DNA of 64,000 nucleotides from positions 1 through 64,000 of the forward strand of contig JABGQS010000007.1 of NCBI GenBank assembly GCA_018648645.1, read 5' to 3'. The notes under the pieces are model-generated. The model did not search any database, had not been told where the DNA came from, and saw nothing but the letters and a program-made list of their open reading frames with translations. The DNA is from Clostridia bacterium. GTDB taxonomy: Bacteria; Bacillota; Clostridia; Christensenellales; SZUA-584. The position numbers and the translations under genes are program-made. Below are positions 1-64,000 of this stretch, piece by piece. Positions within the stretch are counted from its first letter, which is position 1; each line of letters begins with the position of its first letter.

Positions 1-2
1 TG

Positions 3-800
3 ATAGAGCAGTATCACGATGCGGGACGGTTTTCTATGCGGCAGGTTGCGCTTGCGCCGTGCTCGCCCTTTAGCGTGACGGACGATTTGATGAAGCAGAG
101 CGCAGCACTGGCGCGGCAGTATGGTGTGCGGCTGCATACGCATTTGGCAGAGACCAAAGACGAGGAAAACTATATGATAGAAAAGTACGGCAAACGTCCT
201 CTTGAAGTTATGCAGGATCTAGGCTGGGTCGGCGAAGACGTTTGGTTTGCGCACGGGATATACTTCAATGACGAGGAGCTTGACCTTTTGGCGAAGACGA
301 AAACAGGCGTTGCACATTGCCCGATTTCTAACATGAAGCTGGCGTCGGGTATCGCAAAAGTACCGCAGATGATTGAGAAAGGTGTGCCTGTTGGGCTGGC
401 GGTTGACGGAAGCGCAAGCAACGACGGGAGCAGTATGCTGGAGGAGATACGTGTTGCGTTTTTACTGCACAGACTGAACTCAAGCAACGATGCGCCGAGC
501 GGATACGACATATTGAAGCTGGCGACGAGAGGCAGCGCGAGAGTGCTCGGCAGAGACGATATTGGTCAGCTGAGCGTCGGGTATGCGGCCGATGCGTTTA
601 TGGTAGACACGGACAGAATTGAGCTGGTCGGCACACAGTTTAACGCGAAATCCATGCTGGGCACGGTAGGTCTGAAAGGCAGCGTAGATACAACGATTGT
701 TGGCGGGGAAATTGTTGTGGACGAAGGCGAATTGGTGAACGTTGACGAGAAGAAAGTTGTGGCGGATGCAACGCAGGTGCTGAAAAAGTACTACCAATAG
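3..800 (+). CDS. 8-oxoguanine deaminase-type amidohydrolase (5' end outside window)
   Basis: C-terminal part of a metal-dependent amidohydrolase (TIM-barrel, AtzA/TrzN/8-oxoguanine deaminase branch) that hydrolytically deaminates a purine-like ring in the cytosol. The frame is open to the window edge, so the first ~180 residues, including the first His-x-His, are missing; ATG 36 is internal. Visible are HTHLAE (metal/substrate His and the catalytic Glu), AHGIYF (metal His), and VDGSASNDGSS, whose Asp is the last metal ligand. The NMKLASGIAKVP and GSASNDGSS signatures are those of 8-oxoguanine deaminases/hydroxyatrazine hydrolases rather than of SAH deaminase or guanine deaminase. The exact substrate is inferred, not shown. 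No partner gene is visible. Confidence 0.82.
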   Translation: MEQYHDAGRFSMRQVALAPCSPFSVTDDLMKQSAALARQYGVRLHTHLAETKDEENYMIEKYGKRPLEVMQDLGWVGEDVWFAHGIYFNDEELDLLAKTKTGVAHCPISNMKLASGIAKVPQMIEKGVPVGLAVDGSASNDGSSMLEEIRVAFLLHRLNSSNDAPSGYDILKLATRGSARVLGRDDIGQLSVGYAADAFMVDTDRIELVGTQFNAKSMLGTVGLKGSVDTTIVGGEIVVDEGELVNVDEKKVVADATQVLKKYYQ

Positions 801-822
801 CAGTATATTTACTATGATTTAC

Positions 823-854
823 AAAGGCTTTGCGGCATATTAGCGCGGGCCTTT
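823..854 (+). terminator. possible weak terminator after the amidohydrolase
   Basis: AAAGGC (823-828) and GCCTTT (849-854) can pair around a GC-rich loop, but only a short broken T run follows. It separates two same-strand genes with unrelated functions. Confidence 0.35.
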
Positions 855-914
855 TGCCTTGCTTGTACTGTATGTAATTTTATGTTTTGCCTTGGTAAAC
901 AATCAATTATTGAG

Positions 915-943
915 TTGTATTTAAACATCAGACGTGATAAAAT
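915..943 (+). promoter_or_regulatory. sigma-A promoter for the CotH gene
   Basis: TTGTAT (915-920), a 17-bp spacer and TAAAAT (938-943). It lies downstream of the ATG at 882, which argues that the CotH protein starts later, near 975-987. Confidence 0.45.
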
Positions 944-986
944 ATCAAGAACGCAAATCATTATTGCAGGGGGAGTGTGGAGCTTT

Positions 987-3944
987 TTGCGAAGGCTTAG
1001 AAACATCATTATCGCCATAGTTATTGCCGGGTTGTTTGCCGGCATATTAGTTATTGCGCTTAGAGCACAGAACGAGGAAGAAGCTGTGAGCACAGACTTT
1101 GTTATGATCAGCGAGTTTATGGCGTCTAACAAAAGCACTATCACCGACGAGAACGGCAATTTCAGTGACTGGATAGAGATTTATAATCCAACGGACAGCG
1201 CTGTCAACCTGTTTAGCTATGGGCTTTCTGACGACAGCGGTAAAGTGAAGTGGACGTTCCCGAATATTACGCTCGGACCCGGAGAATATATCGTTGTTTT
1301 TGCTACGAATGCGACCACTGTCGATAAAAACGCAGTGTATCAGCATATCGGGTTTAAGCTTGCCGCAGACAAAGGCGGTATATATCTGATAAACGACACA
1401 GGGCAGCCTGTGGACGAGATAGAGTATGAGAACCAAATAACAGGGGTGTCGCTTGGACGCAACGAGTTATATGAATGGGTAGCTCAGCAAGCGCCTTCGC
1501 CCGGGTTTAGCAACGATGCTGCGGGGGTTGCTGCGTTTTTGGACAGCAGAAAAACTGACGAGGAATTTTTAATTATTACTGAAGTGATGTCGCAGAACCG
1601 AACGACTATAGCGGACTCTGCTGGCGATTTTCATGATTATATTGAAATTTATAACACCGGCAGCGAGCCAGTTAGCTTGCTTGGATATTCGATGTCCGAC
1701 GACCCAAACAACATAGGAAAGTGGCAGTTCCCCGATGTGACGATTGGCGCGGGGGAGTATTTACTTGTGTTTGCGTCGGGGTATGAGACTAGCTTGCCGG
1801 GCGACGATTTGTATGCGAGTTTTAGGATCTCTTCGCTGGAAGAAACGATTATAATTTCAAATAAAATGGGGCTTGTTGTGGACAGCGTTGTGCTCCGAGA
1901 AGTCGGTACTGACCGTTCGTATGCACGCGTAACAGACGAAGACGGCAGCTATGGCGATGAGTGGCAGGAGACGGACAGCCCGACGCCGCGATTGCCGAAC
2001 ACCGGCGAAGGGTTTGTGACGTATATGCAGACCAATGTTGTAACGACCGGGCAGATTATCATCAACGAAATTATGGTGAGCAACAGCACCGTTTTGCAGG
2101 AAGGCGATGGCGAGTATTATGACTGGATAGAGCTGTATAACCGAAGTGACGCTGCGGTGAGCCTCGCGGGATACAGCCTAAGCGACGACCAAAACAATCC
2201 GTCGAAGTGGAAATTTGAAGATATAACGATTGGTGCGGGTGAGTATATTGTCGTGATTGCGTCGGGAGAACCGGTGGACGGCGAGGACGAAAAAAAAAAT
2301 TATCTGCACACCAACTTTAGACTGAGCGCATCGGGCGAAGTTTTGGCGCTATATGACAGCAGCGGGGCTTTGCAAGACAGGTATATGATAACTTTTACAC
2401 CAAAGGGTGTTTCAGTAGGTAGAGTGGATGAGCGAAACGAGCTTTACTTTTTCAGCGTACCAACACCAAAGACCGCTAACGTAAACGCGTTTGCCGGCGT
2501 GCTTGAACCGCCGAGCGTGGACATTAGAGCCGGGAGCTATGACAGCGGAGTTGAAGTCTCGCTTATAAGCAGCGCCTCTGACGCAAGTATATACTATACG
2601 CTTGACGGCAGTGAGCCGAGTGAAAACGATATGCTGTACACGCAGCCGATAAGCATGTCGGCAACAGGGATGATTCGGGCGAGGGCGTATTTGGACGGAT
2701 ATATAAATAGCGAAATCAGTACCAACTCGTACTTTGTGGGCGAGACGCACAGCCTACCGATTTTGTCGGTTGTCACAGAGAACGATTATCTATTTGACGA
2801 GACAAACGGAATATATATGCTGGGACCAAACGCTGTGGAGATTGCGGGCAGCCCCGGGCACTACAAGAACGCGAACTATTCAGCCAGCGGGAAAGAGGCG
2901 GAGAGACCTGCATCGTTTGAGGTGTTTGACGAGAACGGCAATCAGGTGTTTGCGCAAAACATTGGTATACGGATTCAAGGCGGCTACAGCAGGGATAAGG
3001 CGCAAAAGTCGTTTGCTATTTTTGCAAGGAGCGAATACGGTCCCGGAGTGATGGATTATGCTTTCTTTGACAACAGACCATTTGAGCAGTATCAAGCGAT
3101 TCAATTGCGCCAAGGCGGGCAGGATCAGAACATCGCCAAGATAAAGGAAGCAACGCTGCTTGCACTGGTCGAAGGGCAGGGGTATAACTTCATTGTCCAG
3201 GCGGTAAAGCCGTATGTGCTGTATATAAACGGAGAGTACTGGGGCGTATATTATATGCAGGAAAAGCGCAACGAGGAGTTTATCGCGCAGCATGAGGGCG
3301 TTGTTGACGCCGACAACATGAATATAATGAAGGCTTCTACGATTGTATTGCAGGGCAGCAATACCGAGTATAAAGAGCTGATTAAATTTGTAGACAGTAA
3401 CGATATGTCCAGCAAAGAGAACTTTGATTATATTGCGCAGTATATTGATACAGACAGCTTTATGGATTTAATGATACATCAGATTTGGATAGCGAACTCT
3501 GATTACGCAAATTTGCAGTATTATCAGATATTGCCGGACGGGAAATGGAAGCAGATTTATTACGATTTCTGCTGGACTTTCCAGTCGGGGCATGAGACTT
3601 TAAAGTATCGGATGGATATGAGAAAGGCGGGAAGCTCGCTGTTAAACGGGCTGCTTGAATACAAGCCGTGGCGCGATGAGTTTATTGAACGGTTTGCGCA
3701 GGTGATGAGGGAGACGTATAGCACCGAAAGAGTGCTTACTGAAATTGAGAATCAGGTAGATTTGATAAAGGACGAGATGGTAGCTGAGCGTGCGAAGTTT
3801 GGCGGAACGGTAAGCAACTGGGAAACGAATGTTGAGCGAATGAGGGAGTTTGCCAGAGTGCGAAACTCGCAAATTGTCCAGCAATTAAAGGATACGTTCC
3901 CGCTGTCGGCAGAGCAAACGGCAATGCTGGAGGACGCGATTTAA
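987..3944 (+). CDS. CotH kinase family protein with three lamin-tail domains, membrane-anchored
   Basis: About 985 residues, extracellular. One N-terminal membrane segment (IIIAIVIAGLFAGILVIAL) is followed by three lamin-tail (LTD) beta domains at about residues 38-160, 193-320 and 355-490 (each with DWIEIYN/DYIEIYN and S(M/L)SDD motifs), a chitobiase-type C-terminal domain near 506-580 (IYYTLDGSEPS), and a CotH kinase domain from about 588 to 960 (RIQGGYSRDKAQKSF, GVYYMQEKRNEEF, YYDFCWTF). CotH proteins are atypical protein kinases first known from spore coats, but many occur at the surface of non-sporulating cells. Start chosen at TTG 987, preceded by GGGGAG; GTG 975 is possible, while ATG 882 has no ribosome-binding site and lies before the promoter. 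VTC and DUF4956 genes follow, a grouping recurrent in Firmicutes. Confidence 0.85.
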   Translation: MRRLRNIIIAIVIAGLFAGILVIALRAQNEEEAVSTDFVMISEFMASNKSTITDENGNFSDWIEIYNPTDSAVNLFSYGLSDDSGKVKWTFPNITLGPGEYIVVFATNATTVDKNAVYQHIGFKLAADKGGIYLINDTGQPVDEIEYENQITGVSLGRNELYEWVAQQAPSPGFSNDAAGVAAFLDSRKTDEEFLIITEVMSQNRTTIADSAGDFHDYIEIYNTGSEPVSLLGYSMSDDPNNIGKWQFPDVTIGAGEYLLVFASGYETSLPGDDLYASFRISSLEETIIISNKMGLVVDSVVLREVGTDRSYARVTDEDGSYGDEWQETDSPTPRLPNTGEGFVTYMQTNVVTTGQIIINEIMVSNSTVLQEGDGEYYDWIELYNRSDAAVSLAGYSLSDDQNNPSKWKFEDITIGAGEYIVVIASGEPVDGEDEKKNYLHTNFRLSASGEVLALYDSSGALQDRYMITFTPKGVSVGRVDERNELYFFSVPTPKTANVNAFAGVLEPPSVDIRAGSYDSGVEVSLISSASDASIYYTLDGSEPSENDMLYTQPISMSATGMIRARAYLDGYINSEISTNSYFVGETHSLPILSVVTENDYLFDETNGIYMLGPNAVEIAGSPGHYKNANYSASGKEAERPASFEVFDENGNQVFAQNIGIRIQGGYSRDKAQKSFAIFARSEYGPGVMDYAFFDNRPFEQYQAIQLRQGGQDQNIAKIKEATLLALVEGQGYNFIVQAVKPYVLYINGEYWGVYYMQEKRNEEFIAQHEGVVDADNMNIMKASTIVLQGSNTEYKELIKFVDSNDMSSKENFDYIAQYIDTDSFMDLMIHQIWIANSDYANLQYYQILPDGKWKQIYYDFCWTFQSGHETLKYRMDMRKAGSSLLNGLLEYKPWRDEFIERFAQVMRETYSTERVLTEIENQVDLIKDEMVAERAKFGGTVSNWETNVERMREFARVRNSQIVQQLKDTFPLSAEQTAMLEDAI

Positions 3945-4043
3945 TAGCAGGACAACGCCGCGATGGTTGGGCTGCAAGACAACGGATGTAACGGCAGTGT
4001 GCAAGCGCAAACTGTTGAGAAGTATGAAAAACCATATTATGGC

Positions 4044-4072
4044 TTGACAGAAGAGGGAACAAACGCTATATT
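4044..4072 (+). promoter_or_regulatory. sigma-A promoter for the VTC/DUF4956 pair
   Basis: TTGACA (4044-4049), 17-bp spacer, TATATT (4067-4072), 64 bp before the ATG. Near-consensus, so the pair can be transcribed independently of the CotH gene. Confidence 0.65.
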
Positions 4073-4135
4073 TTATAAGTTAGGACGACCACATACCGGC
4101 GGAGGAAATAATTCGCACGGGTAGTAGGGGAATGT

Positions 4136-5497
4136 ATGCCAAGAAGAGATGACGATATATTTAAAAAACTGAAAAATGAGAAGCCTTTGGCAAAGTCTGC
4201 GGGAGAGCGTAAAGGCGCGGAGTCAGCCGACGGCAAGAATACTTTTGAGCTGATGGTCGAGAAGAAAACAGCCAAGAGGAAGAAGCCTGTAGGAACCAGA
4301 GGCGTTTATCATACGCCGAAAAAGCGCGGCGGAAGAAAGGTTGTTGTTAGCAAAAGCAAAGCAGCGCAGAAAAAGGAAATTGAAATATTCTCGGAGAAAT
4401 CACCCGGCAGCCAAATGGCGAAAGACGCTAAACATGATATTTTAGATGAGCGTGATAAGAAAGCAGCGCAGGCAAAGCAAGAGGTGACGAAAACGCAGGC
4501 TGCTAAGCCGGTACGTAAGGACGAGAGCGCGGCGCAGACGAGGAAACCGGTCGGCGAATCAAGCAGTGATTTGATTTTTGATACGCCGGAGATACAAGAG
4601 CACCAAGAGAGAAAACCACAGCAAAGTAAGCCGGCTTCGCCAAGCAGAGCACCTTCGCCAAGCAGGGCGCCTGAGCCAAGAGTGGAGCAGGAAATATCTA
4701 AACCGGAACCTAGGCAGCGAACTCCGATTGCAGCCAAACCTCAGCCGACCAGACCTGTTGCGAAAAAAACTGCGGCTATTAAGACAGACGCGCAAATTGT
4801 GAGGGCAAAGACGAGGAAGGTCTTTAGGCACGAGTTGAAGTATTACATAAACTACAAAGATTATTACTTGTTGAGAGCGTCAATTGGCGCTATAATGACG
4901 CTGGATGAGAACGCGAATGAGAATAGGTCGTACCACATTCGAAGTCTGTATTTTGACGATATTTATGAGCGCGCGCTTGCCGAAAAGGTAGCGGGTAACG
5001 ATAACCGGTGCAAGTATCGGATTCGTATATACGATTATAAAGACGACATGATTAAGCTGGAGAGAAAGCAGAAGCACGGGCAGTTCATACGAAAGACCAG
5101 CATGCAGCTGACCAGAGATGAGTACGAAAGCTTGATTGCCGGAGATTACGACTTTTTGCTTGCGCGTAAGAGCAACCTTGCCAAAGAAATGTATATTAAG
5201 TTGAAATCTGAGTTGCTGCGCCCTCGAGTGATTGTGGATTATACGCGTGAGGCGTATGTGTATCCGATTGAGGATGTGCGCGTAACGTTTGATATAGACC
5301 TGAAAGGCAGCACGATGATGTCAGATATATTCGACGAAAGTATACCATGTATGGCGGTGTATGAGCACGGCATGATGGTGCTTGAGGTCAAGTTTAACAA
5401 GTATTTACCCGAGAGTATAAAATGTGCTTTAAGCAGCGCTAAGGCGATGCAGCGAAGTGCGATTTCAAAATATGTTTTATGCAGAAAATTTGATTAG
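4136..5497 (+). CDS. VTC-domain (polyphosphate polymerase-like) protein with long basic N-terminus
   Basis: 453 residues. The C-terminal half (about 228-453) is a VTC domain, the triphosphate-tunnel fold that polymerises polyphosphate in yeast Vtc4: RHELKYYIN, RSLYFDD, YRIRIY, KLERKQK and VMVLEVKF-like strands (here MMVLEVKF) supply the conserved basic and acidic tunnel residues. The first ~225 residues are low-complexity, rich in Lys, Ala, Pro, Ser and Gln with a SPSRAP repeat, and look disordered; the usual bacterial homologue lacks this extension. Twelve bases separate it from the DUF4956 gene, so the two are co-transcribed. The family link is strong; actual polyphosphate synthesis by bacterial VTC proteins of this cluster is inference. 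Confidence 0.82.
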   Translation: MPRRDDDIFKKLKNEKPLAKSAGERKGAESADGKNTFELMVEKKTAKRKKPVGTRGVYHTPKKRGGRKVVVSKSKAAQKKEIEIFSEKSPGSQMAKDAKHDILDERDKKAAQAKQEVTKTQAAKPVRKDESAAQTRKPVGESSSDLIFDTPEIQEHQERKPQQSKPASPSRAPSPSRAPEPRVEQEISKPEPRQRTPIAAKPQPTRPVAKKTAAIKTDAQIVRAKTRKVFRHELKYYINYKDYYLLRASIGAIMTLDENANENRSYHIRSLYFDDIYERALAEKVAGNDNRCKYRIRIYDYKDDMIKLERKQKHGQFIRKTSMQLTRDEYESLIAGDYDFLLARKSNLAKEMYIKLKSELLRPRVIVDYTREAYVYPIEDVRVTFDIDLKGSTMMSDIFDESIPCMAVYEHGMMVLEVKFNKYLPESIKCALSSAKAMQRSAISKYVLCRKFD

Positions 5498-5508
5498 GAG
5501 GAAATATT

Positions 5509-6186
5509 GTGGGAGCAACAGATTTTTTCAAAGGCAAGTTTCTTGAAGATTTTAGTTTAATAGGGACGCTGAACGTATGGGATGTGGTGATAACGCTGAC
5601 AATCGCGTTTGTTATGGGCATGTTCGTATATTTCATCTACCGAATTACATTTGGGGGCGTGGTGTTTGTCAAGAGTTTTGGCACATCGCTCGTGATGCTT
5701 TCGATGGTGACATCGATGATTATCTTGCCGATTTCAACGAATTTGCTATTGTCGCTGGGTATGGTCGGTGCGTTGTCCATCGTGCGCTTTAGAACGGCGG
5801 TAAAGGAGCCAACCGACACCATTTATATGTTTTGGGCGATTGCACTCGGCATAACGCTAGGCGCAAAGCTGTATTACGCAGCGGTCATCGCTTCTTTGTT
5901 GATTGGGCTTTTCCTGGTGATTTGGAACCTCGTGCGAACGAAGAAAAACCTGCCGTACATTCTGGTTATTCGATTTGAAGAGCATAGTAAAAAGCAGGTG
6001 CAGGAAGTTTTACGCAGGATGCCGCAAGGCAAGCTGAAGTCTAAGATTGTAACCTCCGGTATGATTGAGCTTACAATTGAGATGACGATCAAGAAGGGCG
6101 ATATCGGTACCGTAGACGCGTTCGGCGCGATAGACGGTGTGCACGATGCGTCTTTGATAAGCTATAAAGGCGACGTAGTTTCGTAA
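5509..6186 (+). CDS. DUF4956 integral membrane protein
   Basis: 225 residues. GTG start with AGGAGG eight bases upstream. About four transmembrane helices fill residues 20-145, including the conserved SLGMVGALSIVRFRTAVKEP loop typical of DUF4956, and a soluble C-terminal ferredoxin-like segment follows (about 150-225). Function is unknown. The family is repeatedly found beside VTC-domain and CotH proteins, as here, suggesting a membrane component that works with the VTC enzyme or the surface CotH kinase. Translation is probably coupled to the upstream VTC gene. Confidence 0.82.
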   Translation: MGATDFFKGKFLEDFSLIGTLNVWDVVITLTIAFVMGMFVYFIYRITFGGVVFVKSFGTSLVMLSMVTSMIILPISTNLLLSLGMVGALSIVRFRTAVKEPTDTIYMFWAIALGITLGAKLYYAAVIASLLIGLFLVIWNLVRTKKNLPYILVIRFEEHSKKQVQEVLRRMPQGKLKSKIVTSGMIELTIEMTIKKGDIGTVDAFGAIDGVHDASLISYKGDVVS

Positions 6187-6250
6187 ACGAGGGGTCTGAA
6201 AACATCGGGCGTTTATAGAAAATCGTTTACAATCAGCGGTCTTTTAAATG

Positions 6251-6289
6251 ATAGCAGGCTTTCTGGATTTCTGAAGGTCTGCTATTTTT
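6251..6289 (+). terminator. intrinsic terminator after DUF4956 gene
   Basis: ATAGCAG (6251-6257) pairs with CTGCTAT (6279-6285), followed by a T run. It closes the CotH/VTC/DUF4956 cluster. Confidence 0.7.
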
Positions 6290-6307
6290 GTGTCTGATGG
6301 CAAAGCT

Positions 6308-6336
6308 TTGCTTATCCAATTAAGATATGATAGAAT
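6308..6336 (+). promoter_or_regulatory. sigma-A promoter for VanX-like peptidase
   Basis: TTGCTT (6308-6313), 17-bp spacer, TAGAAT (6331-6336). The predicted transcript starts near 6343, downstream of the longer in-frame start at 6290, so ATG 6404 is the better start. Confidence 0.55.
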
Positions 6337-6403
6337 ATTGGAAGTGATTGGGGATGTTCTCCCTTGTATATCAATGGCTTTGTCCAAGGAAACGGAATTG
6401 ATT

Positions 6404-7606
6404 ATGAAGAAAATAACAATAATAATTATTGTGTTGGTCTTTTTACTGGGTGCTTGCAGCGCGCAATCCAGCTCACCGCAGACCTCGCAGACACAAGCGG
6501 CGACACCAACACAGCAGCCTTCGCAGACACAGGCGGTCGTAGTTACGCCGTCGCCGAGTCCTACGCAAATTGCGACATCGACGCCTGTGCCGGAGCCTAC
6601 GCCAACTCCGTATGTGAAACTGAATGACCCGACATCGTCGCTGACGGTGAGAGAAGGCCCCGGAACGGGAACCGGGAAAATCGGGTCTCTACGTGACGGC
6701 GACCCTGTGAATATTATCGAGTTTGGCGACGTGTGGCACAAGATCGAGTTCGAAGGCAAAGAAGCATATGTTTTCGCGCAATACGTTAAGAACGTGCCAA
6801 TCAGGTATGCGTATGTTCCGGAGCTTGTCGCGACAGTTGACGGCAAGACGTATACGAGCAAAATGGTAGATGTGCGCGCGATTGTACCCGACTTAAAGAT
6901 TTGGCTGATTTTCGCGTCAAGCGACAACTACATGAACAAGGTGTTGTATCCCGCGGGTGCGTGTTTGCTCCAGGAAAGTACCGCGCTGAAACTCGCTAAA
7001 GCTGAGGCGATATTTAGAGCGGACGGGTATCAGATACGGCTGTACGACGGATACCGCCCGTTTTCGGTTTCGGTGCTGCTGTATGAGGAGATTCGAGACG
7101 GCAGATTTGTTGCCAATCCGAACAGGTCGCCTTCTAACCACAATAGAGGAGCTGCTGTTGACATCACTTTGGAGCGTATCGACACGGGGGAGCAGATTCC
7201 GATGCCATCGTTTATGATGACGCTCAATATATCATCTTATAGAAGTTTGCCGGATATATATAAGTATGAGGAAGGCAGCGACGAGTATAATGCGATTCTT
7301 GAGGAATTTCCTGATATCCTCAAATATCCAAGACGCAGCAGTACGGCGATAAAAAACATGAATTATCTGACAAGAGTGATGAAAAGCTGCGGGTTTACGA
7401 CAATTTCAACCGAGTGGTGGCACTTTGCTGATAGAGACAAAGCTACGTTTATGGTGCTCGACTATGACCTTGCAAACGATATACAGTGGATTCCCGAAGA
7501 CGAGTACGAGGCTTTTATGGCAGAGGAGAGAGAGCCGTTGACCGATTTGCCCGATTACGTAGTGTTTCCCGAAAAGGACGAACCTGTGCCGATATCGCTC
7601 GACTAA
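6404..7606 (+). CDS. SH3-domain lipoprotein D-Ala-D-Ala dipeptidase, VanX-like (peptidase M15)
   Basis: 400 residues, exported lipoprotein: MKKITIIIIVLVFLLGAC gives signal peptide and lipobox. A Thr/Gln/Pro-rich linker (about 20-75) is followed by a bacterial SH3 domain (SLTVREGPGTG...YVFAQYV) and a VanX/M15D catalytic domain from about 150. Zinc ligands and catalytic residues are visible: SNHNRGAAVD (His and Asp ligands), EWWHF (catalytic Glu and third His ligand), and YDGYRP, the conserved Arg segment. VanX enzymes hydrolyse D-Ala-D-Ala. Because this one lies outside the membrane, a role in wall-peptide turnover or nutrient recycling is more likely than vancomycin resistance (vanX alone, no vanHA beside it). 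The ATG at 6404 precedes a classic signal peptide, and the upstream extension would bury it. Confidence 0.86.
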   Translation: MKKITIIIIVLVFLLGACSAQSSSPQTSQTQAATPTQQPSQTQAVVVTPSPSPTQIATSTPVPEPTPTPYVKLNDPTSSLTVREGPGTGTGKIGSLRDGDPVNIIEFGDVWHKIEFEGKEAYVFAQYVKNVPIRYAYVPELVATVDGKTYTSKMVDVRAIVPDLKIWLIFASSDNYMNKVLYPAGACLLQESTALKLAKAEAIFRADGYQIRLYDGYRPFSVSVLLYEEIRDGRFVANPNRSPSNHNRGAAVDITLERIDTGEQIPMPSFMMTLNISSYRSLPDIYKYEEGSDEYNAILEEFPDILKYPRRSSTAIKNMNYLTRVMKSCGFTTISTEWWHFADRDKATFMVLDYDLANDIQWIPEDEYEAFMAEEREPLTDLPDYVVFPEKDEPVPISLD

Positions 7607-7628
7607 AACGACAATTTAAAAGTATATT

Positions 7629-7662
7629 AAAAAAGCTATCGAATTATTCGATAGCTTTTTTT
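7629..7662. terminator. bidirectional terminator
   Basis: AGCTATCGAA (7634-7643) and TTCGATAGCT (7647-7656) form a perfect stem flanked by A and T runs, serving the converging peptidase and zinc-ribbon genes. Confidence 0.85.
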
Positions 7663-7670
7663 GTATACGA

Positions 7671-9296
7671 TTAGTTTGTTAAAGAATCGAGGTTAATTTT
7701 GCTGTCTGAAATTTCAGATAGATATTCGCCGTACCCGTCGTAATTCGTAGAAACGTAGTTATCAAACATATAAAAAACAAACAATATGCCTGCCGTGACG
7801 CCCAGCCAGATTAATATAGCAGCCCAAATAGGAAGTCTTTTAAACCTGCCCGATTTGATTGGTATGGGGTCAGCAATTGTTGAGGCTGCTTTGGGCACAT
7901 CGGTGTTTGGTCGTGCGACTGCAGCGCTGTAGGGGTTCATAGGACCATAATTTTTGATATCATCATCGGCGGAAGGGTCTTCGAGCTCTTGACCAAACAC
8001 AAAAACCTCGTCCTCTTTATCTTCCGCAGAGTCTGCTTGCGATGCGTAGAACTTGTCTGGCTCTAAAGTTAATTCCAACAGCTCGTCGTCCGCCACTTTC
8101 GCTTTTGACTGTTTATGAAAGGTATCTTCCTCAGTAGTTTTTTTAGATTTAGATTTCTTAACATTCTTTGCTTTGGGAGGAGCCTGCACTTTTTGCTCAA
8201 CCAAAACGGGCTCGCTCGGCACCACTACTTCTTCTTTCGGAGCTACTGCCGCAACTACGGGTTCTTCTATTTCCTCTTCTTGCGGTTTCACCTTGTTTGG
8301 ATTATATCTGCGTCGACGAGGTTCTTTCTCGGCTTTTTTAGATTTAGTTTTGGTATTCTGGTTTAAATTGCTTTGCATCAAATCATCAGCATCCTCGAGT
8401 GCGACCACAGGCATTGAGGTTGGGGTCTCAGTTATTGATGCGTCCTTCTTAAACTTTGCCATAAAAGCATCCGGGTCAAAACTCTCTTCGATTTCGAGCT
8501 CGTCCTCCGTCATCTCTATATTTTTGAGAGCATCAAGATAGGCCTGAGAATATGCTGGCATTGCGTCAAGAGAACCTTCTTGTGGTTCAATGGGTTGATC
8601 GGGAAGCTCGGTTTGATCGACCTGCGCAATTTCTTCTTGCGCGGGAGTTGATAAGTCCTTGGGTTCCGGCTTAAAAACGAAGCCTGCATCCTCGCGCAAA
8701 GGTGTTTCATCAACAATGTCTTCTGTTTCGGCAATGTCATCCGGTATAACGTCATCCTGTGATATTGGCTCCACTTGTGCAGGGGTATCAATTTGCTGTG
8801 ATAAATCCGCTTCGATGGGGGGTTGCTCCTCAACTTCTTGCTCGAGTACAGCATCTGATTCATCCTGCGGCGCTGCTTGATTGTCCAAAGCATCCTCGTC
8901 GTCGGCATCAATAGTCTGCGCTTCCTCTTCAGGCTCTTCCTCGTCATGTCGATGTTTTTCGATATGCGCGAACAATGGGTTGACACGAGGAGCGCTGTTT
9001 GCAGATGTTATAATGTTGTCAATTTCGAAATCGTCCTCAATTGTTGGCTCTATGATATCCGGTTTTTCGGGAGGCATTGGATGATCGTCCATTTGGTACG
9101 ACTCGTTATAAACAATAAGATTCTCATATTGGTCGGGAGCAGATGGTGTGCTCTCCTGCGAGGGGTCGTCGTCCTCTTTAACAACTAAATTCTTGGGCGC
9201 AACATTTGTGTTTATTTGCTCGACAAGTGCGCCGCACTTAGGGCACAGTACATCAATGCTGCTTATTGTATTATTACAGTTTGGACACTTATTCAT
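7671..9296 (-). CDS. zinc-ribbon, acidic disordered, single-pass membrane protein
   Basis: 541 residues, function unknown. An N-terminal zinc ribbon (CPNCNN and CPKCGA, about residues 4-25) is followed by ~390 residues of very acidic low-complexity sequence rich in Glu, Asp, Pro and Gln, a short Lys/Arg-rich patch (EPRRRRYNPNK, KKSKSKK), then one membrane helix near 490-512 (LPIWAAILIWLGVTAGILFVFYMF) and a short outer tail. ATG 9296 is preceded by GGAGAAG; the TTG at 9308 overlaps that Shine-Dalgarno site and is unlikely. It is divergent from the cysteine desulfurase gene. Zinc-ribbon/TM proteins are common in Firmicutes with no settled role, and nothing nearby suggests one here. Confidence 0.72.
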   Translation of the reverse strand: MNKCPNCNNTISSIDVLCPKCGALVEQINTNVAPKNLVVKEDDDPSQESTPSAPDQYENLIVYNESYQMDDHPMPPEKPDIIEPTIEDDFEIDNIITSANSAPRVNPLFAHIEKHRHDEEEPEEEAQTIDADDEDALDNQAAPQDESDAVLEQEVEEQPPIEADLSQQIDTPAQVEPISQDDVIPDDIAETEDIVDETPLREDAGFVFKPEPKDLSTPAQEEIAQVDQTELPDQPIEPQEGSLDAMPAYSQAYLDALKNIEMTEDELEIEESFDPDAFMAKFKKDASITETPTSMPVVALEDADDLMQSNLNQNTKTKSKKAEKEPRRRRYNPNKVKPQEEEIEEPVVAAVAPKEEVVVPSEPVLVEQKVQAPPKAKNVKKSKSKKTTEEDTFHKQSKAKVADDELLELTLEPDKFYASQADSAEDKEDEVFVFGQELEDPSADDDIKNYGPMNPYSAAVARPNTDVPKAASTIADPIPIKSGRFKRLPIWAAILIWLGVTAGILFVFYMFDNYVSTNYDGYGEYLSEISDSKINLDSLTN

Positions 9297-9403
9297 AGGC
9301 TTCTCCAAATAGATTAATATTTAACTCTAAAAATAGCTGTATTTTCACGTACAACATGATATATTATATTATATACTATTTTGTTGACGGAGGCACTATT
9401 TTT

Positions 9404-10510
9404 TTGTTAATTTATTTAGATAATGCGGCAACAACCAAGCCCATATTGGGGGATTTGGTGCAAAAGCACGTTGAATCGGGTTGGTATAATCCATCTGCGG
9501 CGTATGCGCCTGCCGCAAGAGTATTTGCGGATATGAAGAAAACGCGTGAAAAGCTGGTTGATATTGTGGGAATTGACGGCAAAGTTTTGTTCACTTCGGG
9601 TGGTACGGAAGCTAACAACACCGCGATTATGTCGGCGTTTAAAAGAGACGCACACTATATTACGAGCGCTGTCGAGCACCCGAGCGTTTATGCAGCGTTT
9701 AAGCATTTGGAAACAATGGGTGCAAACGTAGATTACGTCAAACCAAGGGACTTTTGCGTTAATGCAGATGACGTGGCGGCGCTGGTGAGAGAAAACACCG
9801 CAATGGTCAGTATAATGCACGTCAACAACGAAACGGGCGCGGTGAATGACGTGCGAAAGATAGCGAGCGCTGTGAAGGCGAAAAATGCGCGTACGCTGAT
9901 TCATTGCGACGGTGTACAGGCACTGAGGAAGCTGGATATCGGTTTGCTCGGCAGTGAAGTTGATTATTATTCTGTTAGCGCACACAAGATAAATGCACTA
10001 AAGGGCGTGGGTGCTTTAATTGTGCGCAAGGGTAAGGCGCTGCGCGCGCTGCATCACGGAGGAGAGCAGGAGGAGACTCTGCGTCCGGGTACTGAAAACA
10101 CGCTTGGTGTTCAGTCGTTTTATAGTGCGCTGATAAGGGAGAGTGTAGGCACTGCCAAGATAGAGCAGCTGAGAGATCAGCTGACCAAAGGCTTGAGCAA
10201 AATAGAAGGGGCGATTGTAAACACGCCGAAAGTAAGCGTTCCGCATATCGTCAGCGTATCAATTGAAGGAGTGCGTGCTGAGGTGTTGGTTAGGCTGCTC
10301 GGCGAAAAAGGAATATACATTGGCACCGGAGCGGCGTGCTCTAAAGGCAAAATCAGCCGCGTGATTCTGAAGAGCGGCGTTGCACGCGAGTTGGCAGAGG
10401 GCACAGTGAGGATTAGTATGGGCGAGCGCAGCACCGGCAACGAGATAGCTGTGTGTTTGAGCGAGCTTGAAATAGCGGTAGAGCAACTGAGGAGGTTTAA
10501 CAGAAAGTAA
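9404..10510 (+). CDS. cysteine desulfurase (NifS/IscS family)
   Basis: About 368 residues. PLP enzyme that removes sulfur from L-cysteine and holds it as a persulfide. Visible are YLDNAATTKP at the N-terminus, TSGGTEANN, the PLP lysine in SVSAHKINALKG, RPGTEN, and the active-site Cys in the loop GTGAACSKGK. Start chosen at TTG 9404 because CGGAGG (9388-9393) sits ten bases upstream and the protein then begins just before the conserved motif; the ATG at 9356 would add an AT-rich hydrophobic leader. Its stop overlaps the ThiI start by one base, so it is the probable sulfur donor for tRNA thiolation. Confidence 0.9.
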   Translation: MLIYLDNAATTKPILGDLVQKHVESGWYNPSAAYAPAARVFADMKKTREKLVDIVGIDGKVLFTSGGTEANNTAIMSAFKRDAHYITSAVEHPSVYAAFKHLETMGANVDYVKPRDFCVNADDVAALVRENTAMVSIMHVNNETGAVNDVRKIASAVKAKNARTLIHCDGVQALRKLDIGLLGSEVDYYSVSAHKINALKGVGALIVRKGKALRALHHGGEQEETLRPGTENTLGVQSFYSALIRESVGTAKIEQLRDQLTKGLSKIEGAIVNTPKVSVPHIVSVSIEGVRAEVLVRLLGEKGIYIGTGAACSKGKISRVILKSGVARELAEGTVRISMGERSTGNEIAVCLSELEIAVEQLRRFNRK

Positions 10511-11685
10511 TGGATAATGTGATTATAATACGGTATGCGGAGATTCACCTAAAAGGACTGAATCGCCCGTATTTTGAAAAAGCGTTGGTAAGAAACGTGA
10601 AACGAGCGCTTGTTGAAATCAGCGAAGCGGTTGTTATAAGAGGAGAGAGCAGGGTTTATGTCGAGGGAGTAAGCGATGCTAATCTGGATAAAGCACTTCG
10701 CGTTTTGGCGTGTGTGTTTGGGATACACTCGTTTAGCCCGGCAGTTCGTATTGAGCAAGATTTTGATAAAGCAGCCGATATATTGGCCGATATGGTGAAA
10801 GAGCTTCGCGGTGAAATCGACAGGAAAACGGTCACGTTCCGCGTTGAGGCGAAACGGGCAGACAAGCGGTTTGGCATGAATTCCATGAAAATGGCGGCAG
10901 AGGTCGGCGGGGTGATACTTGATCGCGTTGAAGGATTGAAAGTGGATTTGGACAACCCAAAAATCACTGCGTATCTTGAAGTGAGGGAGCAAATGTATTG
11001 CTTTACGCGCATATTAAAAGGACCGGGAGGTATGCCGGTTGGGTGCAACGGAAGCGCAACGCTGCTGTTGTCGGGCGGCATAGACAGCCCTGTTGCAGGG
11101 TGTATGATTGCCAAACGCGGGGTGGCAATTACGGCTGTGCATTTCGAAAGCTTTCCGTACACAAGCGATAAAGCGCTGGACAAAGTGTATGATTTAGCTA
11201 AGTTGATGACGCGCTATACCGGCAAGATAAAGCTGCACGTTGTGCGTTTTACCGATATACAAACGAAGCTGCACGAGGACTGCAAAGCAAATTATATCGT
11301 TGTGTTGATGCGGCGCTTCATGATGCGCATTGCCGAGAAGATTGCGCAAGGGGACAACGCACTTGCGCTGATTACGGGGGAGAGTGTCGGGCAGGTGGCA
11401 AGCCAAACGCTTGAGGCGCTTAATGTGACGAATAGTGCAGTTGACATTGCGGTTTTGCGACCGTTGATTGGTATGGATAAAAGCGAGATTGTGCAGCGGG
11501 CGCAAATGTACGGCACGTTTGAAACGTCGATACTGCCGTTTGAGGACTGCTGTACCGTGTTTGTGCCAAAGCACCCGGTGATAAAGCCCAAGATGAGCGA
11601 GATTGAGCGCGCAGAGGTAGCGCTCGATATCGACGCTATGATCGACGCGGCAATAGAGAATCACGTTGTGAAGATTATCGGATAG
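10510..11685 (+). CDS. thiI: tRNA 4-thiouridine synthase ThiI (no rhodanese domain)
   Basis: 391 residues. Adenylates U8 of tRNA and inserts sulfur to give s4U; may also serve thiamine synthesis. An N-terminal ferredoxin-like domain and THUMP domain (about 1-165) precede the PP-loop ATPase domain with LLLSGGIDSPVAG (ATP pyrophosphatase signature) and TGESVGQVASQT. It lacks the C-terminal rhodanese domain of E. coli ThiI, as usual in Bacillota, where a dedicated NifS-like desulfurase delivers sulfur; that partner is the overlapping upstream gene (TAATG junction). Cytosolic. Confidence 0.95.
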   Translation: MDNVIIIRYAEIHLKGLNRPYFEKALVRNVKRALVEISEAVVIRGESRVYVEGVSDANLDKALRVLACVFGIHSFSPAVRIEQDFDKAADILADMVKELRGEIDRKTVTFRVEAKRADKRFGMNSMKMAAEVGGVILDRVEGLKVDLDNPKITAYLEVREQMYCFTRILKGPGGMPVGCNGSATLLLSGGIDSPVAGCMIAKRGVAITAVHFESFPYTSDKALDKVYDLAKLMTRYTGKIKLHVVRFTDIQTKLHEDCKANYIVVLMRRFMMRIAEKIAQGDNALALITGESVGQVASQTLEALNVTNSAVDIAVLRPLIGMDKSEIVQRAQMYGTFETSILPFEDCCTVFVPKHPVIKPKMSEIERAEVALDIDAMIDAAIENHVVKIIG

Positions 11686-11702
11686 CAAGGGAGGTGGTTA
11701 GT

Positions 11703-12008
11703 TTGGAAGCGACAACGGTTGGGATATGGCTGCCAATGTTTATTGTGTTTTTTTTAATCATGACACGACAAGTGGCTGCCAGAAGGATTGCTTTTTTAAC
11801 AATTAAGAAAAAGAGGAGGAAACTGGCTATGACAAATGAGATGATTGCTAAGTATGTCGGTCGAAACTGCTATATAACGACGGGTACGATGGGCGTGTCG
11901 GTAACGGGAAAAATTATTGAAGTGAACGAGAACTGGATTGAGGTGGAAACGAGAAAAGGCGTAGAAATTCTTAACCTCGATTTTATTCAAAATATAAAGC
12001 TGAAATAA
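11703..12008 (+). CDS. small membrane protein of unknown function
   Basis: 101 residues. One N-terminal membrane helix (GIWLPMFIVFFLIM), a basic stretch (TIKKKRRK), then about 60 residues predicted as a small beta barrel (YITTGTMGVSVTGKIIEVNENWIEVET). The shape recalls YajC-like or Sm-like small proteins, but I do not recognise it. TTG 11703 is eight bases after AAGGGAGGT; the GTG at 11694 lies inside that site. An alternative start is ATG 11829, which is preceded by GAGGA and would give only the soluble domain. Last gene of the desulfurase-thiI transcript. Confidence 0.6.
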   Translation: MEATTVGIWLPMFIVFFLIMTRQVAARRIAFLTIKKKRRKLAMTNEMIAKYVGRNCYITTGTMGVSVTGKIIEVNENWIEVETRKGVEILNLDFIQNIKLK

Positions 12009-12018
12009 TTGTAGTGTA

Positions 12019-12055
12019 AAAAAAGTCTTCGCCGGTTAAAGCGAAGACTTTTTTG
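12019..12055. terminator. bidirectional terminator
   Basis: AGTCTTCGC (12024-12032) pairs with GCGAAGACT (12041-12049), with A and T runs on either side; shared by the thiI operon and gdhA. Confidence 0.85.
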
Positions 12056-12074
12056 TTTTGTGTATTAGTACTGT

Positions 12075-13439
<1,365 letters not shown>

Positions 13440-13516
13440 TCAATAATAAATATTAAGTTAAAAAACTTTGTAGTAAGAGATTAACACAAAAAACACTCGT
13501 TTTGCAAGAAAAATTT

Positions 13517-13723
13517 TAGAAAATCTCAAAAAACGTTAAAATATGTCTAATACCATACTTTATTGGTCGAATTTGCAGTATATTATTGAGGAACTTGCAA
13601 ATTGATTGGTTTATAGATGATTTGAATTATTATTTGAAGCTTGGGAATACTACTGTAAGAGTTTTCGGTAGTTTTTCAAGCGATGCAGCAGTGCGGGTAG
13701 AATACTATCTATTAAAAATTTAA
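13517..13723 (+). other. intergenic open frame containing a hairpin; no recognised gene
   Basis: The 287-bp gap upstream of gdhA holds an open plus-strand frame of about 68 codons with no ATG (possible TTG near 13594) ending at TAA 13721-13723. Inside it, ACTACTG (13649-13655) pairs with CGGTAGT (13666-13672) before five Ts, a terminator-like hairpin on a strand with no annotated gene. It could be a gene remnant, a small RNA or chance. Confidence 0.3.
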
Positions 13724-14713
13724 GCTTTCGAGAAGAAGAGTTTGTCCATCGCTGGTTATTAAAAGTCCCATCTCAGATTCGCTCGTTAGGAGTATCTGCG
13801 CGTCGACATCTTCGAGAGCGTTGGTGGCTTTATTGTCCAAATTCTCTTTGTCGGTCGATATCACCGCGATTTTTGGCAGAACGGTTTGAGCAAAGATCGT
13901 CGAAGTGGCGTCTTTGTTTCCGTGATGTGCCACCTTTAGCACATCGCAAGGGAAAAGAGAACTAAGGATGGTGGCTTCTTCGTCAAATTGCATATCGCCC
14001 GTAAAAAGAAAATGTGTGTCGCCATAGCTTAGGTACATGACCAGCGAGTTGTTGTTTTCCTCATCGTTGTTGTATGCAACCGGACCGACTACACTAAAAA
14101 CAACATCGTTGCTCGAAAAAGGCAGGGTGTCTCCGGCGGAAAGGAGGACGAGCTGTTTATCGAACTGTTCTGCGATATCCATGACTTTGTTTGAGCCATT
14201 TGGTTCATAGTCAGTAATTTTGGGCATGTATACTTTTTGCACATCGAGCTGAGAGAGCAAACCCGGTAGACCGCCAATGTGGTCTTTGTGAGGGTGGGTA
14301 ATGAAAATGCCGTCAAGCGAGCTGACATTCATGCTATTTAGCGCTCTAATAAGAATCGGCAGCGAATCCGCCGAGCCTGTGTCTATTAGATAATGGTGGT
14401 TGCCAAATGTGATGAGTGCGCAGTCTGCTTTGCCGACATTGATGAACAGCACGGACAGGGTTGGTGCGGTGCTATTTTCATGGGTGACGGCAGCGTCCGG
14501 TGTGGCTTGGTCAGTTTCATACGGCGTGTAGCTGTTCATCTCCGATGGACTTGGCGATGATTGCTCTGCAAGGTTACTAGACGCTGGGGAGACCGTCTGC
14601 GAATCTGCTACGGAGCTGCCGGAAACATTAGCGCATGAGGAAAGCATAGCAAAAGCCAAGATTACAGTTATGGCTATTGCTAATAGTTTTACAGCTCTCT
14701 TAGTTATTTTCAT
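13712..14713 (-). CDS. ComEC-like metallo-beta-lactamase-fold lipoprotein
   Basis: 333 residues. Signal peptide with lipobox LSSC near residue 27, a Ser/Pro-rich linker (about 30-80), then a metallo-beta-lactamase fold: LFINVGKADCALI, IDTGS, HPHKDHIGG (HxHxDH metal site), LFTGDM and VAHHGNKDA. This is the arrangement of the soluble nuclease-like domain of ComEC (VGQGDxxLI replaced by VGKADCALI). Such stand-alone lipoproteins are common in Clostridia; an extracellular nuclease or phosphodiesterase role is inferred. It follows the hydrogenase operon but is separated from it by that operon's terminator. The 3' end overlaps the preceding intergenic open frame. Confidence 0.82.
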   Translation of the reverse strand: MKITKRAVKLLAIAITVILAFAMLSSCANVSGSSVADSQTVSPASSNLAEQSSPSPSEMNSYTPYETDQATPDAAVTHENSTAPTLSVLFINVGKADCALITFGNHHYLIDTGSADSLPILIRALNSMNVSSLDGIFITHPHKDHIGGLPGLLSQLDVQKVYMPKITDYEPNGSNKVMDIAEQFDKQLVLLSAGDTLPFSSNDVVFSVVGPVAYNNDEENNNSLVMYLSYGDTHFLFTGDMQFDEEATILSSLFPCDVLKVAHHGNKDATSTIFAQTVLPKIAVISTDKENLDNKATNALEDVDAQILLTSESEMGLLITSDGQTLLLESLNF

Positions 14714-14772
14714 GCCGAAACCTCGCTTCCTATTTGGTTAGTATACTATAACCATCGACAAAACAAAATAGT

Positions 14773-14810
14773 ATAAAAAAACACCCGGGCATTTTTTCTG
14801 CCAAGGCGTT
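14773..14810 (-). terminator. terminator of the hydrogenase operon
   Basis: On the minus strand ACGCC and GGCA pair with TGCC and GGGTGT around a GAAAAAA loop, followed by seven Ts. It lies just after the hydA stop. Confidence 0.65.
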
Positions 14811-14830
14811 TATTGTTTACTGAAGAAATA

Positions 14831-16570
14831 CTATTTATACTTCGCTTTTTGGTGATAGTGTGTGTGCAGTAGCTCGTGCGCCAGATGCCCGTTTTCATCT
14901 CCAAGATAATCATCATAAAGCATTTGTATTTCGCCGTTCAAGTGCGACTTGCGTTTCTGCTTGTTGACGTCTTCCGAATATACCGATTTTGCACGCACAA
15001 CACGCGGGTCAAACTCCAGTCGCTTGCTTGCGCTGACGATCGGTTGTCCGCCGCCGTTTACGCAGCCGCCGGGGCAGCCCATAACTTCTATGAAGTGGTA
15101 CTGCTTCTTGCCGTCTCGAACCGACTCAAGCAGCTTCTTGGCGTTGCCCGTACCGTTTGCTACCGCTACGTTGATGTCCATGCCCGCAATAGTCAGAGAA
15201 GCTTCTTTTACGCCTGCGATACCGCGGATGCATTCGTAGTCGATATCGTCGAGGTTTTCACCCGTAAGTTTGTCGGCTACCGTTCGCAGCGCTGCTTCCA
15301 TAACGCCACCTGTTGCGCCGAATATAACGCCTGCGCCGCTCGACTCGCCAAGAACTTTGTCGAAGTCGGCTTCGGGCAGATTTACAAAATCGATGTTTGC
15401 TTGCTTAATCATACGCGCTGTTTCTCTTGTTGTCAGCACAGCGTCAACGTCTCTAAGACCGTTAACCGCCATTTCTTCGCGTTCCTGCTCATACTTCTTG
15501 GCGGTACACGGCATAACAGAGACCACAAAGATGTCTTTTGGATCGATTTTGAACTGCTCCGCATAGTACGACTTGATTACAGCGCCCATCATTTGATGCG
15601 GCGATTTGCACGATGAAAGATTGTCTAGGAAATCGGGGAAGAAGTGCTCGCAATACGTTACCCAACCCGGGCTGCACGATGTTATCATAGGCAGCTTGCC
15701 ACCGTTGCTGACACGATCTATAAGCTCAGCGGCTTCCTCGACAATTGTGAGGTCGGCAGCAAAGTCGGTGTCGAAAACTTTGTCGAAACCGATGCGTCGA
15801 AGTGCGTTTGCCATTTTGCCCGTTACGCCTTCGCCTGTCGGCATTCCGAACTCTTCACCGAGCGCAAAACGCACGGAAGGAGCGGTTTGAACAACGACGT
15901 GTTTCGTTTCGTCATGAATCGCGTCCCACACAGAGGTCAGTTCGTTACGCTCGCTGAGCGCGCCGACAGGGCACGAGATGATGCACTGTCCGCAGTTTAC
16001 GCACGGAACGTCTTCGAGCGATTTGCCGAACACCGGCTCTATAATCGTGTTGAAACCGCGCTGCGTTGTGCCGACTGCGCCGATTTTTTGTATGTTGCCG
16101 CACATTGCGACACAGCGTCTGCAAAGGATGCACTTGTTGGGGTCACGAACTATGGAAGCTGAGCCCGTGTCTTTGGGTCTGTCCATGTTTGCACCTTCGT
16201 AATGCACATCGTCTATGCCCATATCTTCGCAAAGCGTTTGCAGCTCGCACGTGCCGTTTCGCACGCAGCTTAGGCACCGTTTGTCGTGGTTGGACAGTAT
16301 AAGCTCCAAGTTGACCTGCCGCGCTTCCTGCACGGTTTTGCTGTTTGTGGAGATTACCATGCCTTCTGCCGCGGGGAGTGTACACGCAGCCTGTAGACCG
16401 CTGCCGCCTTCTTTCACTTCGACCAGGCAAATTCGGCATGCTCCGAGTGCGTTAATCCCCTTTAAGAAACACAGCGTCGGCACTTTTACTGCGGCCGCTT
16501 TTGCAGCTTCGAGTATTGAAGTATTCTTTTTGACTTTCACTGTTACGCCATCTATCGTTACAGATACCAT
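14831..16570 (-). CDS. hydA: [FeFe] hydrogenase catalytic subunit (NADH-linked, group A)
   Basis: 579 residues. Makes or consumes H2 at the H-cluster in a cytosolic HydABC-type complex. Domains in order: plant-type [2Fe-2S] (Cys 34, 45, 48, 63), His-Cys3 [4Fe-4S] (His95, Cys99, 102, 108), two [4Fe-4S] clusters (CILCRRCVAMC and CVNCGQCIISC, about 147-200), then the H-cluster domain with L1 TSCSPGWV (Cys299), L2 MPCTAKKYE (Cys355) and L3 GCPGGCVNGGGQ (Cys499, Cys503), and the C-terminal small-subunit segment. All cluster ligands are intact. With the NuoE- and NuoF-like partners it matches the NADH-dependent group A3/A6 enzymes; whether it bifurcates electrons with ferredoxin cannot be read from sequence. 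The maturases HydEFG are not in this window. Confidence 0.95.
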   Translation of the reverse strand: MVSVTIDGVTVKVKKNTSILEAAKAAAVKVPTLCFLKGINALGACRICLVEVKEGGSGLQAACTLPAAEGMVISTNSKTVQEARQVNLELILSNHDKRCLSCVRNGTCELQTLCEDMGIDDVHYEGANMDRPKDTGSASIVRDPNKCILCRRCVAMCGNIQKIGAVGTTQRGFNTIIEPVFGKSLEDVPCVNCGQCIISCPVGALSERNELTSVWDAIHDETKHVVVQTAPSVRFALGEEFGMPTGEGVTGKMANALRRIGFDKVFDTDFAADLTIVEEAAELIDRVSNGGKLPMITSCSPGWVTYCEHFFPDFLDNLSSCKSPHQMMGAVIKSYYAEQFKIDPKDIFVVSVMPCTAKKYEQEREEMAVNGLRDVDAVLTTRETARMIKQANIDFVNLPEADFDKVLGESSGAGVIFGATGGVMEAALRTVADKLTGENLDDIDYECIRGIAGVKEASLTIAGMDINVAVANGTGNAKKLLESVRDGKKQYHFIEVMGCPGGCVNGGGQPIVSASKRLEFDPRVVRAKSVYSEDVNKQKRKSHLNGEIQMLYDDYLGDENGHLAHELLHTHYHQKAKYK

Positions 16571-16585
16571 ATCTATATAACTCCT

Positions 16586-18373
16586 TTATTTCTTGTCAAT
16601 AGCCGCAAACTTGCATTTGTCCATGCACGCTCCGCATTTGATGCAGTCGTTTTGGTTAATCAAGTGTGCTTCCTTTTTGTCGCCGGAAATCGCGTCAGTC
16701 GGGCATACCTGTTTGCACGCACCACAACCAATACACTTGTCGTTGATAATGTAGTTAAGCAGCGCTTTGCAGTGACCGGCCGGACACTTCTTGCCGTTGA
16801 TGTGAGCTTCATACTCGTCTCTGAAGTACTTTAACGTGGACATCACCGGGTTTGGTGCCGATTTACCAAGACCGCACAGCGAAGATATGCTGATGTTTTT
16901 GCCGAGGCGTTCCAGCTTTTCGATATCGCCCTGCACACCTTGCCCTGCAACGATGCGCTCTAAGATTTCGAGCATGCGCTTTGTGCCGATTCGGCAAGGG
17001 GGACATTTGCCACATGACTCGTCGACTGTGAAGTCGAGGAAGAAGCGCGCAACGTCTACCATACAGTTGTCTTCATCCATGACGATAAGACCGCCGCTGC
17101 CCATCATTGAACCGATAGAAAGAAGCGAGTCGTAGTCAATGGGGGTGTCAAGATGCTCGTCAGGGATACATCCGCCGGAAGGTCCGCCCGTTTGAGCAGC
17201 CTTGAACTGCTTGCCGTCAGGGATGCCACCGCCGATGTCGTAAATAATCTCTCTTAGCGTTGTGCCCATCGGGATTTCGAGCAAACCTGTGTTGACGATT
17301 TTGCCGCCGAGTGCGAACACTTTGGTTCCTTTGCTAGTCTCCGTGCCCATAGAGCTGAACCACTCTGCGCCGTTTAGCACAATCTGCGGAATGTTCGCGA
17401 GTGTCTCTACGTTATTGATAATGGTTGGCTTGTTGAACAATCCCTTTTGCGCAGGAAACGGTGGCTTTGGTTTCGGTTCGCCTCTAAAGCCTTCGATTGA
17501 CGAGATAAGCGCCATTTCCTCACCGCAGACAAATGCGCCAGCGCCGAGTCTTATTTCTAGGTCGAAATCGAAGCCTGTGTCAAATATGTTTTTGCCGAGA
17601 AGTCCGTATTCCTTGGCCTGCTCGATAGCAATTTCGAGCCGCTGTACAGCGATTGGGTACTCTGCGCGAACGTAGATATAGCCCATGTCTGCGCCAATCG
17701 CGTAACCTGAAATCGCCATGGCTTCGAGAACGGCGTGGGGGTCGCCCTCAAGCACACTTCTGTCCATGAATGCACCCGGGTCGCCTTCATCGGCGTTGCA
17801 GATGACGTACTTTTGAGCTGAGTCCTCGTCCTTGGCAAACTGCCATTTTAGTCCGGTGGGGAAGCCACCGCCACCACGTCCTCTAAGCCCGCTGTCCTTG
17901 ATAACGTCGAGGATTTGCTGCGGTTTAAGCTGCGTCAAGCATTGCCCGAGCGCTTTGTATCCGTCAAACGCAATGTACTCGTCGATTTTCTCAGGGTCGA
18001 TGATGCCGCAGTTTCTAAGCGCAATACGCTCCTGCATTTTATAGAAGCCGATGTCGTCAAGCGATGTGATGATATTCGCATCTGCGTCTTTGAAAAGCAG
18101 ACGATCTACGATTCTGCTGTGTTTGAGATGTTCAGATACAATTTCCTGCACATCTTTGTCAGCAACTTTCGAGTAGAAGCTTCCTTCCGGGTATACGATG
18201 ACGATTGGTCCCGCTTCGCAAAGACCAAAACATCCTGTTTTTACTACCTTAACTTCTTTTTCAAGCCCTGCTTTTTTAATCTCAACGTTTAATTTCTCAA
18301 ATATTTTTGGCGATCCTGCTGCGTTGCAGCTTGTGCCGCCGCAAACAAGCACATGAGAACGATAAATGTCCAT
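16586..18373 (-). CDS. hydB: NuoF-like NADH-oxidising subunit of the hydrogenase (HydB)
   Basis: 595 residues. Accepts electrons from NADH through FMN and passes them to hydA. N-terminal thioredoxin-like [2Fe-2S] domain (CGGTSCNAAG, KTGCFGLCEAGP), then NuoF core with RGRGGGGFPTGLKW (FMN/NADH site), ICNADEGDPGAFMDR, and the [4Fe-4S] site SCGKCPPCRIGT plus SLCGLG, and a C-terminal 2[4Fe-4S] ferredoxin domain (CIGCGACKQVCP, CIKCGACMDKC) absent from respiratory NuoF. This architecture is typical of HydB in Thermotoga and Clostridia. Fifteen bases before hydA. Confidence 0.94.
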   Translation of the reverse strand: MDIYRSHVLVCGGTSCNAAGSPKIFEKLNVEIKKAGLEKEVKVVKTGCFGLCEAGPIVIVYPEGSFYSKVADKDVQEIVSEHLKHSRIVDRLLFKDADANIITSLDDIGFYKMQERIALRNCGIIDPEKIDEYIAFDGYKALGQCLTQLKPQQILDVIKDSGLRGRGGGGFPTGLKWQFAKDEDSAQKYVICNADEGDPGAFMDRSVLEGDPHAVLEAMAISGYAIGADMGYIYVRAEYPIAVQRLEIAIEQAKEYGLLGKNIFDTGFDFDLEIRLGAGAFVCGEEMALISSIEGFRGEPKPKPPFPAQKGLFNKPTIINNVETLANIPQIVLNGAEWFSSMGTETSKGTKVFALGGKIVNTGLLEIPMGTTLREIIYDIGGGIPDGKQFKAAQTGGPSGGCIPDEHLDTPIDYDSLLSIGSMMGSGGLIVMDEDNCMVDVARFFLDFTVDESCGKCPPCRIGTKRMLEILERIVAGQGVQGDIEKLERLGKNISISSLCGLGKSAPNPVMSTLKYFRDEYEAHINGKKCPAGHCKALLNYIINDKCIGCGACKQVCPTDAISGDKKEAHLINQNDCIKCGACMDKCKFAAIDKK

Positions 18374-18394
18374 TTATATTTCCTTCCTTACACT

Positions 18395-18769
18395 CTAGTT
18401 GTTGTTTTCGAAATAGCCGATGGTGTACTCCTTGACAAGGTTGCCGTTGACAACGTGCTCTGCAACAATTTTCTTAACCATGTCCGGTTTCATGTTGACG
18501 TACGTCACCTTGTCTTTGCCCGGCGCCGTAATCTCTACCATTGGCTCGAGCCTGCAAACGCCGATACAGCCTGTCTGTGTGACCGTAACATTAGATAAAC
18601 TGCGTTTGCCGATCTCTTCTTCGAAAGCAGCTAAAACAGGCTTTGCGCCCGCTGCAATACCGCAGGTTGCCATGCCGACAACGATGCGAACGCCCTGCTT
18701 GCCGCTTCGCACATCAATTTCCTTAAGAGTCTTAGCTCTGATTTGCTCAATTTCCTGTAATGTTTTCAT
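18395..18769 (-). CDS. thioredoxin-like [2Fe-2S] ferredoxin subunit
   Basis: 124 residues, cytosolic. A thioredoxin-fold [2Fe-2S] protein with Cys in GMATCGIAAGA and in TQTGCIGVCRLEP, like the N-terminal domain of HydB and the C-terminal domain of NuoE. In clostridial hydrogenase operons this stand-alone ferredoxin sits between the nuoE- and nuoF-type genes, as here, and probably relays electrons in or to the complex. GAAGGAG precedes the ATG. Its start overlaps (ATGA) the stop of a short open frame upstream. Confidence 0.88.
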   Translation of the reverse strand: MKTLQEIEQIRAKTLKEIDVRSGKQGVRIVVGMATCGIAAGAKPVLAAFEEEIGKRSLSNVTVTQTGCIGVCRLEPMVEITAPGKDKVTYVNMKPDMVKKIVAEHVVNGNLVKEYTIGYFENNN

Positions 18770-18908
18770 GGTACTACTCCTTCTAAATCTTCGTATTGAT
18801 ACTGCGCTAAGCCCTTATCGCTTTTCAAACCCTTGTTTGTATCAATCGTTCCGCCGATATTGATAGGATCTGTATTCACATAAACGCGGTAAAGCTGAGC
18901 GCAGGCTG
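18766..18908 (-). other. unexplained 140-bp stretch inside the hydrogenase operon; possible gene remnant
   Basis: Between the nuoE stop and the ferredoxin start one minus-strand frame stays open and ends (TGA) overlapping the ferredoxin ATG, the junction expected for a translationally coupled gene. Its last 40 codons read protein-like (VYVNTDPINIGGTIDTNKG, YQYEDLEGVVP) but have no start of their own. Related operons commonly carry an additional gene here, often an HATPase-type protein; this may be its 3' end. I cannot confirm the identity. Confidence 0.3.
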
Positions 18909-19379
18909 TTAGTAACCTACGATAATACCGGCCACATCGGACGGTGCAAGTCTGCCGTACACTTGGTCGTCTACCATGATAACGGGGGCAAGCCCGCAGC
19001 AACCAAGACACCTTGTCGGCTCCAGAGTAAACTTGTTGTCGGGCGTTGTTTCTCCCGGCTCGACTCCAAGTACGTCAACCAGCTTATCCATGATTTTTTC
19101 GATGTTTTTGACATAGCACGCCGTGCCCATGCAAACGCTTACGATGTGCTCGCCCTTTGGCTCGAGCGAAAACTGTGAATAAAACGTTGCAACGCCGTAA
19201 ACATCGCTCATTGGAATATCAAGCTCGCTTGCGATAAGCTCTTGAACGTCAATCGTCAGCGCTCCGAATAATTCCTGTGCTTTTTGCATAACGGGCATTA
19301 GTGGCCCTTTCTTCTTTTTCTGCTCTTCGATAAAGCTGATGAGCTCTTCGCGCATAAGCTTTTGATCGACCTGAATCAT
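18909..19379 (-). CDS. hydC: NuoE-like [2Fe-2S] subunit of the hydrogenase (HydC)
   Basis: 156 residues, first gene of the operon. Thioredoxin-like [2Fe-2S] subunit that pairs with the NuoF-like HydB: helical N-terminal half, DVYGVATFYSQF signature, and cluster ligands in CMGTACYVKN and CLGCCGLAP (four Cys). GGGAGGTATG gives a strong ribosome-binding site. A Rex-type operator lies 36 bases upstream. Confidence 0.94.
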   Translation of the reverse strand: MIQVDQKLMREELISFIEEQKKKKGPLMPVMQKAQELFGALTIDVQELIASELDIPMSDVYGVATFYSQFSLEPKGEHIVSVCMGTACYVKNIEKIMDKLVDVLGVEPGETTPDNKFTLEPTRCLGCCGLAPVIMVDDQVYGRLAPSDVAGIIVGY

Positions 19380-19414
19380 GTCATACCTCCCTAAAAATTT
19401 AAAATATATATAGA

Positions 19415-19432
19415 TTGTTAAATAATTAACGA
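19415..19432. promoter_or_regulatory. Rex-type redox operator upstream of the hydrogenase operon
   Basis: TTGTTAAATAATTAACGA is an imperfect palindrome matching the clostridial Rex pattern TTGTTAA-N4-TTAACAA except for one base. Rex represses fermentation genes when NADH is low, so an NADH-oxidising hydrogenase is a logical target. Just upstream on the minus strand lies TGTTAGAAT, an extended -10-like element, which would place the operator near the transcription start. Confidence 0.65.
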
Positions 19433-19609
19433 ACTTTCTAGCTCATTCTAACATAAAGTAATAGTGAATGCACCCCAATTTTGTAAATAATCTGTGAAAA
19501 ACTTAACAATCTTAATAATGTTCGTATTTTACATCTAATTTGTGCAATTATCACAGAAAATTTGTAATATATGTTAATAAGTTAAAAAAACAAACGGTTT
19601 TTGCTATTA

Positions 19610-19620
19610 TTTCGACAAAT
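19610..19620 (-). promoter_or_regulatory. possible single Spo0A box
   Basis: TTTCGACAAAT is the reverse complement of the 0A box core TTTGTCGAAA. It lies 230 bp from the hydC start; an isolated match is weak evidence. Confidence 0.25.
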
Positions 19621-19737
19621 GTACATCCTATAAGACAGTTTTGGATGTTTGAAGTGAAGCGTCATTTTGTATGCAGAATAGGGTGAATTCAGCACTTAAA
19701 AATGTGCTTGTCATCGAAATATATGTAAATATATCAT

Positions 19738-19878
19738 ATTAGCGGCAACTGGCGGGGAGTATACAGATTGTTATGAGATTTTTCGCTTAAATCTGCACGC
19801 ACGGACAGAACTGCTTTGAAGAGACTCGGTATTAATAAGAAAAACGTATTAGAACATATAACAGAAATTTTGCAATAA
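19738..19878 (+). pseudogene. decayed plus-strand coding remnant
   Basis: Two short overlapping plus-strand frames read like protein: ATGGEYTDCYEIFRLNL in one, then LKRLGINKKNVLEHITEILQ in another, ending at TAA 19876-19878 inside the left arm of the following terminator. A single frameshift near 19812 would join them. No start codon or ribosome-binding site remains and I do not recognise the family. The rest of 19380-19737 is AT-rich with only the regulatory sites listed. Confidence 0.35.
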
Positions 19879-19920
19879 AAAGACCGCCGTACTGATTGCG
19901 GCGGTCTTTTTATTGCAAAA
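19868..19920. terminator. strong bidirectional terminator
   Basis: A perfect 22-bp inverted repeat (19868-19889 and 19899-19920) with GC core GACCGCCG, nine-base loop and A/T arms. It ends degV on the minus strand and the decayed remnant on the plus strand. Confidence 0.9.
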
Positions 19921-19938
19921 GTCTTATTTGACGCTTAT

Positions 19939-20814
19939 TTAACTTCTTTTCCCCCCGAGGAAGAAGAGTCCAGCTGTTCCGGGGCCCGAATGCGTGCCTA
20001 TAACGGGACCAACATACCATATGACGATTTCTCCAATTTTCGGGAAACGCTCTTTGACTTTTCGCTCTACAAACTGCGCATCCTCAATACAATCCGCGTG
20101 GCAAATGTAGATCTTTTGCCCATCCGGATTAATGATTTCTTCTTCCATTTTGTCTACAAGAGCTATAAGCGCTTTTTTTCTGCCCTTTATTTTATCGCCG
20201 GCTTTAACGTGACCTTCTGCATCAATAGTCAAAGCAGGCTTAATCTTCATTAACGTGCCGATTGCAGCGGCAGCACCCGAAACTCTTCCGCCTCTTTTAA
20301 GATGCTCAAGGCTGTCAACCGTGAATTGATGCGATACAGTCAGCTTATTATCCTCTAACCAATTATAAACTTCGTCTATAGATTTGCCTTGTTTTTTAAG
20401 CTCGATAGCATAGTCAACCAAAAGACCGTATCCGAGCGATGCACCTAAGGAATCAACTAAAAGAATTTTCCTCTTCGGATACTTTTCTGATAACTCTCTC
20501 ACGGCTATTGCTGCACTGTTATAGCTTCCCGAAAGACCGGAAGAGAAGGAGATCTGCAATATGTCGTGTCCCTTTTTCAGCAATGGCTCCATGACCTCGG
20601 TATAGTCAGTCACGTTGACCTGAGAGGTAGTCGACATTGAACCTTCCGACAGCTTGCCGTAAAAATCTTTCGCGCTCATCGATTGGAGCATATCATCCGG
20701 ATATTCCTTGTCATCCATTATAAATTTGAGTTGAAAAAAGTGAATGTCGTTTTCTTGCAGGTATGAAAGTGGCAAATCGCATGTCGAGTCTACTGTAATT
20801 TTGTAGTCAGCCAT
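19939..20814 (-). CDS. DegV family fatty-acid-binding protein
   Basis: 291 residues. DegV/FakB proteins bind a fatty acid and present it to the kinase FakA for acyl-phosphate formation. The N-terminal motif KITVDSTCDLP, the FSSGLSGSYNSA loop, the DSLGASLGYG segment and the C-terminal IGTHSGPGTAG motif are all present; length is usual for the family. No fakA gene is in the window, and Firmicutes usually have several FakB paralogues. Single gene with GGAGACT before the ATG. Confidence 0.92.
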   Translation of the reverse strand: MADYKITVDSTCDLPLSYLQENDIHFFQLKFIMDDKEYPDDMLQSMSAKDFYGKLSEGSMSTTSQVNVTDYTEVMEPLLKKGHDILQISFSSGLSGSYNSAAIAVRELSEKYPKRKILLVDSLGASLGYGLLVDYAIELKKQGKSIDEVYNWLEDNKLTVSHQFTVDSLEHLKRGGRVSGAAAAIGTLMKIKPALTIDAEGHVKAGDKIKGRKKALIALVDKMEEEIINPDGQKIYICHADCIEDAQFVERKVKERFPKIGEIVIWYVGPVIGTHSGPGTAGLFFLGGKRS

Positions 20815-21310
20815 ATCTATAGTCTCCTTTTTTCTTTATTATTTGTATATAAAATATTGTATATACTTATAATAATTATATAGACTGAGGCTTTATAAAT
20901 CAAGGAATATATACATTTGGGAGCAGAGTGTTAATCTTCTGTAATATTCACTCATTTAATAAAATGATTGCAAGTGTTAAATCATTTGTTGTCGTTTGAA
21001 ATAAAACACGGCATTGCGAGCGGTTTGATTTTTTTGCAGCAAGGCGCGCAAGGAACAGCTCTAGCTAAGCAGCGTTATTTAATTTGAAAACACAAATAAT
21101 GATTGTGCAGTTTGGTATTGTACTCGAAAATGTATAAATATCGACAATATATAAAATGCGGTTATAATATACATGAGATTATTGCAATGATGAACAGACG
21201 CACATTCATAAAACGAATAATAAATGTTTTTATTTAGTATATAATAGCTGTAAAATAAGATTAAATGAAGGTTGATGCAAAATCCAATTCATTTTATTGC
21301 AGCATTACGA
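20815..21310. other. AT-rich gap with no recognisable feature
   Basis: About 500 bp between degV and the decayed aminotransferase promoter. I see no open frame with a plausible start, no structured RNA and no repeats, apart from short A/T-rich stretches near 20850-20880 that could hold the degV promoter. Confidence 0.5.
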
Positions 21311-21339
21311 TTGATAATAATACATTTTTGTGCTATAAT
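21311..21339 (+). promoter_or_regulatory. near-consensus sigma-A promoter
   Basis: TTGATA (21311-21316), 17-bp spacer, TATAAT (21334-21339). It sits just before the aminotransferase remnant and probably now drives the synthase gene at 21565. Confidence 0.65.
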
Positions 21340-21375
21340 TAAGCAATTCTAAGGAAATCCTAATTTCAATTATAA

Positions 21376-21537
21376 TGCCTTAACGACAGCTGTGAAGCCA
21401 TCAAGAAAGCGCTTGGCGTTGTATTCGGTGTAGCGTTTGGTGCAGACAATTTTGTGAGGCTTAGCTATGCGACAAGCGAGCAGAGCATCGAGACCGGCAT
21501 GGAAGGAATCAAGGAGTTTGTAGGTTTACTGAAATAA
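21376..21537 (+). pseudogene. 3' remnant of a class I aminotransferase (aspartate aminotransferase type)
   Basis: About 53 codons in frame with a TAA stop at 21535-21537. The residues GVAFGADNFVRLSYATS, then SIETGMEGIKEFVGLL, correspond to the C-terminal GxxFGxxGxxRxSYAxS region of PLP-fold-I aspartate aminotransferases, where the Arg binds the substrate carboxylate. The first ~340 codons are gone, including the PLP lysine, while a good promoter remains some 40 bp upstream, so an internal deletion is likely. It has no start codon and cannot make a working enzyme. Confidence 0.75.
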
Positions 21538-21564
21538 ATTACTTTTAGAAGGGGAGAGATACTC

Positions 21565-23016
21565 ATGGAAGAGGAAACTATGCACGAGTTAAACAAAAGA
21601 ACCAATTTACTTCACGAAAATGATTATCATTATAAGCTGCAGAACGTTGAGGAACCGCAGCTATTTCGCGATATGTTCGACTATGAGCATGTGCCAAAGA
21701 TTATGTTTAACAACCGTGTTGTGCCAATGCGTATGCCAAAAAATATTTGGATTACAGATACGACATTTAGAGACGGACAGCAGGCGCGTATACCGTTTAC
21801 GGTAAAGCAGGTTGTTGACTTGTACAAGCTGGAGCACAAGCTTGGCGGACCAAAGGGCATCATTCGTCAAAGCGAATTCTTTGTGTATACCGATAAAGAC
21901 AAGGAAGCGATTCAAGAATGTATCGATCTTGGTTACGATTTTCCGGAGGTAACTACTTGGATTCGTGCCAGCGAGAAAGATTTTGAGATGATTAAGCAGT
22001 TTGGTATCAAAGAGACGGGCATACTCGTCAGCTGCAGTGATTATCATATCTTTAAAAAGATGGGTATGAACCGAGAGCAGGCGATAGACAAGTATCTTGG
22101 CGTTGTAAAAACGGCGATTGAATACGGGGTTAAACCAAGATGTCACTTTGAAGACATTACTCGAGCAGACTTCTACGGATTTGTAATACCGTTTGCAGAC
22201 GCGCTCATGAAGCTATCACAAGAGACCGGAGTGCCAATTAAGATTCGCATGTGTGATACTTTAGGTTACGGCATCACGTACCCCGGTGCATCGTTGCCAA
22301 GAAGTGTGCAGGGTATCGTTTACGGACTCAGAAACCTGTCCGGTTTTACATCTGACTTGCTTGAATGGCACGGGCACAACGATTTCTATAAAGTGGTGAC
22401 TAACTCTGCGACGGCGTGGCTTTATGGAGCAGCTGCGGTCAACTGCTCTATGCTGGGTATCGGCGAGAGGACGGGCAACTGCCCAATCGAAGCCATGGTA
22501 ATGGAGTATTGCGGAATTAAAGGGACAACCGACGGTATGGATTTGTCGGTGATTACAGAGATTGCGGATTACTTTGAATATGAGCTGAAAATGGACATTC
22601 CGCCGCGCACGCCGTTTATCGGCAGAAGTTTTAACTCGACAAGAGCGGGCATCCACGCAGACGGTTTGCTGAAGGACGAGGAAATCTACAATATATTCAA
22701 CACCGGGAAAATACTCAACAGACCGGTCACAGTCGCTATCAACGCGCATTCAGGACTTGCGGGGATCGCGCATTGGCTCAACTCATACTTTAAGATGAAG
22801 GGCGATTTGAAAATCGACAAGAAAGATGAGCTTGTTGTTGACGTTAAGGAAGAGGTTGATAAGGAGTTTTCGGGCGGACGCACAACTGCGTTTGGCGACC
22901 TTGAGCTCGAAACGATTATCAAAGAGGTTGACGAAGACAGATACATCGCGCTTTGCCATCACAAAAAAGAGATTGTGGCAAAGAAAAGGAAAGCAAAAGC
23001 GAAGAAAGTTAAGTAA
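21565..23016 (+). CDS. DRE-TIM metallolyase: isopropylmalate synthase-like or Re-citrate synthase
   Basis: 483 residues. Condenses acetyl-CoA (or similar) with a 2-oxo acid through a metal-dependent TIM barrel. ITDTTFRDGQQAR is the signature (DxxxRDGxQ), HFEDITRAD lines the barrel, and LEWHGHNDF carries the His-x-His metal ligands, with GIGERTGNCPIEAMVMEY downstream. The C-terminal regulatory LeuA domain is missing, and the sequence after the barrel is short and ends in a Lys-rich tail. This subgroup, with a long N-terminal lead before the barrel, occurs in anaerobes and is often labelled 2-isopropylmalate synthase; it also resembles the Re-citrate synthases of Clostridium and Dehalococcoides. 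No leucine genes are nearby. SD AAGGGGAG; in-frame ATG 21580 is an alternative start. Confidence 0.78.
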   Translation: MEEETMHELNKRTNLLHENDYHYKLQNVEEPQLFRDMFDYEHVPKIMFNNRVVPMRMPKNIWITDTTFRDGQQARIPFTVKQVVDLYKLEHKLGGPKGIIRQSEFFVYTDKDKEAIQECIDLGYDFPEVTTWIRASEKDFEMIKQFGIKETGILVSCSDYHIFKKMGMNREQAIDKYLGVVKTAIEYGVKPRCHFEDITRADFYGFVIPFADALMKLSQETGVPIKIRMCDTLGYGITYPGASLPRSVQGIVYGLRNLSGFTSDLLEWHGHNDFYKVVTNSATAWLYGAAAVNCSMLGIGERTGNCPIEAMVMEYCGIKGTTDGMDLSVITEIADYFEYELKMDIPPRTPFIGRSFNSTRAGIHADGLLKDEEIYNIFNTGKILNRPVTVAINAHSGLAGIAHWLNSYFKMKGDLKIDKKDELVVDVKEEVDKEFSGGRTTAFGDLELETIIKEVDEDRYIALCHHKKEIVAKKRKAKAKKVK

Positions 23017-23036
23017 GCATAGCTTTGAGAAGTAAA

Positions 23037-23073
23037 AGAGCATACGTCGTTGTATCGGTGTATGCTCTTTTTT
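23037..23073 (+). terminator. intrinsic terminator
   Basis: AGAGCATAC (23037-23045) pairs with GTATGCTCT (23060-23068), followed by Ts. Confidence 0.85.
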
Positions 23074-23109
23074 ATAGTGTTGCGTTATGAAGTTGACGGT
23101 TTATAGCCG

Positions 23110-23138
23110 TTGACTTTAGCAGGTGAGAACTGTATAAT
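23110..23138 (+). promoter_or_regulatory. sigma-A promoter for the ddl-murF run
   Basis: TTGACT (23110-23115), 17-bp spacer, TATAAT (23133-23138), 37 bp before the ddl ATG. Confidence 0.75.
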
Positions 23139-23174
23139 TTTTTGGTAGTGGTAAATAACTTGAGGGAGACAATA

Positions 23175-24227
23175 ATGAATATCGTTGTGTTATGCGGCGG
23201 TCTTAGCCTGGAGCGGGATGTGTCGCTTTGCACCGCGTCGATGGTGACGCGGGCGCTGCTTAAAAAGAATCATAACGCGGTAATGGTCGACGTAATCGGC
23301 GATTATGATGTGCCGGACTGCGATTATACCCGATATATAGACACTTGCAGAAGCCGCCCTGAACAGATAATTTCTGTCGGGAAGGACGCGCCTGATATAA
23401 AGGTGTTAAGACGCGAGTTTGAGAGAAATGCAAACAGCGGGTTTGGCAAAAACGTGCTTGAGCTGTGCGGGGCTGCCGATATTGTTTTTATGGCGTTGCA
23501 CGGCGAGGACGGCGAAGACGGCAAGATTCAGGCCGTGCTCGATATGATGGGTATCAAATACACGGGTGCAGGGTATCTTGCAAGCGCGGTTGCGCTGAAC
23601 AAGCACTTCGCAAAGATGATATTTACAGCAAGCAGAATTCCGACTCCGAAGTACACGGTAATCAGCAAGTCGGACTATAAAAAAGGCTCCAAGAAAATAA
23701 TGCCGCCGTGTGTTGTGAAGTCTAGCACCAGCGGGTCCAGCATTGGCGTGTTTATCGTTAAAGACGGCGGAACGGTTGCTCTGGATGCTGCCAAAGAGAA
23801 AGCGTTTGATCTGGATGACGAAATCGTCGTTGAGGAGTATATAGCGGGCAGAGAGTTTACTTGCGCTGTGCTTGGGGATGCTGCGCTGCCGATTGTCGAG
23901 ATTATACCGAACGAAGGGTTTTATGACTATGAGCACAAGTATCAAGTGGGCGCGACTTTGGAGATTTGCCCTGCGAAGATAGATGAGCAGACGACGCAGA
24001 AGATACAGGAAACTGCGATGAAAGTGCACAAGCTGCTCGGGATGCAAGTGTATTCGAGAACCGACTTTTTGATGGACGACGAGGGCGAAATCTATTGTAT
24101 CGAAGTCAACAGCCTGCCCGGAATGACGCCAACCAGTCTTGTTCCGCAGGAGGCTGCCGCGGCCGGAATCAGCTATGAGGATTTGTGCGAGAGGATTATT
24201 GAACTATCACTTAATAAATACAAGTAG
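23175..24227 (+). CDS. ddl: D-alanine--D-alanine ligase
   Basis: 350 residues, cytosolic ATP-grasp enzyme joining two D-alanines for peptidoglycan. VLCGGLSLERDVS (N-terminal loop with the Glu that positions D-Ala), ALHGEDGEDG, GIKYTGAGYLASA, KSSTSGSSIGV (ATP-binding loop), EYIAGREFTCAV and the metal-binding EVNSLPGMTPTSL are all present. ATG 23175 follows GAGGGAG; the frame's earlier start at 23142 lies at the transcription start and adds no conserved sequence. murF follows after nine bases. Tyr versus Phe selecting D-Ala or D-lactate is not resolved here, but the sequence looks like a normal Ddl. Confidence 0.92.
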   Translation: MNIVVLCGGLSLERDVSLCTASMVTRALLKKNHNAVMVDVIGDYDVPDCDYTRYIDTCRSRPEQIISVGKDAPDIKVLRREFERNANSGFGKNVLELCGAADIVFMALHGEDGEDGKIQAVLDMMGIKYTGAGYLASAVALNKHFAKMIFTASRIPTPKYTVISKSDYKKGSKKIMPPCVVKSSTSGSSIGVFIVKDGGTVALDAAKEKAFDLDDEIVVEEYIAGREFTCAVLGDAALPIVEIIPNEGFYDYEHKYQVGATLEICPAKIDEQTTQKIQETAMKVHKLLGMQVYSRTDFLMDDEGEIYCIEVNSLPGMTPTSLVPQEAAAAGISYEDLCERIIELSLNKYK

Positions 24228-24236
24228 GGAAGCATT

Positions 24237-25589
24237 ATGCAAAGCATGACGATTAAGGAAATAGCGCAAGCGTGCGGTGGCAGAATTATTGGAGAGCCGT
24301 CACTTTGTGATGTGCAGATTCGTGGCATTAAAATAGACAGCAGAAAAGTGGAGGCGGGTGATCTCTTTGTCGCGGTAAAGGGCGAAAACCTTGACGGTCA
24401 CGACTATATAGACAGCGCAATCGCTAATGGTGCGACGTGTGTGGTCAGCGAGAAGCCGCTTGGAGAGCTGCCGCATATTTTGGTGGAGTCGACGTTTGCC
24501 GCGCTTAAAAGCATCGCGGAGTATTATCGCAGCTTGTTTGACGTCAAAGTTATCGGCATCACGGGCAGCGTTGGTAAAACGACTGCGAAGGAAATGTTAT
24601 ACAGTGTGCTTAGCCAAAAGTATAACGTGCTGAAAACGCAGGGGAATTTCAATAATGAGTTTGGTTTACCGCAAACGATATTTAACATAGATAAGGATCA
24701 TGATATCGCGGTTATAGAAATGGGAATGAGCGAAACGGGAGAAATCAGCAGACTCAGCAAAGTTGCGCGACCTGACGCAGCATTGATTATAAACATTGGC
24801 GAGTCGCACATCGGCAATCTTGGGAGCAAGGATAACATATTCAAAGCGAAGTGCGAGATTTTTGAGTACATGGACGATGGTGCGCCTGTTTTTTTGAACG
24901 GCGACGATGAGCTGTTGGCGACGCTTGCAGATAAAAATCCGATTTACTTTGGCAGACAGAGCAGCAACGATGTTTCGCTCGAGAAAATCGTTAGCACCGA
25001 CATAAAAGGTACGCAGATTGTTGCCGATTTACAGGGAGAAAAATTGGAGCTGTTTATACCTGTACCGGGCGAGTATATGATATATCCGACGCTCGCAGCG
25101 GTTGCGATTGGCAAAGAGTTTGGTTTGTCAAACGAGCAAATTGCGCGAGGCGTAGAAAGCTTTTCGCCGGTGTCGCAAAGAATGAACACTATTGAAACGG
25201 ACAAAATTACAATAATAGATGACGCGTATAACGCCAGCAAGCAGTCAATTCTCGCGGGAGCAGAAACGCTGGCATATACTAGCGGCAGAAGTGTAGCAAT
25301 AGTCGGCGACGTTCTGGAGCTTGGGGAGTTCAGCGAAAGCATACATTTTGAGATTGGCGAGCAGCTGGGGCTTGCTGACATAGACTGTATCATTTGCGTT
25401 GGGCAAGCCGCGCAATATATTATGCACGGGGCAAGCAATACATCAAGGAGCAGCGTGTATTACTACCCTAGCCAAAAGGCGCTGTTTGAGGATTTGGATG
25501 TATTGATTGATACTGGCGACACCGTGTTTGTAAAAGCGTCGCGCGGCATGCACTTTGAAGAGATTGTTGCGCGATTAAAAGCACTATAG
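24237..25589 (+). CDS. murF: UDP-MurNAc-tripeptide--D-alanyl-D-alanine ligase
   Basis: 450 residues. Adds the D-Ala-D-Ala made by Ddl to UDP-MurNAc-tripeptide. Mur-ligase domains in order: N-terminal uridine-binding (IKIDSRKVEAGDLFVAVKG), central ATPase with GITGSVGKTTAKEM (P-loop), TQGNFNNEFGLP, VIEMGMSETGEI, and C-terminal domain with DDAYNASKQSI. Start ATG 24237 with TAGGGAAG. Directly follows ddl, the usual pairing of these consecutive steps. Confidence 0.95.
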   Translation: MQSMTIKEIAQACGGRIIGEPSLCDVQIRGIKIDSRKVEAGDLFVAVKGENLDGHDYIDSAIANGATCVVSEKPLGELPHILVESTFAALKSIAEYYRSLFDVKVIGITGSVGKTTAKEMLYSVLSQKYNVLKTQGNFNNEFGLPQTIFNIDKDHDIAVIEMGMSETGEISRLSKVARPDAALIINIGESHIGNLGSKDNIFKAKCEIFEYMDDGAPVFLNGDDELLATLADKNPIYFGRQSSNDVSLEKIVSTDIKGTQIVADLQGEKLELFIPVPGEYMIYPTLAAVAIGKEFGLSNEQIARGVESFSPVSQRMNTIETDKITIIDDAYNASKQSILAGAETLAYTSGRSVAIVGDVLELGEFSESIHFEIGEQLGLADIDCIICVGQAAQYIMHGASNTSRSSVYYYPSQKALFEDLDVLIDTGDTVFVKASRGMHFEEIVARLKAL

Positions 25590-25625
25590 AACAAAAATGT
25601 TATATATAATTAGAAGGAGAATTGG

Positions 25626-26885
25626 ATGATAAAAACAATGGACAACGGAATCCGCATTGTGGCAGAGCAGCTGCCCGATTTCAACTCGGTATCCGTTGGT
25701 ATATGGGTGAAGACGGGTTCGACATGCGAAACGCCTAAGGAAAACGGTGTGTCGCACTTTATTGAGCATATGATGTTTAAGGGCACGGACAAACGCAATG
25801 CAAAGGATATCGCTGTCGATATGGACAAAATAGGCGGACAGATTAACGCGTTTACGTCCAAGGAGTGCACGTGCTATCATGCGCGCGTTGTGCCCGAAAA
25901 GCTGGACGTGGCGCTTGATGTGTTATCGGACTTGTTCTCTAACTCGGTGCTGGACAAGACTGAGATGGAAAAGGAGAAAGGAGTTGTTCTCGAAGAGATT
26001 GCGATGATGAACGACGACGTGGAGGACCTTGCACACGAGAAGATATCCGAGCTGTTTTTTATGGGAAGCACGTTGTCGCAGCCAATACTGGGACCTGCGG
26101 AAAATATAAAAAACTTCACACGAGACGATTTGGTTTCGTATATCGACCGACACTATTATCCGCAAAATGTGGTTGTGGCGATTGCGGGCAAGTTTGATGA
26201 GTCGGCGATGATGGCCAGCGTTGAACACTATCTTGGCGGATATAAGCGCGGTATAAAAACAAACTGCGGCAGCGACAACAGTGGTTTTAGCCCAAAATCC
26301 GGCTCGCTGTTTATAGAAAAGGATGTGGAGCAGACGCATTTGTGTTTGGCGTTTCCGGGGCTCACGGCGGGCAACGACGAGCGCTTTGCGATGGCTGTAA
26401 TGAACAACGTGCTGGGCGGCGGCATGAGCTCGCGATTGTTCCAGTCGATTCGAGAGGAAAAGGGGCTTGCGTACTCGGTGTATAGCTACCCATCGACTTA
26501 CAGCTATGCCGGAATGTTCTCGCTTTACGGCGGCACGACAGCGGCAAATGCCGATTTGGTTGTGGAGCTGATGAAGGGTGAGATAAACACACTCAAAAGC
26601 GACAAAATTGGCGAAGATGATTTTACGCAGGGCAAAGACCAGCTTCTTGGCAACTATGTACTCTCGCTGGAAAGCACGAACGCCAAGATGAGCGCTCTAG
26701 GCAAATCTATGCTGCTGCTTGACGAGGAGTATGACGAGAACGACACGATTGCGAAGATTAAAGCGGTGTCAATTGAGCGGGTGAACGCGCTTATAGACTC
26801 GATATTTGATTACGGCAAGATGTCGGCTGTGTTTGCGGGCAAGATTGAAAAAAGAAAAGAAATCGAAGACCTATTGGAGGGGTAG
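25626..26885 (+). CDS. M16 family zinc peptidase (processing peptidase-like)
   Basis: 419 residues. Inverted zinc-binding motif HFIEHMMFKGT (HxxEH), with the downstream Glu in EEIAMMNDD region, and the second half containing the conserved GGGMSSRLFQSIREEKGLAYSVYS segment. Length and sequence match the single-unit YmxG/PqqL-like peptidases of Firmicutes, which usually sit beside pnp or dut-related genes. Here it is followed by a dUTPase after three bases. Substrate unknown; probably cytosolic, no signal peptide. Confidence 0.9.
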   Translation: MIKTMDNGIRIVAEQLPDFNSVSVGIWVKTGSTCETPKENGVSHFIEHMMFKGTDKRNAKDIAVDMDKIGGQINAFTSKECTCYHARVVPEKLDVALDVLSDLFSNSVLDKTEMEKEKGVVLEEIAMMNDDVEDLAHEKISELFFMGSTLSQPILGPAENIKNFTRDDLVSYIDRHYYPQNVVVAIAGKFDESAMMASVEHYLGGYKRGIKTNCGSDNSGFSPKSGSLFIEKDVEQTHLCLAFPGLTAGNDERFAMAVMNNVLGGGMSSRLFQSIREEKGLAYSVYSYPSTYSYAGMFSLYGGTTAANADLVVELMKGEINTLKSDKIGEDDFTQGKDQLLGNYVLSLESTNAKMSALGKSMLLLDEEYDENDTIAKIKAVSIERVNALIDSIFDYGKMSAVFAGKIEKRKEIEDLLEG

Positions 26886-26888
26886 AAC

Positions 26889-27245
26889 GTGGATAAACTC
26901 GAGAGTATATTTTTGTGGCAGAACAAGTTTGACACCGAATTGGCGGAGCGACGCGGTTTGCAGGACATTCCGATGGAGCAGTGGATACAAAAGGAGACAC
27001 TTGCGATGATCTCCGAGCTTGCCGAGCTGATTGACGAAGTAAACTTTAAGTGGTGGAAAAACGAGAAACAAGTGGATGTCGATAAAGTAAAGGACGAGCT
27101 TGTCGATATACTGCACTTTTTTGTGAGCATGTGTCTTAAAACGGGCATGAACGCGCAAGAGTTGTTTGAGCGCTATCTCGATAAGAACAAGGAGAACTTT
27201 GACAGACAGAACGGGACATCGGAGAAGAAGGGTTACGAGGTGTAG
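26889..27245 (+). CDS. dimeric dUTPase (all-alpha NTP pyrophosphatase)
   Basis: 118 residues. All-alpha MazG/dUTPase-2 fold: KETLAMISELAELIDEVNFKWWK supplies the ExxE-type metal Glu residues, and KDELVDILHFFVSMC the ExxD motif. It would hydrolyse dUTP to dUMP and PPi, protecting DNA from uracil. GTG start 26889 preceded by GGAGGGG, overlapping the M16 gene's end. Slightly short but complete. Confidence 0.82.
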   Translation: MDKLESIFLWQNKFDTELAERRGLQDIPMEQWIQKETLAMISELAELIDEVNFKWWKNEKQVDVDKVKDELVDILHFFVSMCLKTGMNAQELFERYLDKNKENFDRQNGTSEKKGYEV

Positions 27246-27247
27246 TT

Positions 27248-27565
27248 ATGTATAAGGAGCTATTGGATACGCTTGTTGTACCAATCGTGTTTTGTGATTT
27301 AAACCATGTGATTGTTTATATGAATGAAGCGGCGGGGGAGAAGTACAAAAAACGAGGCGGTATGTCTATCTTGGGCAATTCGATATTTGATTGTCACAAG
27401 GAAAGCTCGAACATCGTCATCAGAGAGATTTTTGGAAGGATGCAGGCGGGACTTAACGAGCAAATCACTCGTGATACCGACAAGATTAAGATATTTATGT
27501 GCGCTGTACGGAACGAGCTAGGCGAGCTGATCGGGTACTACGAGCGCTATGAGCACTTTGAGTAA
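27248..27565 (+). CDS. single PAS-domain protein
   Basis: 105 residues that make up a single PAS domain (VVPIVFCDLNHVIVYMNEAA at the start, GELIGYYERYEHFE at the end), with no output domain. It resembles the C-terminal PAS domain of DUF438 proteins, one of which lies convergent just downstream. Ligand unknown; perhaps a small-molecule or haem sensor. GAGGTG precedes the ATG. Last gene of the ddl run. Confidence 0.75.
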   Translation: MYKELLDTLVVPIVFCDLNHVIVYMNEAAGEKYKKRGGMSILGNSIFDCHKESSNIVIREIFGRMQAGLNEQITRDTDKIKIFMCAVRNELGELIGYYERYEHFE

Positions 27566-27590
27566 GATAATCAAATATGTTCAATATAAA

Positions 27591-27627
27591 AACCTCCGAC
27601 GCGGTCGAATCCGAATCAGAGGTTTTT
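27591..27627. terminator. bidirectional terminator
   Basis: AACCTC (27591-27596) and GAGGTT (27619-27624) with flanking A and T runs between converging genes. Confidence 0.75.
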
Positions 27628-27651
27628 TTAATTTAAGACTAAAGGTGGCGA

Positions 27652-29148
27652 TTATTTTCTGAGCCGTTTCTCGCCTTCCAGTTCCGTTATGTTTTTGATA
27701 TCCTGCGTTACTTCGAGCGTGCCTAAATACTCGCCCTTTTTGTTGCGAACAGCGAAATATCGTATGTAGGCAAACACTTCGCCCATCTTAATCCAGAAAT
27801 CCTCATTGTCTTTTTTGCCCGATCGCAAATCTGCTACAATCTGCTCGACAATCTGAACACTCTTTGGCGGATGGCAAAGCCTTACCTGCCTGCCGATGAT
27901 GGTGGGCGGGCGGTCGAAAACGCGCTCTTTGCCCTGCGTGAAGTATCGCACTTTGTCGTCTGCACCAACGAACGTCATGTCCAGCGGTACAGTGTTCAAT
28001 ATCGCGTTAACTTCCTCGGACGTCAGCGATCCCGCGTCAAACTTGATTTGTGTTTGGCTGTCGACCTTCACAACGTCTGGGGGAGCATTGACAGGTGGAG
28101 TAGCTTTGGCGGGCGGAACAGCTTTGGCGGGCGTATCTGCAGAGACTCGGGACGATCTGCGCTTGTGTTCAACCTCCGGCTCATCGTCTACATCCGGCTC
28201 ATCGTCTACATCCGGCTCATCGTCTATCTCCGGCTCGTCATCTACCTCCGGTTCATCATCTACTTCCGGCTCATCGTCTACCTCCGGCTCATCGCCTACA
28301 TCCGGCTCATCATCTGCCTTCGGCTCATCGTCTACCTCCGGTTCATCGTCTACCTCCGGTTCATCGTCTACCTCCGGCTGCCAACGTTTGGGAGGGTCTA
28401 TCAGAGTAAAGCCAATTTCTGCGCTGGACGCTTCGATTTGCACCCAATCTTCATGTGAAAACTTATCGAGAATCATCGGTATCATGATTTCTTCTTCTTT
28501 GAAAATCATCTCGGTAACTTGCTCGGTCATCTCGTTTACAGGACCCTCGATTTGAAACGGTGCTACCGGCGGGCCTTCGAGTCGCTCGATTACAGCTTTT
28601 ATCTTGTCTCTAATCTCGTCATCAACACCCCACATTACCTGCGGCGGCGCAGTGATATCGTACTTCTCCATAATCGGGAAGATTAGATTTTCCTTGCGAG
28701 AATAATGTTTACTGATTGTCAGCAATTCCTTAATTGCTTCAAGCAAAGCTTCTTTGTTTTTTTCTGAACCGTTAGCAATATAGTTTTTCAATTTGGCTGA
28801 AACTTGGTTGTTTAGCCAAGCCTGTATTGCGATGTTCTCTGCCTTAATTGTGAGAACGGGATGTCCTGCACTCATTTTATTAGGGGCAGCATCTTCTTTA
28901 TGTATGTCTTCGATAGAGCCTTTGAAAACGGCAGCGTGAACATCACAAAGTCGCTGGATGTCGGTAATTGGCATGCCTTCGTTAACAAGCGCTTGTTCCA
29001 TCTCGGCAATTTCTGTCGCGGTAACGCCGGTGGTCAGCTTGTTAAACTCCTCCTGAACGTCCTCTACAGTTGCGCCGTCATGCAGCCGTTTGATCAGCTC
29101 CTTTAATTTATCTTGCCGAAACTGTTTGTTCTGAATTAATTCACTCAT
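27652..29148 (-). CDS. DUF438 / hemerythrin-like / PAS protein with acidic repeat linker
   Basis: 498 residues. An N-terminal DUF438 domain (about 1-95: LKELIKRLHDGATVEDVQEEF, MPITDIQRLCDVHAAVF), a hemerythrin-like helical bundle (about 95-255, HYSRKENLIFPIMEKYD and EEEIMIPMILDKFSHEDW carrying His/Glu candidates for a di-iron site), an acidic hexapeptide repeat (about 258-325), a Pro/Ala linker, and a C-terminal PAS domain (about 365-498, NTVPLDMTFVGADDKVRYFTQG). Usual DUF438 proteins are about 400-420 residues, so the repeat is the additional part. Likely an oxygen, NO or redox sensor; the output is unknown. SD AAGGAGAC. It is co-oriented with the DUF1858 gene 11 bp upstream, a typical pair. 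Confidence 0.85.
   Translation of the reverse strand: MSELIQNKQFRQDKLKELIKRLHDGATVEDVQEEFNKLTTGVTATEIAEMEQALVNEGMPITDIQRLCDVHAAVFKGSIEDIHKEDAAPNKMSAGHPVLTIKAENIAIQAWLNNQVSAKLKNYIANGSEKNKEALLEAIKELLTISKHYSRKENLIFPIMEKYDITAPPQVMWGVDDEIRDKIKAVIERLEGPPVAPFQIEGPVNEMTEQVTEMIFKEEEIMIPMILDKFSHEDWVQIEASSAEIGFTLIDPPKRWQPEVDDEPEVDDEPEVDDEPKADDEPDVGDEPEVDDEPEVDDEPEVDDEPEIDDEPDVDDEPDVDDEPEVEHKRRSSRVSADTPAKAVPPAKATPPVNAPPDVVKVDSQTQIKFDAGSLTSEEVNAILNTVPLDMTFVGADDKVRYFTQGKERVFDRPPTIIGRQVRLCHPPKSVQIVEQIVADLRSGKKDNEDFWIKMGEVFAYIRYFAVRNKKGEYLGTLEVTQDIKNITELEGEKRLRK
28177..28374 (-). repeat. 18-bp tandem repeat tract encoding about 11 acidic hexapeptides
   Basis: About eleven in-frame 18-bp units encode EVDDEP and variants (DVDDEP, EIDDEP, KADDEP, DVGDEP). 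The units differ by single bases. The tract joins the hemerythrin-like and PAS parts of the DUF438 protein. Confidence 0.9.
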
Positions 29149-29159
29149 AATTGTCTCCT

Positions 29160-29384
29160 TTAAATAAGTGTATAATCTTTGTCATCAAATGCAGCTACGA
29201 TTGTTTCCCATTCGATGTTTTTCATTCGAGCACCTTTTGCCAGCGTCATAACGCGACCAACGCTTTGCAGCATACCCGGTTTTACGATGTCAGTGAACCC
29301 TAGTGCCGCCATGATTTCCTTCACGTCGGGGTGTGTCTTAACCAGATCGAATATCGACATTGTGCTGCTTATCTGCGTTTTCAT
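29160..29384 (-). CDS. DUF1858-type small protein
   Basis: 74 residues. STMSIFDLVKTHPDVKEIMAALGF and the GRVMTLAKGARMKNI region match the DUF1858 helical domain, found alone or N-terminal to DUF438 proteins, which follows here after 11 bases. GGAGGGC precedes the ATG. The two probably act together as a redox or small-molecule sensing pair; function unproven. Confidence 0.8.
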   Translation of the reverse strand: MKTQISSTMSIFDLVKTHPDVKEIMAALGFTDIVKPGMLQSVGRVMTLAKGARMKNIEWETIVAAFDDKDYTLI

Positions 29385-29612
29385 TTATGTGCCCTCCGTT
29401 AGTGCGAACATTGCTGTGAGTAAATCTAGTCATGAGTAATTAGTATTTTACCATATGATTTGGCTGCTTGCAAAGAAATGATGAAGCAAACTGTGAGTGT
29501 TGTTTTATTCTTAACAAGTTTGGATGAGATTGGAATTTGCACAACCGAAGTGCTTTCGCTTAATGCAATTGTTTGCTATAATATAAGCAAAGGCAGGTTG
29601 CTGGAGGGTAAT

Positions 29613-29861
29613 ATGACGATTATATATTTTGGGGTTGTGCTTATTGCGATATGGCTGCTGGTTGAAGTGCTGGCAATAGTGTTTCGTATCACCGGGCTTA
29701 ATTCGCAAAAAGCGCGGTTTCAAGTAATTTCGATATTGACGCACACAGGGTTTACAACGAGAGAGTCTGAGCTGATTGCGCAGCACCCGCTCCGACGAAA
29801 GTTGGCAAGCGCATTGATAGTCTACGGCAAAATCAAATCGATCATGGAGCTTGCGAGCTAG
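29613..29861 (+). CDS. short membrane protein, apparently a truncated TrkA-C-associated family member
   Basis: 82 residues with GGAGGG before ATG 29613. One N-terminal helix (IIYFGVVLIAIWLLVEVLAIVF) is followed by FRITGLNSQKARFQVISIL, THTGFTTRESELI and HPLRRKLA. From memory this resembles the opening of a Firmicutes membrane protein of 200 or more residues with further helices and a TrkA C-terminal domain; here the frame stops shortly after HPLRRKLA. If so, this is a 3'-truncated gene. The earlier in-frame start at 29460 lacks a ribosome-binding site. Confidence 0.45.
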   Translation: MTIIYFGVVLIAIWLLVEVLAIVFRITGLNSQKARFQVISILTHTGFTTRESELIAQHPLRRKLASALIVYGKIKSIMELAS

Positions 29862-29899
29862 AGCGAATGATACAAGTCAACCAGCATGAAAACACTTTT

Positions 29900-29933
29900 A
29901 ACCTATGCGGTATTTGCTGTGTAGGTTTTCTTT
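29900..29933 (+). terminator. probable intrinsic terminator
   Basis: AACCTA (29900-29905) pairs with TAGGTT (29922-29927) followed by a T-rich stretch. Confidence 0.5.
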
Positions 29934-30007
29934 TGGCTGATAAAAACGGTTGAAAAACATTGCACATAAAGGCAAACATATAATCTATAAAAAGCGCGAG
30001 TAAATGA

Positions 30008-30035
30008 TTGTATATTTCTCTACATATGGTATAAT
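30008..30035 (+). promoter_or_regulatory. sigma-A promoter for ftsK
   Basis: TTGTAT (30008-30013), 16-bp spacer, TATAAT (30030-30035), followed by GAGGTGAAG and the ATG. Confidence 0.65.
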
Positions 30036-30056
30036 GCATATTGAGGTGAAGAGTAT

Positions 30057-32450
30057 ATGCCCAAGGGGAAACAAAGCAAAATAAAAAGCAAGACTAAAGC
30101 TAAGAGTAAACAGATGCGCAAAAACACGCATGCGAACGAGATTGCCGGAGTGCTGCTGATCGCGCTTGGTATTTTTATCGGTGTGTGTGTATTTTTGCCT
30201 GCCGATACAGGAATTATCGGCGGAGTGCTGAAAAACGTAACTTTCGGTCTGTTTGGATTGTTCGCATATCCTGTACCGTTTGCGGTAGCCGCAGTCGGTG
30301 TGATGACGATTATCGCGCGCAACAAAAAGGTAAACGTCGGCAAGATTCTATTAATCGTGCTGTTCGTGGTTTCGGTATTCTCGTTAGCCCAAACCTTTGT
30401 TATTGATAAAATTGACATGGGAAGCGGATTCTTTAAGTTTGTGCAAAGCTCGTACACACTTGGAGAAACTGTGGCGGGCAGCGGCGCAGTCGGGTGTCTG
30501 CTGGTGTATCCTGTTTTCCTGCTAATCGGCAAAATCGGCTGCATTATATTGTTTATCGCGCTAATATTGGTTGCGGTTCTTGTGCTTGCCAATCTGTCGA
30601 TAAAAAAGATGGGGAAAAGTGTAGCTCAAGTGAGCAAAACGGCGGTAGAAAAGGTGCGCACAAATGCAGAGCAAAGAAAGAAAAAACGCTTGTATGTTGA
30701 GGACCTTCGCAAAGAGGACCCGGAGATAGACCCGTTTGAACAGCCGGAGATTCTTGGAAGAAAAAGCTTTCGAAAGAAAAAGCGTAACGACTTCTTTGGA
30801 GATGACAGCGCCGTAGACGTGAACCAAAAAGCTAGCGAGCTGCCGATGCCGGAAGATGACGAGCCGCCTCTGTTTGATGAAGAGCCGGTTGACGATATGC
30901 AAAACACAGGCGGACTGACATTTGAGACGTACGAGAATTTCGATCAAAGCAAAAGCAAGGCAGCGGGAGAAAATGCGGACAGCGCAGACCACCACGTTGT
31001 TGTCTCGAAGAAAAAACGCAGCAAGTATAAGATGCCGCCACTGTCGCTGCTTGCCAAGCCGGAGGAGAAAAGCCGAACGGAAGGCATGGAAGAACAGCGC
31101 AGAAACGCATTGTTGATAGAAGAAACGCTCGCCAACTTTGGAGTTGCGGCAAAAGTCGTGCACATTGTTAAAGGACCTGCGGTAACGAGATACGAATTAA
31201 GACCTGCGCCGGGGGTGCGGGTTAAGCGAATAAAGGAGCTGGAGAACGACCTTGCCATGAACCTCGCGGCAAAGAGCGTCAAGATAGAAGCACCGATACC
31301 CGGCAAAGCGGCAGTCGGCATAGAAGTGCCGAACATGGATGTCACTTTTGTGCATCTGCGCTCGATGCTGATAGGCGAAGAGTTCAAGAAAGCGCCCTCA
31401 CCGCTGACGTTTGCACTCGGCAAAGACATATCGGGCAAAAACTATTATGTGGACATCACAAAGATGCCGCATATGCTGATTGCGGGCGAGACGGGCAGCG
31501 GCAAAAGCGTGTGCATCAACGCGCTGATAACGAGCATATTGTTCAAATCGTCGCCGGACGAAGTAAAAATGATATTGATTGACCCGAAGGTGGTTGAGCT
31601 TTCGGTGTTTAAAACGATACCGCATCTGTTGGTGCCGGTCGTGACTGATCCCAAAAAAGCAGCAAGCGCGCTTAATTGGGCGGTCAGCGAGATGTCTTCG
31701 CGATACAAGCTGTTTGCAGAAGTAGGCGCGCGAAACATAGCGCGGTTTAACGAACTGGCAGAGCAGGAAGGCGAAGACAGTCTGCCGCGCATTGTGGTGA
31801 TTGTGGACGAGCTGGCAGAGCTTATGATGGCGCAGAAGAGGGAAGTTGAAGACTCCATCTGCCGTATTGCGCAGCTTGGACGTGCTGCGGGTATACATTT
31901 GGTTGTGGCAACGCAGCGTCCGTCTGTTGACGTTATAACGGGTGTAATCAAAGCCAATATAAGCTCACGTATCGCGTTTAAGGTGAACTCGGGCGTGGAC
32001 AGCCGAACTATACTAGACAAAAACGGCGCAGAAAAACTGCTTAGAAACGGCGACATGCTGTACCATCCGTCTGGCGCACCTAAAGAAGTGCGTTTGCAAG
32101 GCTGTTACGTAGGCGATGACGATATCGAGAGAGTGACTGATTATATTTCGACCGACGAGCAGTTTGACGAAGAGGTGGAAAAGGATATTAGCAGCTCAAC
32201 AGAGCAGGCGCCGGTAAGCGAAGGATATGACGAGCTTCTACCGCGAGCAATAGAGATTGTGTTAGAGCACGACCAAGCCAGCATCTCGATGCTGCAGCGC
32301 AGACTGCGCGTGGGGTATGCGCGGGCAGCGCGGTTGGTCGATGAGATGGAAGTTAGAAAGCTGGTCAGCCCGTTTGAGGGCAGTAAGGCACGGCAGGTGC
32401 TGATAAGCTGGGAACAGTACGAGGAGATGTTTGGAGGACAGAAGGAGTAG
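30057..32450 (+). CDS. ftsK: FtsK/SpoIIIE DNA translocase
   Basis: 797 residues. Pumps chromosomal DNA through the division septum. Four N-terminal membrane helices (about 28-180), an acidic linker (about 200-340), then the translocase alpha/beta domains: FTSK alpha (ALLIEETLANFGVAAKVV, GPAVTRYELRPAPGV), beta with Walker A AGETGSGKSVCINA and Walker B IVVIVDELAELMM, ATQRPSVDVITGVIKANI, and the C-terminal gamma winged helix (ASISMLQRRLRVGYARAARLVDEME) that reads polar DNA motifs. Complete and normal in length. rimO follows immediately. Confidence 0.96.
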   Translation: MPKGKQSKIKSKTKAKSKQMRKNTHANEIAGVLLIALGIFIGVCVFLPADTGIIGGVLKNVTFGLFGLFAYPVPFAVAAVGVMTIIARNKKVNVGKILLIVLFVVSVFSLAQTFVIDKIDMGSGFFKFVQSSYTLGETVAGSGAVGCLLVYPVFLLIGKIGCIILFIALILVAVLVLANLSIKKMGKSVAQVSKTAVEKVRTNAEQRKKKRLYVEDLRKEDPEIDPFEQPEILGRKSFRKKKRNDFFGDDSAVDVNQKASELPMPEDDEPPLFDEEPVDDMQNTGGLTFETYENFDQSKSKAAGENADSADHHVVVSKKKRSKYKMPPLSLLAKPEEKSRTEGMEEQRRNALLIEETLANFGVAAKVVHIVKGPAVTRYELRPAPGVRVKRIKELENDLAMNLAAKSVKIEAPIPGKAAVGIEVPNMDVTFVHLRSMLIGEEFKKAPSPLTFALGKDISGKNYYVDITKMPHMLIAGETGSGKSVCINALITSILFKSSPDEVKMILIDPKVVELSVFKTIPHLLVPVVTDPKKAASALNWAVSEMSSRYKLFAEVGARNIARFNELAEQEGEDSLPRIVVIVDELAELMMAQKREVEDSICRIAQLGRAAGIHLVVATQRPSVDVITGVIKANISSRIAFKVNSGVDSRTILDKNGAEKLLRNGDMLYHPSGAPKEVRLQGCYVGDDDIERVTDYISTDEQFDEEVEKDISSSTEQAPVSEGYDELLPRAIEIVLEHDQASISMLQRRLRVGYARAARLVDEMEVRKLVSPFEGSKARQVLISWEQYEEMFGGQKE

Positions 32451-32451
32451 A

Positions 32452-33750
32452 ATGGACAGAGTTTTAATATACGTGGTTTCACTTGGCTGCGCAAAAAACC
32501 GAATAGATACAGAGCACATGCTTGGATTATTGGCAAACAGCAATGCGGCGGTTACTGACGAACCTGATGAAGCTGACGTAATAATTATAAACACATGCGG
32601 GTTTATCGGCGATGCGAAGGAAGAGTCTATAGACACTATACTCGAGATGAGCATATATGACGCCAAGTTGATTGTGACGGGATGTTTGTCGCAGCGGTAT
32701 GCGGGCGAGTTGGAGGACGAGCTTCCCGAGGTTGACGCGTTCCTTGGTGTGTCAAGCTATAGCAAAATAGATGAGGCCATCAGCGCTGTGCTGAGCGATA
32801 AGAAGTATATATGTATTGATAGAGTAGACGAGGACTTGGTTGACCGCGTGCTGACAACGCCGTCTCATTTGGCGTATGTGCGTATCGCAGACGGGTGCAA
32901 CAACCGATGCAGCTATTGCGCGATTCCGCAAATCCGCGGCGATTTGAAAAGCAGACCAAAAGCCAGCATACTCAAAGAAATAACCGACTTGCGGGACGGC
33001 GGGGTTAGCGAAGTCGTGCTGATTGCGCAGGACACCACGAAGTACGGCAGCGACTTTGGTGATCCGATGCTGCCCGAGCTTATTGACGAGGCGGCGCAAA
33101 TTATGAAGGACGGATGGCTGAGAGTGCTCTACTGCTATCCCGAAGGCATCACGGACGAGATAATTGACGCTATAAAAATGCACGACAACGTGTGCAACTA
33201 TATGGACATTCCGATGCAGCACTTTAGCGACGATGTGCTTAAGCGAATGAGTCGGCGGCACACGCAAAGCTCGTCAAAGAAAATTGTAAGAAAGCTGCAT
33301 GCCGCAGGGTTTGCGCTTAGGACATCTTTGATTGTCGGGTTCCCCGGAGAAACGAAAGTCGATTTTGATATTATGATGAAGTGTGTGCAGGAGCTTAGGT
33401 TCGAAAGACTCGGTGTGTTTCGGTTTTCGAGCGAGGAAGGTACACCCGCACATGATATGACGAATCAGATCAGTCAAGAAACCAAAGTGGAACGTTATCA
33501 GAAAGTTATGGCTTTGCAGGAAGGTATATCGCAGCAATTGTGCGAGAGCAAAATCGGCAGCATAGTGCGCGTGATTGTGGATGGCGTGGACGAGGACACA
33601 GGCATTACAATCGGCAGAACGATGGACCAAGCACCGCAGATAGACGGCATTACGTATATTTCTACAAAGGAAGCTTTAACACCCGGTACTTTTGTTGATG
33701 TAAAAATCAGCAAAGCGTACGAATACGATTTATTAGGAGAGATTGAATGA
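32452..33750 (+). CDS. rimO: ribosomal protein S12 methylthiotransferase RimO
   Basis: 432 residues. Radical SAM enzyme that adds a methylthio group to the conserved Asp of ribosomal protein S12. UPF0004 N-terminal domain (SLGCAKNRIDTE, NTCGFIGDAKEES, TGCLSQRY give the auxiliary [4Fe-4S] Cys), radical SAM core with DGCNNRCSYCAIP (CxxxCxxC), and the C-terminal TRAM domain. SLGCxKN distinguishes RimO from MiaB. ATG 32452 with AAGGAG; the frame opens earlier inside ftsK. Confidence 0.95.
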   Translation: MDRVLIYVVSLGCAKNRIDTEHMLGLLANSNAAVTDEPDEADVIIINTCGFIGDAKEESIDTILEMSIYDAKLIVTGCLSQRYAGELEDELPEVDAFLGVSSYSKIDEAISAVLSDKKYICIDRVDEDLVDRVLTTPSHLAYVRIADGCNNRCSYCAIPQIRGDLKSRPKASILKEITDLRDGGVSEVVLIAQDTTKYGSDFGDPMLPELIDEAAQIMKDGWLRVLYCYPEGITDEIIDAIKMHDNVCNYMDIPMQHFSDDVLKRMSRRHTQSSSKKIVRKLHAAGFALRTSLIVGFPGETKVDFDIMMKCVQELRFERLGVFRFSSEEGTPAHDMTNQISQETKVERYQKVMALQEGISQQLCESKIGSIVRVIVDGVDEDTGITIGRTMDQAPQIDGITYISTKEALTPGTFVDVKISKAYEYDLLGEIE

Positions 33751-34343
33751 ATATAGCGAATAAGCTGACACTACTCAGGATTGCATTTATACCAATTTTT
33801 ATTGCGTTTTTCTACATCAACATAAAATATCAATACCATTATGCGTGTTTGGTTTTTATTCTAGCGTCGATAACTGACGGGATTGACGGGAGCCTTGCCA
33901 GAAAGCATGATATTGTTACCGATTTTGGTAAGCTGATTGATCCGATTGCCGACAAGCTGCTGGTGTGCAGCGCGCTGATTATGTTAATGACAAAACCTGA
34001 TCTATTTAAGGTAAGCGAAATCGTTATAATTATACTAATCGGCAGAGAATTCATAGTAAGCGGCTTTCGTCTTCTTGCTGCATCAAAAGGCAAAGTGGTA
34101 GCTGCGGATCGGCTTGGCAAAATTAAAATGGTGGTGCAGATCGTTGCTATTTGTTTTGTGCTTGTTGAGGGCGGTATAGTTTTTGAAGGTTTGTTGGTAC
34201 AATGGAACATGCCAAGCAGCTGGCCGATAATCGGGACAATGCTTGCCGGACAGGTTCTTATGTGGGCCAGCGCTGTTCTTGCTGTGGCGAGCCTGATAAG
34301 TTATTTTATCAAAAACAAAGAGATACTAAAAACAATGTTCTAA
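33747..34343 (+). CDS. pgsA: CDP-diacylglycerol--glycerol-3-phosphate 3-phosphatidyltransferase
   Basis: 198 residues, integral membrane enzyme making phosphatidylglycerol phosphate, first step to phosphatidylglycerol. The CDP-alcohol phosphatidyltransferase motif is complete: DGIDGSLARKHDIVTDFGKL followed by IDPIADKLL (DxxDGxxARxxxxxxxxGxxxDxxxD). Four to five membrane helices. Overlaps rimO by four bases (ATGA). The rimO-pgsA-recA order is common in Firmicutes. Confidence 0.95.
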   Translation: MNIANKLTLLRIAFIPIFIAFFYINIKYQYHYACLVFILASITDGIDGSLARKHDIVTDFGKLIDPIADKLLVCSALIMLMTKPDLFKVSEIVIIILIGREFIVSGFRLLAASKGKVVAADRLGKIKMVVQIVAICFVLVEGGIVFEGLLVQWNMPSSWPIIGTMLAGQVLMWASAVLAVASLISYFIKNKEILKTMF

Positions 34344-34415
34344 AAACATCGCTGAGTCCAAAAATTCGGACAGAACAGTGGTAGAATATAAATATACACA
34401 ATACAGGAGGATAAC

Positions 34416-35468
34416 ATGTCAGCAGAAAAACAGAAAGCGTTGGATATGGCGTTAAATCAGATAGAGAAGCAGTTTGGCAAAGGTAGCGTGATGAAACTGG
34501 GGGACTCGGTCGGAGTGCCGGTCGATGTGATACCGACGGGTTGTTTGGAGCTCGACATTGCGCTAGGCGTCGGTGGTATACCGCGCGGCAGGATTGTCGA
34601 GGTTTACGGACCCGAGTCTTCGGGTAAGACGACAGTTGCGCTGCACATGGTTGCCGAAGCGCAAAAGCTGGGCGGAGCGGCAGCGTTTATCGACGCAGAG
34701 CATGCGCTCGACCCGACATATGCGAGCAACCTTGGCGTGGACATCGACAACCTTTACGTCAGCCAGCCCGACACGGGTGAGCAGGCGCTTGAGATTACCG
34801 AAGCGCTTGTGCGCAGCGGCGCTATTGACATCATCGTTATCGACTCGGTTGCGGCGCTTGTGCCAAAGGCCGAGATTGACGGAGAGATGGGACAGTCGCA
34901 CGTGGGTCTGCAAGCGCGGCTGATGAGCCAAGCGCTCCGAAAGCTTGCGGGTATTGTCAGCAAATCGGGCACGGCTACAGTATTTATCAATCAGCTCCGC
35001 GAAAAAGTGGGCGTTATGTTTGGAAGCCCCGAGACCACTCCCGGTGGCAGAGCGCTCAAGTTCTATTCGTCGGTAAGGCTGGATGTGCGGCGCATAGAAA
35101 CGCTGAAAAACGGTGCGGACATGATAGGCAACAGAACGCGCATTAAAGTGGCAAAAAACAAAGTTGCTCCGCCGTTCAAAAAGGCAGAATTCGACATATT
35201 CTATGGGCAGGGCATTTCGGCAGAAAGCAGCGTTATCAGCCTCGGCGTGGAGATGGGACTTGTGAAGAAGTCGGGCTCGTGGTTCTATTACAACGAAAAC
35301 CGCATTGCGCAGGGCAGGGACAATGCGCGGCTCTATCTGAAAGAGAACAAGGACATTTACGAAGAAATTAAGGCGAAGATACTCGATGAATATGGTCTTG
35401 GTGAAAAAGGAAAGAAGGCGGCTGAGGAGGTAGAAAAGCCTGAAAAAGTATCAGAAAATGAAGTTTGA
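34416..35468 (+). CDS. recA: recombinase RecA
   Basis: 350 residues. Strand-exchange ATPase and SOS co-protease. KQFGKGSVM at the N-terminus, Walker [10 protein letters not shown], Walker B VIDSVAAL, the DNA-binding loop L1 [20 protein letters not shown]2 with [13 protein letters not shown], and an acidic C-terminal tail ([14 protein letters not shown]). ACAGGAGG precedes the ATG, and TAGAAT near 34381 is a likely -10. I saw no clear LexA box, although GTCCAAAAATTCGGAC upstream is a small inverted repeat. Confidence 0.98.
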
Positions 35469-35475
35469 AATTAAT

Positions 35476-35514
35476 TCGGGTCAGTTGATATCTTATCAAT
35501 TGACCCGATTTTTT
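35476..35514 (+). terminator. recA terminator
   Basis: 15-bp arms 35476-35490 and 35494-35508 (TCGGGTCA...TGACCCGA, one mismatch) followed by six Ts. Confidence 0.88.
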
Positions 35515-35555
35515 GTTGGAAATCATCCATGAAATTAGGAAAAGTCAGAATATCG

Positions 35556-36395
35556 CTAGCAACAAATCTGAGCAAATGACTCACCAAGAGGAGACAGTTC
35601 GATACGTCCCTCTTTAATTTTAGGAGAATACTCTGTTGCTACAAAGTGCTTAACAGTTTGGGGCTTAATCGTTGGGAACGAATCAACATCTGATTCCTCA
35701 TGTATTTTTTTCACTAGAGATACGCTTTTAAGCATTAATTTATACTCTTCAGTCTTATGGAATTTGTCGTATTTTTTAGGGTCAGAAAAGCATTCATGAA
35801 ATGAAATTGAAGCTAGACCGAGGCGAATTAAATTGGATATCGAAATTGCATTTTCTTTGATATTTTGATTCTCTTCATTTGATAGGAAAACGTTTGTTTG
35901 AGAAATAACTGATTGACCATTCTTATTTTCTAACCTATATTCGACTAATGGTTCCTGGCTCTCTTTTAATACAGCAATGTTTTGAGCATCAAGCGGAGAT
36001 AACTGTTTAATTATTTCAACATAACAACTGTGGGTTTGATTTGCTTTTTGACAGTCCATTGAAGATGCAATTACTTTTGCAAACATTTCCCGAATGACTG
36101 CACTTTCAATAAAGAATTTTGAAGCTTCCAAAGCGGGACCTATTATATTTAAGGGCGGTTCCTGTAGGTTTTCTGGGGGTATGCTTTGAATGTTGGTAGC
36201 GATTCTATTCTTGTAGTCTGATAAATTCTGCTCACGTAAGGCACGTTTCTTTTCAACAAACAAATGAAAATTCCCAAAAACCAATTCCCAGCAGTCATCT
36301 AGGGTCTGCAATGGTCCTCCGACCTTTCCCTTTGTTGCTAACGCAGTTACAAAACTAGTTCCCATAGAAATTAGAGCAATAGCAGTAGGATCCAT
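35556..36395 (-). CDS. DUF4393 / Abi-alpha family protein
   Basis: 279 residues. The segment PALEASKFFIESAVIREMFAK, SCYVEIIKQLSPLDAQ and the N-terminal PTAIALISMGTSFVTALATK match DUF4393, a family classed as abortive-infection alpha, often near phage-defence genes or alone in accessory DNA. No signal peptide; a hydrophobic N-terminal stretch may touch the membrane. It lies alone and inverted between recA and the structured RNA, and its DNA is more AT-rich than its neighbours, suggesting acquisition. ATG 36395 follows GAGGTGATT; the GTG at 36404 is part of that site. A phage-defence role is inference. Confidence 0.72.
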   Translation of the reverse strand: MDPTAIALISMGTSFVTALATKGKVGGPLQTLDDCWELVFGNFHLFVEKKRALREQNLSDYKNRIATNIQSIPPENLQEPPLNIIGPALEASKFFIESAVIREMFAKVIASSMDCQKANQTHSCYVEIIKQLSPLDAQNIAVLKESQEPLVEYRLENKNGQSVISQTNVFLSNEENQNIKENAISISNLIRLGLASISFHECFSDPKKYDKFHKTEEYKLMLKSVSLVKKIHEESDVDSFPTIKPQTVKHFVATEYSPKIKEGRIELSPLGESFAQICC

Positions 36396-36609
36396 TAGAA
36401 TCACCTCAAGATATAGAGTAAGTTATTGTCGCAGCAAATCATTATACATTGTTTGTGAAGAAAATTTAATCTAAACATTATACAAATATAATAACATACT
36501 GATGACAAAAAGTGAAATAAAAAGAAGTACTTGGATGGTAAGTTTGCTTGCTTGTATGTAAGTTGGCATAGTTGAGTAGTCAGAAAAAGTAAATTATGTG
36601 TGAACATAA

Positions 36610-36638
36610 TTGAAATTATCGCGTAAATATTGTATAAT
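36610..36638 (+). promoter_or_regulatory. sigma-A promoter of the OLE-like RNA
   Basis: TTGAAA (36610-36615), 17-bp spacer, TATAAT (36633-36638). Transcription would start at about 36645, just before the 5' strand of the closing stem. The stretch 36405-36609 before it is AT-rich and holds no other feature I can see. Confidence 0.8.
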
Positions 36639-36644
36639 GTAAAA

Positions 36645-37262
36645 AAAGGTGGTGCAGTATTCTAGTCGGTACTGCGATTTTGAAAGCGGGCTTAAAAATC
36701 CGCAAACGGGCACATCGATGAAGTTTCTTGTGTTGGCCTAGGGCGCCCAGCCCGGGGCTGATGCTGGGAGTTAAGGTCGTGGGGCGATCCGCAAAGGCAT
36801 GCGGGCGTTTGACCCCGCTTCCGTGGAGACCCAAGCAGGTGGCAGAAAGGTTTGTTACTACTTGGGATTAAACCTGTGGTGCGGCGCAAGCTGTGGACAG
36901 AGTAGCCTGCCTTGAGTTATACGGGGTGTATTGTAGAACACGCCCGGGCGCACAAAGTACACGTGCACTCGGCAGCGATTGCTTCAAAAAACCCGTGTGG
37001 CAAAAGAGGCTAAAAATCGTTTGATGCTGTAGAGGAAAACTCCTAGACTGTATGAGTGTAATGCGTTAATATAAGCGCTGACACCAAGATATTTTGGAGA
37101 TTATAGTGTGGTCTAAACGGCAATCCAGTCATGCGAACGGTAACGTCGCGTTTTAGAGTTTAATGGGAAACCGCTTCATCGGTGACGGGGAGTATCTCTA
37201 AAGGGAAATCCTACTGGACCTAAGCTGCAAGGTTTATCCAAGGTATCACCACCGTTTTTTTT
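36645..37262 (+). ncRNA. ole: OLE RNA (ornate, large, extremophilic), about 610 nt
   Basis: A GC-rich stretch without a real reading frame, bounded by its own promoter and a terminator. GGTGGTG (36648-36654) pairs perfectly with CACCACC (37247-37253), closing the molecule, and eight Ts follow, so the RNA ends near 37262. Length about 610 nt is that of OLE RNA. The next genes are a small multi-pass membrane protein (OapA-like), tlyA, nadK, argR, recN and spo0A, the OLE neighbourhood known from Bacillus halodurans and anaerobic Clostridia. OLE RNA binds OapA at the membrane and its loss makes cells sensitive to ethanol, cold and magnesium. The call rests on size, ends and context; I could not align the consensus. 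tmRNA, RNase P and 6S are excluded by sequence or size. Confidence 0.82.
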
Positions 37263-37299
37263 ATTTTATTAAAAGGGAAGGCTCGTTAAAGAGCAAATT

Positions 37300-37869
37300 A
37301 TGGCAAAAAAGAAAAAGGGCGTCAAGTTTTGGGCGCTAAAGATATTTATTATTACGCTGATTCTCACAGCAGGAGTAAGCGTTATTTCAGAGTCGCTGAT
37401 GGGCAGGCTGCCCACCATTGCGGCTGCTTTTATTATATTGTTTATTATACTCATCGGTGTCACCTTTGACATGATTGGAATTGCGGTAGCAACGTGCGAA
37501 GTTTCGCCATTTGTTGCGATGGCGTCAAGAAGGATACGAAAAGCAAAAAGTGCAATAAAGCTGCTGAAAAACGCGGATGTAGTGTCGAATATATGCAGCG
37601 ATGTTGTCGGTGACATATGCGGTATCGTCAGCGGCGCGACAGGTGTTGCCGTTGCGGTAAAGGTTGCTATGGCGGGTGACACGCGCGAAATCATTTGGGT
37701 AATAGTAATATCGAGCGTGATTGCAGCACTGACTGTTGCGGGCAAAGCGATAGGAAAAACGATTGCTATTAGTAAGAACAAGCAGATTGTCAGCTTTGTA
37801 TCGTCAGTTATTACGGTGTTTATGCGTGATGACAAAAGCAGCACATCCAACGGCAAAAAGCAGGATTAA
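37300..37869 (+). CDS. oapA: OLE-associated membrane protein OapA
   Basis: 189 residues. Basic N-terminus (MAKKKKGVKFW), then four membrane helices: about 11-30, 36-60, 108-130 and 135-155, with a cytosolic basic segment between helices 2 and 3 (ASRRIRKAKSAIKLLKNAD) suited to RNA contact, and a Lys-rich tail. Size and topology match OapA, the protein that forms a 2:1 complex with OLE RNA and brings it to the membrane; the core is distantly DUF21/CNNM-like, a family linked to magnesium. Position 38 bp after the RNA terminator is the diagnostic context. The ribosome-binding site is weak (AAAGAG), so read-through from the RNA promoter may regulate it. Confidence 0.8.
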   Translation: MAKKKKGVKFWALKIFIITLILTAGVSVISESLMGRLPTIAAAFIILFIILIGVTFDMIGIAVATCEVSPFVAMASRRIRKAKSAIKLLKNADVVSNICSDVVGDICGIVSGATGVAVAVKVAMAGDTREIIWVIVISSVIAALTVAGKAIGKTIAISKNKQIVSFVSSVITVFMRDDKSSTSNGKKQD

Positions 37870-37880
37870 TCTATACATAA

Positions 37881-38074
37881 AACGGGAGCAGCGAAGCCAA
37901 GGAAGAAAGAGTCTCGACTAGGAAAACATGCGAGAATTTCGCTGGTTAAGTAATACGCAAAATCGCGAACAGGAGCAGCGAAGCTCAGGAAGAAAGAGTC
38001 TCGACTAAGAAATGCGAGAATTTCGCTGGTGTAAGTAAGAGTGAAATCGCAAAACAGGAGCAGCGAAGCTGTGG
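37881..38074 (+). repeat. 2.2 tandem copies of an 86-bp hairpin-forming repeat
   Basis: Copy 1 is 37881-37967, copy 2 37968-38052, and a partial copy 38053-38074 begins AACAGGAGCAGCGAAGC. Each full unit has an outer stem CAGCGAA/TTCGCTG and an inner stem TCTCG/CGAGA around a short loop. The AGGAG of the partial third copy is the ribosome-binding site of tlyA. Full copies are about 90% identical. No transposase or coding frame is present. Confidence 0.88.
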
Positions 38075-38862
38075 ATAAGAAACGGATTGACGTATATCTA
38101 TTTGAAAACGGACTGGCAGTAAGCCGAGAGAAAGCGAAAACGTTTGTGATGGCGGGCGCTGTTTTTATTGACGGCAAAAGATGCGACAAGCCTTCAGTTA
38201 TGGTGGCGGATGGCCAGAAAGTAACCGTGAAGCAAAGGCAGGAGTTTGTTAGTCGCGGCGGCAAAAAGCTGAAGAAAGCGCTCAGCTGCTTTGACTTAGA
38301 CTTAACCGATAAGGTTGCGATTGATGTAGGCGCTTCTACCGGCGGGTTCACCGACTGCATGTTGCAAAACGGGGCGAAGTACGTATACGCGGTGGATGTC
38401 GGTTACGGTCAACTTGCTTGGAGTTTAAGGAATGACGAGCGCGTAGGCGTGATGGAGAGAGTTAACGCGCGCCATATGCAAAAGGACATGTTCGAAAAGC
38501 AGATTTCCTTTGCCAGCATTGACGTGTCTTTTATATCAATAAAGCTGATATTGCCCGCACTGCTTCGTGTGCTTGACTCACCTTTTACAATAGTTGCACT
38601 TGTCAAGCCGCAGTTTGAAGCGGGCAGAAGCAAGGTGGGCAAGAAGGGCGTTGTGCGCGAAAAAGCCGTGCATATCAGCGTGATTAACGAGATAGTAGAA
38701 TTTGCGCAAAGTATAGGACTGGTTCTGTGCGGGCTCGATTTCAGCCCGATTAAAGGACCGGAAGGCAACATCGAATACTTGCTTTGCTTAACTGACAGTG
38801 GCAATGATGCGCACATAGACTCGTCAGCGGTTGTAAACGCCTCGCACCAAAACGCCATATAG
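38071..38862 (+). CDS. tlyA: TlyA family rRNA 2'-O-methyltransferase (hemolysin A family)
   Basis: 263 residues. N-terminal S4 RNA-binding domain (RIDVYLFENGLAVSREKAK, VTVKQRQEFVSRGGKKL) and FtsJ-type SAM domain with AIDVGASTGGFTDCMLQNGA (SAM loop), DVGYGQL, DVSFISI and VKPQFEAG, including the K-D-K catalytic set expected of TlyA. Probably methylates 2'-OH cytidines in 16S/23S rRNA. GTG 38071 is ten bases after the AGGAG provided by the upstream repeat; the frame also opens at GTG 38041, within repeat copy 2, which is less likely. Part of the OLE neighbourhood. Confidence 0.9.
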   Translation: MDKKRIDVYLFENGLAVSREKAKTFVMAGAVFIDGKRCDKPSVMVADGQKVTVKQRQEFVSRGGKKLKKALSCFDLDLTDKVAIDVGASTGGFTDCMLQNGAKYVYAVDVGYGQLAWSLRNDERVGVMERVNARHMQKDMFEKQISFASIDVSFISIKLILPALLRVLDSPFTIVALVKPQFEAGRSKVGKKGVVREKAVHISVINEIVEFAQSIGLVLCGLDFSPIKGPEGNIEYLLCLTDSGNDAHIDSSAVVNASHQNAI

Positions 38863-38901
38863 GCAAATAATAAGTTTTTATAACAATATCCCTGAATACG
38901 G

Positions 38902-38930
38902 TTGTATAATTATTCGAGATTGATTATAAT
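38902..38930 (+). promoter_or_regulatory. sigma-A promoter placed for a leaderless nadK mRNA
   Basis: TTGTAT (38902-38907), 17-bp spacer, TATAAT (38925-38930). The expected start, about seven bases on, falls at 38937-38939, the nadK ATG itself. Confidence 0.7.
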
Positions 38931-38938
38931 ATCTGCAT

Positions 38939-39775
38939 ATGGACTTAAAATATGTAGGGATTATTTCTAACCCACAAAAGGATATTGGTTTTGTTGGAGC
39001 TGCGAGGGTAGCCAAAGTGTGCAGAGATCGCGGTATTGCTGTTTGTTTTGACAAAAACGGAATGCCGAACGGCGAGTGCGACAGCATCGATTATACCAAA
39101 GTGGATTGTTTGTTTGTGCTTGGGGGAGACGGGACGCTGCTAAAGGCCGCGACAGATGCCGGCGAGCACGGGGTATGCATACTCGGCATTAACCTTGGGC
39201 GGCTCGGGTTTTTGACTGAAGTTGAGCTTAACGAAATCGAAAGCGCGATTGAACTCATCATCGCGGGAGAGTGTTTTATAGAGCAGCGATTGATGTTGAG
39301 CGGCAGTGTGGAGGGCGAGGACGATTTTGCTGTGACTGCGCTTAACGACATTGCACTGGTGAAAAAAGACATGGCACGCATGATCAACATCGAGCTGATT
39401 ATCAACGGGGCGTTGGCGGACAAGATGCCGTGCGACGGTATGCTGATTGCAACACCGACAGGATCAACGGCATATTCGCTATCTGCCGGAGGACCTATTG
39501 TGTCGCCGAAGCTAAAGTGTATACTGGCAACACCGCTTAATGCGCACACGCTGCACAGCAAGCCTATTATTGTTTCGCCCGACGACATAATTACGCTGAA
39601 ACCGACAGTGAGAAATGGCGCGCTGCTGACGAGTGACGGTGTGGTTGTGCGGGAAATATACAGCGGCGAGATTGTAAAGATAAAAAAATCAAAGTACTTA
39701 GCAAATTTTGTACGGTTTCAAGAGGACTATTTCTATCCATTATTAAGATCGAAGTTTCTAAATTGGGATAAGTAA
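38939..39775 (+). CDS. nadK: NAD kinase
   Basis: 278 residues. Phosphorylates NAD to NADP. FVLGGDGTLLKAA (GGDG signature), GINLGRLGFLTE, ATPTGSTAYSLSAGGPI (NE/D and GSTAYxxSAGG signatures) are present. There is no Shine-Dalgarno sequence before the ATG and the promoter's -10 ends only eight bases upstream, so translation from a leaderless or almost leaderless mRNA is predicted. Followed by argR after 20 bases. Confidence 0.95.
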   Translation: MDLKYVGIISNPQKDIGFVGAARVAKVCRDRGIAVCFDKNGMPNGECDSIDYTKVDCLFVLGGDGTLLKAATDAGEHGVCILGINLGRLGFLTEVELNEIESAIELIIAGECFIEQRLMLSGSVEGEDDFAVTALNDIALVKKDMARMINIELIINGALADKMPCDGMLIATPTGSTAYSLSAGGPIVSPKLKCILATPLNAHTLHSKPIIVSPDDIITLKPTVRNGALLTSDGVVVREIYSGEIVKIKKSKYLANFVRFQEDYFYPLLRSKFLNWDK

Positions 39776-39795
39776 ATTCGGAAGGGGCGTGTTTG

Positions 39796-40245
39796 ATGAA
39801 AGCTGGAAGACAAAACATGATACTCAAGGTCATCGACGAAAACAACGTTGAAACACAGGATGAGCTTGCGGCAAAGTTAAAAAAAGAAGGGTTTGAGGTT
39901 ACTCAAGCCACAATATCGCGCGATATCAAAGAGCTAAAGTTGATTAAAGTGCAGTCGGGCAGCGGCAGCTACAAGTATACTTCGAGCGGAGTAGAGCAGA
40001 CGGGCAAGCTCGACGTGTTCAGACGCGTATTCCGTGACACTGTTATATCGGTAGAAGAGGCGGCGGCGTTGGTCGTTGTTCATACGATGCCGGGCAGCGC
40101 TGGAGCGGCCGCAGAAGCCATTGACGAGTTGAAAATGGCGGAGATTGCAGGGTGCCTTGCCGGAGACAACACGATATTTGTAGCGCCAAAGCAAGCAGAC
40201 AAGATGACAAAAGTGGCAGACGCGCTGCGTACGATGATACGGTAG
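39796..40245 (+). CDS. argR: arginine repressor ArgR
   Basis: 149 residues. N-terminal winged helix (RQNMILKVIDENNVETQDELAAKLKKEGFEVTQATISRDIKEL; SRDIKEL is the recognition helix) and C-terminal oligomerisation/arginine-binding domain with HTMPGSAGAAAEAID and GCLAGDNTIFV (GDDTI-type Asp site). Controls arginine biosynthesis and catabolism genes. ATG 39796 with GAAGGGG; the TTG three bases upstream is ignored. Its place between nadK and recN is the standard Firmicutes order. Confidence 0.95.
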   Translation: MKAGRQNMILKVIDENNVETQDELAAKLKKEGFEVTQATISRDIKELKLIKVQSGSGSYKYTSSGVEQTGKLDVFRRVFRDTVISVEEAAALVVVHTMPGSAGAAAEAIDELKMAEIAGCLAGDNTIFVAPKQADKMTKVADALRTMIR

Positions 40246-40266
40246 CACTAGCAGGGTGAGGCATAA

Positions 40267-41958
40267 ATGTTAAGCAAATTGGTAATCAAAAATATAGCCT
40301 TGATTGACGCGCTCGAGATTGACTTGTCGGGCGGATTGAACATACTCTCGGGTGAAACCGGCGCCGGCAAATCGATTATTGTCGATTCTATGAACTTGGC
40401 ACTTGGTGAGCGCGCGGACAGGGAGCTGATACGCACCGGAGCGCAAAAAGCGGTGGTTGAGGCGTGGTTTAGCGGGTTCTCAAGAGCAATCGTCGATATA
40501 TTAGCAGCGCAGGAAATTGAAATTGACACATCGCAGGATTTGATACTTTCACGCGAGCTCAGTTTGACCGGTAAAAACGTGTGCCGCATCAACGGTGTGT
40601 TGACAACGCTGGCAACACTGAAGGAAGTCAGCGATTTGCTCGTGGATATTCACGGGCAGCACGAGCACCAGTCGCTGTTGCACGAAAAAAACCATATCGC
40701 GATGTTGGACGAGTTCGGCGAGGGTATCGAGGCCGCTAAGGAAGCCACAGCGGATGTGTTCATTAAGTATACCGGTGTAAAAAAACGATTGCTGGCTCTT
40801 GCAGGCAGCGACGGGGACAGAGAACGCCGCATAGATATGCTCCACTATCAAATTGACGAAATACAAAAGACCGCGATTGAAAAGGGTGAAAAGGGCTCTC
40901 TTGCTTTGCAGAAAAAGCGGATGAATGCACAAGAGCGGATCATGGAAGCACTGTCGAGTGCATATGGGGCGTTGTACGAAGACGACAACAACGTTCTGCT
41001 TTCACTGAAAGATGTCAAAAGTTCTCTCATCAGCCTTGATGATGTGGACAAGAAGTACACAGAGTTTGCCGGCAAGGCGGACGAAGCGTATTATATTTTG
41101 GAAGAGATTGCAGCTAGTGTGCGCGACGAGATGGACGAAAGCTATTATGACGCTAACGAGCTGGAAGAGATAGAGGAGCGGCTTGCATTGATAAGCTCGC
41201 TGAGCAAAAAGTACGGTGATGCCCTGCTGGATGGCGAATATATCAAAAACGCGCAGCAAGAGCTGACTGATTTGGTTGACAGCGAAGAGCTTATCGGAAA
41301 GCTGGAGGAAGAGCTTACCGAGCGAAAAACAGCGCTTTATGCGCGGTCTGTCAAGCTAAGCGAGCTGCGAAGTGCGGCGGCATTCGAATTTGCACAAAAG
41401 ATACAAGAGCAGCTTAGTGACCTAGGGATGCTGGATGCCAGCTTTAGCGTGCACGTATCGGATATCAAATCTATCGACGAGTGTGCGTTTAGCAGAAACG
41501 GTATCGATTCGGTAGCGTTCTATATCTCTACAAACCGCGGAGAGCCGCAGAAAGCGCTTCGTAAAATTGCGTCGGGCGGCGAGGTTTCGCGTATTATGCT
41601 TGCGCTGAAAAATATTGCCGCGAACGAAGGCGGAATACCCACAATGATCTTCGACGAGATTGACGTGGGAATCAGCGGGCGAATGGCGCAGGTGGTTGCA
41701 AGGAAGCTGCAAAACATCGCGAATGCGCGTCAGGTTGTCTGCGTTACTCACTTGCCACAGATAGCGAGCATGGCGGACACGCACTTTCTGATACTCAAAA
41801 GCAGCAGTGAGACAAAGACAACGACGTCGCTAACTAAGCTTGAGGGCGACATTCGCATCGATGAAATTGCGCGGCTGGCGGGGGGAGACTCGAGCGTATC
41901 GGCGCAGCACGCAAAAGAAATGCTGCAGCGGGCAGGCGAGTACAAAAAGGTAACGTAA
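40267..41958 (+). CDS. recN: DNA repair protein RecN
   Basis: 563 residues. SMC-like ATPase in double-strand-break repair. Walker A GETGAGKSIIVDSM at the N-terminus, coiled-coil arms in the middle (about 155-370), signature ASGGEVSRIMLALKN and Walker B MIFDEIDVGISGRM, then THLPQIASMAD. Length is normal. AGGGTGAGG precedes the ATG. In sporulating Firmicutes spoIVB normally follows; here spo0A comes next. Confidence 0.96.
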   Translation: MLSKLVIKNIALIDALEIDLSGGLNILSGETGAGKSIIVDSMNLALGERADRELIRTGAQKAVVEAWFSGFSRAIVDILAAQEIEIDTSQDLILSRELSLTGKNVCRINGVLTTLATLKEVSDLLVDIHGQHEHQSLLHEKNHIAMLDEFGEGIEAAKEATADVFIKYTGVKKRLLALAGSDGDRERRIDMLHYQIDEIQKTAIEKGEKGSLALQKKRMNAQERIMEALSSAYGALYEDDNNVLLSLKDVKSSLISLDDVDKKYTEFAGKADEAYYILEEIAASVRDEMDESYYDANELEEIEERLALISSLSKKYGDALLDGEYIKNAQQELTDLVDSEELIGKLEEELTERKTALYARSVKLSELRSAAAFEFAQKIQEQLSDLGMLDASFSVHVSDIKSIDECAFSRNGIDSVAFYISTNRGEPQKALRKIASGGEVSRIMLALKNIAANEGGIPTMIFDEIDVGISGRMAQVVARKLQNIANARQVVCVTHLPQIASMADTHFLILKSSSETKTTTSLTKLEGDIRIDEIARLAGGDSSVSAQHAKEMLQRAGEYKKVT

Positions 41959-41990
41959 CGCTCTGCAAAAATTGTAATTGAATATCAACG

Positions 41991-42042
41991 AGCATCCTAA
42001 AAACAGCAGCCGAGCACGCTGCCAAACGTGGGGTGTTTTTTT
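41991..42042 (+). terminator. branched terminator after recN
   Basis: Outer pairing AGCATCC (41991-41997) with GGGTGTT (42031-42037, two G-T pairs) encloses a small hairpin GCAGC/GCTGC (42006-42022); Ts follow. It isolates spo0A from the recN transcript. Confidence 0.5.
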
Positions 42043-42138
42043 ATTAGATTTGGTGTATATTGCAAAAGTTACCTGTCGGGAAACCCTCTTTTTGACTAGA
42101 TACACAGATATGCAATAAATAGCATTACCGTTGCAGAA

Positions 42139-42157
42139 TTTGTCGAAATATGTCGAA
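42139..42157 (+). promoter_or_regulatory. two tandem Spo0A boxes upstream of spo0A
   Basis: TTTGTCGAA (42139-42147) and TGTCGAA (42151-42157) repeat the 0A core exactly ten bases apart, one helical turn, as preferred by dimeric Spo0A. They lie 139 bp before the spo0A start and suggest autoregulation. Confidence 0.72.
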
Positions 42158-42295
42158 CAAAGGGAAGTTTTGTTGTGAGTGCTTTGCAAAAAAGGTTTCG
42201 ATAATTGTTTGTGGAAATACTAATCTTGCATGCCAATAAAAGGGGACACGCTCGCTTTACACAAAGAGTTTTTACAGCGAAGGAAGTATATTTTG

Positions 42296-43090
42296 ATGAC
42301 AGCTAATACAAGTAAAAAATACACAGTAATACTGGCAGACAGCTGCCGAGATAACATGCGAAATATGAGGGATTATCTTAGTGAGACAGGTAGTTATGAT
42401 ATCTTGGATTTTGCGTTTGACGGACGGCAGGCGCTTGAGCTGACTAAAAAGCACGAGCCGGATTTGCTGATTATCAATTTGGTTATGCCAAGTCTTGATT
42501 GCTTTGCGGTACTGGAAGAGCTTGCAATTACAGAGCGGAGCAGGGGAACTAGGGTTATTGGCATATCTGCGACTTGGCTGGATTTTACGCTGAGGAAAGC
42601 GCAAAGCCTTGGGGTCGATTATGTAATGCAAAAACCGTTTGAAAAGGAGTATTTCCAGCGGCGAATAGGCGAGGTTATGCAGCTCAAAACAAATAGAACT
42701 GATGTCCCAAGCGGGGGCACATATCAAAACGCAAAAGCCATCGTGACCACGCTCATAAACACGTTTGGGATAACAGCTAATGTAAAGGGATACCACTATT
42801 TGCGTGACGCGATTGTAATGGTTCGTAAGGATTTCGGTTTGGCGAGCAAACTAACGACAGATTTATATGTGCAGATTGCCGATAAATATGACACGTCGCC
42901 CCAATGCGTAGAGCGCGCGATAAGACACGCGATTGACAGCGCATGGAAAAGAGGCGATGCAGCGACGCTGCGTAGCTTCCTTGGGTTCGCTGATTTTGTT
43001 GCAAAGGATAAACCAAGCAACGGTGAGGTGATCGCGATGCTTGTTAATAAACTGAACACACAGCTTGTCTATTTGGAAGACGGACCCTGA
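42296..43090 (+). CDS. spo0A: Spo0A-like response regulator with Asn at the phosphorylation site
   Basis: 264 residues: receiver domain (about 8-130) and Spo0A C-terminal DNA-binding domain (about 150-262; PQCVERAIRHAIDSAWKRGD is the recognition region, closely like Bacillus Spo0A). In the receiver the strand normally reading LVLDIIMPHLDG is LLIINLVMPSLDC, so the phosphoryl acceptor Asp is Asn61 (AAT at 42476-42478). One of the two acidic-pocket Asp residues is also changed (ILADSCRD: Asp15, Ser16), whereas Lys113 (VMQKPF) remains. It therefore should not accept a phosphate in the usual way. ATG 42296 follows GAAGGAAG; the earlier start at 42230 has no homology. Monocistronic. Confidence 0.88.
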   Translation: MTANTSKKYTVILADSCRDNMRNMRDYLSETGSYDILDFAFDGRQALELTKKHEPDLLIINLVMPSLDCFAVLEELAITERSRGTRVIGISATWLDFTLRKAQSLGVDYVMQKPFEKEYFQRRIGEVMQLKTNRTDVPSGGTYQNAKAIVTTLINTFGITANVKGYHYLRDAIVMVRKDFGLASKLTTDLYVQIADKYDTSPQCVERAIRHAIDSAWKRGDAATLRSFLGFADFVAKDKPSNGEVIAMLVNKLNTQLVYLEDGP

Positions 43091-43342
43091 CCTTGTGAAT
43101 AATGTTTCGGTAAATCGATACAATTTCGAGAGTAATTCGCGCTGTAAGTAGCATTTTTTTATCGATTAAAGACATATAGTTGTCGGCTTCACACTTCGAA
43201 TTCAACTTTGAAATCCTCTAAATTAACTTGACGATGAAAAAGTATTGTGATATGGTACTTTTGACAAATTTATTTTGTTTTTGACAAATTGGTGTTTTTT
43301 CCCTTGCAAAAAAAAACTTCGCACATTATTATTCATTTAACG
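43091..43342. other. intergenic region upstream of ppdK
   Basis: Contains a second promoter-like pair TTGACG (43228-43233) / TATGGT (43251-43256), 17-bp spacing, and a direct repeat TTGACAAATT at 43261-43270 and 43281-43290, twenty bases apart, which could be a regulator site. No gene seen. Confidence 0.45.
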
Positions 43343-43371
43343 TTGTATAATATTTTTTTTTAGTGTATAAT
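43343..43371 (+). promoter_or_regulatory. sigma-A promoter of ppdK
   Basis: TTGTAT (43343-43348), 17-bp spacer, TATAAT (43366-43371), 72 bp before the ATG. Another TATAAT at 43346 overlaps the -35. Confidence 0.65.
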
Positions 43372-43443
43372 TTTTCGGTGAGTTTTCGAAAATTGCGGTT
43401 TTATGCCGTGAAAATAAATTATATTTTATTAAGGAGATAAGAA

Positions 43444-46077
43444 ATGAGCAAAAAGTATGTATATCTTTTCAGCGAAGCAAACGCTTCAATGAAAAACCTA
43501 CTCGGTGGCAAGGGTGCCAACCTCGCAGAAATGACTGCGCTGGGGCTGCCTGTGCCGCAAGGGTTCACAATGTCAACAGAGGCGTGTAATCGTTACTATG
43601 AAGACGGAAAAGTGATTGCAGACGATATAGTTGAAGAGTTTTATGAGGCACTTAGCCAACTAGAAAAAATTAACGACAAGAAATTTGGAGATAGCAGCGA
43701 TCCACTGCTTGTATCTGTAAGATCCGGCGCGCGTGTATCTATGCCGGGCATGATGGACACTATACTTAACCTTGGGCTAAACGACGTAGCAGTAGCAGGG
43801 CTTGCAAAGCTTACCGGGAACGAGCGGTTCGCTTACGATTGCTATAGAAGATTTATTCAAATGTTCTCTGATGTTGTTATGGACATAGATAAAGCTAAGT
43901 TTGAAGAGCTCCTAGACGATGTCAAGGAGAAAAAGGGAGTGGAGAACGATACTGATCTTACGACCGACGATCTAAAGCTTATTGTGAAAAAATATAAGGC
44001 GCTGTATATCGTTGAACAGGGCGAGGAGTTTCCGCAGGAGCCAAAAGAGCAGCTGCTTGAATCTATCAAAGCTGTTTTCCGTTCTTGGGACAACCCAAGA
44101 GCAATCATATATCGCCGTATGAACGATATCCCGGGCGACTGGGGAACGGCAGTTAACGTGCAGGCGATGGTGTTTGGTAATATGGGCGATGATTCCGGCA
44201 CAGGCGTTGCGTTTACAAGAGACCCATCAACAGGCGAAAAGATACTTTACGGTGAGTATTTGATGAACGCACAAGGCGAAGACGTTGTTGCGGGTATCAG
44301 AACGCCAAAGATGATCTCAGAGCTGCAGGACACTTTACCGGAAATATATGACGAGTTTGTAGCCATTGCTGACAAGCTTGAAGACCATTACTGCGACATG
44401 CAGGACATGGAGTTCACAATAGAGCGTGGCAAACTATATATGCTGCAAACAAGAAACGGTAAGAGAACGGCTGCGGCTGCACTCAAAATTGCCGTTGACC
44501 TGGTAGAGGAATGTAAGCTGAGCCATGAGGAAGCGATTATGAAGGTTGAGCCAAAACAGCTTGATGCTTTGCTTCATCCTACTTTTGACCCGAACGCGCT
44601 AAAAGAAGCGAAACCGATGGCTAGGGGCCTTGCGGCGTCACCGGGCGCAGCGTGCGGCAAAATATACTTTAATGCAAAAGACGCTGCGGCAGCTGTTGAG
44701 CTTGGTGAGCAGGTTATACTCGTAAGGCTGGAGACTTCGCCGGAAGATATCGAAGGAATGTACGCGGCAAACGGTATACTTACATCGCGTGGTGGTATGA
44801 CTTCTCATGCGGCGGTTGTTGCAAGAGGCATCGGCACGTGCTGCGTATCGGGTTGCGGCGAGATTATGATAGTTGAGCGCAACAAGACGATGACAGCGGA
44901 CGGCAGAGTCTTCCACGAAGGCGATTATATATCCATCAACGGAAGCACGGGCAATGTGTACGGTGAAGCGATTCCGACAATCGCGGCCGAGCTGACCGGA
45001 GACTTCGGTATCGTTATGGGATGGGCTGACGAAGCGAGAACGATGAAAGTTCGCACAAACGCTGACTCTCCGAAAGACGCTATTCAAGCAATCAAGTTTG
45101 GAGCAGAGGGCATTGGCCTTTGCAGGACAGAGCACATGTTCTTTGAAGAAGACAGAATTCCCGCAATGCGTGAAATGATTGTTGCAAAAACTCTTGACCA
45201 AAGAGTACGCGCACTTGGTAAGCTGCTTCCGATGCAAAAGAAAGACTTTAAGGGCATTTACGAAGCGATGGGTGAGAGACCGGTAACTATACGTCTGCTC
45301 GATCCGCCGTTGCACGAGTTCCTGCCACAGGAAGACGCAGACATCAAGCAGCTTGCAAAAGAGATGATGATTCCGTTTGACGAGCTTCATTTGATGATTT
45401 CTAACCTTCACGAGTTTAACCCGATGCTTGGACACCGAGGCTGCCGTTTGGCGGTTACGTATCCTGAAATTGCGGAGATGCAGGCAAGGGCGATTATTGA
45501 ATCAGCTATCGAAGTTGCGGAAGAAAAGAAAATTAAAGGTGTGCCGGAAATCATGATTCCGCTGGTTGGCGAGATAAAAGAGCTTAAGTATGTTAAAGAC
45601 GTTGTTGTGGCTACTGCAGAGAAGGTTATCGCAGAAAAAGGCGTGAAAATCGACTACTTGGTCGGAACGATGATCGAAGTGCCGCGTGCTGCAATTACTG
45701 CGGACGAGATTGCGCAGGAAGCGGAGTTCTTCTCGTTTGGTACGAATGATTTGACGCAGATGGCGTTCGGGTTCAGCCGGGACGACGCCGGCAAGTTCCT
45801 CGATGACTATTACAATAAAAAGGTGTATGAGAGCGATCCGTTTGCACGCCTTGACCAAAAGGGCGTAGGAAAACTCGTTAAGATGGCTGTAGAGCTCGGA
45901 AGAAAGACGCGGCCGGATATTAAGCTTGGTATCTGCGGAGAGCACGGCGGAGAAGCAAGCAGCGTCAAGTTCTGTCACGATGTTGGACTTGATTACGTAT
46001 CGTGCAGCCCGTACCGTGTGCCAATCGCACGTCTTGCGGCGGCGCATGCAGCAATAGAAGCTAAGAACGCATATTAA
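43444..46077 (+). CDS. ppdK: pyruvate, phosphate dikinase
   Basis: 877 residues. Reversibly converts PEP, AMP and PPi to pyruvate, ATP and phosphate; in anaerobes it often runs as a PPi-using glycolytic step. N-terminal ATP-grasp nucleotide domain (LLGGKGANLAEM, VSVRSGARVSMPGMMDTILN), central phosphohistidine domain with GGMTSHAAVVARGIGTCCVSG (catalytic His), and C-terminal PEP/pyruvate TIM barrel (GLCRTEHMFF, LGHRGCRL, FSFGTNDLTQM, GICGEHGG). Full family length, all three centres intact. AAGGAG precedes the ATG. Confidence 0.97.
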   Translation: MSKKYVYLFSEANASMKNLLGGKGANLAEMTALGLPVPQGFTMSTEACNRYYEDGKVIADDIVEEFYEALSQLEKINDKKFGDSSDPLLVSVRSGARVSMPGMMDTILNLGLNDVAVAGLAKLTGNERFAYDCYRRFIQMFSDVVMDIDKAKFEELLDDVKEKKGVENDTDLTTDDLKLIVKKYKALYIVEQGEEFPQEPKEQLLESIKAVFRSWDNPRAIIYRRMNDIPGDWGTAVNVQAMVFGNMGDDSGTGVAFTRDPSTGEKILYGEYLMNAQGEDVVAGIRTPKMISELQDTLPEIYDEFVAIADKLEDHYCDMQDMEFTIERGKLYMLQTRNGKRTAAAALKIAVDLVEECKLSHEEAIMKVEPKQLDALLHPTFDPNALKEAKPMARGLAASPGAACGKIYFNAKDAAAAVELGEQVILVRLETSPEDIEGMYAANGILTSRGGMTSHAAVVARGIGTCCVSGCGEIMIVERNKTMTADGRVFHEGDYISINGSTGNVYGEAIPTIAAELTGDFGIVMGWADEARTMKVRTNADSPKDAIQAIKFGAEGIGLCRTEHMFFEEDRIPAMREMIVAKTLDQRVRALGKLLPMQKKDFKGIYEAMGERPVTIRLLDPPLHEFLPQEDADIKQLAKEMMIPFDELHLMISNLHEFNPMLGHRGCRLAVTYPEIAEMQARAIIESAIEVAEEKKIKGVPEIMIPLVGEIKELKYVKDVVVATAEKVIAEKGVKIDYLVGTMIEVPRAAITADEIAQEAEFFSFGTNDLTQMAFGFSRDDAGKFLDDYYNKKVYESDPFARLDQKGVGKLVKMAVELGRKTRPDIKLGICGEHGGEASSVKFCHDVGLDYVSCSPYRVPIARLAAAHAAIEAKNAY

Positions 46078-46101
46078 ATAAAACGTAAACAGTAAAGGGG
46101 C

Positions 46102-46128
46102 GAGGCATTGTGCTTTGCCTCTTTTTTT
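46102..46128 (+). terminator. ppdK terminator
   Basis: GAGGCA (46102-46107) pairs with TGCCTC (46116-46121), then seven Ts. Confidence 0.85.
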
Positions 46129-46214
46129 GTTGTGGTTGTAAAGAGTTTGTGAATATATGCCACAAATAAAGCGGATTATGCAGGAGTTTATTATATTTTG
46201 TGTAAATTATATAT

Positions 46215-47216
46215 ATGAGTGAAAAAAGCCTTACGTATCGGCAGGTGCGAGAAAATCTTGAAAATACGATGCTGAGTGAGCATGCGACGAAATCTGCGGA
46301 CAGCCAAGGCAGAGAAAGAGACATTGAGCCTTGCAGCATGAGGACGGCATTTCAGAGAGACCGAGACCGCATATTGCATTGCAAGTCTTTTCGTCGCCTA
46401 AAACATAAAACGCAGGTGTTTTTGTCTCCCGAGGGCGACCATTACCGAACGCGGCTGACGCATACGCTGGAGGTTTCGCAAATAGCACGGACGATAGCGC
46501 GCAGCTTGCGGCTTAACGAGGATTTGGCCGAAGCGATTGCGTTTGGGCACGATCTTGGGCACACGCCGTTTGGACACGCGGGAGAGCGCGTCTTAAATGA
46601 GCTGACCGGACACTTTGAGCACAACGAGCAAAGCCTGCGGGTCGTCGAGGTTCTTGAAGGCGGATGCGGGCTTAACTTGACGTATGAAGTACGTGACGGA
46701 ATTCTAAAGCACAAAAAGTCGCTTACCCCCGAAACACTCGAAGGCATGGTGGTTAGGGTTTCGGACATGATTGCCTATGTGAATCACGATATCGACGACG
46801 CGCTGAGGGCGAACATTATCAGCGAGATACCGAGCGAGTTTTTGGACGCGTTTGGCAGCACGCACGGCGAGCGTATAAACACGATGATTACCGATGTGGT
46901 GCAAAACAGCGATAATGAAGCCGGCATATCTATGTCAGAGCAAGTGCAGACGCTTTTCGAGAAGCTGCGAGCGTTCATGTTCGAGAATGTTTACTTTGGG
47001 TCGGACGCGAAACGAGAAGAAGGCAAGGCAGAGCATCTGATTAGGTTGCTGTTCAATCACTTTTATGAGAACCCGAGCGAAATGAAACAAGATGCCGAGC
47101 TTGAAAAATACGGGTTGGTGCAGACGGTAACAGATTATATTGCGGGCATGACAGACAGGTACGCTGTTAAAGTATTTGAGGATATATATATTCCGAAAGG
47201 TTGGAAAAAGTATTAG
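46215..47216 (+). CDS. dgt: dGTPase-like HD-domain triphosphohydrolase
   Basis: 333 residues. HD-domain enzyme hydrolysing dGTP (or dNTPs) to nucleoside and tripolyphosphate. Signature segments are FRRLKHKTQVF, RTRLTHTLEVSQ (H of H...HD), AFGHDLGHTPFGHAGE (HD pair) and MVVRVSDMIAYVNHDIDDA (last Asp). No clear Shine-Dalgarno sequence precedes the ATG. The gene overlaps dnaG by one base; dgt-dnaG-rpoD is the standard clostridial order, linking nucleotide pool control to replication and transcription. Confidence 0.92.
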   Translation: MSEKSLTYRQVRENLENTMLSEHATKSADSQGRERDIEPCSMRTAFQRDRDRILHCKSFRRLKHKTQVFLSPEGDHYRTRLTHTLEVSQIARTIARSLRLNEDLAEAIAFGHDLGHTPFGHAGERVLNELTGHFEHNEQSLRVVEVLEGGCGLNLTYEVRDGILKHKKSLTPETLEGMVVRVSDMIAYVNHDIDDALRANIISEIPSEFLDAFGSTHGERINTMITDVVQNSDNEAGISMSEQVQTLFEKLRAFMFENVYFGSDAKREEGKAEHLIRLLFNHFYENPSEMKQDAELEKYGLVQTVTDYIAGMTDRYAVKVFEDIYIPKGWKKY

Positions 47217-48976
47217 TGGCACGTTTTACGGACAATTGGCTTTCCGAGCTATATTCAAAAAATGATATTGTAGACGTTGTGTCCGAGTATACAACGCTAA
47301 CTGAGCGCGGTGGTAGGTACTGGGGATTATGCCCGTTTCACAGCGAGAAGACGCCGTCTTTTTCTGTGAGCCGTGACAAGCAGCTTTACTATTGCTTTGG
47401 GTGCAAGGGTGGCGGCAACGTTACCAACTTTATAATGAAAACCGAAAACGTGACTTTCCCCGAGGCGGTCGAGCGGCTGGCAAAGCGCGCTAATATGGAG
47501 ATGCAGGAAGTTCTTGAGGATAAGCAGTACAAGAAGATTACGCAAAAGAAGAAAACGATTGTCAGCATGAACAAGATTGCGGCGCAGCTGTATTATGATA
47601 CGCTGCATTCGCCCGTTGGTAAGGAAGCGCTCAGTTATTTGAAACGACGCGGGATTGACGAAAATAGCATCAAGCGGTTTGGGCTGGGGTTCGCACCCGA
47701 CGATTGGAGCACCGTCACCGATTTGCTGAAGAAGGAAGGGTTTAAGGATGAGGACATCAAGGATAGCGGTCTCGTATCAGTGAAGAACAACAACATGTTT
47801 GACACGTTCCGCAACCGAGTGATGTTTCCGATTATCAACACGTTTGGCGATGTCATCGCGTTTGGCGGCAGAGTGATGGACGACAGTACTCCAAAGTATT
47901 TGAACACAAAAGAGACTGCTGCGTTTAACAAACGGCGCAATCTGTACGGTATAGACTTGATACGCAAAATGAAAGGTATCAAAGGTGTTGTGATTGTTGA
48001 AGGTTATATGGATGTGGTTTCGCTTAGCGCGCACGGCGTAAAGGCGGCAGTAGCATCGCTGGGCACCGCGTTTACGCGCCAGCAGGCGATGCTGATAAAG
48101 CGATACACCAGCGACGTGTTCGTGGCGTATGACGGCGACTCGGCAGGGCAGATAGCGACCATGAAAGCGCTGGATATATTGTCGGGCGAGGGTCTGAATG
48201 TGCGCGTTGTTCAGTTCGCAGACGGCGAGGATCCGGACGACTTTATCAGGAAAAATGAGCTTGCCGGGTTTGCAAAAAAAGTGAAGCATTCTCTCACGGC
48301 AATCGGGTACAAGCTGGACGTAAAAAAGCGCGAGTTTGATATGAAAACCGAGGACGGCAGGGAAGGGTACGCTATCGCGGCAGCTAAGATTATCGGGTCT
48401 ATTGACAGCCCGATAAAACAGGAGCGATATATCGCGCGAATTGCAGAGCAGACGGGGTATAGCGAGCATGCGCTGAGCCAGCAGATTCAAGGCGCTTCGG
48501 CGGACGAAAAAGGGACTAAAAAAAGCAGGATAACCAGCATAAACAAGAGTCGCGAAAATATTGAAAACGTTTTCTTGGCATTTGCGATGGCGAATCCCCA
48601 ATATGTTGTGGACGTGGCTCATATAATTAAAATTGACGATTTTAGCCAAAAAACGCATAAAAATATATTTTCTGTACTATATGAGTGCATAAAAAGAGGA
48701 GTTCAGCCTACATATGCCGAATTAGTATCAGAACTTGAAACAGAAGAAGACACAAATGAAGCAGCTCGTCTAGCAGAAATCGATACGGTTGCGAGTGATC
48801 CCAGAGGATATATGATTGATTGTGCCAACAAAATGAGTCGGCACGTGCAGGAAAGCAAACGGAGCAAGTTGCTTGACCAAATGCAGGATGCTACGAGCGA
48901 ACAAAGAAAAAAACTACTTGCCGAAATCGGCGAGATAGATAAAGAATTAAGAGATAAAAGTGGTGGGGTAAGGTGA
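47216..48976 (+). CDS. dnaG: DNA primase DnaG
   Basis: 586 residues. Makes RNA primers at the fork. CHC2 zinc finger near the N-terminus ([23 protein letters not shown]), N-terminal catalytic core ([20 protein letters not shown]), TOPRIM domain ([31 protein letters not shown]) and a C-terminal helicase-binding region (about 440-586). GTG 47216 overlaps the dgt stop by one base; TTG 47201 inside dgt is also in frame. rpoD follows after seven bases. Confidence 0.95.
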
Positions 48977-48983
48977 TATTATT

Positions 48984-50675
48984 GTGAGTAAAGCGGCAGA
49001 AAAAAAGGCGGCAAAAAAGAAGACTGCAGCAGCGAAAGCATCGTTGAAAGAGAAGACTGCAGCGACAAAAGCGTCGGCGAAAAAGAGAACAACAAAAAAA
49101 ATAGAAGCAGCTATTGTTGTATCTGAAAAAGCAGCAAAAAAGAAGTCAATAACGAAAGATGCTGCGCAAGAAAAGAAAGCTGTAAAAACGGTGAAAACCG
49201 CTAAGAAGCCAGCGGCGGCAGTAGGGTCCGTGACTGTGAAAAAAGCAGCAGCGGTAAGCAAGCCGGTAGCAGCAAAGAAAGCGGTTGCAACCAAGAAACC
49301 TGCTGCTAAAAAAACGGCAGCGACTAGCAAACCAGCTGCAAAAAAAGCGACAGCAGCAAGTAAGCCTGCAGCAAAGAAGACAGCAGCAAAGAAAACTGCA
49401 ACTGAGAGCAAGACTGTTGCGGAAAAGAAGCCTGCGACAGCAAAGAAGACGGGTGATGCAGCTCAGCCGGCAAAAGGGGCAAAAAAGAAAGCGCCCGCAA
49501 AGAAAGTACCAGCCAAAGCAAAAGGCAAGGCGGTAAATACCAAAAAAGCTGACAAAATGACGTTGTCCGAAGAGAACCTTTTAAAGATACAAACGCTCGG
49601 AATGTTTATGAAGTCGGAAAAAGAAGACAAGATTGCAGAAATTATCGACAAGGGCAGAAAAAAGGGCGCGTTGACCTACAAGGAAATCAACGATGCGCTT
49701 GAAGGTGCCGAGATTGAGTCGGAGCATTTGGACAAGCTTTTAGCAGCGCTTGAGGAAATGAAAATTGAAGTGCTGGACGACGTTGAGAAGAACGGCGACG
49801 CGCAGGATGTGGACAAAGCGGTTGAGATTGCAGTACCCGAGGGAATCAACATTGACGACCCTGTGCGCATGTATCTCAAAGAAATCGGCAAAGTCAATCT
49901 GCTTACGGCAGAGGAAGAAGTAACGCTTGCCAAAGCGATGGCGGCAGGGGACGACAGCGCAAAACGCAAGCTAGCCGAAGCGAACCTGCGTCTTGTTGTC
50001 AGCATTGCAAAGCGATATGTCGGCAGAGGCATGTTGTTCCTCGACTTGATACAAGAAGGAAATTTAGGACTGATTAAAGCTGTTGAGAAGTTTGATTATA
50101 CCAAAGGCTACAAGTTCAGCACATATGCGACATGGTGGATTCGCCAAGCGATTACGCGCGCCATTGCCGACCAGGCACGGACGATTCGTATCCCGGTGCA
50201 CATGGTCGAGACTATCAACAAGCTGATTCGCGTCAGCAGGCAGCTGTTGCAGCAATTCGGCAGAGATCCGTTGCCTGACGAAGTTGCAAAAGAGATGGAC
50301 ATCAGCGAGGAGAAGGTTCGCGAGATTATCAAAATTGCACAAGAACCTGTGTCGCTTGAAACGCCGATTGGTGAAGAGGAAGACAGCCACCTTGGCGACT
50401 TTATACCGGACGAGGATGCACCGGCACCGGCAGAAGCGGCCGCGTTTACATTGCTGAAAGAGCAGTTGATGGACGTGCTTGATACGCTGACACCGCGTGA
50501 GGAAAAGGTGCTTAGATTGCGCTTTGGTCTCGACGACGGCAGGGCGCGTACGCTTGAGGAAGTTGGCAGAGAGTTCTTGGTAACGAGAGAGCGCATAAGG
50601 CAAATTGAAGCAAAGGCGCTGCGTAAACTGCGACATCCGAGCCGAAGCAAGAAGCTGCGAGACTTTTTGGACTAG
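48984..50675 (+). CDS. rpoD: housekeeping sigma factor RpoD with Lys/Ala-rich N-terminal extension
   Basis: 563 residues against about 360-380 in typical Firmicutes. Residues 1-190 are almost entirely Lys, Ala, Thr, Ser, Pro and Val with loose repeats such as SKPAAKKA and KKTAAKK, resembling histone H1 tails. The rest is normal: sigma 1.1 (about 193-265), 1.2 ([11 protein letters not shown]), region 2 ([47 protein letters not shown]), region 3, and region 4.2 ([20 protein letters not shown]). GTG start with GGTGAT nearby; the extension is in frame without interruption and could be confirmed only by protein data. An internal ATG at 49557 (KADKM) could give a normal-length protein. Confidence 0.95.
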
Positions 50676-50700
50676 CAGAAACTCAAACAAACATTATTGA

Positions 50701-50722
50701 GGCGGTCACACATTGATCGCCC
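50701..50722 (+). terminator. possible weak terminator after rpoD
   Basis: GGCGGTC and GATCGCC form a stem with a short loop; the following T tract is poor. Confidence 0.35.
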
Positions 50723-50754
50723 TTTATATTTGCCGGAGAAGTGAGGGAGTTAAG

Positions 50755-51435
50755 TTGTCGTCGAAACGATTGAACGCAATCGTGAATATGGTGCCAAAAT
50801 CGCAGACTGTTGCCGACATTGGCTGTGACCACGGCAAAATTGCTGTGGAACTTATTGAAAGCGGTATAGCGGAAAACGTGATTTGCACCGATATAAGCGA
50901 AAATTCTTTGGATAAAGCCAAAAAGCTTGCTGCTGCAAAGGGACTTTGTGATTCGGTGACATTCAGGCATGGCGACGGAATGCACGTTATCCGCGCTGGC
51001 GAAGCGGACACTGCCGTTATCGCAGGCATGGGCGGCGAGCTTATCGCGAGCATACTGCAAAGCGGCGAAACAAGAGTACCCGATACACTCGTTCTATCGT
51101 GCAACACGGCATCAAGGCTGCTGCGAGAGTGGCTTTGCGACAACGTATTTGTTATTGTTGACGAACAGCTCGTTCTTGAAGGACGGCACTTTTATCCTGT
51201 GATATTGGCGACTCGTGGCAATTGTGAGTCGCTTAGCGACATTGAACTCGAGTTTGGTCCGGTGCTGCTGAGAACCAAGCCGAAAACGTTGAAAGCATAT
51301 GTTAATCGGCGTATAGAGCTGACAAAGAATATTCGCAAGAAACTTAGAAAAGCGAGCAAGTCTAACAAAGATGCGCTGATAAAAGAGATAGACGCGCAGA
51401 GCAAAAAGTATGAAGAGGTAAGAAAATGTCTGTAG
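50755..51435 (+). CDS. trmK: tRNA (adenine-22-N1)-methyltransferase TrmK
   Basis: 226 residues. SAM-dependent Rossmann enzyme methylating N1 of A22 in tRNA. VADIGCDHGKIAVELIESG is the SAM loop, ICTDISENSLDKA follows, and AVIAGMGGELIASIL is the family signature. Start TTG 50755 lies eight bases after GAGGGAG; the earlier frame start at 50713 lacks support. C-terminal basic helices. Followed, with a ten-base overlap, by the Nif3 gene, the usual pairing after rpoD. Confidence 0.9.
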   Translation: MSSKRLNAIVNMVPKSQTVADIGCDHGKIAVELIESGIAENVICTDISENSLDKAKKLAAAKGLCDSVTFRHGDGMHVIRAGEADTAVIAGMGGELIASILQSGETRVPDTLVLSCNTASRLLREWLCDNVFVIVDEQLVLEGRHFYPVILATRGNCESLSDIELEFGPVLLRTKPKTLKAYVNRRIELTKNIRKKLRKASKSNKDALIKEIDAQSKKYEEVRKCL

Positions 51436-52214
51436 CGATTGAAAAAGTTGTTTCGATAATTGAGCTGCTTGCGCCAAAAGAGCTCGCATTCGAGTGGGAC
51501 AACACGGGGCTTCTCTTAAGGTGTGGTGATAACGTCAGCAATGTGCTGATTGCGCTAGACGTGACGCAGCAGATTGTGGACGAAGCTGTGGCGCGCGACT
51601 GCGATATGATTTTATCGCATCACCCGCTGGTTATGGAAGCGATGACTTGCCTAAATGTGCAAAGCTACAATGACTCGGTTGTTATGAGTTTGATTAAAAA
51701 CGATATATCGGTGTACTGTGCGCACACTTCGTATGATAAAGCTGTCGGCGGAATAAACGATATTTTGGCTAAGAAACTTGGTTTGAGTAACGTGGAAATA
51801 ATCAGTGGCGACGGTGAGGATTTGATGCGGGTTGGAGAGCTTGCGAAATCTTGCAGTCCTTCGCAGTTTTATGAACTGGTGAGCAAAGCTGTTGGTGTGG
51901 AACACCTAAAAGTGTCGGATACGCAAATTGATGCAATTAGCAAAGTAGCTGTGGTTGGCGGCAGCGGGGGCGATCTTTTGCAAGCAGCAAAAAACGCGGG
52001 TGCGCAGGCGCTCATAACCGGCGAAGCAAAGCATCATCATCATCTTGTGGCAAAGGGCAGCGATATTTTGCTTATTGAAGCCGGGCACTATGAAACAGAG
52101 AAATTCTTTGTGGAAGAGATATTTTCAGGTTTACAAGAGCGCGTGAATGAGGTACAATTACTTTTGGGCTTAAAAATGGCCGAGCAAGGCAGTACGCCGT
52201 ATAAAATTATATAA
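51426..52214 (+). CDS. Nif3-like dinuclear metal centre protein
   Basis: 262 residues. Hexameric toroidal protein with two metals per subunit; sometimes annotated GTP cyclohydrolase I type 2, but function unsettled. EFAFEWDNTGLL-type opening (here ELAFEWDNTGLL), SHHPLVMEA (metal His), HTSYDKAVGGIND, and EAGHYETEKF (metal His/Glu) are present. Overlaps trmK and is followed by the zinc-ribbon gene. Confidence 0.92.
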   Translation: MSVAIEKVVSIIELLAPKELAFEWDNTGLLLRCGDNVSNVLIALDVTQQIVDEAVARDCDMILSHHPLVMEAMTCLNVQSYNDSVVMSLIKNDISVYCAHTSYDKAVGGINDILAKKLGLSNVEIISGDGEDLMRVGELAKSCSPSQFYELVSKAVGVEHLKVSDTQIDAISKVAVVGGSGGDLLQAAKNAGAQALITGEAKHHHHLVAKGSDILLIEAGHYETEKFFVEEIFSGLQERVNEVQLLLGLKMAEQGSTPYKII

Positions 52215-52239
52215 AAGCGGTGTCAGGGAGGAATTATTT

Positions 52240-52962
52240 TTGGAAAAACTAGCATTACTATATGAGTATCAGCAAAGCGACGCAAAGCTAGAGGCGTTTG
52301 AGAAAAAACTGAAGAATACGGCGACCAGAAAACAGCTTATTAAACTTCAAGATTATCTGAAGAAGCAGCAGGTTCTGCTTAAGGATATGGAGAAAAAGGC
52401 GATGGTCGATCAGAATAGCTTATCCGAGATTGATGCACAGCACGCCAAGATGACCAAAATGCTTGGCAAAAAGCATAAGGACATCAGCGAGTACGAAAAG
52501 GTTGAAGCGCAAGAGCTTGATTTTAACGTGGTGAAAGGTCTTGTAAGTGAGTATGAAACGACCTACGAGAACATCGTTAAGCAAAAGCGCAAGGCTGTTG
52601 CGGTAGAAAAGAAGGCTGATGATACCGAAAAGAAGCTGAAAGAGATACTTTCTCACGTCAGCAAGGTGCAAAAGGACTTCGCGCTGCTTAAGAAGAAGCA
52701 CGCCGAAGAGCTGCACGCTGGGGCGGGCGAGCTTGACAAACTGAAAAAAGCATCCGAGGCGGCTGCGAAAAAAGTAGACGCAGATTTGCTGAAGAGGTAT
52801 AAGCGTATCAAGCAGAACAAACCTAAGCCGGTAGCGCTATTAAGCGACGGTCGGTGCATGGGCTGCAATATGGATTTGCCGAGCAGCGCACTGGCAAAGA
52901 TTAAGAAAATGGGTGCAATCGTCGAGTGTGAAAATTGCGGACGAATATTGTACATGAAATAA
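52240..52962 (+). CDS. coiled-coil protein with C-terminal C4 zinc ribbon
   Basis: 240 residues. A long coiled coil rich in Lys, Glu and Leu (about 10-180) leads to a zinc ribbon with CMGCNMDLP and CENCGRILY. This is the CT398/C4-type zinc ribbon family found next to Nif3 in many bacteria; a nucleic-acid-related or secretion-related role has been suggested but is unproven. TTG start 52240 with AGGGAGG eight bases upstream. The RNase P RNA gene begins 12 bases after the stop. Confidence 0.88.
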   Translation: MEKLALLYEYQQSDAKLEAFEKKLKNTATRKQLIKLQDYLKKQQVLLKDMEKKAMVDQNSLSEIDAQHAKMTKMLGKKHKDISEYEKVEAQELDFNVVKGLVSEYETTYENIVKQKRKAVAVEKKADDTEKKLKEILSHVSKVQKDFALLKKKHAEELHAGAGELDKLKKASEAAAKKVDADLLKRYKRIKQNKPKPVALLSDGRCMGCNMDLPSSALAKIKKMGAIVECENCGRILYMK

Positions 52963-52974
52963 ACAAACAGTTTT

Positions 52975-53363
52975 GAGCAAGCTGAACGGTCGCCAGGCAC
53001 TAGTTTAGATCATGACTATATATCATATTACCCAATGTTGGGGATTTAAACTAGTGCCTGGAGGAAAGTCCGAGCTCCGCAGGGCAAGGGCGCCGGGTAA
53101 CTCCCGGTGGAGGCGACTCTAAGGAAAGTGCAACAGAAATATACCGCCCGGGGCGTGAGCCTTTGGTAAGGATGAAAAGGTGAGGTAAGAGCTCACCGGC
53201 GCTTTGGCAACTGAGCGCGCTATGTAAACCCCGTCCGGTGCAAGATTGATAGTGGGCGCAAACGACTGCCCGTCGTGCCCCGTGTAATCGCTGGAGCCAG
53301 CAGGCGACTGTTGGCGTAGATAGATGACCGTTTTCGACAGAACTCGGCTTACAGGCTTGTCTC
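52975..53363 (+). ncRNA. rnpB: RNase P RNA, bacterial type A
   Basis: About 389 nt. P1 is formed by GAGCAAGC (about 52975-52982) with GCTTGTCTC (53355-53363). The universal core is clear: GGAGGAAAGTCCGAGCTC, ACAGAAATATACCGCC, GTAAGAGCTCACC, and at the 3' end GACAGAACTCGGCTTACAG. P3 is an unusually long, AT-rich hairpin (GGCACTAGTTTA/TAAACTAGTGCC). Catalytic RNA that trims tRNA 5' ends. The minus-strand open frame in this stretch is not a gene. Confidence 0.97.
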
Positions 53364-53383
53364 AAAACATTTAAATTTAAAGG

Positions 53384-53406
53384 GAAGTCAGCAATGGCTT
53401 CTTTTT
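53384..53406 (+). terminator. rnpB terminator
   Basis: GAAGTCA (53384-53390) pairs with TGGCTTC (53395-53401), loop GCAA, five Ts. Confidence 0.82.
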
Positions 53407-53474
53407 GTCTGACGAAAGGAAGAAACGCGTATTGGCGCTAGATGTGCAAATAACGGTGTTCACACAATTTTTGC

Positions 53475-53503
53475 TTGTTGAGTGCCGCGACGCGTTGTAT
53501 ACT
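53475..53503 (+). promoter_or_regulatory. sigma-A promoter placed for a leaderless ygiQ mRNA
   Basis: TTGTTG (53475-53480), 17-bp spacer, TATACT (53498-53503). The expected start is 53510-53511, coinciding with the ATG. Confidence 0.6.
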
Positions 53504-53510
53504 CTATATT

Positions 53511-55349
53511 ATGATGAATGAATTTTTACCCGTATCCAAAGCGGATATGAAACAAAGAAATATTGAGCAATTGGATTTTATTGTAGTGACGCCCGATGCA
53601 TATGTAGATCACCCGTCGTTTGCAGCGGCTATTATCGGCAGATATGCTGAAGCTCTTGGGTACAGCGTGGGCATAATCGCGCAGCCCGATTGGAAAACGA
53701 CCGAGGATTTCGACAGGTTGGGTACTCCGAAGTTCGCCTTTTTATTGAGCGCGGGCAACATGGACGGCATTGTCAACATGTATACCGCTGCACGAAAAGC
53801 GAGAAGAGAAGACGCGTATTCACCGGGAGGCAAGCGGGGGCTGCGGCCTTCACGACCGACTATTGCTTACACAGCGAGGTTGAAGCAAATGCACAAGCAG
53901 ACGCCTGTGATAATCGGCGGGATTGAGCCGTCACAGCGCCGTTTTGCGCATTACGATTATCTCGAAGACAAAGTGAGAAGGTCGTATTTGGTGGACAGCA
54001 AGGCAGACATGCTGGTGTACGGCATGGGCGAAAACCCGCTGACAACAATTTGCGAAAGACTTGCCGCGGGTGAGCATATCAGCGAACTCACACAAATTCG
54101 CGGAACGTGTATAGTGCGCAGCGAATTAACCGGCATTGGCGAGCATATCGAGCTTGCTCCGTACGAGGACGTGAGCTATAGCAAAAGAGACTTTAGCGAC
54201 GCATTTAGGACGATATACAAAAACGCGATACCTGCGGGCAAAACGCTGGTGCAAAAGCATGGTGAGCGATATTTGATACAGTATCCGCAGTCGTTTGCGC
54301 TGACGACCTCGCAGATGGACGCTATATACGAGCTGCCGTTTACAAAGCAGCAGCACCCGATGTATGAGGAAGCAGTTCCAGCGTTGTTCGAGGTGCAGTT
54401 TGGCATTATCGCAATGCGAGGATGCCCCGGAATGTGCTCGTTCTGCTCGATTTCGGCGCATCAAGGCAAGCGTATTCAAAAGCGCTCGAAGAAGTCTATT
54501 ATCGCAGAAACAAAGCGAATTGCCGCAATGGACGATTTTAAAGGCAACATATCCGATGTTGGCGGTCCGACAGCAAACTTTTATGACGCGATTTGCACAT
54601 CGAAGAATTTTAGTAAATGTACCCGAAACTGCATGTCGCCGGATATTTGCGACAGCTTGAAGGTGAGTCACAAAGGCATCACAGAAGTGCTCGAAGGCGT
54701 AGAAAAGGTGGACGGTGTGAAGCGTGTGTTCATACGCTCCGGGCTTCGTCACGACTATATCATGGCGGACAAGGACAGGCGATTCTTCGACAGGCTGGTT
54801 AAAAAGCACGTAAGCGGGCAGCTTAAAGTTGCGCCGGAACACGTGTGCCAAGACGTTTTGATGCTGATGAACAAGCCTAGCCACAAAGTGTACGATCAGT
54901 TTGCGAAACGGTTTGATAACGCAAGTAAGCGAATCGGAAAAAAGCAGTATCTGCTTCCGTACTATATATCTTCGCATCCGGGCAGCACACTAGACGACGC
55001 CATCACGCTTGCGCAGCGAATGAAGCAGGGGCGTTTTGTTCCCGAGCAGGTGCAGGATTTTTATCCGACACCCGGCACGCTTTCGACTGCGATGTATTAT
55101 ACGGGACGCAATCCGCTTACCGGCAAGCCTGTAGAAGTCGCAACGAGCGGCGAAGATAAGGCGATGCAGCGCGCGTTGCTGCAGTTTAACCAAAAACGCA
55201 ATTGGCCGAAAATCAGGGCTGCATTGAAAAAAGCCGGAAGGACTGACCTGATTGGCAGAGGCGGAGACAGCCTTGTGCCGCCCGAGCAGGTTAGAAAGAA
55301 AAAGAATGCCGCCGCAGAAGCACCCAAAAAGACGTCAAGAAGACGTTAG
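53511..55349 (+). CDS. YgiQ family radical SAM protein
   Basis: 612 residues, function unknown. YgiQ N-terminal domain (DFIVVTPDAYVDHPSF, PVIIGGIEPSQRRFAHYDY), radical SAM core with RGCPGMCSFCSISAHQGK (CxxxCxxC cluster), FKGNISDVGGPTANFY, a Cys-rich segment CTSKNFSKCTRNCMSPDIC, and a C-terminal domain (FYPTPGTLSTAMYYTGRNP) ending in a basic tail. ATG 53511 or the adjacent ATG 53514; no Shine-Dalgarno sequence, but a promoter whose start falls on the ATG. The frame opening at 53475 lies in the promoter. Single gene. Confidence 0.9.
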   Translation: MMNEFLPVSKADMKQRNIEQLDFIVVTPDAYVDHPSFAAAIIGRYAEALGYSVGIIAQPDWKTTEDFDRLGTPKFAFLLSAGNMDGIVNMYTAARKARREDAYSPGGKRGLRPSRPTIAYTARLKQMHKQTPVIIGGIEPSQRRFAHYDYLEDKVRRSYLVDSKADMLVYGMGENPLTTICERLAAGEHISELTQIRGTCIVRSELTGIGEHIELAPYEDVSYSKRDFSDAFRTIYKNAIPAGKTLVQKHGERYLIQYPQSFALTTSQMDAIYELPFTKQQHPMYEEAVPALFEVQFGIIAMRGCPGMCSFCSISAHQGKRIQKRSKKSIIAETKRIAAMDDFKGNISDVGGPTANFYDAICTSKNFSKCTRNCMSPDICDSLKVSHKGITEVLEGVEKVDGVKRVFIRSGLRHDYIMADKDRRFFDRLVKKHVSGQLKVAPEHVCQDVLMLMNKPSHKVYDQFAKRFDNASKRIGKKQYLLPYYISSHPGSTLDDAITLAQRMKQGRFVPEQVQDFYPTPGTLSTAMYYTGRNPLTGKPVEVATSGEDKAMQRALLQFNQKRNWPKIRAALKKAGRTDLIGRGGDSLVPPEQVRKKKNAAAEAPKKTSRRR

Positions 55350-55374
55350 TTTTCGTATCAATATAGTTAATTGT

Positions 55375-55402
55375 TAGCACGCAGATACTTGCGTGCTAGT
55401 TT
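55375..55402. terminator. terminator between converging genes
   Basis: TAGCACGC (55375-55382) and GCGTGCTA (55391-55398) followed by Ts; overlaps the last codons of the sulfatase. Confidence 0.75.
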
Positions 55403-56871
55403 TCATGAAAAATTTCGTCCAAATCGTGGCTTTTCAATTGATTTTGCACAAGCCGTTCCTTCATGTTTTGCAGCACATCGGCGTGGGTCACGTCATCAAT
55501 AAGATTATTAAGCTCGAAAACATCTGCATCAAGGTCATACAATTCATCCATATCGCCCTTGTTGTACACAAACTTATACTTGTCCCAATAGAGCACTCTG
55601 CCGACAAGGATTTCCTTTTCGTTGTGACCGTAGCTTTCGCACATCATGTCATCGCGCTCTTGTGTTTTTTCTGCACAAATTTCAAGCAGACTTTTGCCGT
55701 CGGGCGTGTGTTCAAACTCGCAATTCGCCGCGTCAAGAATGGTCGGTGCAACGTCTAGGTTGCTTACGAACGAGTGGTTTACTTGACTAGGAGCAATGTG
55801 CCCCGGATAGCTCACAGCCATTGGAATACGCATAAGTTCTTCGGGTAGATAGCTCATCTTATCGTAATGTCCGCCGTGGCAGGCAAGCGCGTCTCCGTGG
55901 TCGGTGGTATAGATAATCATTGTGTTTTCAAGCAGCCCTGTCTCGCTCAGCATCTCGAGTATCAACCCCGCGGCATCGTCAACGAGTGTGATTTGCGCAT
56001 AGCACAGCGCCAAAATCTCCTGCCAGTTCTGCCAAGGGACAGGATTTGGAATAGTCAGCCTGCCGTTTTTGCTGAATGAGGAGACCGTTTCGTGTTTGTA
56101 TTTATCGGGTTTGCCGCTCATGTCGTAGTTAAAATTGCCGTATTCCGGAATATCCTTTGGGTTATAGGTGTCGGCAAACTCTTTTGTAGGGAAATATGGC
56201 TGGTGTGGTCCCCAAAAATCCACGCGCAAGTGAAACGGCTCATTGGAATCGGCGGCAGCCAGTTCTGTTATTTTCTCGCAGGCAAGGTGCGCAAGGAAAT
56301 ACGCTTCGTGGCACTCTTTTGGGGAGGTCATGACGCCTGCCATATAGTCGCAGTTCAAGTTTTTGTTTTTGGTATAGTCGCTGTTAATGATTCTCTGTTT
56401 GCTTTTGAAGTCGTCTTTGTTGAACTTGATGTCTACAGTTGGGTCAGGCAGCGCGTTTTGCTTGAGATACTCCAAATACTCGGGCGTCGAGTAGGGGTAG
56501 CCGTACCCCTTTTGGCTGAAGCCTTCGCAATGGTGCTCATACGCGCTTCCGGGACCCGCGTGCCACTTGCCGAAATAATAGTTTTTATACCCGCTGCTCG
56601 CCAATACATCCAAATAGGTCTGCTCTATGTATGGCATGTTCTTGTCGTTCCTCGTTTCGCCGTGGTTGTGGGGGTACAATCCGTTAAGCATGCTTCGCCG
56701 TGACGGTCCGCACAACGGACACACGCTGCTGGCGCGCGTAAACCGGGCACCGCTTTGCGCAAGTGTGTCAAAGTTCTCTCGTCTAATCTTAGGACCGCCG
56801 TCTTGACCGTGCCGGTAGTAGGCTTGATGGTCGTTTAGCAGGAATACGATATTCGGTCTTCTATTGCTCAT
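55396..56871 (-). CDS. sulfatase family protein (Cys type)
   Basis: 491 residues. Alkaline-phosphatase-fold sulfatase hydrolysing sulfate esters. RRPNIVFLLNDHQ gives a metal Asp; VCPLCGPSRRSML contains CGPSR, the C-x-P-S-R site whose Cys is converted to formylglycine (needs an anSME-type maturase, not in this window); GKWHAG, IYTTDHGDALACHGGHYDK are further catalytic and metal motifs. No signal peptide, so a cytosolic enzyme acting on imported sulfated sugars is plausible, though no sugar genes adjoin. ATG 56871 follows TTTGGGGGC; ATG 56898 is possible. Confidence 0.9.
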   Translation of the reverse strand: MSNRRPNIVFLLNDHQAYYRHGQDGGPKIRRENFDTLAQSGARFTRASSVCPLCGPSRRSMLNGLYPHNHGETRNDKNMPYIEQTYLDVLASSGYKNYYFGKWHAGPGSAYEHHCEGFSQKGYGYPYSTPEYLEYLKQNALPDPTVDIKFNKDDFKSKQRIINSDYTKNKNLNCDYMAGVMTSPKECHEAYFLAHLACEKITELAAADSNEPFHLRVDFWGPHQPYFPTKEFADTYNPKDIPEYGNFNYDMSGKPDKYKHETVSSFSKNGRLTIPNPVPWQNWQEILALCYAQITLVDDAAGLILEMLSETGLLENTMIIYTTDHGDALACHGGHYDKMSYLPEELMRIPMAVSYPGHIAPSQVNHSFVSNLDVAPTILDAANCEFEHTPDGKSLLEICAEKTQERDDMMCESYGHNEKEILVGRVLYWDKYKFVYNKGDMDELYDLDADVFELNNLIDDVTHADVLQNMKERLVQNQLKSHDLDEIFHEN

Positions 56872-57020
56872 TTTGCCCCCAAAGTTCATATGCACCATAT
56901 CTCATCTCTGATTATATGTGAAAGCTGCGCAGATAGAAAGAGTTATTGTTACTCAAAGATCAAGAAATGTCAGTGTATATTAGGAAATCATACAGCTTTT
57001 TCATAATTTCGCCTAATGAA

Positions 57021-57036
57021 CACAAATCAATTTGTG
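57021..57036. promoter_or_regulatory. perfect palindrome upstream of the two-component genes
   Basis: CACAAAT-CA-ATTTGTG, 45 bp before a TATAAT (57081-57086) that is probably the -10 for the response regulator. A candidate operator in the divergent 244-bp gap; the regulator is unknown. Confidence 0.4.
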
Positions 57037-57115
57037 CAAATCATTACAGATATTTTGTTTCATTATCGTAACATTTGTGATATAATAACTTCCAAATAGA
57101 CTAGGAGAAGTGATT

Positions 57116-57805
57116 ATGAAAAGAATACTTATCGTAGATGATGAACCAAGTCTTATCAAAGGTCTAAGGTTTAATTTGCAACAGCAAGACGGATATACGG
57201 TTGATGAGGCGCTTGACGGACAGCAGGCACTCGATATGTTTGTGCCCGATAAATACGACCTTATACTTCTTGACCTTATGCTGCCAAAGGTAGACGGTAT
57301 GGAAGTCTGCCAAAGAATAAGAAGCATTTCCAACGTGCCGATCATCATGCTGACCGCGAAGGACGACGATATGGACAAAATTATGGGTCTTGAGTTTGGC
57401 GCGGATGATTATATGACAAAGCCTTTTAACATGCTGGAGTTAAAGGCGCGTATCAAAACGATATTCCGGCGCGTGGAAGGCAACGAGAAAAGCAAAGAAT
57501 CTCAGACGCTTAGCGCGAAGAATATGGTTGTTAATCTTGAGAACAGAAGCGTAGAGATTGACGAGAAGGACGTGAGCCTTACTGCAAAAGAGTTTGACCT
57601 TCTGCAATTGTTTATCACAAACAAAGGCAAAGTCTATGACAGAGAAAAGCTACTGGAGCTGATTTGGAAATATGAGTATCTCGGAGATCTTAGAACGGTA
57701 GACGTGCACATACGCCGCCTGCGCGAAAAGATTGAAAGCAACCCGGCAAAACCCGAATTCATACTCACAAAGTGGGGAGTGGGGTACTATTTCTCGGATA
57801 AATAA
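57116..57805 (+). CDS. OmpR/PhoB-family response regulator
   Basis: 229 residues. Receiver domain (IVDDEPSLIKGL acidic pocket, LILLDLMLP phosphoacceptor Asp, MLTAKDDD, DDYMTKPFN Lys) and OmpR-type winged helix (VSLTAKEFDLLQLFITNKG, RTVDVHIRRLREKIE). Closest in look to PhoP/WalR-type regulators. ATG 57116 with AGGAGAAG. Its stop overlaps an ATG (TAATG) that is one frame away from the following kinase. Confidence 0.93.
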   Translation: MKRILIVDDEPSLIKGLRFNLQQQDGYTVDEALDGQQALDMFVPDKYDLILLDLMLPKVDGMEVCQRIRSISNVPIIMLTAKDDDMDKIMGLEFGADDYMTKPFNMLELKARIKTIFRRVEGNEKSKESQTLSAKNMVVNLENRSVEIDEKDVSLTAKEFDLLQLFITNKGKVYDREKLLELIWKYEYLGDLRTVDVHIRRLREKIESNPAKPEFILTKWGVGYYFSDK

Positions 57806-59231
57806 TGTTTTCTATTCCATACGATGGAGATTCGTATTTATCTATGTATTCGTTGCCGCTTTGGCGTTTGCGGCGGTTACGCTGGTGGTCGCCTATTTGG
57901 CAGAGGATTATCTCGTTAAAATTCGCGTGGGGGACCAGCTTAAAAGCACGAACAACGTGGCGGTAAGCATGGCACCGTACCTCAATAGTTCAAATTCTCA
58001 ATTGATGCACGAACTCGCAGAAGACAGCTCGCAGAAATACGGCGGGCGTTTTTTGGTTCTCAACAAGTCAGGGATTGTGCAAGTGGACAGCTTTTCGATA
58101 TTGACCGGGCAAAAGATAGAGCACAAGGAAGTGTCGGACGTGCTGCTCGGACCGGGCGACACTTCGTACGGATTTCACGAAATGGAAGACGAGACGGGAG
58201 AAACGTTTTATGCAGTCTACTATGCGGCGGCAGTAGTATATGAGACCGAAACGATAGGCGCGGTGCTGTTTGCCGACGATATAGAGGATGTTGTTGCAAT
58301 TACTGACGATTTTGTGAGCGTTCTGATTGCCATATCAGTTGCTGCGGGTGTTGTGCTTATGCTGTTCAGCCTGGTGTTTTCTGGCTATATCGCAAAGCCG
58401 ATTAAGGAGTTGAAAACTGTCGCTGTGTCGATATCAAAAGGGAACTTGAGACAGCGCATAAAGGTTACCGGCAAAAACGAAATAAGCGAGTTAGCGGGTA
58501 CGTTTAATACCATGAGCGAAAAGCTGGAGAACACGGACAGAAAGCGCAGCGAGTTTGTGAGCAACGCATCGCACGAGCTTAAAACGCCGCTTAGCTCGAT
58601 GAAAATTTTGATTGAATCGCTGTTGTATCAAGACGGCGTTGACGAGAAGATATACAAAGAGTTTTTGACGGACATCAACGGCGAGATTGATCGCCTCAAC
58701 CAAATTATATCAGGGCTGCTAACGCTCGCGAAAACGGACAGCGAAGCTGAAGCGCTTGTGCTGGACACCATACTTTTGAGCGAGTTGGTGTACAAATCTG
58801 TCTCGGCACTAAAGCCGATTGCCAAAGATAAAGGGGTTAAGCTTGACTACCATGTTAGCAACGACCTTGAAATCGAATGTGACGCATTAAAAGTGATGCA
58901 GGCGGTTATTAACCTCGTGGAAAACGCCATCAAGTATACCGACAAAGGCGGACACGTGCGCGTAACGTTGCAAAGGTCGGGTCAAAACGCGTCTATAGTC
59001 GTGAAGGACAACGGCTGCGGTATATCGCAGGAAGATATTGGGCATCTGTTCGACAGGTTCTACAGGGTTGATTATGCAAGAGCAAGAGACACAGGAGGTA
59101 GCGGTCTCGGGCTGCACATTTCGAGAAAGATCGCGCTGCTGCACGGCGGCAATATTGATGTTAAAAGCGTAGAGGGCAAGGGCAGCGTGTTTACGTTGTA
59201 TCTGCCGCTCAAAACAGGAGAGACACAATGA
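57732..59231 (+). CDS. sensor histidine kinase, start uncertain
   Basis: The kinase frame covers a first membrane helix (RFVFIYVFVAALAFAAVTLVV), an extracellular PAS-like sensor (about 50-190 from the helix), second helix (SVLIAISVAAGVVLMLFSLVF), HAMP, HisKA (FVSNASHELKTPLSSMKIL, phospho-His) and HATPase (NLVENAIKYTDKGG, DNGCGIS, GGSGLGLHISRKI). It has no ATG near the first helix: the in-frame TTG at 57732 lies deep in the response-regulator gene. The natural coupled start ATG 57805 (TAATG) is in a different frame and runs only about 54 codons, so a small indel close to 57808-57811 is suspected. Followed by GerMN lipoproteins with a four-base overlap. Confidence 0.85.
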   Translation: MKATRQNPNSYSQSGEWGTISRINNVFYSIRWRFVFIYVFVAALAFAAVTLVVAYLAEDYLVKIRVGDQLKSTNNVAVSMAPYLNSSNSQLMHELAEDSSQKYGGRFLVLNKSGIVQVDSFSILTGQKIEHKEVSDVLLGPGDTSYGFHEMEDETGETFYAVYYAAAVVYETETIGAVLFADDIEDVVAITDDFVSVLIAISVAAGVVLMLFSLVFSGYIAKPIKELKTVAVSISKGNLRQRIKVTGKNEISELAGTFNTMSEKLENTDRKRSEFVSNASHELKTPLSSMKILIESLLYQDGVDEKIYKEFLTDINGEIDRLNQIISGLLTLAKTDSEAEALVLDTILLSELVYKSVSALKPIAKDKGVKLDYHVSNDLEIECDALKVMQAVINLVENAIKYTDKGGHVRVTLQRSGQNASIVVKDNGCGISQEDIGHLFDRFYRVDYARARDTGGSGLGLHISRKIALLHGGNIDVKSVEGKGSVFTLYLPLKTGETQ

Positions 59232-60175
59232 ATATACGAAAGCTCGTCATAATATTACTGGTGCTGATTCTGGTCATTACCGTTGGGTGCGGCGTTCAAA
59301 ACAGCGACACACCCGAGGGCAATGTGCCCGACATCAATCCAAACGCGGAGGCGGCAAATAAGGATACGGCAGACGTGACGCTGTATTTCAGCTATCAGGG
59401 AGAGAATCTGCTTGCGGGGGAAACCAGGGCGATTGACGTTCCTGTGAGCGATACTCTGGAAACGGCCGTTGTGCGCGCTTTGATAAGCGGACCGATGTCT
59501 GACGAGCTGACCGGGCTTTTTTGGGCGGATGTAGAGCTCGTTGGAGTTGACGCAAACGCAGACCATGTGTTTATTACATTGAGTGAGCCGTTTATCTCTA
59601 CAACCCCGGAGCAGGTAATAGACGGGCTTACCTCTGATGAGCAAAAGAAGCTCGCGATATACTCTATTGTCAACACGATTATTGAGATGGGGCAGTACTC
59701 TCGGGTGCAGATTCAAGTGGAGAGAGAAATTGGCATTGGCGAAGGCATTACTCGCGGTGAAGCGGGTTTTAATGACGATCAGGATGCACGGCTTGAGCCG
59801 CTTGAGAGAGACTCGTCGTTGATATTAACGGCAAAGAACACATTACTGGAGGCGCTCAGCTCCTTTGCAAAGAAGGATTGGACAAGGCTTTATACCTTCA
59901 CTGCGATGACGAACGTTGATGGCAGCAGCAAGCCGAGTATAAGCGATTTTAGTGAAGCGCTTGCAGCAAAGGGCAATGTGCTCGAAAGCTTTAGTGTTGT
60001 GGATCAAAATGTGTCCAGTGACGGGCAATCGGCGGTAGTTATGCTCAACTATACATTGAAAACACGTGAAGGCACGGTAATAGAAGAAACCAATATACCG
60101 ATTGTTCTGGTACGTGAAAAGGATATTTGGAAATTGACGTATTCTTCACTTGTTAATGTACTGATTAATTTATAG
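59228..60175 (+). CDS. GerMN-domain lipoprotein
   Basis: 315 residues. Signal peptide and lipobox VGCG (Cys about residue 21), a short linker, a GerMN domain (about 48-170: VTLYFSYQGENLLAGETRAID, ISGP, TEQQ-like DEQKKLAIYSIVNTI), and a C-terminal NTF2-like-looking segment (about 190-315, SFAKKDWTRLYTFTAM). GerMN domains occur in the spore protein GerM and in cell-envelope proteins such as the mycobacterial LpqB that works with MtrAB. Here it overlaps the sensor kinase by four bases, so an LpqB-like accessory role to the kinase is plausible. Confidence 0.85.
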   Translation: MNIRKLVIILLVLILVITVGCGVQNSDTPEGNVPDINPNAEAANKDTADVTLYFSYQGENLLAGETRAIDVPVSDTLETAVVRALISGPMSDELTGLFWADVELVGVDANADHVFITLSEPFISTTPEQVIDGLTSDEQKKLAIYSIVNTIIEMGQYSRVQIQVEREIGIGEGITRGEAGFNDDQDARLEPLERDSSLILTAKNTLLEALSSFAKKDWTRLYTFTAMTNVDGSSKPSISDFSEALAAKGNVLESFSVVDQNVSSDGQSAVVMLNYTLKTREGTVIEETNIPIVLVREKDIWKLTYSSLVNVLINL

Positions 60176-60187
60176 ACAAGGATAGAA

Positions 60188-61717
60188 ATGAGAAAATGGG
60201 TCTTTGGACTGGTTGCTTTTTGCCTGATACTCGGCGGATGCGGAGTAATTAAGGAAGTTGATGAAGTAGGCGAGCATGTTCCGGTCAGCAAAATTGAAAT
60301 TCAAGACAGCGAGTCCCGTTTTAGGGTGCAAAAAACGGCGGTGTATTTTTATAACGAAGCGAGTGATACGCTGACGGCAGAAATCAGAAGACTCGTAATA
60401 GGTCAGGACGAAAACCCTGCAAAGGCAGCTGTGGAGGCGCTTCTTGTTGGTCCAAATCCCGAGGGTGACCTTTTGGGTGTAGCACCGGAAGGTATGAGTC
60501 TTGACTTCATTGAGTTTAGCAGAAATATCGCCAATGTTTACCTGACATATTACGGCGGTGTAGTTGAGCCCGAGAGCAAATATACACTAGAGCTCGCGAT
60601 TGCAAATACCGTAGTTGATATCCTTGGTGTAACGTATGTCTGTGTTTATTACAATGGTGTTTTTGAAGGATTCAGCGGCAACGCAAGTGCGCCGCTCGAA
60701 AAGCAGGCGGGCAGCATTAGTGACGCTTGGGCTTTAGGCTCAGCGGAATACATCGAAGTGCCCGAGGAAACAGCGTCGCCCGAAGACACGCAGACCCCGC
60801 TGGCAACGGACATACCGATAGAAGAGGAACCGGAGCAAATTGACTTGGAGCCGGAGAGCAACGATATTTTAACCGTGCTGTATTTTGTATCCGAAGACGG
60901 TGGGTATATCTTGCCCGAAGTGCGCAGCATAACTTACCTCGGCGAAAACTACATTGAAAGTCTAATCGAGGAGCTGAAAAAGGGCCCCAGCGACCTGACA
61001 ACGATGAAGAATCTACTACCGCCCGACATTGAACTGTTGTCACCACCTTTGATTGCGCAGGACAACAACAGGGTTGCTTTGAATTTCTCAGAGCTGCCCA
61101 CATTGGATGCTTTTTCTGACGAAGAGTACGTTTTATCTTACGCGGCACTTATATATACAATAACCGGATTTATGCCGAATATTCGCAGTATCGACTTGTC
61201 TGTGCTTGGACAACCCATTACCGACTTTGATGGCTCGGTCATGTTCGCCGACGGGATGCAGCGCGACGATTACTACGGGTATATCGGCAGCAGCGCGCCT
61301 ATATACTTTACCGATAAAAGCTCCGATTTACTGCTCGTAGTGCAAAGAAGCATGGAGCAAGGCAGCACATGGAGCGCGAGGAAAAGGGTGTTCGAGATAC
61401 TGCGCGGACCGCTCAGCGGAGATACCGCAAGCGCTTGGCCGGTAATGCCATCGGGTGTATCGCAGGATGATATTCTTTCGGTAAGCACGTATGAGGACAC
61501 TTTGTTTGTCGATGTTTCAAGTAACTTTAAGGACGCGTGCGTTGGCATGTCGGCAAAGAACGAAATGCTGCTTGTATACTCGATAGTAAACACACTGACA
61601 GCAATGGACGGTATAATCAAAGTTCAGTTTTTGGTAGAAGGAGAGCAAACGGACACACTCGCGGGTACTATTTGCATATCCGACCCATTTTTGAAGAATT
61701 ATGGAATAATCAAGTAA
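60188..61717 (+). CDS. lipoprotein with three GerMN-like domains
   Basis: 509 residues. Lipobox GGCG (Cys about 18). Three GerMN-like units: about 45-170 (AALLVGP-type VEALLVGPNPEGD, ELAIANTVVDIL), 230-345 (IEELKKGPSDL, YAALIYTITG) and 375-500 (FEILRGPLSGD, LLVYSIVNTLTAMDGI), separated by a Pro/Glu/Thr-rich linker near 195-225. Homologous to the preceding lipoprotein, 12 bases upstream, and probably a duplication and expansion of it. Likely envelope partner of the two-component system. Confidence 0.84.
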   Translation: MRKWVFGLVAFCLILGGCGVIKEVDEVGEHVPVSKIEIQDSESRFRVQKTAVYFYNEASDTLTAEIRRLVIGQDENPAKAAVEALLVGPNPEGDLLGVAPEGMSLDFIEFSRNIANVYLTYYGGVVEPESKYTLELAIANTVVDILGVTYVCVYYNGVFEGFSGNASAPLEKQAGSISDAWALGSAEYIEVPEETASPEDTQTPLATDIPIEEEPEQIDLEPESNDILTVLYFVSEDGGYILPEVRSITYLGENYIESLIEELKKGPSDLTTMKNLLPPDIELLSPPLIAQDNNRVALNFSELPTLDAFSDEEYVLSYAALIYTITGFMPNIRSIDLSVLGQPITDFDGSVMFADGMQRDDYYGYIGSSAPIYFTDKSSDLLLVVQRSMEQGSTWSARKRVFEILRGPLSGDTASAWPVMPSGVSQDDILSVSTYEDTLFVDVSSNFKDACVGMSAKNEMLLVYSIVNTLTAMDGIIKVQFLVEGEQTDTLAGTICISDPFLKNYGIIK

Positions 61718-61811
61718 GCGATTGCCGATTGTTTATTATACTTTCTTGATTGCTGTATACGATGTCACACAAATCCCACGCACTAAAAAGCGAACAATAA
61801 CAAACTGCGTG

Positions 61812-61840
61812 TTGCGCGCAGTACGAAAATACACTACAAT
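61812..61840 (+). promoter_or_regulatory. sigma-A promoter for the ECF transporter gene
   Basis: TTGCGC (61812-61817), 17-bp spacer, TACAAT (61835-61840), then AGGAGGTGG and the ATG. The 5' leader is too short for a riboswitch. Confidence 0.6.
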
Positions 61841-61866
61841 AGAAAAATATAAACAGGAGGTGGACA

Positions 61867-62430
61867 ATGGGGAACAGAAGCAAAACGAAAACGCTGGTTA
61901 TTTCTAGTATGCTGGCAGCACTTATTTTTGTATTTACTTATCTTGTTAAAATACCGGTACCGGGAGCTAGCGGCGCTTACATGAATATTGGAGACAGCAT
62001 CATATATTCTGCAAGTATGCTGGTGGGTGCGCCTTGGGCTGCGGCTGCAGCGGGCATCGGCAGTATGTTCGCGGATCTGCTATATGGCGGCGGTATCTAT
62101 ATCCCAGCGACGCTAGTTATCAAAGGGCTTATGGGATTTGTGTGCGCGCTGCTTATGTTCAGGAAAAAGCCGAAAAACGATATTGAGAGAATTGAGCTGG
62201 ATGAAACACCACAGCCCGGCGCAAACAAAAGAGCGTTTGTTCGTTTTGTGCTCGTATGTATACTCGGCGGAGCTATAATGGTTACCGGCTACGGTGTGTT
62301 CGAATGGATTGCTTTTGGATGGACATATGCCATGGGTACTATCGTGTTTAATTTGATACAGTGGGTATTTGGCGTAGCAGCTGCTATCGCGCTGTATTAC
62401 CCGGTCAAAATGATAAAGGCAGCGTTGTAA
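61867..62430 (+). CDS. ECF transporter S component
   Basis: 187 residues, five to six membrane helices. Substrate-binding S component of an energy-coupling-factor vitamin transporter. N-terminal TKTLVISSMLAALIFVFTYLVKIPVP holds the AxxxA-type helix that contacts EcfT, followed by GAYMNIGDSIIYSASMLVG and GGGIYIPATLVIKGLMGF, typical of the riboflavin/thiamine-precursor-type group. Substrate unknown, as no vitamin gene or riboswitch adjoins. Uses a shared EcfAAT module encoded elsewhere. Confidence 0.88.
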   Translation: MGNRSKTKTLVISSMLAALIFVFTYLVKIPVPGASGAYMNIGDSIIYSASMLVGAPWAAAAAGIGSMFADLLYGGGIYIPATLVIKGLMGFVCALLMFRKKPKNDIERIELDETPQPGANKRAFVRFVLVCILGGAIMVTGYGVFEWIAFGWTYAMGTIVFNLIQWVFGVAAAIALYYPVKMIKAAL

Positions 62431-62431
62431 A

Positions 62432-63163
62432 ATGAAACTAACATGCTTTGGCAGATACGGCCCATACCCAAAGGGCGGCAGCGCGACTTCGTGCTATATG
62501 ATAAGCCACGATGGCAAAAACGTGCTGATAGAGCTCGGCTGCGGCGGTCTGTCAAAGTTTTTGGCGCAGTATACGGTCGCCGATATTGACGCGATTGTAC
62601 TCTCGCACCTTCACGCAGACCACATGGGCGATATGTTGACGTTGAGATACGCGCTAAAGGTTGCGCAGATCAACGGCTCAATCACAAAGGGTGTGCCGGT
62701 ATATTGTCCGGACAAGCCGAAGACGGAGGCGGGGATGCTCGCAGCGGATCCTTTGATGGACACTGTGCCGCTCTGCGATGGGTATAGATGCAAGATATTC
62801 AATATGGATGTCAGTTTTGCGCATATGCCGCATCCGTATGAGAGCTTTGCGATGAGGTTTAGCGCAGACGATAAAACGTTTGTGTACTCCGGCGATGTAA
62901 TGGACAATGACAGATTGGCAGTTTTCGCAAAGGACGCGGATTTGTTTTTGATGGAAGCGGCGCTGCAGCAAAAGGATGTGCACAGCAAATCAGCCCATTT
63001 GAGCGCTGTGCGTGCCGGAGAGATCGGTATGCAAGCAAATGCAAAGCGCATGCTGATTACGCACTTGTTCCCTGAGTATGACGAGAGGGACGTTATTAGT
63101 GAAGTACGACAACATTATAAGGAAGCACGAATGATTGAGGAGAATAAGACTTACGAGGTATAG
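62432..63163 (+). CDS. metallo-beta-lactamase-fold hydrolase (RNase Z-like)
   Basis: 243 residues, cytosolic. SHLHADHMGD (HxHxDH), FAHMPHPYESFAMRF, VYSGDVMDND and THLFPEYD give the metal ligands His, Asp and His. The fold branch is that of RNase Z and related phosphodiesterases, but the RNase Z exosite is missing, so substrate is unknown. One base separates it from the ECF gene and it abuts comEC, so all three share a transcript. Confidence 0.85.
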   Translation: MKLTCFGRYGPYPKGGSATSCYMISHDGKNVLIELGCGGLSKFLAQYTVADIDAIVLSHLHADHMGDMLTLRYALKVAQINGSITKGVPVYCPDKPKTEAGMLAADPLMDTVPLCDGYRCKIFNMDVSFAHMPHPYESFAMRFSADDKTFVYSGDVMDNDRLAVFAKDADLFLMEAALQQKDVHSKSAHLSAVRAGEIGMQANAKRMLITHLFPEYDERDVISEVRQHYKEARMIEENKTYEV

Positions 63164-64000
63164 ATGAACTTTGACATCAGCAAATGCCGTCTATTGAATT
63201 TTCGTCCGATGTTCATACTCGCGCTCGCTTTGGCGCTGGGTATCGTCGTCGGGCGTTTTCTCTCATATAGCATTATATACATATTAGTTGCTGCGGTGCT
63301 TGGCATTGCGGCAATTTGTTTGCACAAAAAACGCGTTTTTGTACTTATATGCGCTGCTATGGCGTTGCTCGGGGTGTTTGTATCCTCCAAAGCTGTGGAT
63401 GTCGATTATATAGATGTGACTGAAAACGTAAGTGTTTCGGGCAGGGTGGTGTCGCAACCTTATGTGACGGACTACGGCAGCCTTGTTCTCATAATCGACC
63501 AAGCGCAGTTAGACGATGAATCAGTCGGTGGTGTCAAAGTGTATGTAGACATTGAGGAGCCGATTGATATAAGCGTTGGCGATTTTATTCTAATGAGCGC
63601 GAATGTAGTGATTCCAAAGGGTGTACGCAACCCGGGCGGCTTTGACGAAAAGCTTTATCTAAAAGCGCAGGGAGTGCAGTACAAAGCGTATACCGACTAC
63701 GTGACGAAGAGCGGCGAGCGCGGCGGCCCGATGATTTGGTCGGCAAAGGCTTCCGGCTATATCGGCGGCGTGGTTGATGTCATATTTCAAAAAGATACCG
63801 CGCCTGTTGCAAAAGCGATGCTGCTGGGTGACAAACAGGATCTGCCTGAGGAAACGTACAGCGCGTTTAAAGACACGGGCATGGCACACATACTCGCGGT
63901 GTCGGGCTTGCACGCGGGTATACTTATCGCGTTCGTGTACTACTTGCTTCGGCTGCTTAGAGCAGGTCGAGTTACGCGCCTGATAATCACGCTCGTTTTT
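63164..64000 (+). CDS. comEC: ComEC/Rec2 family DNA-uptake channel (3' end outside window)
   Basis: First 279 residues of the competence membrane channel that carries single-stranded DNA into the cytoplasm. Three N-terminal helices (LALALALGIVVG, IIYILVAAVLGIAAI, FVLICAAMALLGVFV), the DUF4131/OB-like outer domain (about 75-190), PKGVRNPGGFDEKLYLKAQG and the competence-domain motif GMAHILAVSGLHAG. The frame is open to the window edge. ATG 63164 is preceded by GAGGT and lies directly after the MBL stop. Confidence 0.92.
   Translation, partial: MNFDISKCRLLNFRPMFILALALALGIVVGRFLSYSIIYILVAAVLGIAAICLHKKRVFVLICAAMALLGVFVSSKAVDVDYIDVTENVSVSGRVVSQPYVTDYGSLVLIIDQAQLDDESVGGVKVYVDIEEPIDISVGDFILMSANVVIPKGVRNPGGFDEKLYLKAQGVQYKAYTDYVTKSGERGGPMIWSAKASGYIGGVVDVIFQKDTAPVAKAMLLGDKQDLPEETYSAFKDTGMAHILAVSGLHAGILIAFVYYLLRLLRAGRVTRLIITLVF

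Follow-up and report, generated by a model that had tools for sequence, protein, structure and literature searches.

Conserved pairing of a VTC-domain protein with DUF4956 beside an exchangeable surface protein: a candidate phosphate-polymer module in Clostridia

Results

Three genes in a row near a contig end

The window analysed here is a stretch of 64,000 nucleotides from a Clostridia bacterium (assembly GCA_018648645.1), whose position 1 is the start of contig JABGQS010000007.1. Three genes lie in one row close to this end, their place and strand confirmed: the first encodes a CotH protein with lamin-tail (LTD) domains, the second a VTC-domain protein and the third a DUF4956 protein. The end of the CotH gene is separated from the VTC gene by 191 bases, and the VTC gene from the DUF4956 gene by 11. 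The features of the locus are as follows.

987-3944, + strand: LTD-CHB_HEX-CotH surface protein, 985 aa, TTG start (Pfam LTD x3, CHB_HEX_C_1, CotH)
993-1073, + strand: predicted N-terminal membrane anchor of the CotH protein, residues 3-29 (only hydrophobic segment by hydropathy)
2967-3869, + strand: CotH kinase domain (PF08757 match)
3501-3503, + strand: Asp839, putative counterpart of B. subtilis CotH Asp228 (aligned through 5jd9)
3564-3566, + strand: Asp860, putative counterpart of B. subtilis CotH Asp251 (aligned through 5jd9)
4044-4072, + strand: promoter-like site TTGACA-17-TATATT, 5' of the VTC gene (11/12 consensus matches; no evidence of function)
4136-5497, + strand: VTC-domain polyphosphate-polymerase-like protein, 453 aa (PF09359; Foldseek best 3g3r)
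4136-4822, + strand: basic, predicted disordered N-terminal tail of the VTC protein (composition, pLDDT, similar tails in loci L014, L015 and L017)
4823-5482, + strand: VTC catalytic tunnel domain (Pfam, profile alignment, structure model, Foldseek)
5509-6186, + strand: DUF4956, MgtC-like membrane protein with ACT-like C-terminal domain, 225 aa (PF16316, hhalign, model, fold search)
5785-5805, + strand: RFRTAVK motif (R93, R95, K99), lying between helices 3 and 4 and predicted to face the cytosol (alignment)
5944-6174, + strand: ACT-like domain of DUF4956, residues 146-222 (VIA-align to 2nzc, 3ibw, 2lqj and 7qa5)

The TTG start of the CotH gene is preceded by the sequence GGGGGAG, and an in-frame ATG lies at 882. 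The promoter-like site is the best of 11 found between positions 700 and 6400; shuffled sequences gave a mean of 8.4 such sites at the same scan threshold.

The surface protein keeps the catalytic aspartates of CotH

The product of the first gene matches the Pfam families LTD (E 1.8e-50, in three stretches), CHB_HEX_C_1 (E 2.6e-16) and CotH (E 1e-33), and is 30-37% identical to 11 LTD-CotH proteins encoded upstream of VTC at other loci. Searches of the PDB with the single CotH or VTC sequence returned nothing useful; profile searches gave matches, the group profile of CotH hitting B. cereus CotH (5jd9) with an E value of 1.2e-25. In the alignment of 12 LTD-CotH proteins Asp839 and Asp860 are invariant. 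They would correspond to Asp228 and Asp251, the catalytic aspartates of B. subtilis CotH, the numbering being transferred on the basis of a spacing of 23 residues in 5jd9. The initial description of the protein as being of pseudokinase type is thus unsupported. Profile match and kept aspartates liken it to the spore-coat kinase, but it is predicted to be anchored in the cell membrane and to carry lamin-tail domains, rather than to reside in the spore coat.

The VTC protein resembles the eukaryotic polyphosphate polymerase

PF09359 matches the second protein over residues 230-449 only (E 2.1e-37, 129 bits against a cut-off of 23). A Foldseek search with the structure model placed the eukaryotic polyphosphate polymerase 3g3r first (E 8.5e-14) and VTC chains at ranks 1 to 13, above other triphosphate tunnel enzymes, and the profile matched 3g3q with an E value of 5.7e-7. 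Across 38 sequences of the window's subtype, residues K235, R295, R297, K311, R371, R382, E417 and K445 do not vary. These include the residues aligned, via 3g3q and 5iiq, with R264, R266 and E426 of yeast Vtc4, the glutamate being placed by a common LEVK motif in a weak local alignment. Further tunnel residues of Vtc4, namely K200, K281, R361, R373 and K458, likewise have aligned counterparts, the last located by motif only. Mutating Vtc4 R264, R266 and E426 together is described as inactivating yeast VTC, a complex in which polyphosphate synthesis is coupled to translocation (passages of PMC9911596). The window protein probably makes polyphosphate.

Compared with the eukaryotic complex (Vtc1/Vtc3/Vtc4), the likeness lies in the catalytic tunnel domain. 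By contrast, SPX and transmembrane domains are missing from the window protein, in which Pfam gives only VTC above the cut-off and hydropathy no hydrophobic segment, and the membrane partner is MgtC-like. The protein does carry the basic extension that the initial annotation had described as a 225-residue domain. As sequence it is real, comprising 230 residues (pI 10.2, 57 K+R against 31 D+E); as a folded domain it is not supported, since the model, with pLDDT per block of about 37-64 in this part against about 92-98 over most of the VTC part, predicts a disordered tail. The three loci with similar tails belong to genomes of the same family, and second VTC copies in two same-family genomes (L013, L018) lack it. 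PPK1 was not found in the window's own genome; that VTC replaces PPK1 as a rule was rejected, PPK1 being present in 11 of 35 VTC genomes and in 25 of 214 others.

DUF4956 is a relative of MgtC

The third protein matches PF16316 (E 5.6e-10, 39.7 bits against a gathering cut-off of 30.6). Its model, of mixed confidence (mean pLDDT 76, pTM 0.60), shows a short N-terminal helix followed by five long ones, so the earlier term "four-helix membrane protein" is roughly right, and a C-terminal ACT-like domain that it had missed. The listed structural matches cover this domain only, with VIA-align Z scores of 11.9 to 2nzc and 11.0 to 3ibw and, for the C-terminal domains of MgtC proteins, 9.4 to 2lqj over 82 residues and 9.2 to 7qa5 over 79. 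Comparison by hhalign with the MgtC protein of the same genome gave 94.5% (A1) and 88.7% (A4). Together with the modelled ACT-like domain, this makes DUF4956 an MgtC relative, by profile comparison and by the predicted fold of that domain. It differs from the MgtC/SapB family in falling below the Pfam MgtC cut-off (PF02308, 17.2 against 31.4 bits), in having a motif of its own (G-M-V-G-A-L-S-I-V-R-F-R) and in always being paired with VTC where it occurs in the genome sample. R93, R95 and K99 are the same in all 47 sequences compared from the window's subtype; type-B members lack K99. A second DUF4956 match in the window's genome (C23) turned out to be the MgtC protein and was left out of the pair counts.

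VTC and DUF4956 form the invariant unit

Gene neighbourhoods were surveyed in two sets: 81 loci, made up of the window and the best 80 of at least 587 matches to its DUF4956, whose tallies describe this subtype, and a less biased sample of 249 genomes. In the latter, the 35 genomes with VTC are also the 35 with DUF4956 (Fisher p 1.7e-43). Of 42 copies of the pair, 41 have the two genes within 2.5 kb on one strand; the 42nd is split by contig ends. Gaps measure 117-353 bases in 40 of these close pairs; in the remaining one (G140) CotH lies in between. All 81 loci have VTC near DUF4956 on the same strand, with VTC upstream in 80, and among 14 named control genomes the same three have both. By this control search, Corynebacterium glutamicum possesses all three families, CotH included. 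Pfam confirmed the locus labels (CotH 46/46 and 12/12, Cthe_2159 9/9, VTC 38/38).

A surface partner adjoins the pair in 73 of the 81 loci, CotH in 64 and Cthe_2159, a carbohydrate-binding family by its Pfam name, in 9; LTD and LTD-LRR partners also occur. Of the eight loci with neither CotH nor Cthe_2159, six are cut less than 2 kb away on one side, and two (L143, L168) lack both despite at least 9 kb on either side. When 14 sampled pairs without CotH were inspected, only one (G027) had neither partner alongside. Genome-wide, CotH or Cthe_2159 occurs in 35 of 35 VTC genomes and in 9 of 214 others (p 1.2e-34), the matches in three of these nine (G180, G084, G113) being below the family cut-off. 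On the tree of VTC and DUF4956 the two partners were switched six times. These surveys bear out the earlier claim of a conserved neighbourhood, the outcome of no conserved co-occurrence having been looked for and not found; they also show that the invariant unit is VTC plus DUF4956, and that CotH is exchangeable for Cthe_2159. Within the literature searched on polyphosphate and the VTC domain, no mention of Cthe_2159 was found.

Unrelated surface proteins share a signal anchor in a sister clade

In the sister clade, CotH and Cthe_2159 proteins with unrelated outer domains carry one common N-terminal signal anchor, the MSTHK anchor. A profile built from 43 of 46 CotH N-termini gave five clear matches in the 249 genomes, all beside VTC-DUF4956 (5 of 42 pairs). 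A sixth match (G146:C15:6169, E 7.5e-5, in a frame of 44 residues) was not classed as clear, nor was any match weaker than it; one of these (G193:C37, E 0.0035) also lies beside DUF4956. Anchor identities were taken from 44 proteins fitting a short start pattern (36 of 46 CotH and 8 of 10 Cthe_2159 frames), a selection that favours likeness at four positions. Two Paenibacillus CotH proteins (L123, L136) have lipoprotein-like N-termini in place of the anchor. The search of the window's own genome gave no match, its LTD-CotH included; the anchor evidence therefore comes from the sister clade (60 loci) and not from the window's clade (21).

The trio also occurs outside Pel loci

The initial annotation held the joint function of the trio to be undescribed, which is only partly true. 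Passages of Whitfield 2020 (PMC7112168) describe a cotH-PPP-DUF4956 set as accessory genes of the Pel exopolysaccharide, and passages of Raju 2025 (PMC12345266) describe SIR_1592-1594 of Streptococcus intermedius likewise, with deletion phenotypes. According to the latter, deletion of SIR_1592 (DUF4956) or SIR_1594 (CotH) changed aggregation or Pel, whereas no such change is reported there for SIR_1593 (VTC); separate phenotypes, an outcome that would speak against a joint function, are thus partly on record. Elsewhere, passages of PMC11677781 place CotH with two polyphosphate-polymerase genes in the NELoc-2 locus of Clostridium perfringens, and DUF4956 figures without VTC in expression tables (parts of PMC6848847 and PMC10434189).

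The published sets have the same three families in a row: a secreted CotH, a polyphosphate polymerase and an MgtC-type protein with an ACT domain. The window differs in its CotH gene, which lies upstream and encodes three lamin-tail domains and CHB_HEX, in the basic VTC tail, and in the lack of PelG: none was found in its own genome (95% complete), so that the trio does not lie beside pelDEADAFG. The relevant passage of Raju 2025 reports the trio not to be found outside the Pel locus and gives no search scope. The present surveys contradict that statement: the trio also occurs away from Pel. PelG exceeds the cut-off in 2 of the 35 genomes with VTC and in 5 of the 214 without (p 0.26, leaving out an eighth match below the cut-off in G044); of the two VTC genomes, one has it near the pair (G109) and one on another contig (G140). 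By Pfam, PelG lies upstream of CotH-VTC-DUF4956 in 5 of 80 loci; among the 52 fetched loci whose sequence extends 8 kb or more upstream of VTC, it is present in 5. CotH is directly upstream of VTC in all six Pel-candidate loci, PelG being present in five and not found in L116, and three Paenibacillus loci have PelG and CotH in one reading frame with no stop between.

Discussion

The initial annotation proposed that the trio builds or modifies a surface polymer or protein phosphate. A surface function of this kind, in phosphate or polymer, is the likeliest reading of the trio. In the form we favour, to which we give an even chance, the module would be a membrane-bound polyphosphate synthase, perhaps an exporter, coupled to a surface partner. 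The VTC domain would polymerise phosphate from ATP through its tunnel in the cytosol. DUF4956, as obligatory membrane partner with a cytosolic ACT-like domain, would dock and regulate the polymerase and, less certainly, pass the chain outward, filling the role that falls to the transmembrane domains in yeast VTC; to our knowledge no MgtC or DUF4956 protein is a demonstrated channel. On the outer face, LTD-CotH in the window, and CotH or Cthe_2159 elsewhere, would be tethered at this membrane site and receive the product or work with it. Homology, fold, kept active-site residues, strict pairing and, in the sister clade, replacement of one surface partner by another with the anchor kept are observed; from there on we infer polymer production, a physical complex, export and the surface partner's action.

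Several observations count against this synthase. A strict complex should give like deletion phenotypes, at least in the assay used in S. intermedius, which is not what the passages of Raju 2025 report. The DUF4956 model is of mixed confidence with a fold match to the ACT-like part only, K99 is missing in type-B members, and VTC has neither SPX nor a transmembrane segment. The anchor is absent from the window's CotH and clear at few pairs, and some loci, as well as G027 among the sampled pairs read, have neither partner adjoining.

These phenotypes, for DUF4956 and CotH and not for VTC, also favour a regulatory module, in which DUF4956 would act like Salmonella MgtC in tuning phosphate uptake or ATP synthase, VTC would make or degrade a cytosolic phosphate store sensed by the ACT domain or a neighbouring two-component system, and the surface proteins would be matrix parts under the same control. 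The MgtC kinship and ACT-like domain of DUF4956 fit this scheme. So do response-regulator and histidine-kinase labels: home-made profiles, applied to each locus as a whole, assign them in 32 and 30 of the 81 loci, respectively, and such labels also stand next to 6 of the 9 type-B pairs that lack CotH. We consider it unlikely, for it leaves unexplained why DUF4956 never occurs without VTC in 249 genomes and why one anchor is retained across unrelated surface proteins.

A looser arrangement appears distinctly improbable: CotH, Cthe_2159 and LTD proteins would be adhesins, with VTC and DUF4956 supplying phosphate during biofilm growth under shared regulation, in no complex. The carbohydrate-binding name of Cthe_2159 and the LTD and LTD-LRR partners agree with it, but loose co-regulation does not predict that all five clear anchor matches should lie beside VTC-DUF4956. 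A general service to Pel, such as phosphorylating Pel-associated proteins, is highly improbable: the published gene order and mutants and the PelG-CotH frames speak for it, but the PelG counts contradict it as a rule, and it may apply in genomes holding Pel.

The synthase reading can be carried further. VTC-DUF4956 would be an independently built prokaryotic counterpart of the eukaryotic VTC, extruding polyphosphate to the cell surface via an MgtC-type membrane protein; CotH would use the polymer as phosphate donor in the ATP-poor outside, Cthe_2159 would hold the polyanion, perhaps via calcium, and the surface partner would be recruited by the signal anchor. The module would then define a surface-polyphosphate system common to Bacillota, Actinomycetota, Bacteroidota and archaea. 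As a whole this extension is unlikely.

Together, these data suggest machinery for the synthesis, and perhaps the export to the cell exterior, of a phosphate polymer. They touch on two open questions, how bacteria might place polyphosphate outside the membrane and what serves as phosphate donor for secreted kinases without ATP, both testable by single-gene deletions. The strict pair gives DUF4956 a clear partner, and the common anchor predicts, in concrete terms, a contact within the membrane.

Organization of the locus

The three genes are read from the plus strand close to the left end of the window, whose position 1 is the start of the contig.

Genes of the trio
987-6186, + strand: trio of three genes
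987-3944, + strand: first gene, surface protein of 985 residues with three lamin-tail domains (LTD), a CHB_HEX domain and a CotH kinase domain
4136-5497, + strand: second gene, VTC-domain protein of 453 residues
5509-6186, + strand: third gene, DUF4956 protein of 225 residues

An amidohydrolase gene lies upstream and an M15 D-Ala-D-Ala peptidase gene downstream; in three loci of the same family (L198-L200) the genes 3′ of DUF4956 are different ones. VTC and DUF4956 are 11 bases apart, and 191 bases separate the end of CotH from VTC. Since this longer gap holds a promoter-like site (TTGACA-17-TATATT, 11 of 12 consensus matches), the VTC-DUF4956 pair could be transcribed apart from CotH. Elsewhere the window carries an OLE RNA (RF01071, 456.6 bits) at 36633-37268, immediately followed by a small membrane-protein gene (37300-37869) that may encode OapA; a class A RNase P RNA at 52974-53368; and, at 28172-28379, a tandem repeat (18-base unit, 11.6 copies) encoding an acidic DDEPEV repeat within the protein 27652-29148.

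Pairing of VTC and DUF4956

Among 249 genomes sampled from the phylum, VTC was found in 35 and DUF4956 in the identical 35, with 42 copies of each (Fisher p 1.7e-43; one extra DUF4956 match, to the MgtC protein of the window's own genome, was excluded). The two genes lie on the same strand within 2.5 kb in 41 of the 42 pairs, and 117-353 bases separate the matches in 40; CotH sits between them in genome G140, and contig ends part them in G066. For the window's subtype, 81 loci were compared (80 fetched from named genomes, the nearest of at least 587 matches, plus the window). VTC stands ahead of DUF4956, in the same orientation, in 80 of them, counting L128, where the contig begins with no more than a piece of VTC; in the exception (L121) VTC comes after the surface-protein gene. 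Both families occurred in the same three of 14 named control genomes: Bacteroides ihuae, Corynebacterium glutamicum and Methanosarcina acetivorans. Response regulator and histidine kinase genes adjoin many pairs, often divergently (L185-L189, L192, L193), and possibly regulate them.

An exchangeable surface partner

The surface partner of the pair is exchangeable. Among the 42 sampled pairs, 26 have CotH no more than 2.5 kb away, and 14 of the remaining 16 were inspected (G066 and the pair on contig C83 of G244 were left out). The next gene in ten of these encodes Cthe_2159 (PF14262): nine such proteins are lipoprotein-like and stand at a second DUF4956 type (type B, RFRS-x-P), and the tenth is in G250. 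Three more pairs adjoin a lamin-tail protein lacking a CotH domain; the last inspected pair, in G027, has neither kind of neighbour. At G207, a further type-B pair, CotH is adjacent and Cthe_2159 lies beyond it. Genome-wide, CotH was present in 29 of the 35 VTC genomes versus 4 of the 214 others, Cthe_2159 in 20 versus 5, and one or the other in all 35 versus 9 (p 1.2e-34). The three VTC-positive control genomes agree as regards presence in the genome, two having CotH and the third Cthe_2159. Partners in the 81 subtype loci were a downstream CotH (46), an upstream LTD-CotH (12, including the window), another upstream CotH (6) or Cthe_2159 (9); neither was seen as a neighbour in 8, and in six of these one flank ends in under 2 kb. 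The window's own genome encodes four more LTD-CotH proteins (L010, L011, L012; contigs C48, C24, C9), two of them in tandem on C48, and none adjoins a VTC gene, of which this genome has one.

The CotH and Cthe_2159 proteins encoded after DUF4956 have similar N-termini, a shared anchor of about 34 residues (consensus MSTHKxIDKIC...LFMNGEALGI). A profile built solely from CotH N-termini (43 of 46) recovered nine Cthe_2159 proteins at E ≤1.7e-7, the next match among 8225 reading frames besides these CotH proteins being at 0.12; one more Cthe_2159 frame, the tenth, in L101, is incomplete and lacks the N-terminus. For 36 CotH and 8 Cthe_2159 proteins chosen by fit to a start pattern, median anchor identity between the groups was 41% (288 pairs), like the values within groups, falling to 20% over the next 100 residues; shuffled anchors gave 15%. 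All five anchor matches at E ≤1e-5 in the 249 whole genomes adjoin DUF4956, one being on Cthe_2159, and most of the 42 sampled pairs are without an MSTHK-type anchor. On a VTC+DUF4956 tree from a short search, the CotH/Cthe_2159 state changes six times; counting no branches but the well-supported ones, the Cthe_2159 label must still have changed four times or more. Because the anchor is retained while the outer domain is swapped, the sequences point to contact of the surface partner within the membrane. The window's LTD-CotH protein lacks the anchor and belongs to the clade (21 rows) that is sister to the anchor-bearing one.

Properties of the three proteins

The VTC domain was modelled with pLDDT mostly >90, and the structures nearest to the model are yeast VTC chains, ranking before other tunnel enzymes. 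Residues aligned to R264, R266 and E426 of yeast Vtc4 are invariant in 38 VTC sequences; an excerpt of PMC9911596 describes their mutation to impair the yeast enzyme. PPK1 was not found in the window's own genome. The basic tail of the protein (230 residues, pI 10.2) is predicted to be disordered. Tails in three same-family genomes (L014, L015, L017) share with it mainly a start like RRDDEIFKKLKxEKPL, and second VTC copies in the family (L013, L018) have none. Since the window's sigma factor likewise bears a basic tail, this lineage may simply tend to carry such tails. That factor (48984-50675), putatively sigma-70-like, has a long Lys/Ala-rich basic N-terminal extension resembling the tail of the VTC protein.

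By hhalign, DUF4956 aligns to its own genome's MgtC protein at 94.5% (12 sequences) and 88.7% (47 sequences), yet DUF4956 itself scores below the Pfam MgtC cut-off. Its C-terminal domain is predicted to adopt an ACT fold, with matches that include MgtC C-terminal domains, and a section of Raju 2025 (PMC12345266) gives the same architecture, an MgtC-type membrane protein with an ACT domain, for the DUF4956 protein SIR_1592 of Streptococcus intermedius. R93, R95 and K99 are invariant in 47 sequences and, if the ACT domain is cytosolic, would lie on the cytosolic side, between helices 3 and 4. In this inferred arrangement a polyanion would enter at that site; the corresponding entrance of yeast VTC is lined by basic residues (PMC9911596, in part).

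In CotH, D839, N842, D860 and E759 are invariant across 12 LTD-CotH proteins. Alignment via 5jd9, a B. cereus CotH structure, matches D839 and D860 to D228 and D251 of B. subtilis CotH, residues whose replacement inactivates that protein, as stated in a portion of PMC7821199. Kinase activity of the window's CotH is possible on these sequence grounds.

Relation to Pel and function of the module

Passages of Whitfield 2020 (PMC7112168) and Raju 2025 (PMC12345266) present the trio as Pel accessory genes, and those of the latter report it as not found outside the Pel locus. Two of the 35 VTC genomes contain PelG, the first close to the pair and the second on a separate contig, versus 5 of the 214 others, and PelG was absent from the window's genome. 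It occurs in 5 of the 52 loci having at least 8 kb upstream of VTC, and in all five CotH lies between PelG and VTC. In three Paenibacillus loci (L099, L113, L125), PelG and CotH form one ORF of 1035-1093 codons 5′ of VTC with no intervening stop, a lipoprotein-like signal stretch following the PelG part in L099 and L113; this frame is either an exporter-CotH fusion or a pair of overlapping in-frame genes. It follows that the trio is a module in its own right, which some Pel loci have acquired and in which it is there tightly joined to the exporter.

Deletion of VTC in one species gave no reported phenotype in one assay, according to part of Raju 2025 (PMC12345266), and this is the strongest result against a synthase module. 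Our best reading, to which we give roughly even chances, is that of a membrane polyphosphate synthase with an exchangeable surface partner. The bolder proposal, that the polymer is exported and used outside the cell, strikes us as rather unlikely.

Follow-up and report, generated by a model that had tools for sequence, protein, structure and literature searches.

OLE RNA (RF01071) is said to go back to Puerta-Fernandez et al. 2006, with examples reportedly found in H. halodurans, C. acetobutylicum and C. botulinum, and to our knowledge it ranks among the largest structured RNAs of bacteria for which no biochemical function is known. It has been recorded in 2,822 Bacillota genomes (PMC11332333) and falls into three classes: a full-length type; variant 1, in which P7-P9 are short and the OapB site is often absent; and variant 2, in which P7 and P8 are missing (Fernando and Breaker, PMC11332333). 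According to the main text of a cryo-EM study, OLE is a dimer in which L9.3 nucleotides of one copy base-pair with their counterparts in the other, and its authors note there that the L9.3 tetranucleotide has switched from GGCC to GAUC or AGCU (PMC12286853). In our own sampling, OLE was present in 217 of 299 genomes of the phylum; for the order the figure was 135 of 297.

The window, a 64,000-nucleotide stretch of DNA from a Clostridia bacterium, contains what by its sequence is a genuine and complete OLE RNA, an added member of an already known class. A covariance search of the stretch, the check that the initial annotation had itself named for its reading of a complete OLE locus, matches RF01071 over model positions 1-616, untruncated, at 36633-37268 (+), with 456.6 bits (E 1e-131) against a curated cut-off of 50 bits. 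When 34000-42000 was compared with all Rfam families, OLE was the single significant match, the next one inside the RNA standing at E 4.5, as expected by chance. The whole genome holds exactly one copy, while zero copies were found in 14 control genomes, and blastn against plasmids gave zero matches. Within the aligned blocks, 232 of the 249 strongly conserved (upper-case) consensus letters are identical (93%) and 17 differ; the highest identity among the OLE RNAs found is 84.9% (L013/L031), to that of the MAG Eubacteriales bacterium STB_2. The stretch folds with a minimum free energy of -222 kcal/mol (z = -2.8; 0 of 20 shuffles as stable). That it contains no gene, as had been stated, agrees with our reading frames: the only ORFs of at least 60 aa that overlap it are two antisense frames of 72 and 65 aa, both with TTG starts and both at the RNA 5' end, and three checks of antisense and local ORFs on the stretch found no coding signs. 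The features of the locus are as follows.

36610-36638 (+): promoter-like site TTGAAA-N17-TATAAT, from a consensus scan, 11 of 12 letters
36645-37262 (+): OLE RNA gene, full-length type, about 618 nt, from the RF01071 match
36648-36654 (+): 5' strand of the end helix, GGUGGUG (GGTGGTG), pairing with 37247-37253
36957-36973 (+): P9.3 hairpin, GCAC-AAAGUACAC-GUGC, from the P9-region fold
36964-36967 (+): L9.3 loop core GUAC, self-complementary, from the P9-region fold and aligned with L013
37247-37253 (+): 3' strand of the end helix, CACCACC, perfect complement of GGTGGTG, with covariation
37255-37262 (+): U-tract, T8, presumed 3' end by termination, from sequence
37300-37869 (+): oapA, OLE-associated membrane protein A, 189 aa, from relatives, OLE neighbourhood and predicted fold

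The exact ends of the approximately 618-nt RNA are placed by the promoter and the U-tract and are to that extent putative, and both elements are retained in sister genera. The promoter had been described as TTGAAA-N17-TATAAT, and the letters at 36610-36638 are indeed these. Five same-family loci (L010, L011, L013, L031 and L032) have TATAAT at a near-equal distance from GGTGGTGCAGTA, the spacing being measured from the conserved RNA start GGTGG(T/C)GCAGTA, together with -35 boxes that resemble TTGAT(A/T). The perfectly complementary ends of the initial annotation, GGTGGTG and CACCACC, were tested for covariation because the Rfam structure line shows them unpaired. In 137 sequences the longest Watson-Crick run between the ends averages 6.60, as against 4.38 when each 5' end is matched with the 3' end of another species (highest value in 50 shuffles, 4.63). 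Although this shuffle leaves relatedness uncorrected, the helix is secure, since many differing pair types match: GGTGGT/ACCACC, GACGGC/GCCGTC, CGGCGGC/GCCGCCG, GCAGTGGT/ACCACTGC and others. We take it to correspond to the P1 stem that is included in the published domain 2 of OLE (PMC12265935). A run of 6-8 T follows the end helix in 7 of 7 loci compared, and the T-run that had been read as a terminator is present here as T8; a simple terminator scan shows no hairpin at 37253, because the stem in front of the U-tract joins the 5' and 3' ends of the RNA and is not a local hairpin.

The RNA is of the full-length type, given its complete P7, P8 and P9 and the 232 of 249 conserved letters. All three stems are aligned as complete stems in the RF01071 alignment, and the shortening or loss of P7-P9 that marks the variants is not what we find. 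A truncated OLE, of variant 1 or variant 2 of Fernando and Breaker, is suggested by the lower-scoring OLE of same-order genomes, several of them small, and by stems that fall below the Rfam consensus in length, P7 by 7 letters and P8 by 2; it is nevertheless very unlikely, because the RNA is not shorter than the 616-position model, its 3' domain, including the CGGUGACG loop, is aligned throughout, and the genome encodes an OapB homologue and a candidate OapC, whereas the variant-bearing clades are mostly without both (PMC11332333). The variable hairpin at 37055-37085 (+), flanked by the conserved CUAGACUGU and the 3' domain, is about 30 letters long, compared with 6 in the Rfam consensus.

The genes for these partner proteins lie elsewhere in the genome. 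The OapB homologue (L162:5092-5376, minus strand), in the order map-oapB-infA, matches PDB 7k9b, 'OLE-associated protein B', at E 8.1e-13; a search for the KOW domain had returned only rplX and nusG, and OapB was then located by its position between map and infA. There are two L7Ae-fold genes, one YbxF-type beside rpsL and one YlxQ-type paralogue, and the YbxF-type protein is our candidate for OapC, an assignment that rests on the YbxF/L7Ae family. A bS21 gene is present. The genome has a single CNNM/MpfA-type gene, in agreement with the report that OLE species carry at most one MpfA (PMC11332333). A whole-genome search with the N-terminal domain of DXP synthase gave weak matches only, probably to transketolase- or dehydrogenase-like proteins; dxs is often found next to OLE, and this genome, which is 95% complete, may have no true copy of it.

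The L9.3 loop, through which OLE dimers make contact, differs here from that of the closest relatives. Its core is GUAC in the window and GGCC in 4 of 4 same-family relatives (L004, L010, L011 and L013), and in L013 the flanks are the same as in the window around a GGCC core (AAAGGCCAC). Both substitutions occur together and the palindrome is thereby kept; either one alone would break self-complementarity. Across the anchored sequences, about 180 of 244 have GGCC. For the remainder we took one loop per non-GGCC lineage, curated by hand because two automatic ways of finding L9.3 misplaced the apex in some sequences; the positions of 3 of the 15 loops were judged by eye, and three ambiguous lineages (L235, L253 and the unanchored L230/L233/L244-L246) were excluded. 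Watson-Crick tetranucleotide palindromes are found in 11 of these 15 lineages, compared with 5.1 expected when the letters are shuffled (P ~6e-4) and 3.5 with random letters (P 3e-5), and in 8 of 12, compared with 3.9 expected (P 0.006), when the three eye-placed loops are removed; these P values are indicative, since the loops were curated after the data had been seen. Beyond the types given in the main text of PMC12286853, where GUAC is absent as an L9.3 type, the palindromes comprise GUAC (the window, family f31), CGCG (family f24), UGCA, CCGG, GCGC and possibly CUAG. Self-complementarity is favoured and not universal, since lineages with non-palindromic loops exist: GGCA (family f17), a poly-A-like loop (L018), CGCCG (L255) and GGCU (L159).

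The GUAC of the window and the other non-GGCC loops support, as far as sequence comparison can and independently of cryo-EM, the proposal that OLE acts as a homodimer in cells. On balance we lean towards a reading in which L9.3 is selected for self-complementarity and is free to switch among palindromes (GGCC, GAUC, AGCU, GUAC, CGCG, UGCA, CCGG, GCGC and perhaps CUAG), in-cell dimerisation is real, and dimers might be lineage-selective; the window would then represent one natural switch, from GGCC to GUAC. The same loop bears on whether the RNA could be a decayed, non-functional remnant of OLE in this lineage. Changes at 17 of 249 strongly conserved letters and the occasional defective OLE genes in the published survey (PMC11332333) would fit such decay, yet the whole model is matched, the promoter, end helix, U-tract and oapA are intact, the changes include the double substitution that preserves the L9.3 palindrome, and the defective genes were reported where OapA is absent, whereas OapA is present here; a remnant is thus highly improbable.

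The protein encoded at 37300-37869 is an OapA homologue. It has at least 565 relatives by tblastn, with identity up to 64-70%, and OLE was detected in the fetched loci of its homologues, the signal being weak in L070, whose contig is cut. It has no Pfam (0.001) or NCBIfam match. In the AlphaFold model (mean pLDDT 80), the four best fold matches are to the CNNM/CorC transmembrane domain (Z 13.0, 12.2, 11.8 and 11.7), with the next unrelated fold at Z 9.5. Part of the weight for this predicted CNNM-like fold is borne by the published likeness of OapA to MpfA and the CNNM/CorC Mg2+ transporters (PMC11332333), because helical proteins can reach Z 13 by chance. The gene order is recA - Abi_alpha (opposite strand) - OLE - oapA - tlyA - nadK - argR - recN - spo0A, and all of these genes except oapA are confirmed by Pfam; the placement of the RNA before a small membrane protein and a tlyA-nadK-argR-recN run was therefore correct, oapA being recognised by homology and fold. 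Although the RNA lies directly upstream of oapA, so that co-transcription is possible, and polycistronic transcription is reported in H. halodurans (PMC12265935), the chance that it is some other long structured RNA or a riboswitch-like 5' UTR leading oapA is vanishingly small, since the covariance score already refutes a non-OLE reading and other Rfam families are remote, with the next match at E 4.5.

Two further observations concern the surroundings of the RNA. The Abi_alpha gene, 35556-36404 (-), lies between recA and the OLE promoter (PF14337, 163 bits; also the PADLOC candidate defence family PDC-S47). It appears to be an insertion specific to this lineage, because in the sister loci L031 and L032 recA is followed by OLE, either directly or after an OsmC-like ORF, and Abi_alpha is lacking. 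In the gap between oapA and tlyA, 37880-38070 (+), a unit of about 90 bases (GGGAGCAGCGAAGCCAAGGAAGAAAGAGTCTCGACTA...GCGAGAATTTCGCTGG) occurs about twice, and a further partial copy enters the tlyA start.

Elsewhere in the window, 14831-16570 (-) encodes an NADH-dependent [FeFe] hydrogenase of group A6 (887 bits, above the cut-off), bearing out the description of the host as a hydrogenase-bearing anaerobe, and a NuoF-like flavoprotein partner is encoded at 16586-18373 (-). The pair is likely an enzyme of the electron-bifurcating type, in agreement with an anaerobic lifestyle. A 498-aa protein encoded at 27652-29148 (-) contains about 12 near-identical copies of the acidic repeat EVDDEP between an N-terminal part and a PAS-like C-terminal part; it has no informative NCBIfam match. 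The window also contains spo0A, the gene for a sporulation regulator.

The identification of this locus as OLE rests on the agreement of the full-length RF01071 match, the OapA neighbour, the partner-protein homologues and the covariation of the end helix, and all the sequence statements of the initial annotation (promoter spacing, complementary ends, T-run and gene order) hold. Almost certainly, the locus is the ole gene of a Clostridia bacterium that lives anaerobically and probably forms spores. A promoter of its own would drive synthesis of an RNA of about 618 nt that has paired ends and stops at the U-tract. By homology to the experimentally studied OLE RNAs of H. halodurans and Clostridium, two copies would dimerise through A-A pairs in L4, contacts of L5, L6 and L7, and the L9.3 kissing loop; OapA, the product of the next gene, would anchor the dimer at the membrane, and the OapB and bS21 homologues and the candidate OapC would bind the RNA to form a particle that may help the cell to withstand stress from cold, alcohol, Mg2+ and the carbon source. 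The sequence itself shows the RNA family and its completeness, the covarying end helix, the OapA neighbour with its CNNM-like predicted fold, the partner genes and a self-complementary L9.3 loop, and from homology this species would be expected to express the RNA, dimerise it, place it at the membrane and use it under stress. Published ideas about OLE activity (a ribozyme, a bTOR hub, a membrane-spanning RNA) are neither supported nor weakened by these results, and this OLE leaves the biochemical function of the RNA out of reach. Every verified member adds slightly to the comparative record; what the window contributes is a naturally occurring pair of substitutions in the loop of the dimer contact, with the palindrome intact.

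Compared with known systems, the predicted OapA fold aligns with CNNM-CorC proteins (MtCorB, 7m1t; CorC, 7cff) over 123-133 residues at Z 11.7-13.0; unlike those proteins, OapA has neither CBS nor CorC/HlyC domains, and the sequence identity is 11-15%. With OLE RNA (RF01071) the locus shares a full-length covariance match, oapA immediately 3', homologues of OapB and bS21, a candidate OapC, one CNNM gene, a sporulation regulator nearby and an anaerobic Clostridia host. Unlike known OLE RNAs, it has recA upstream with an Abi_alpha gene between, an insert of about 30 rather than 6 letters in the variable hairpin, and an L9.3 core of GUAC in place of the usual GGCC.
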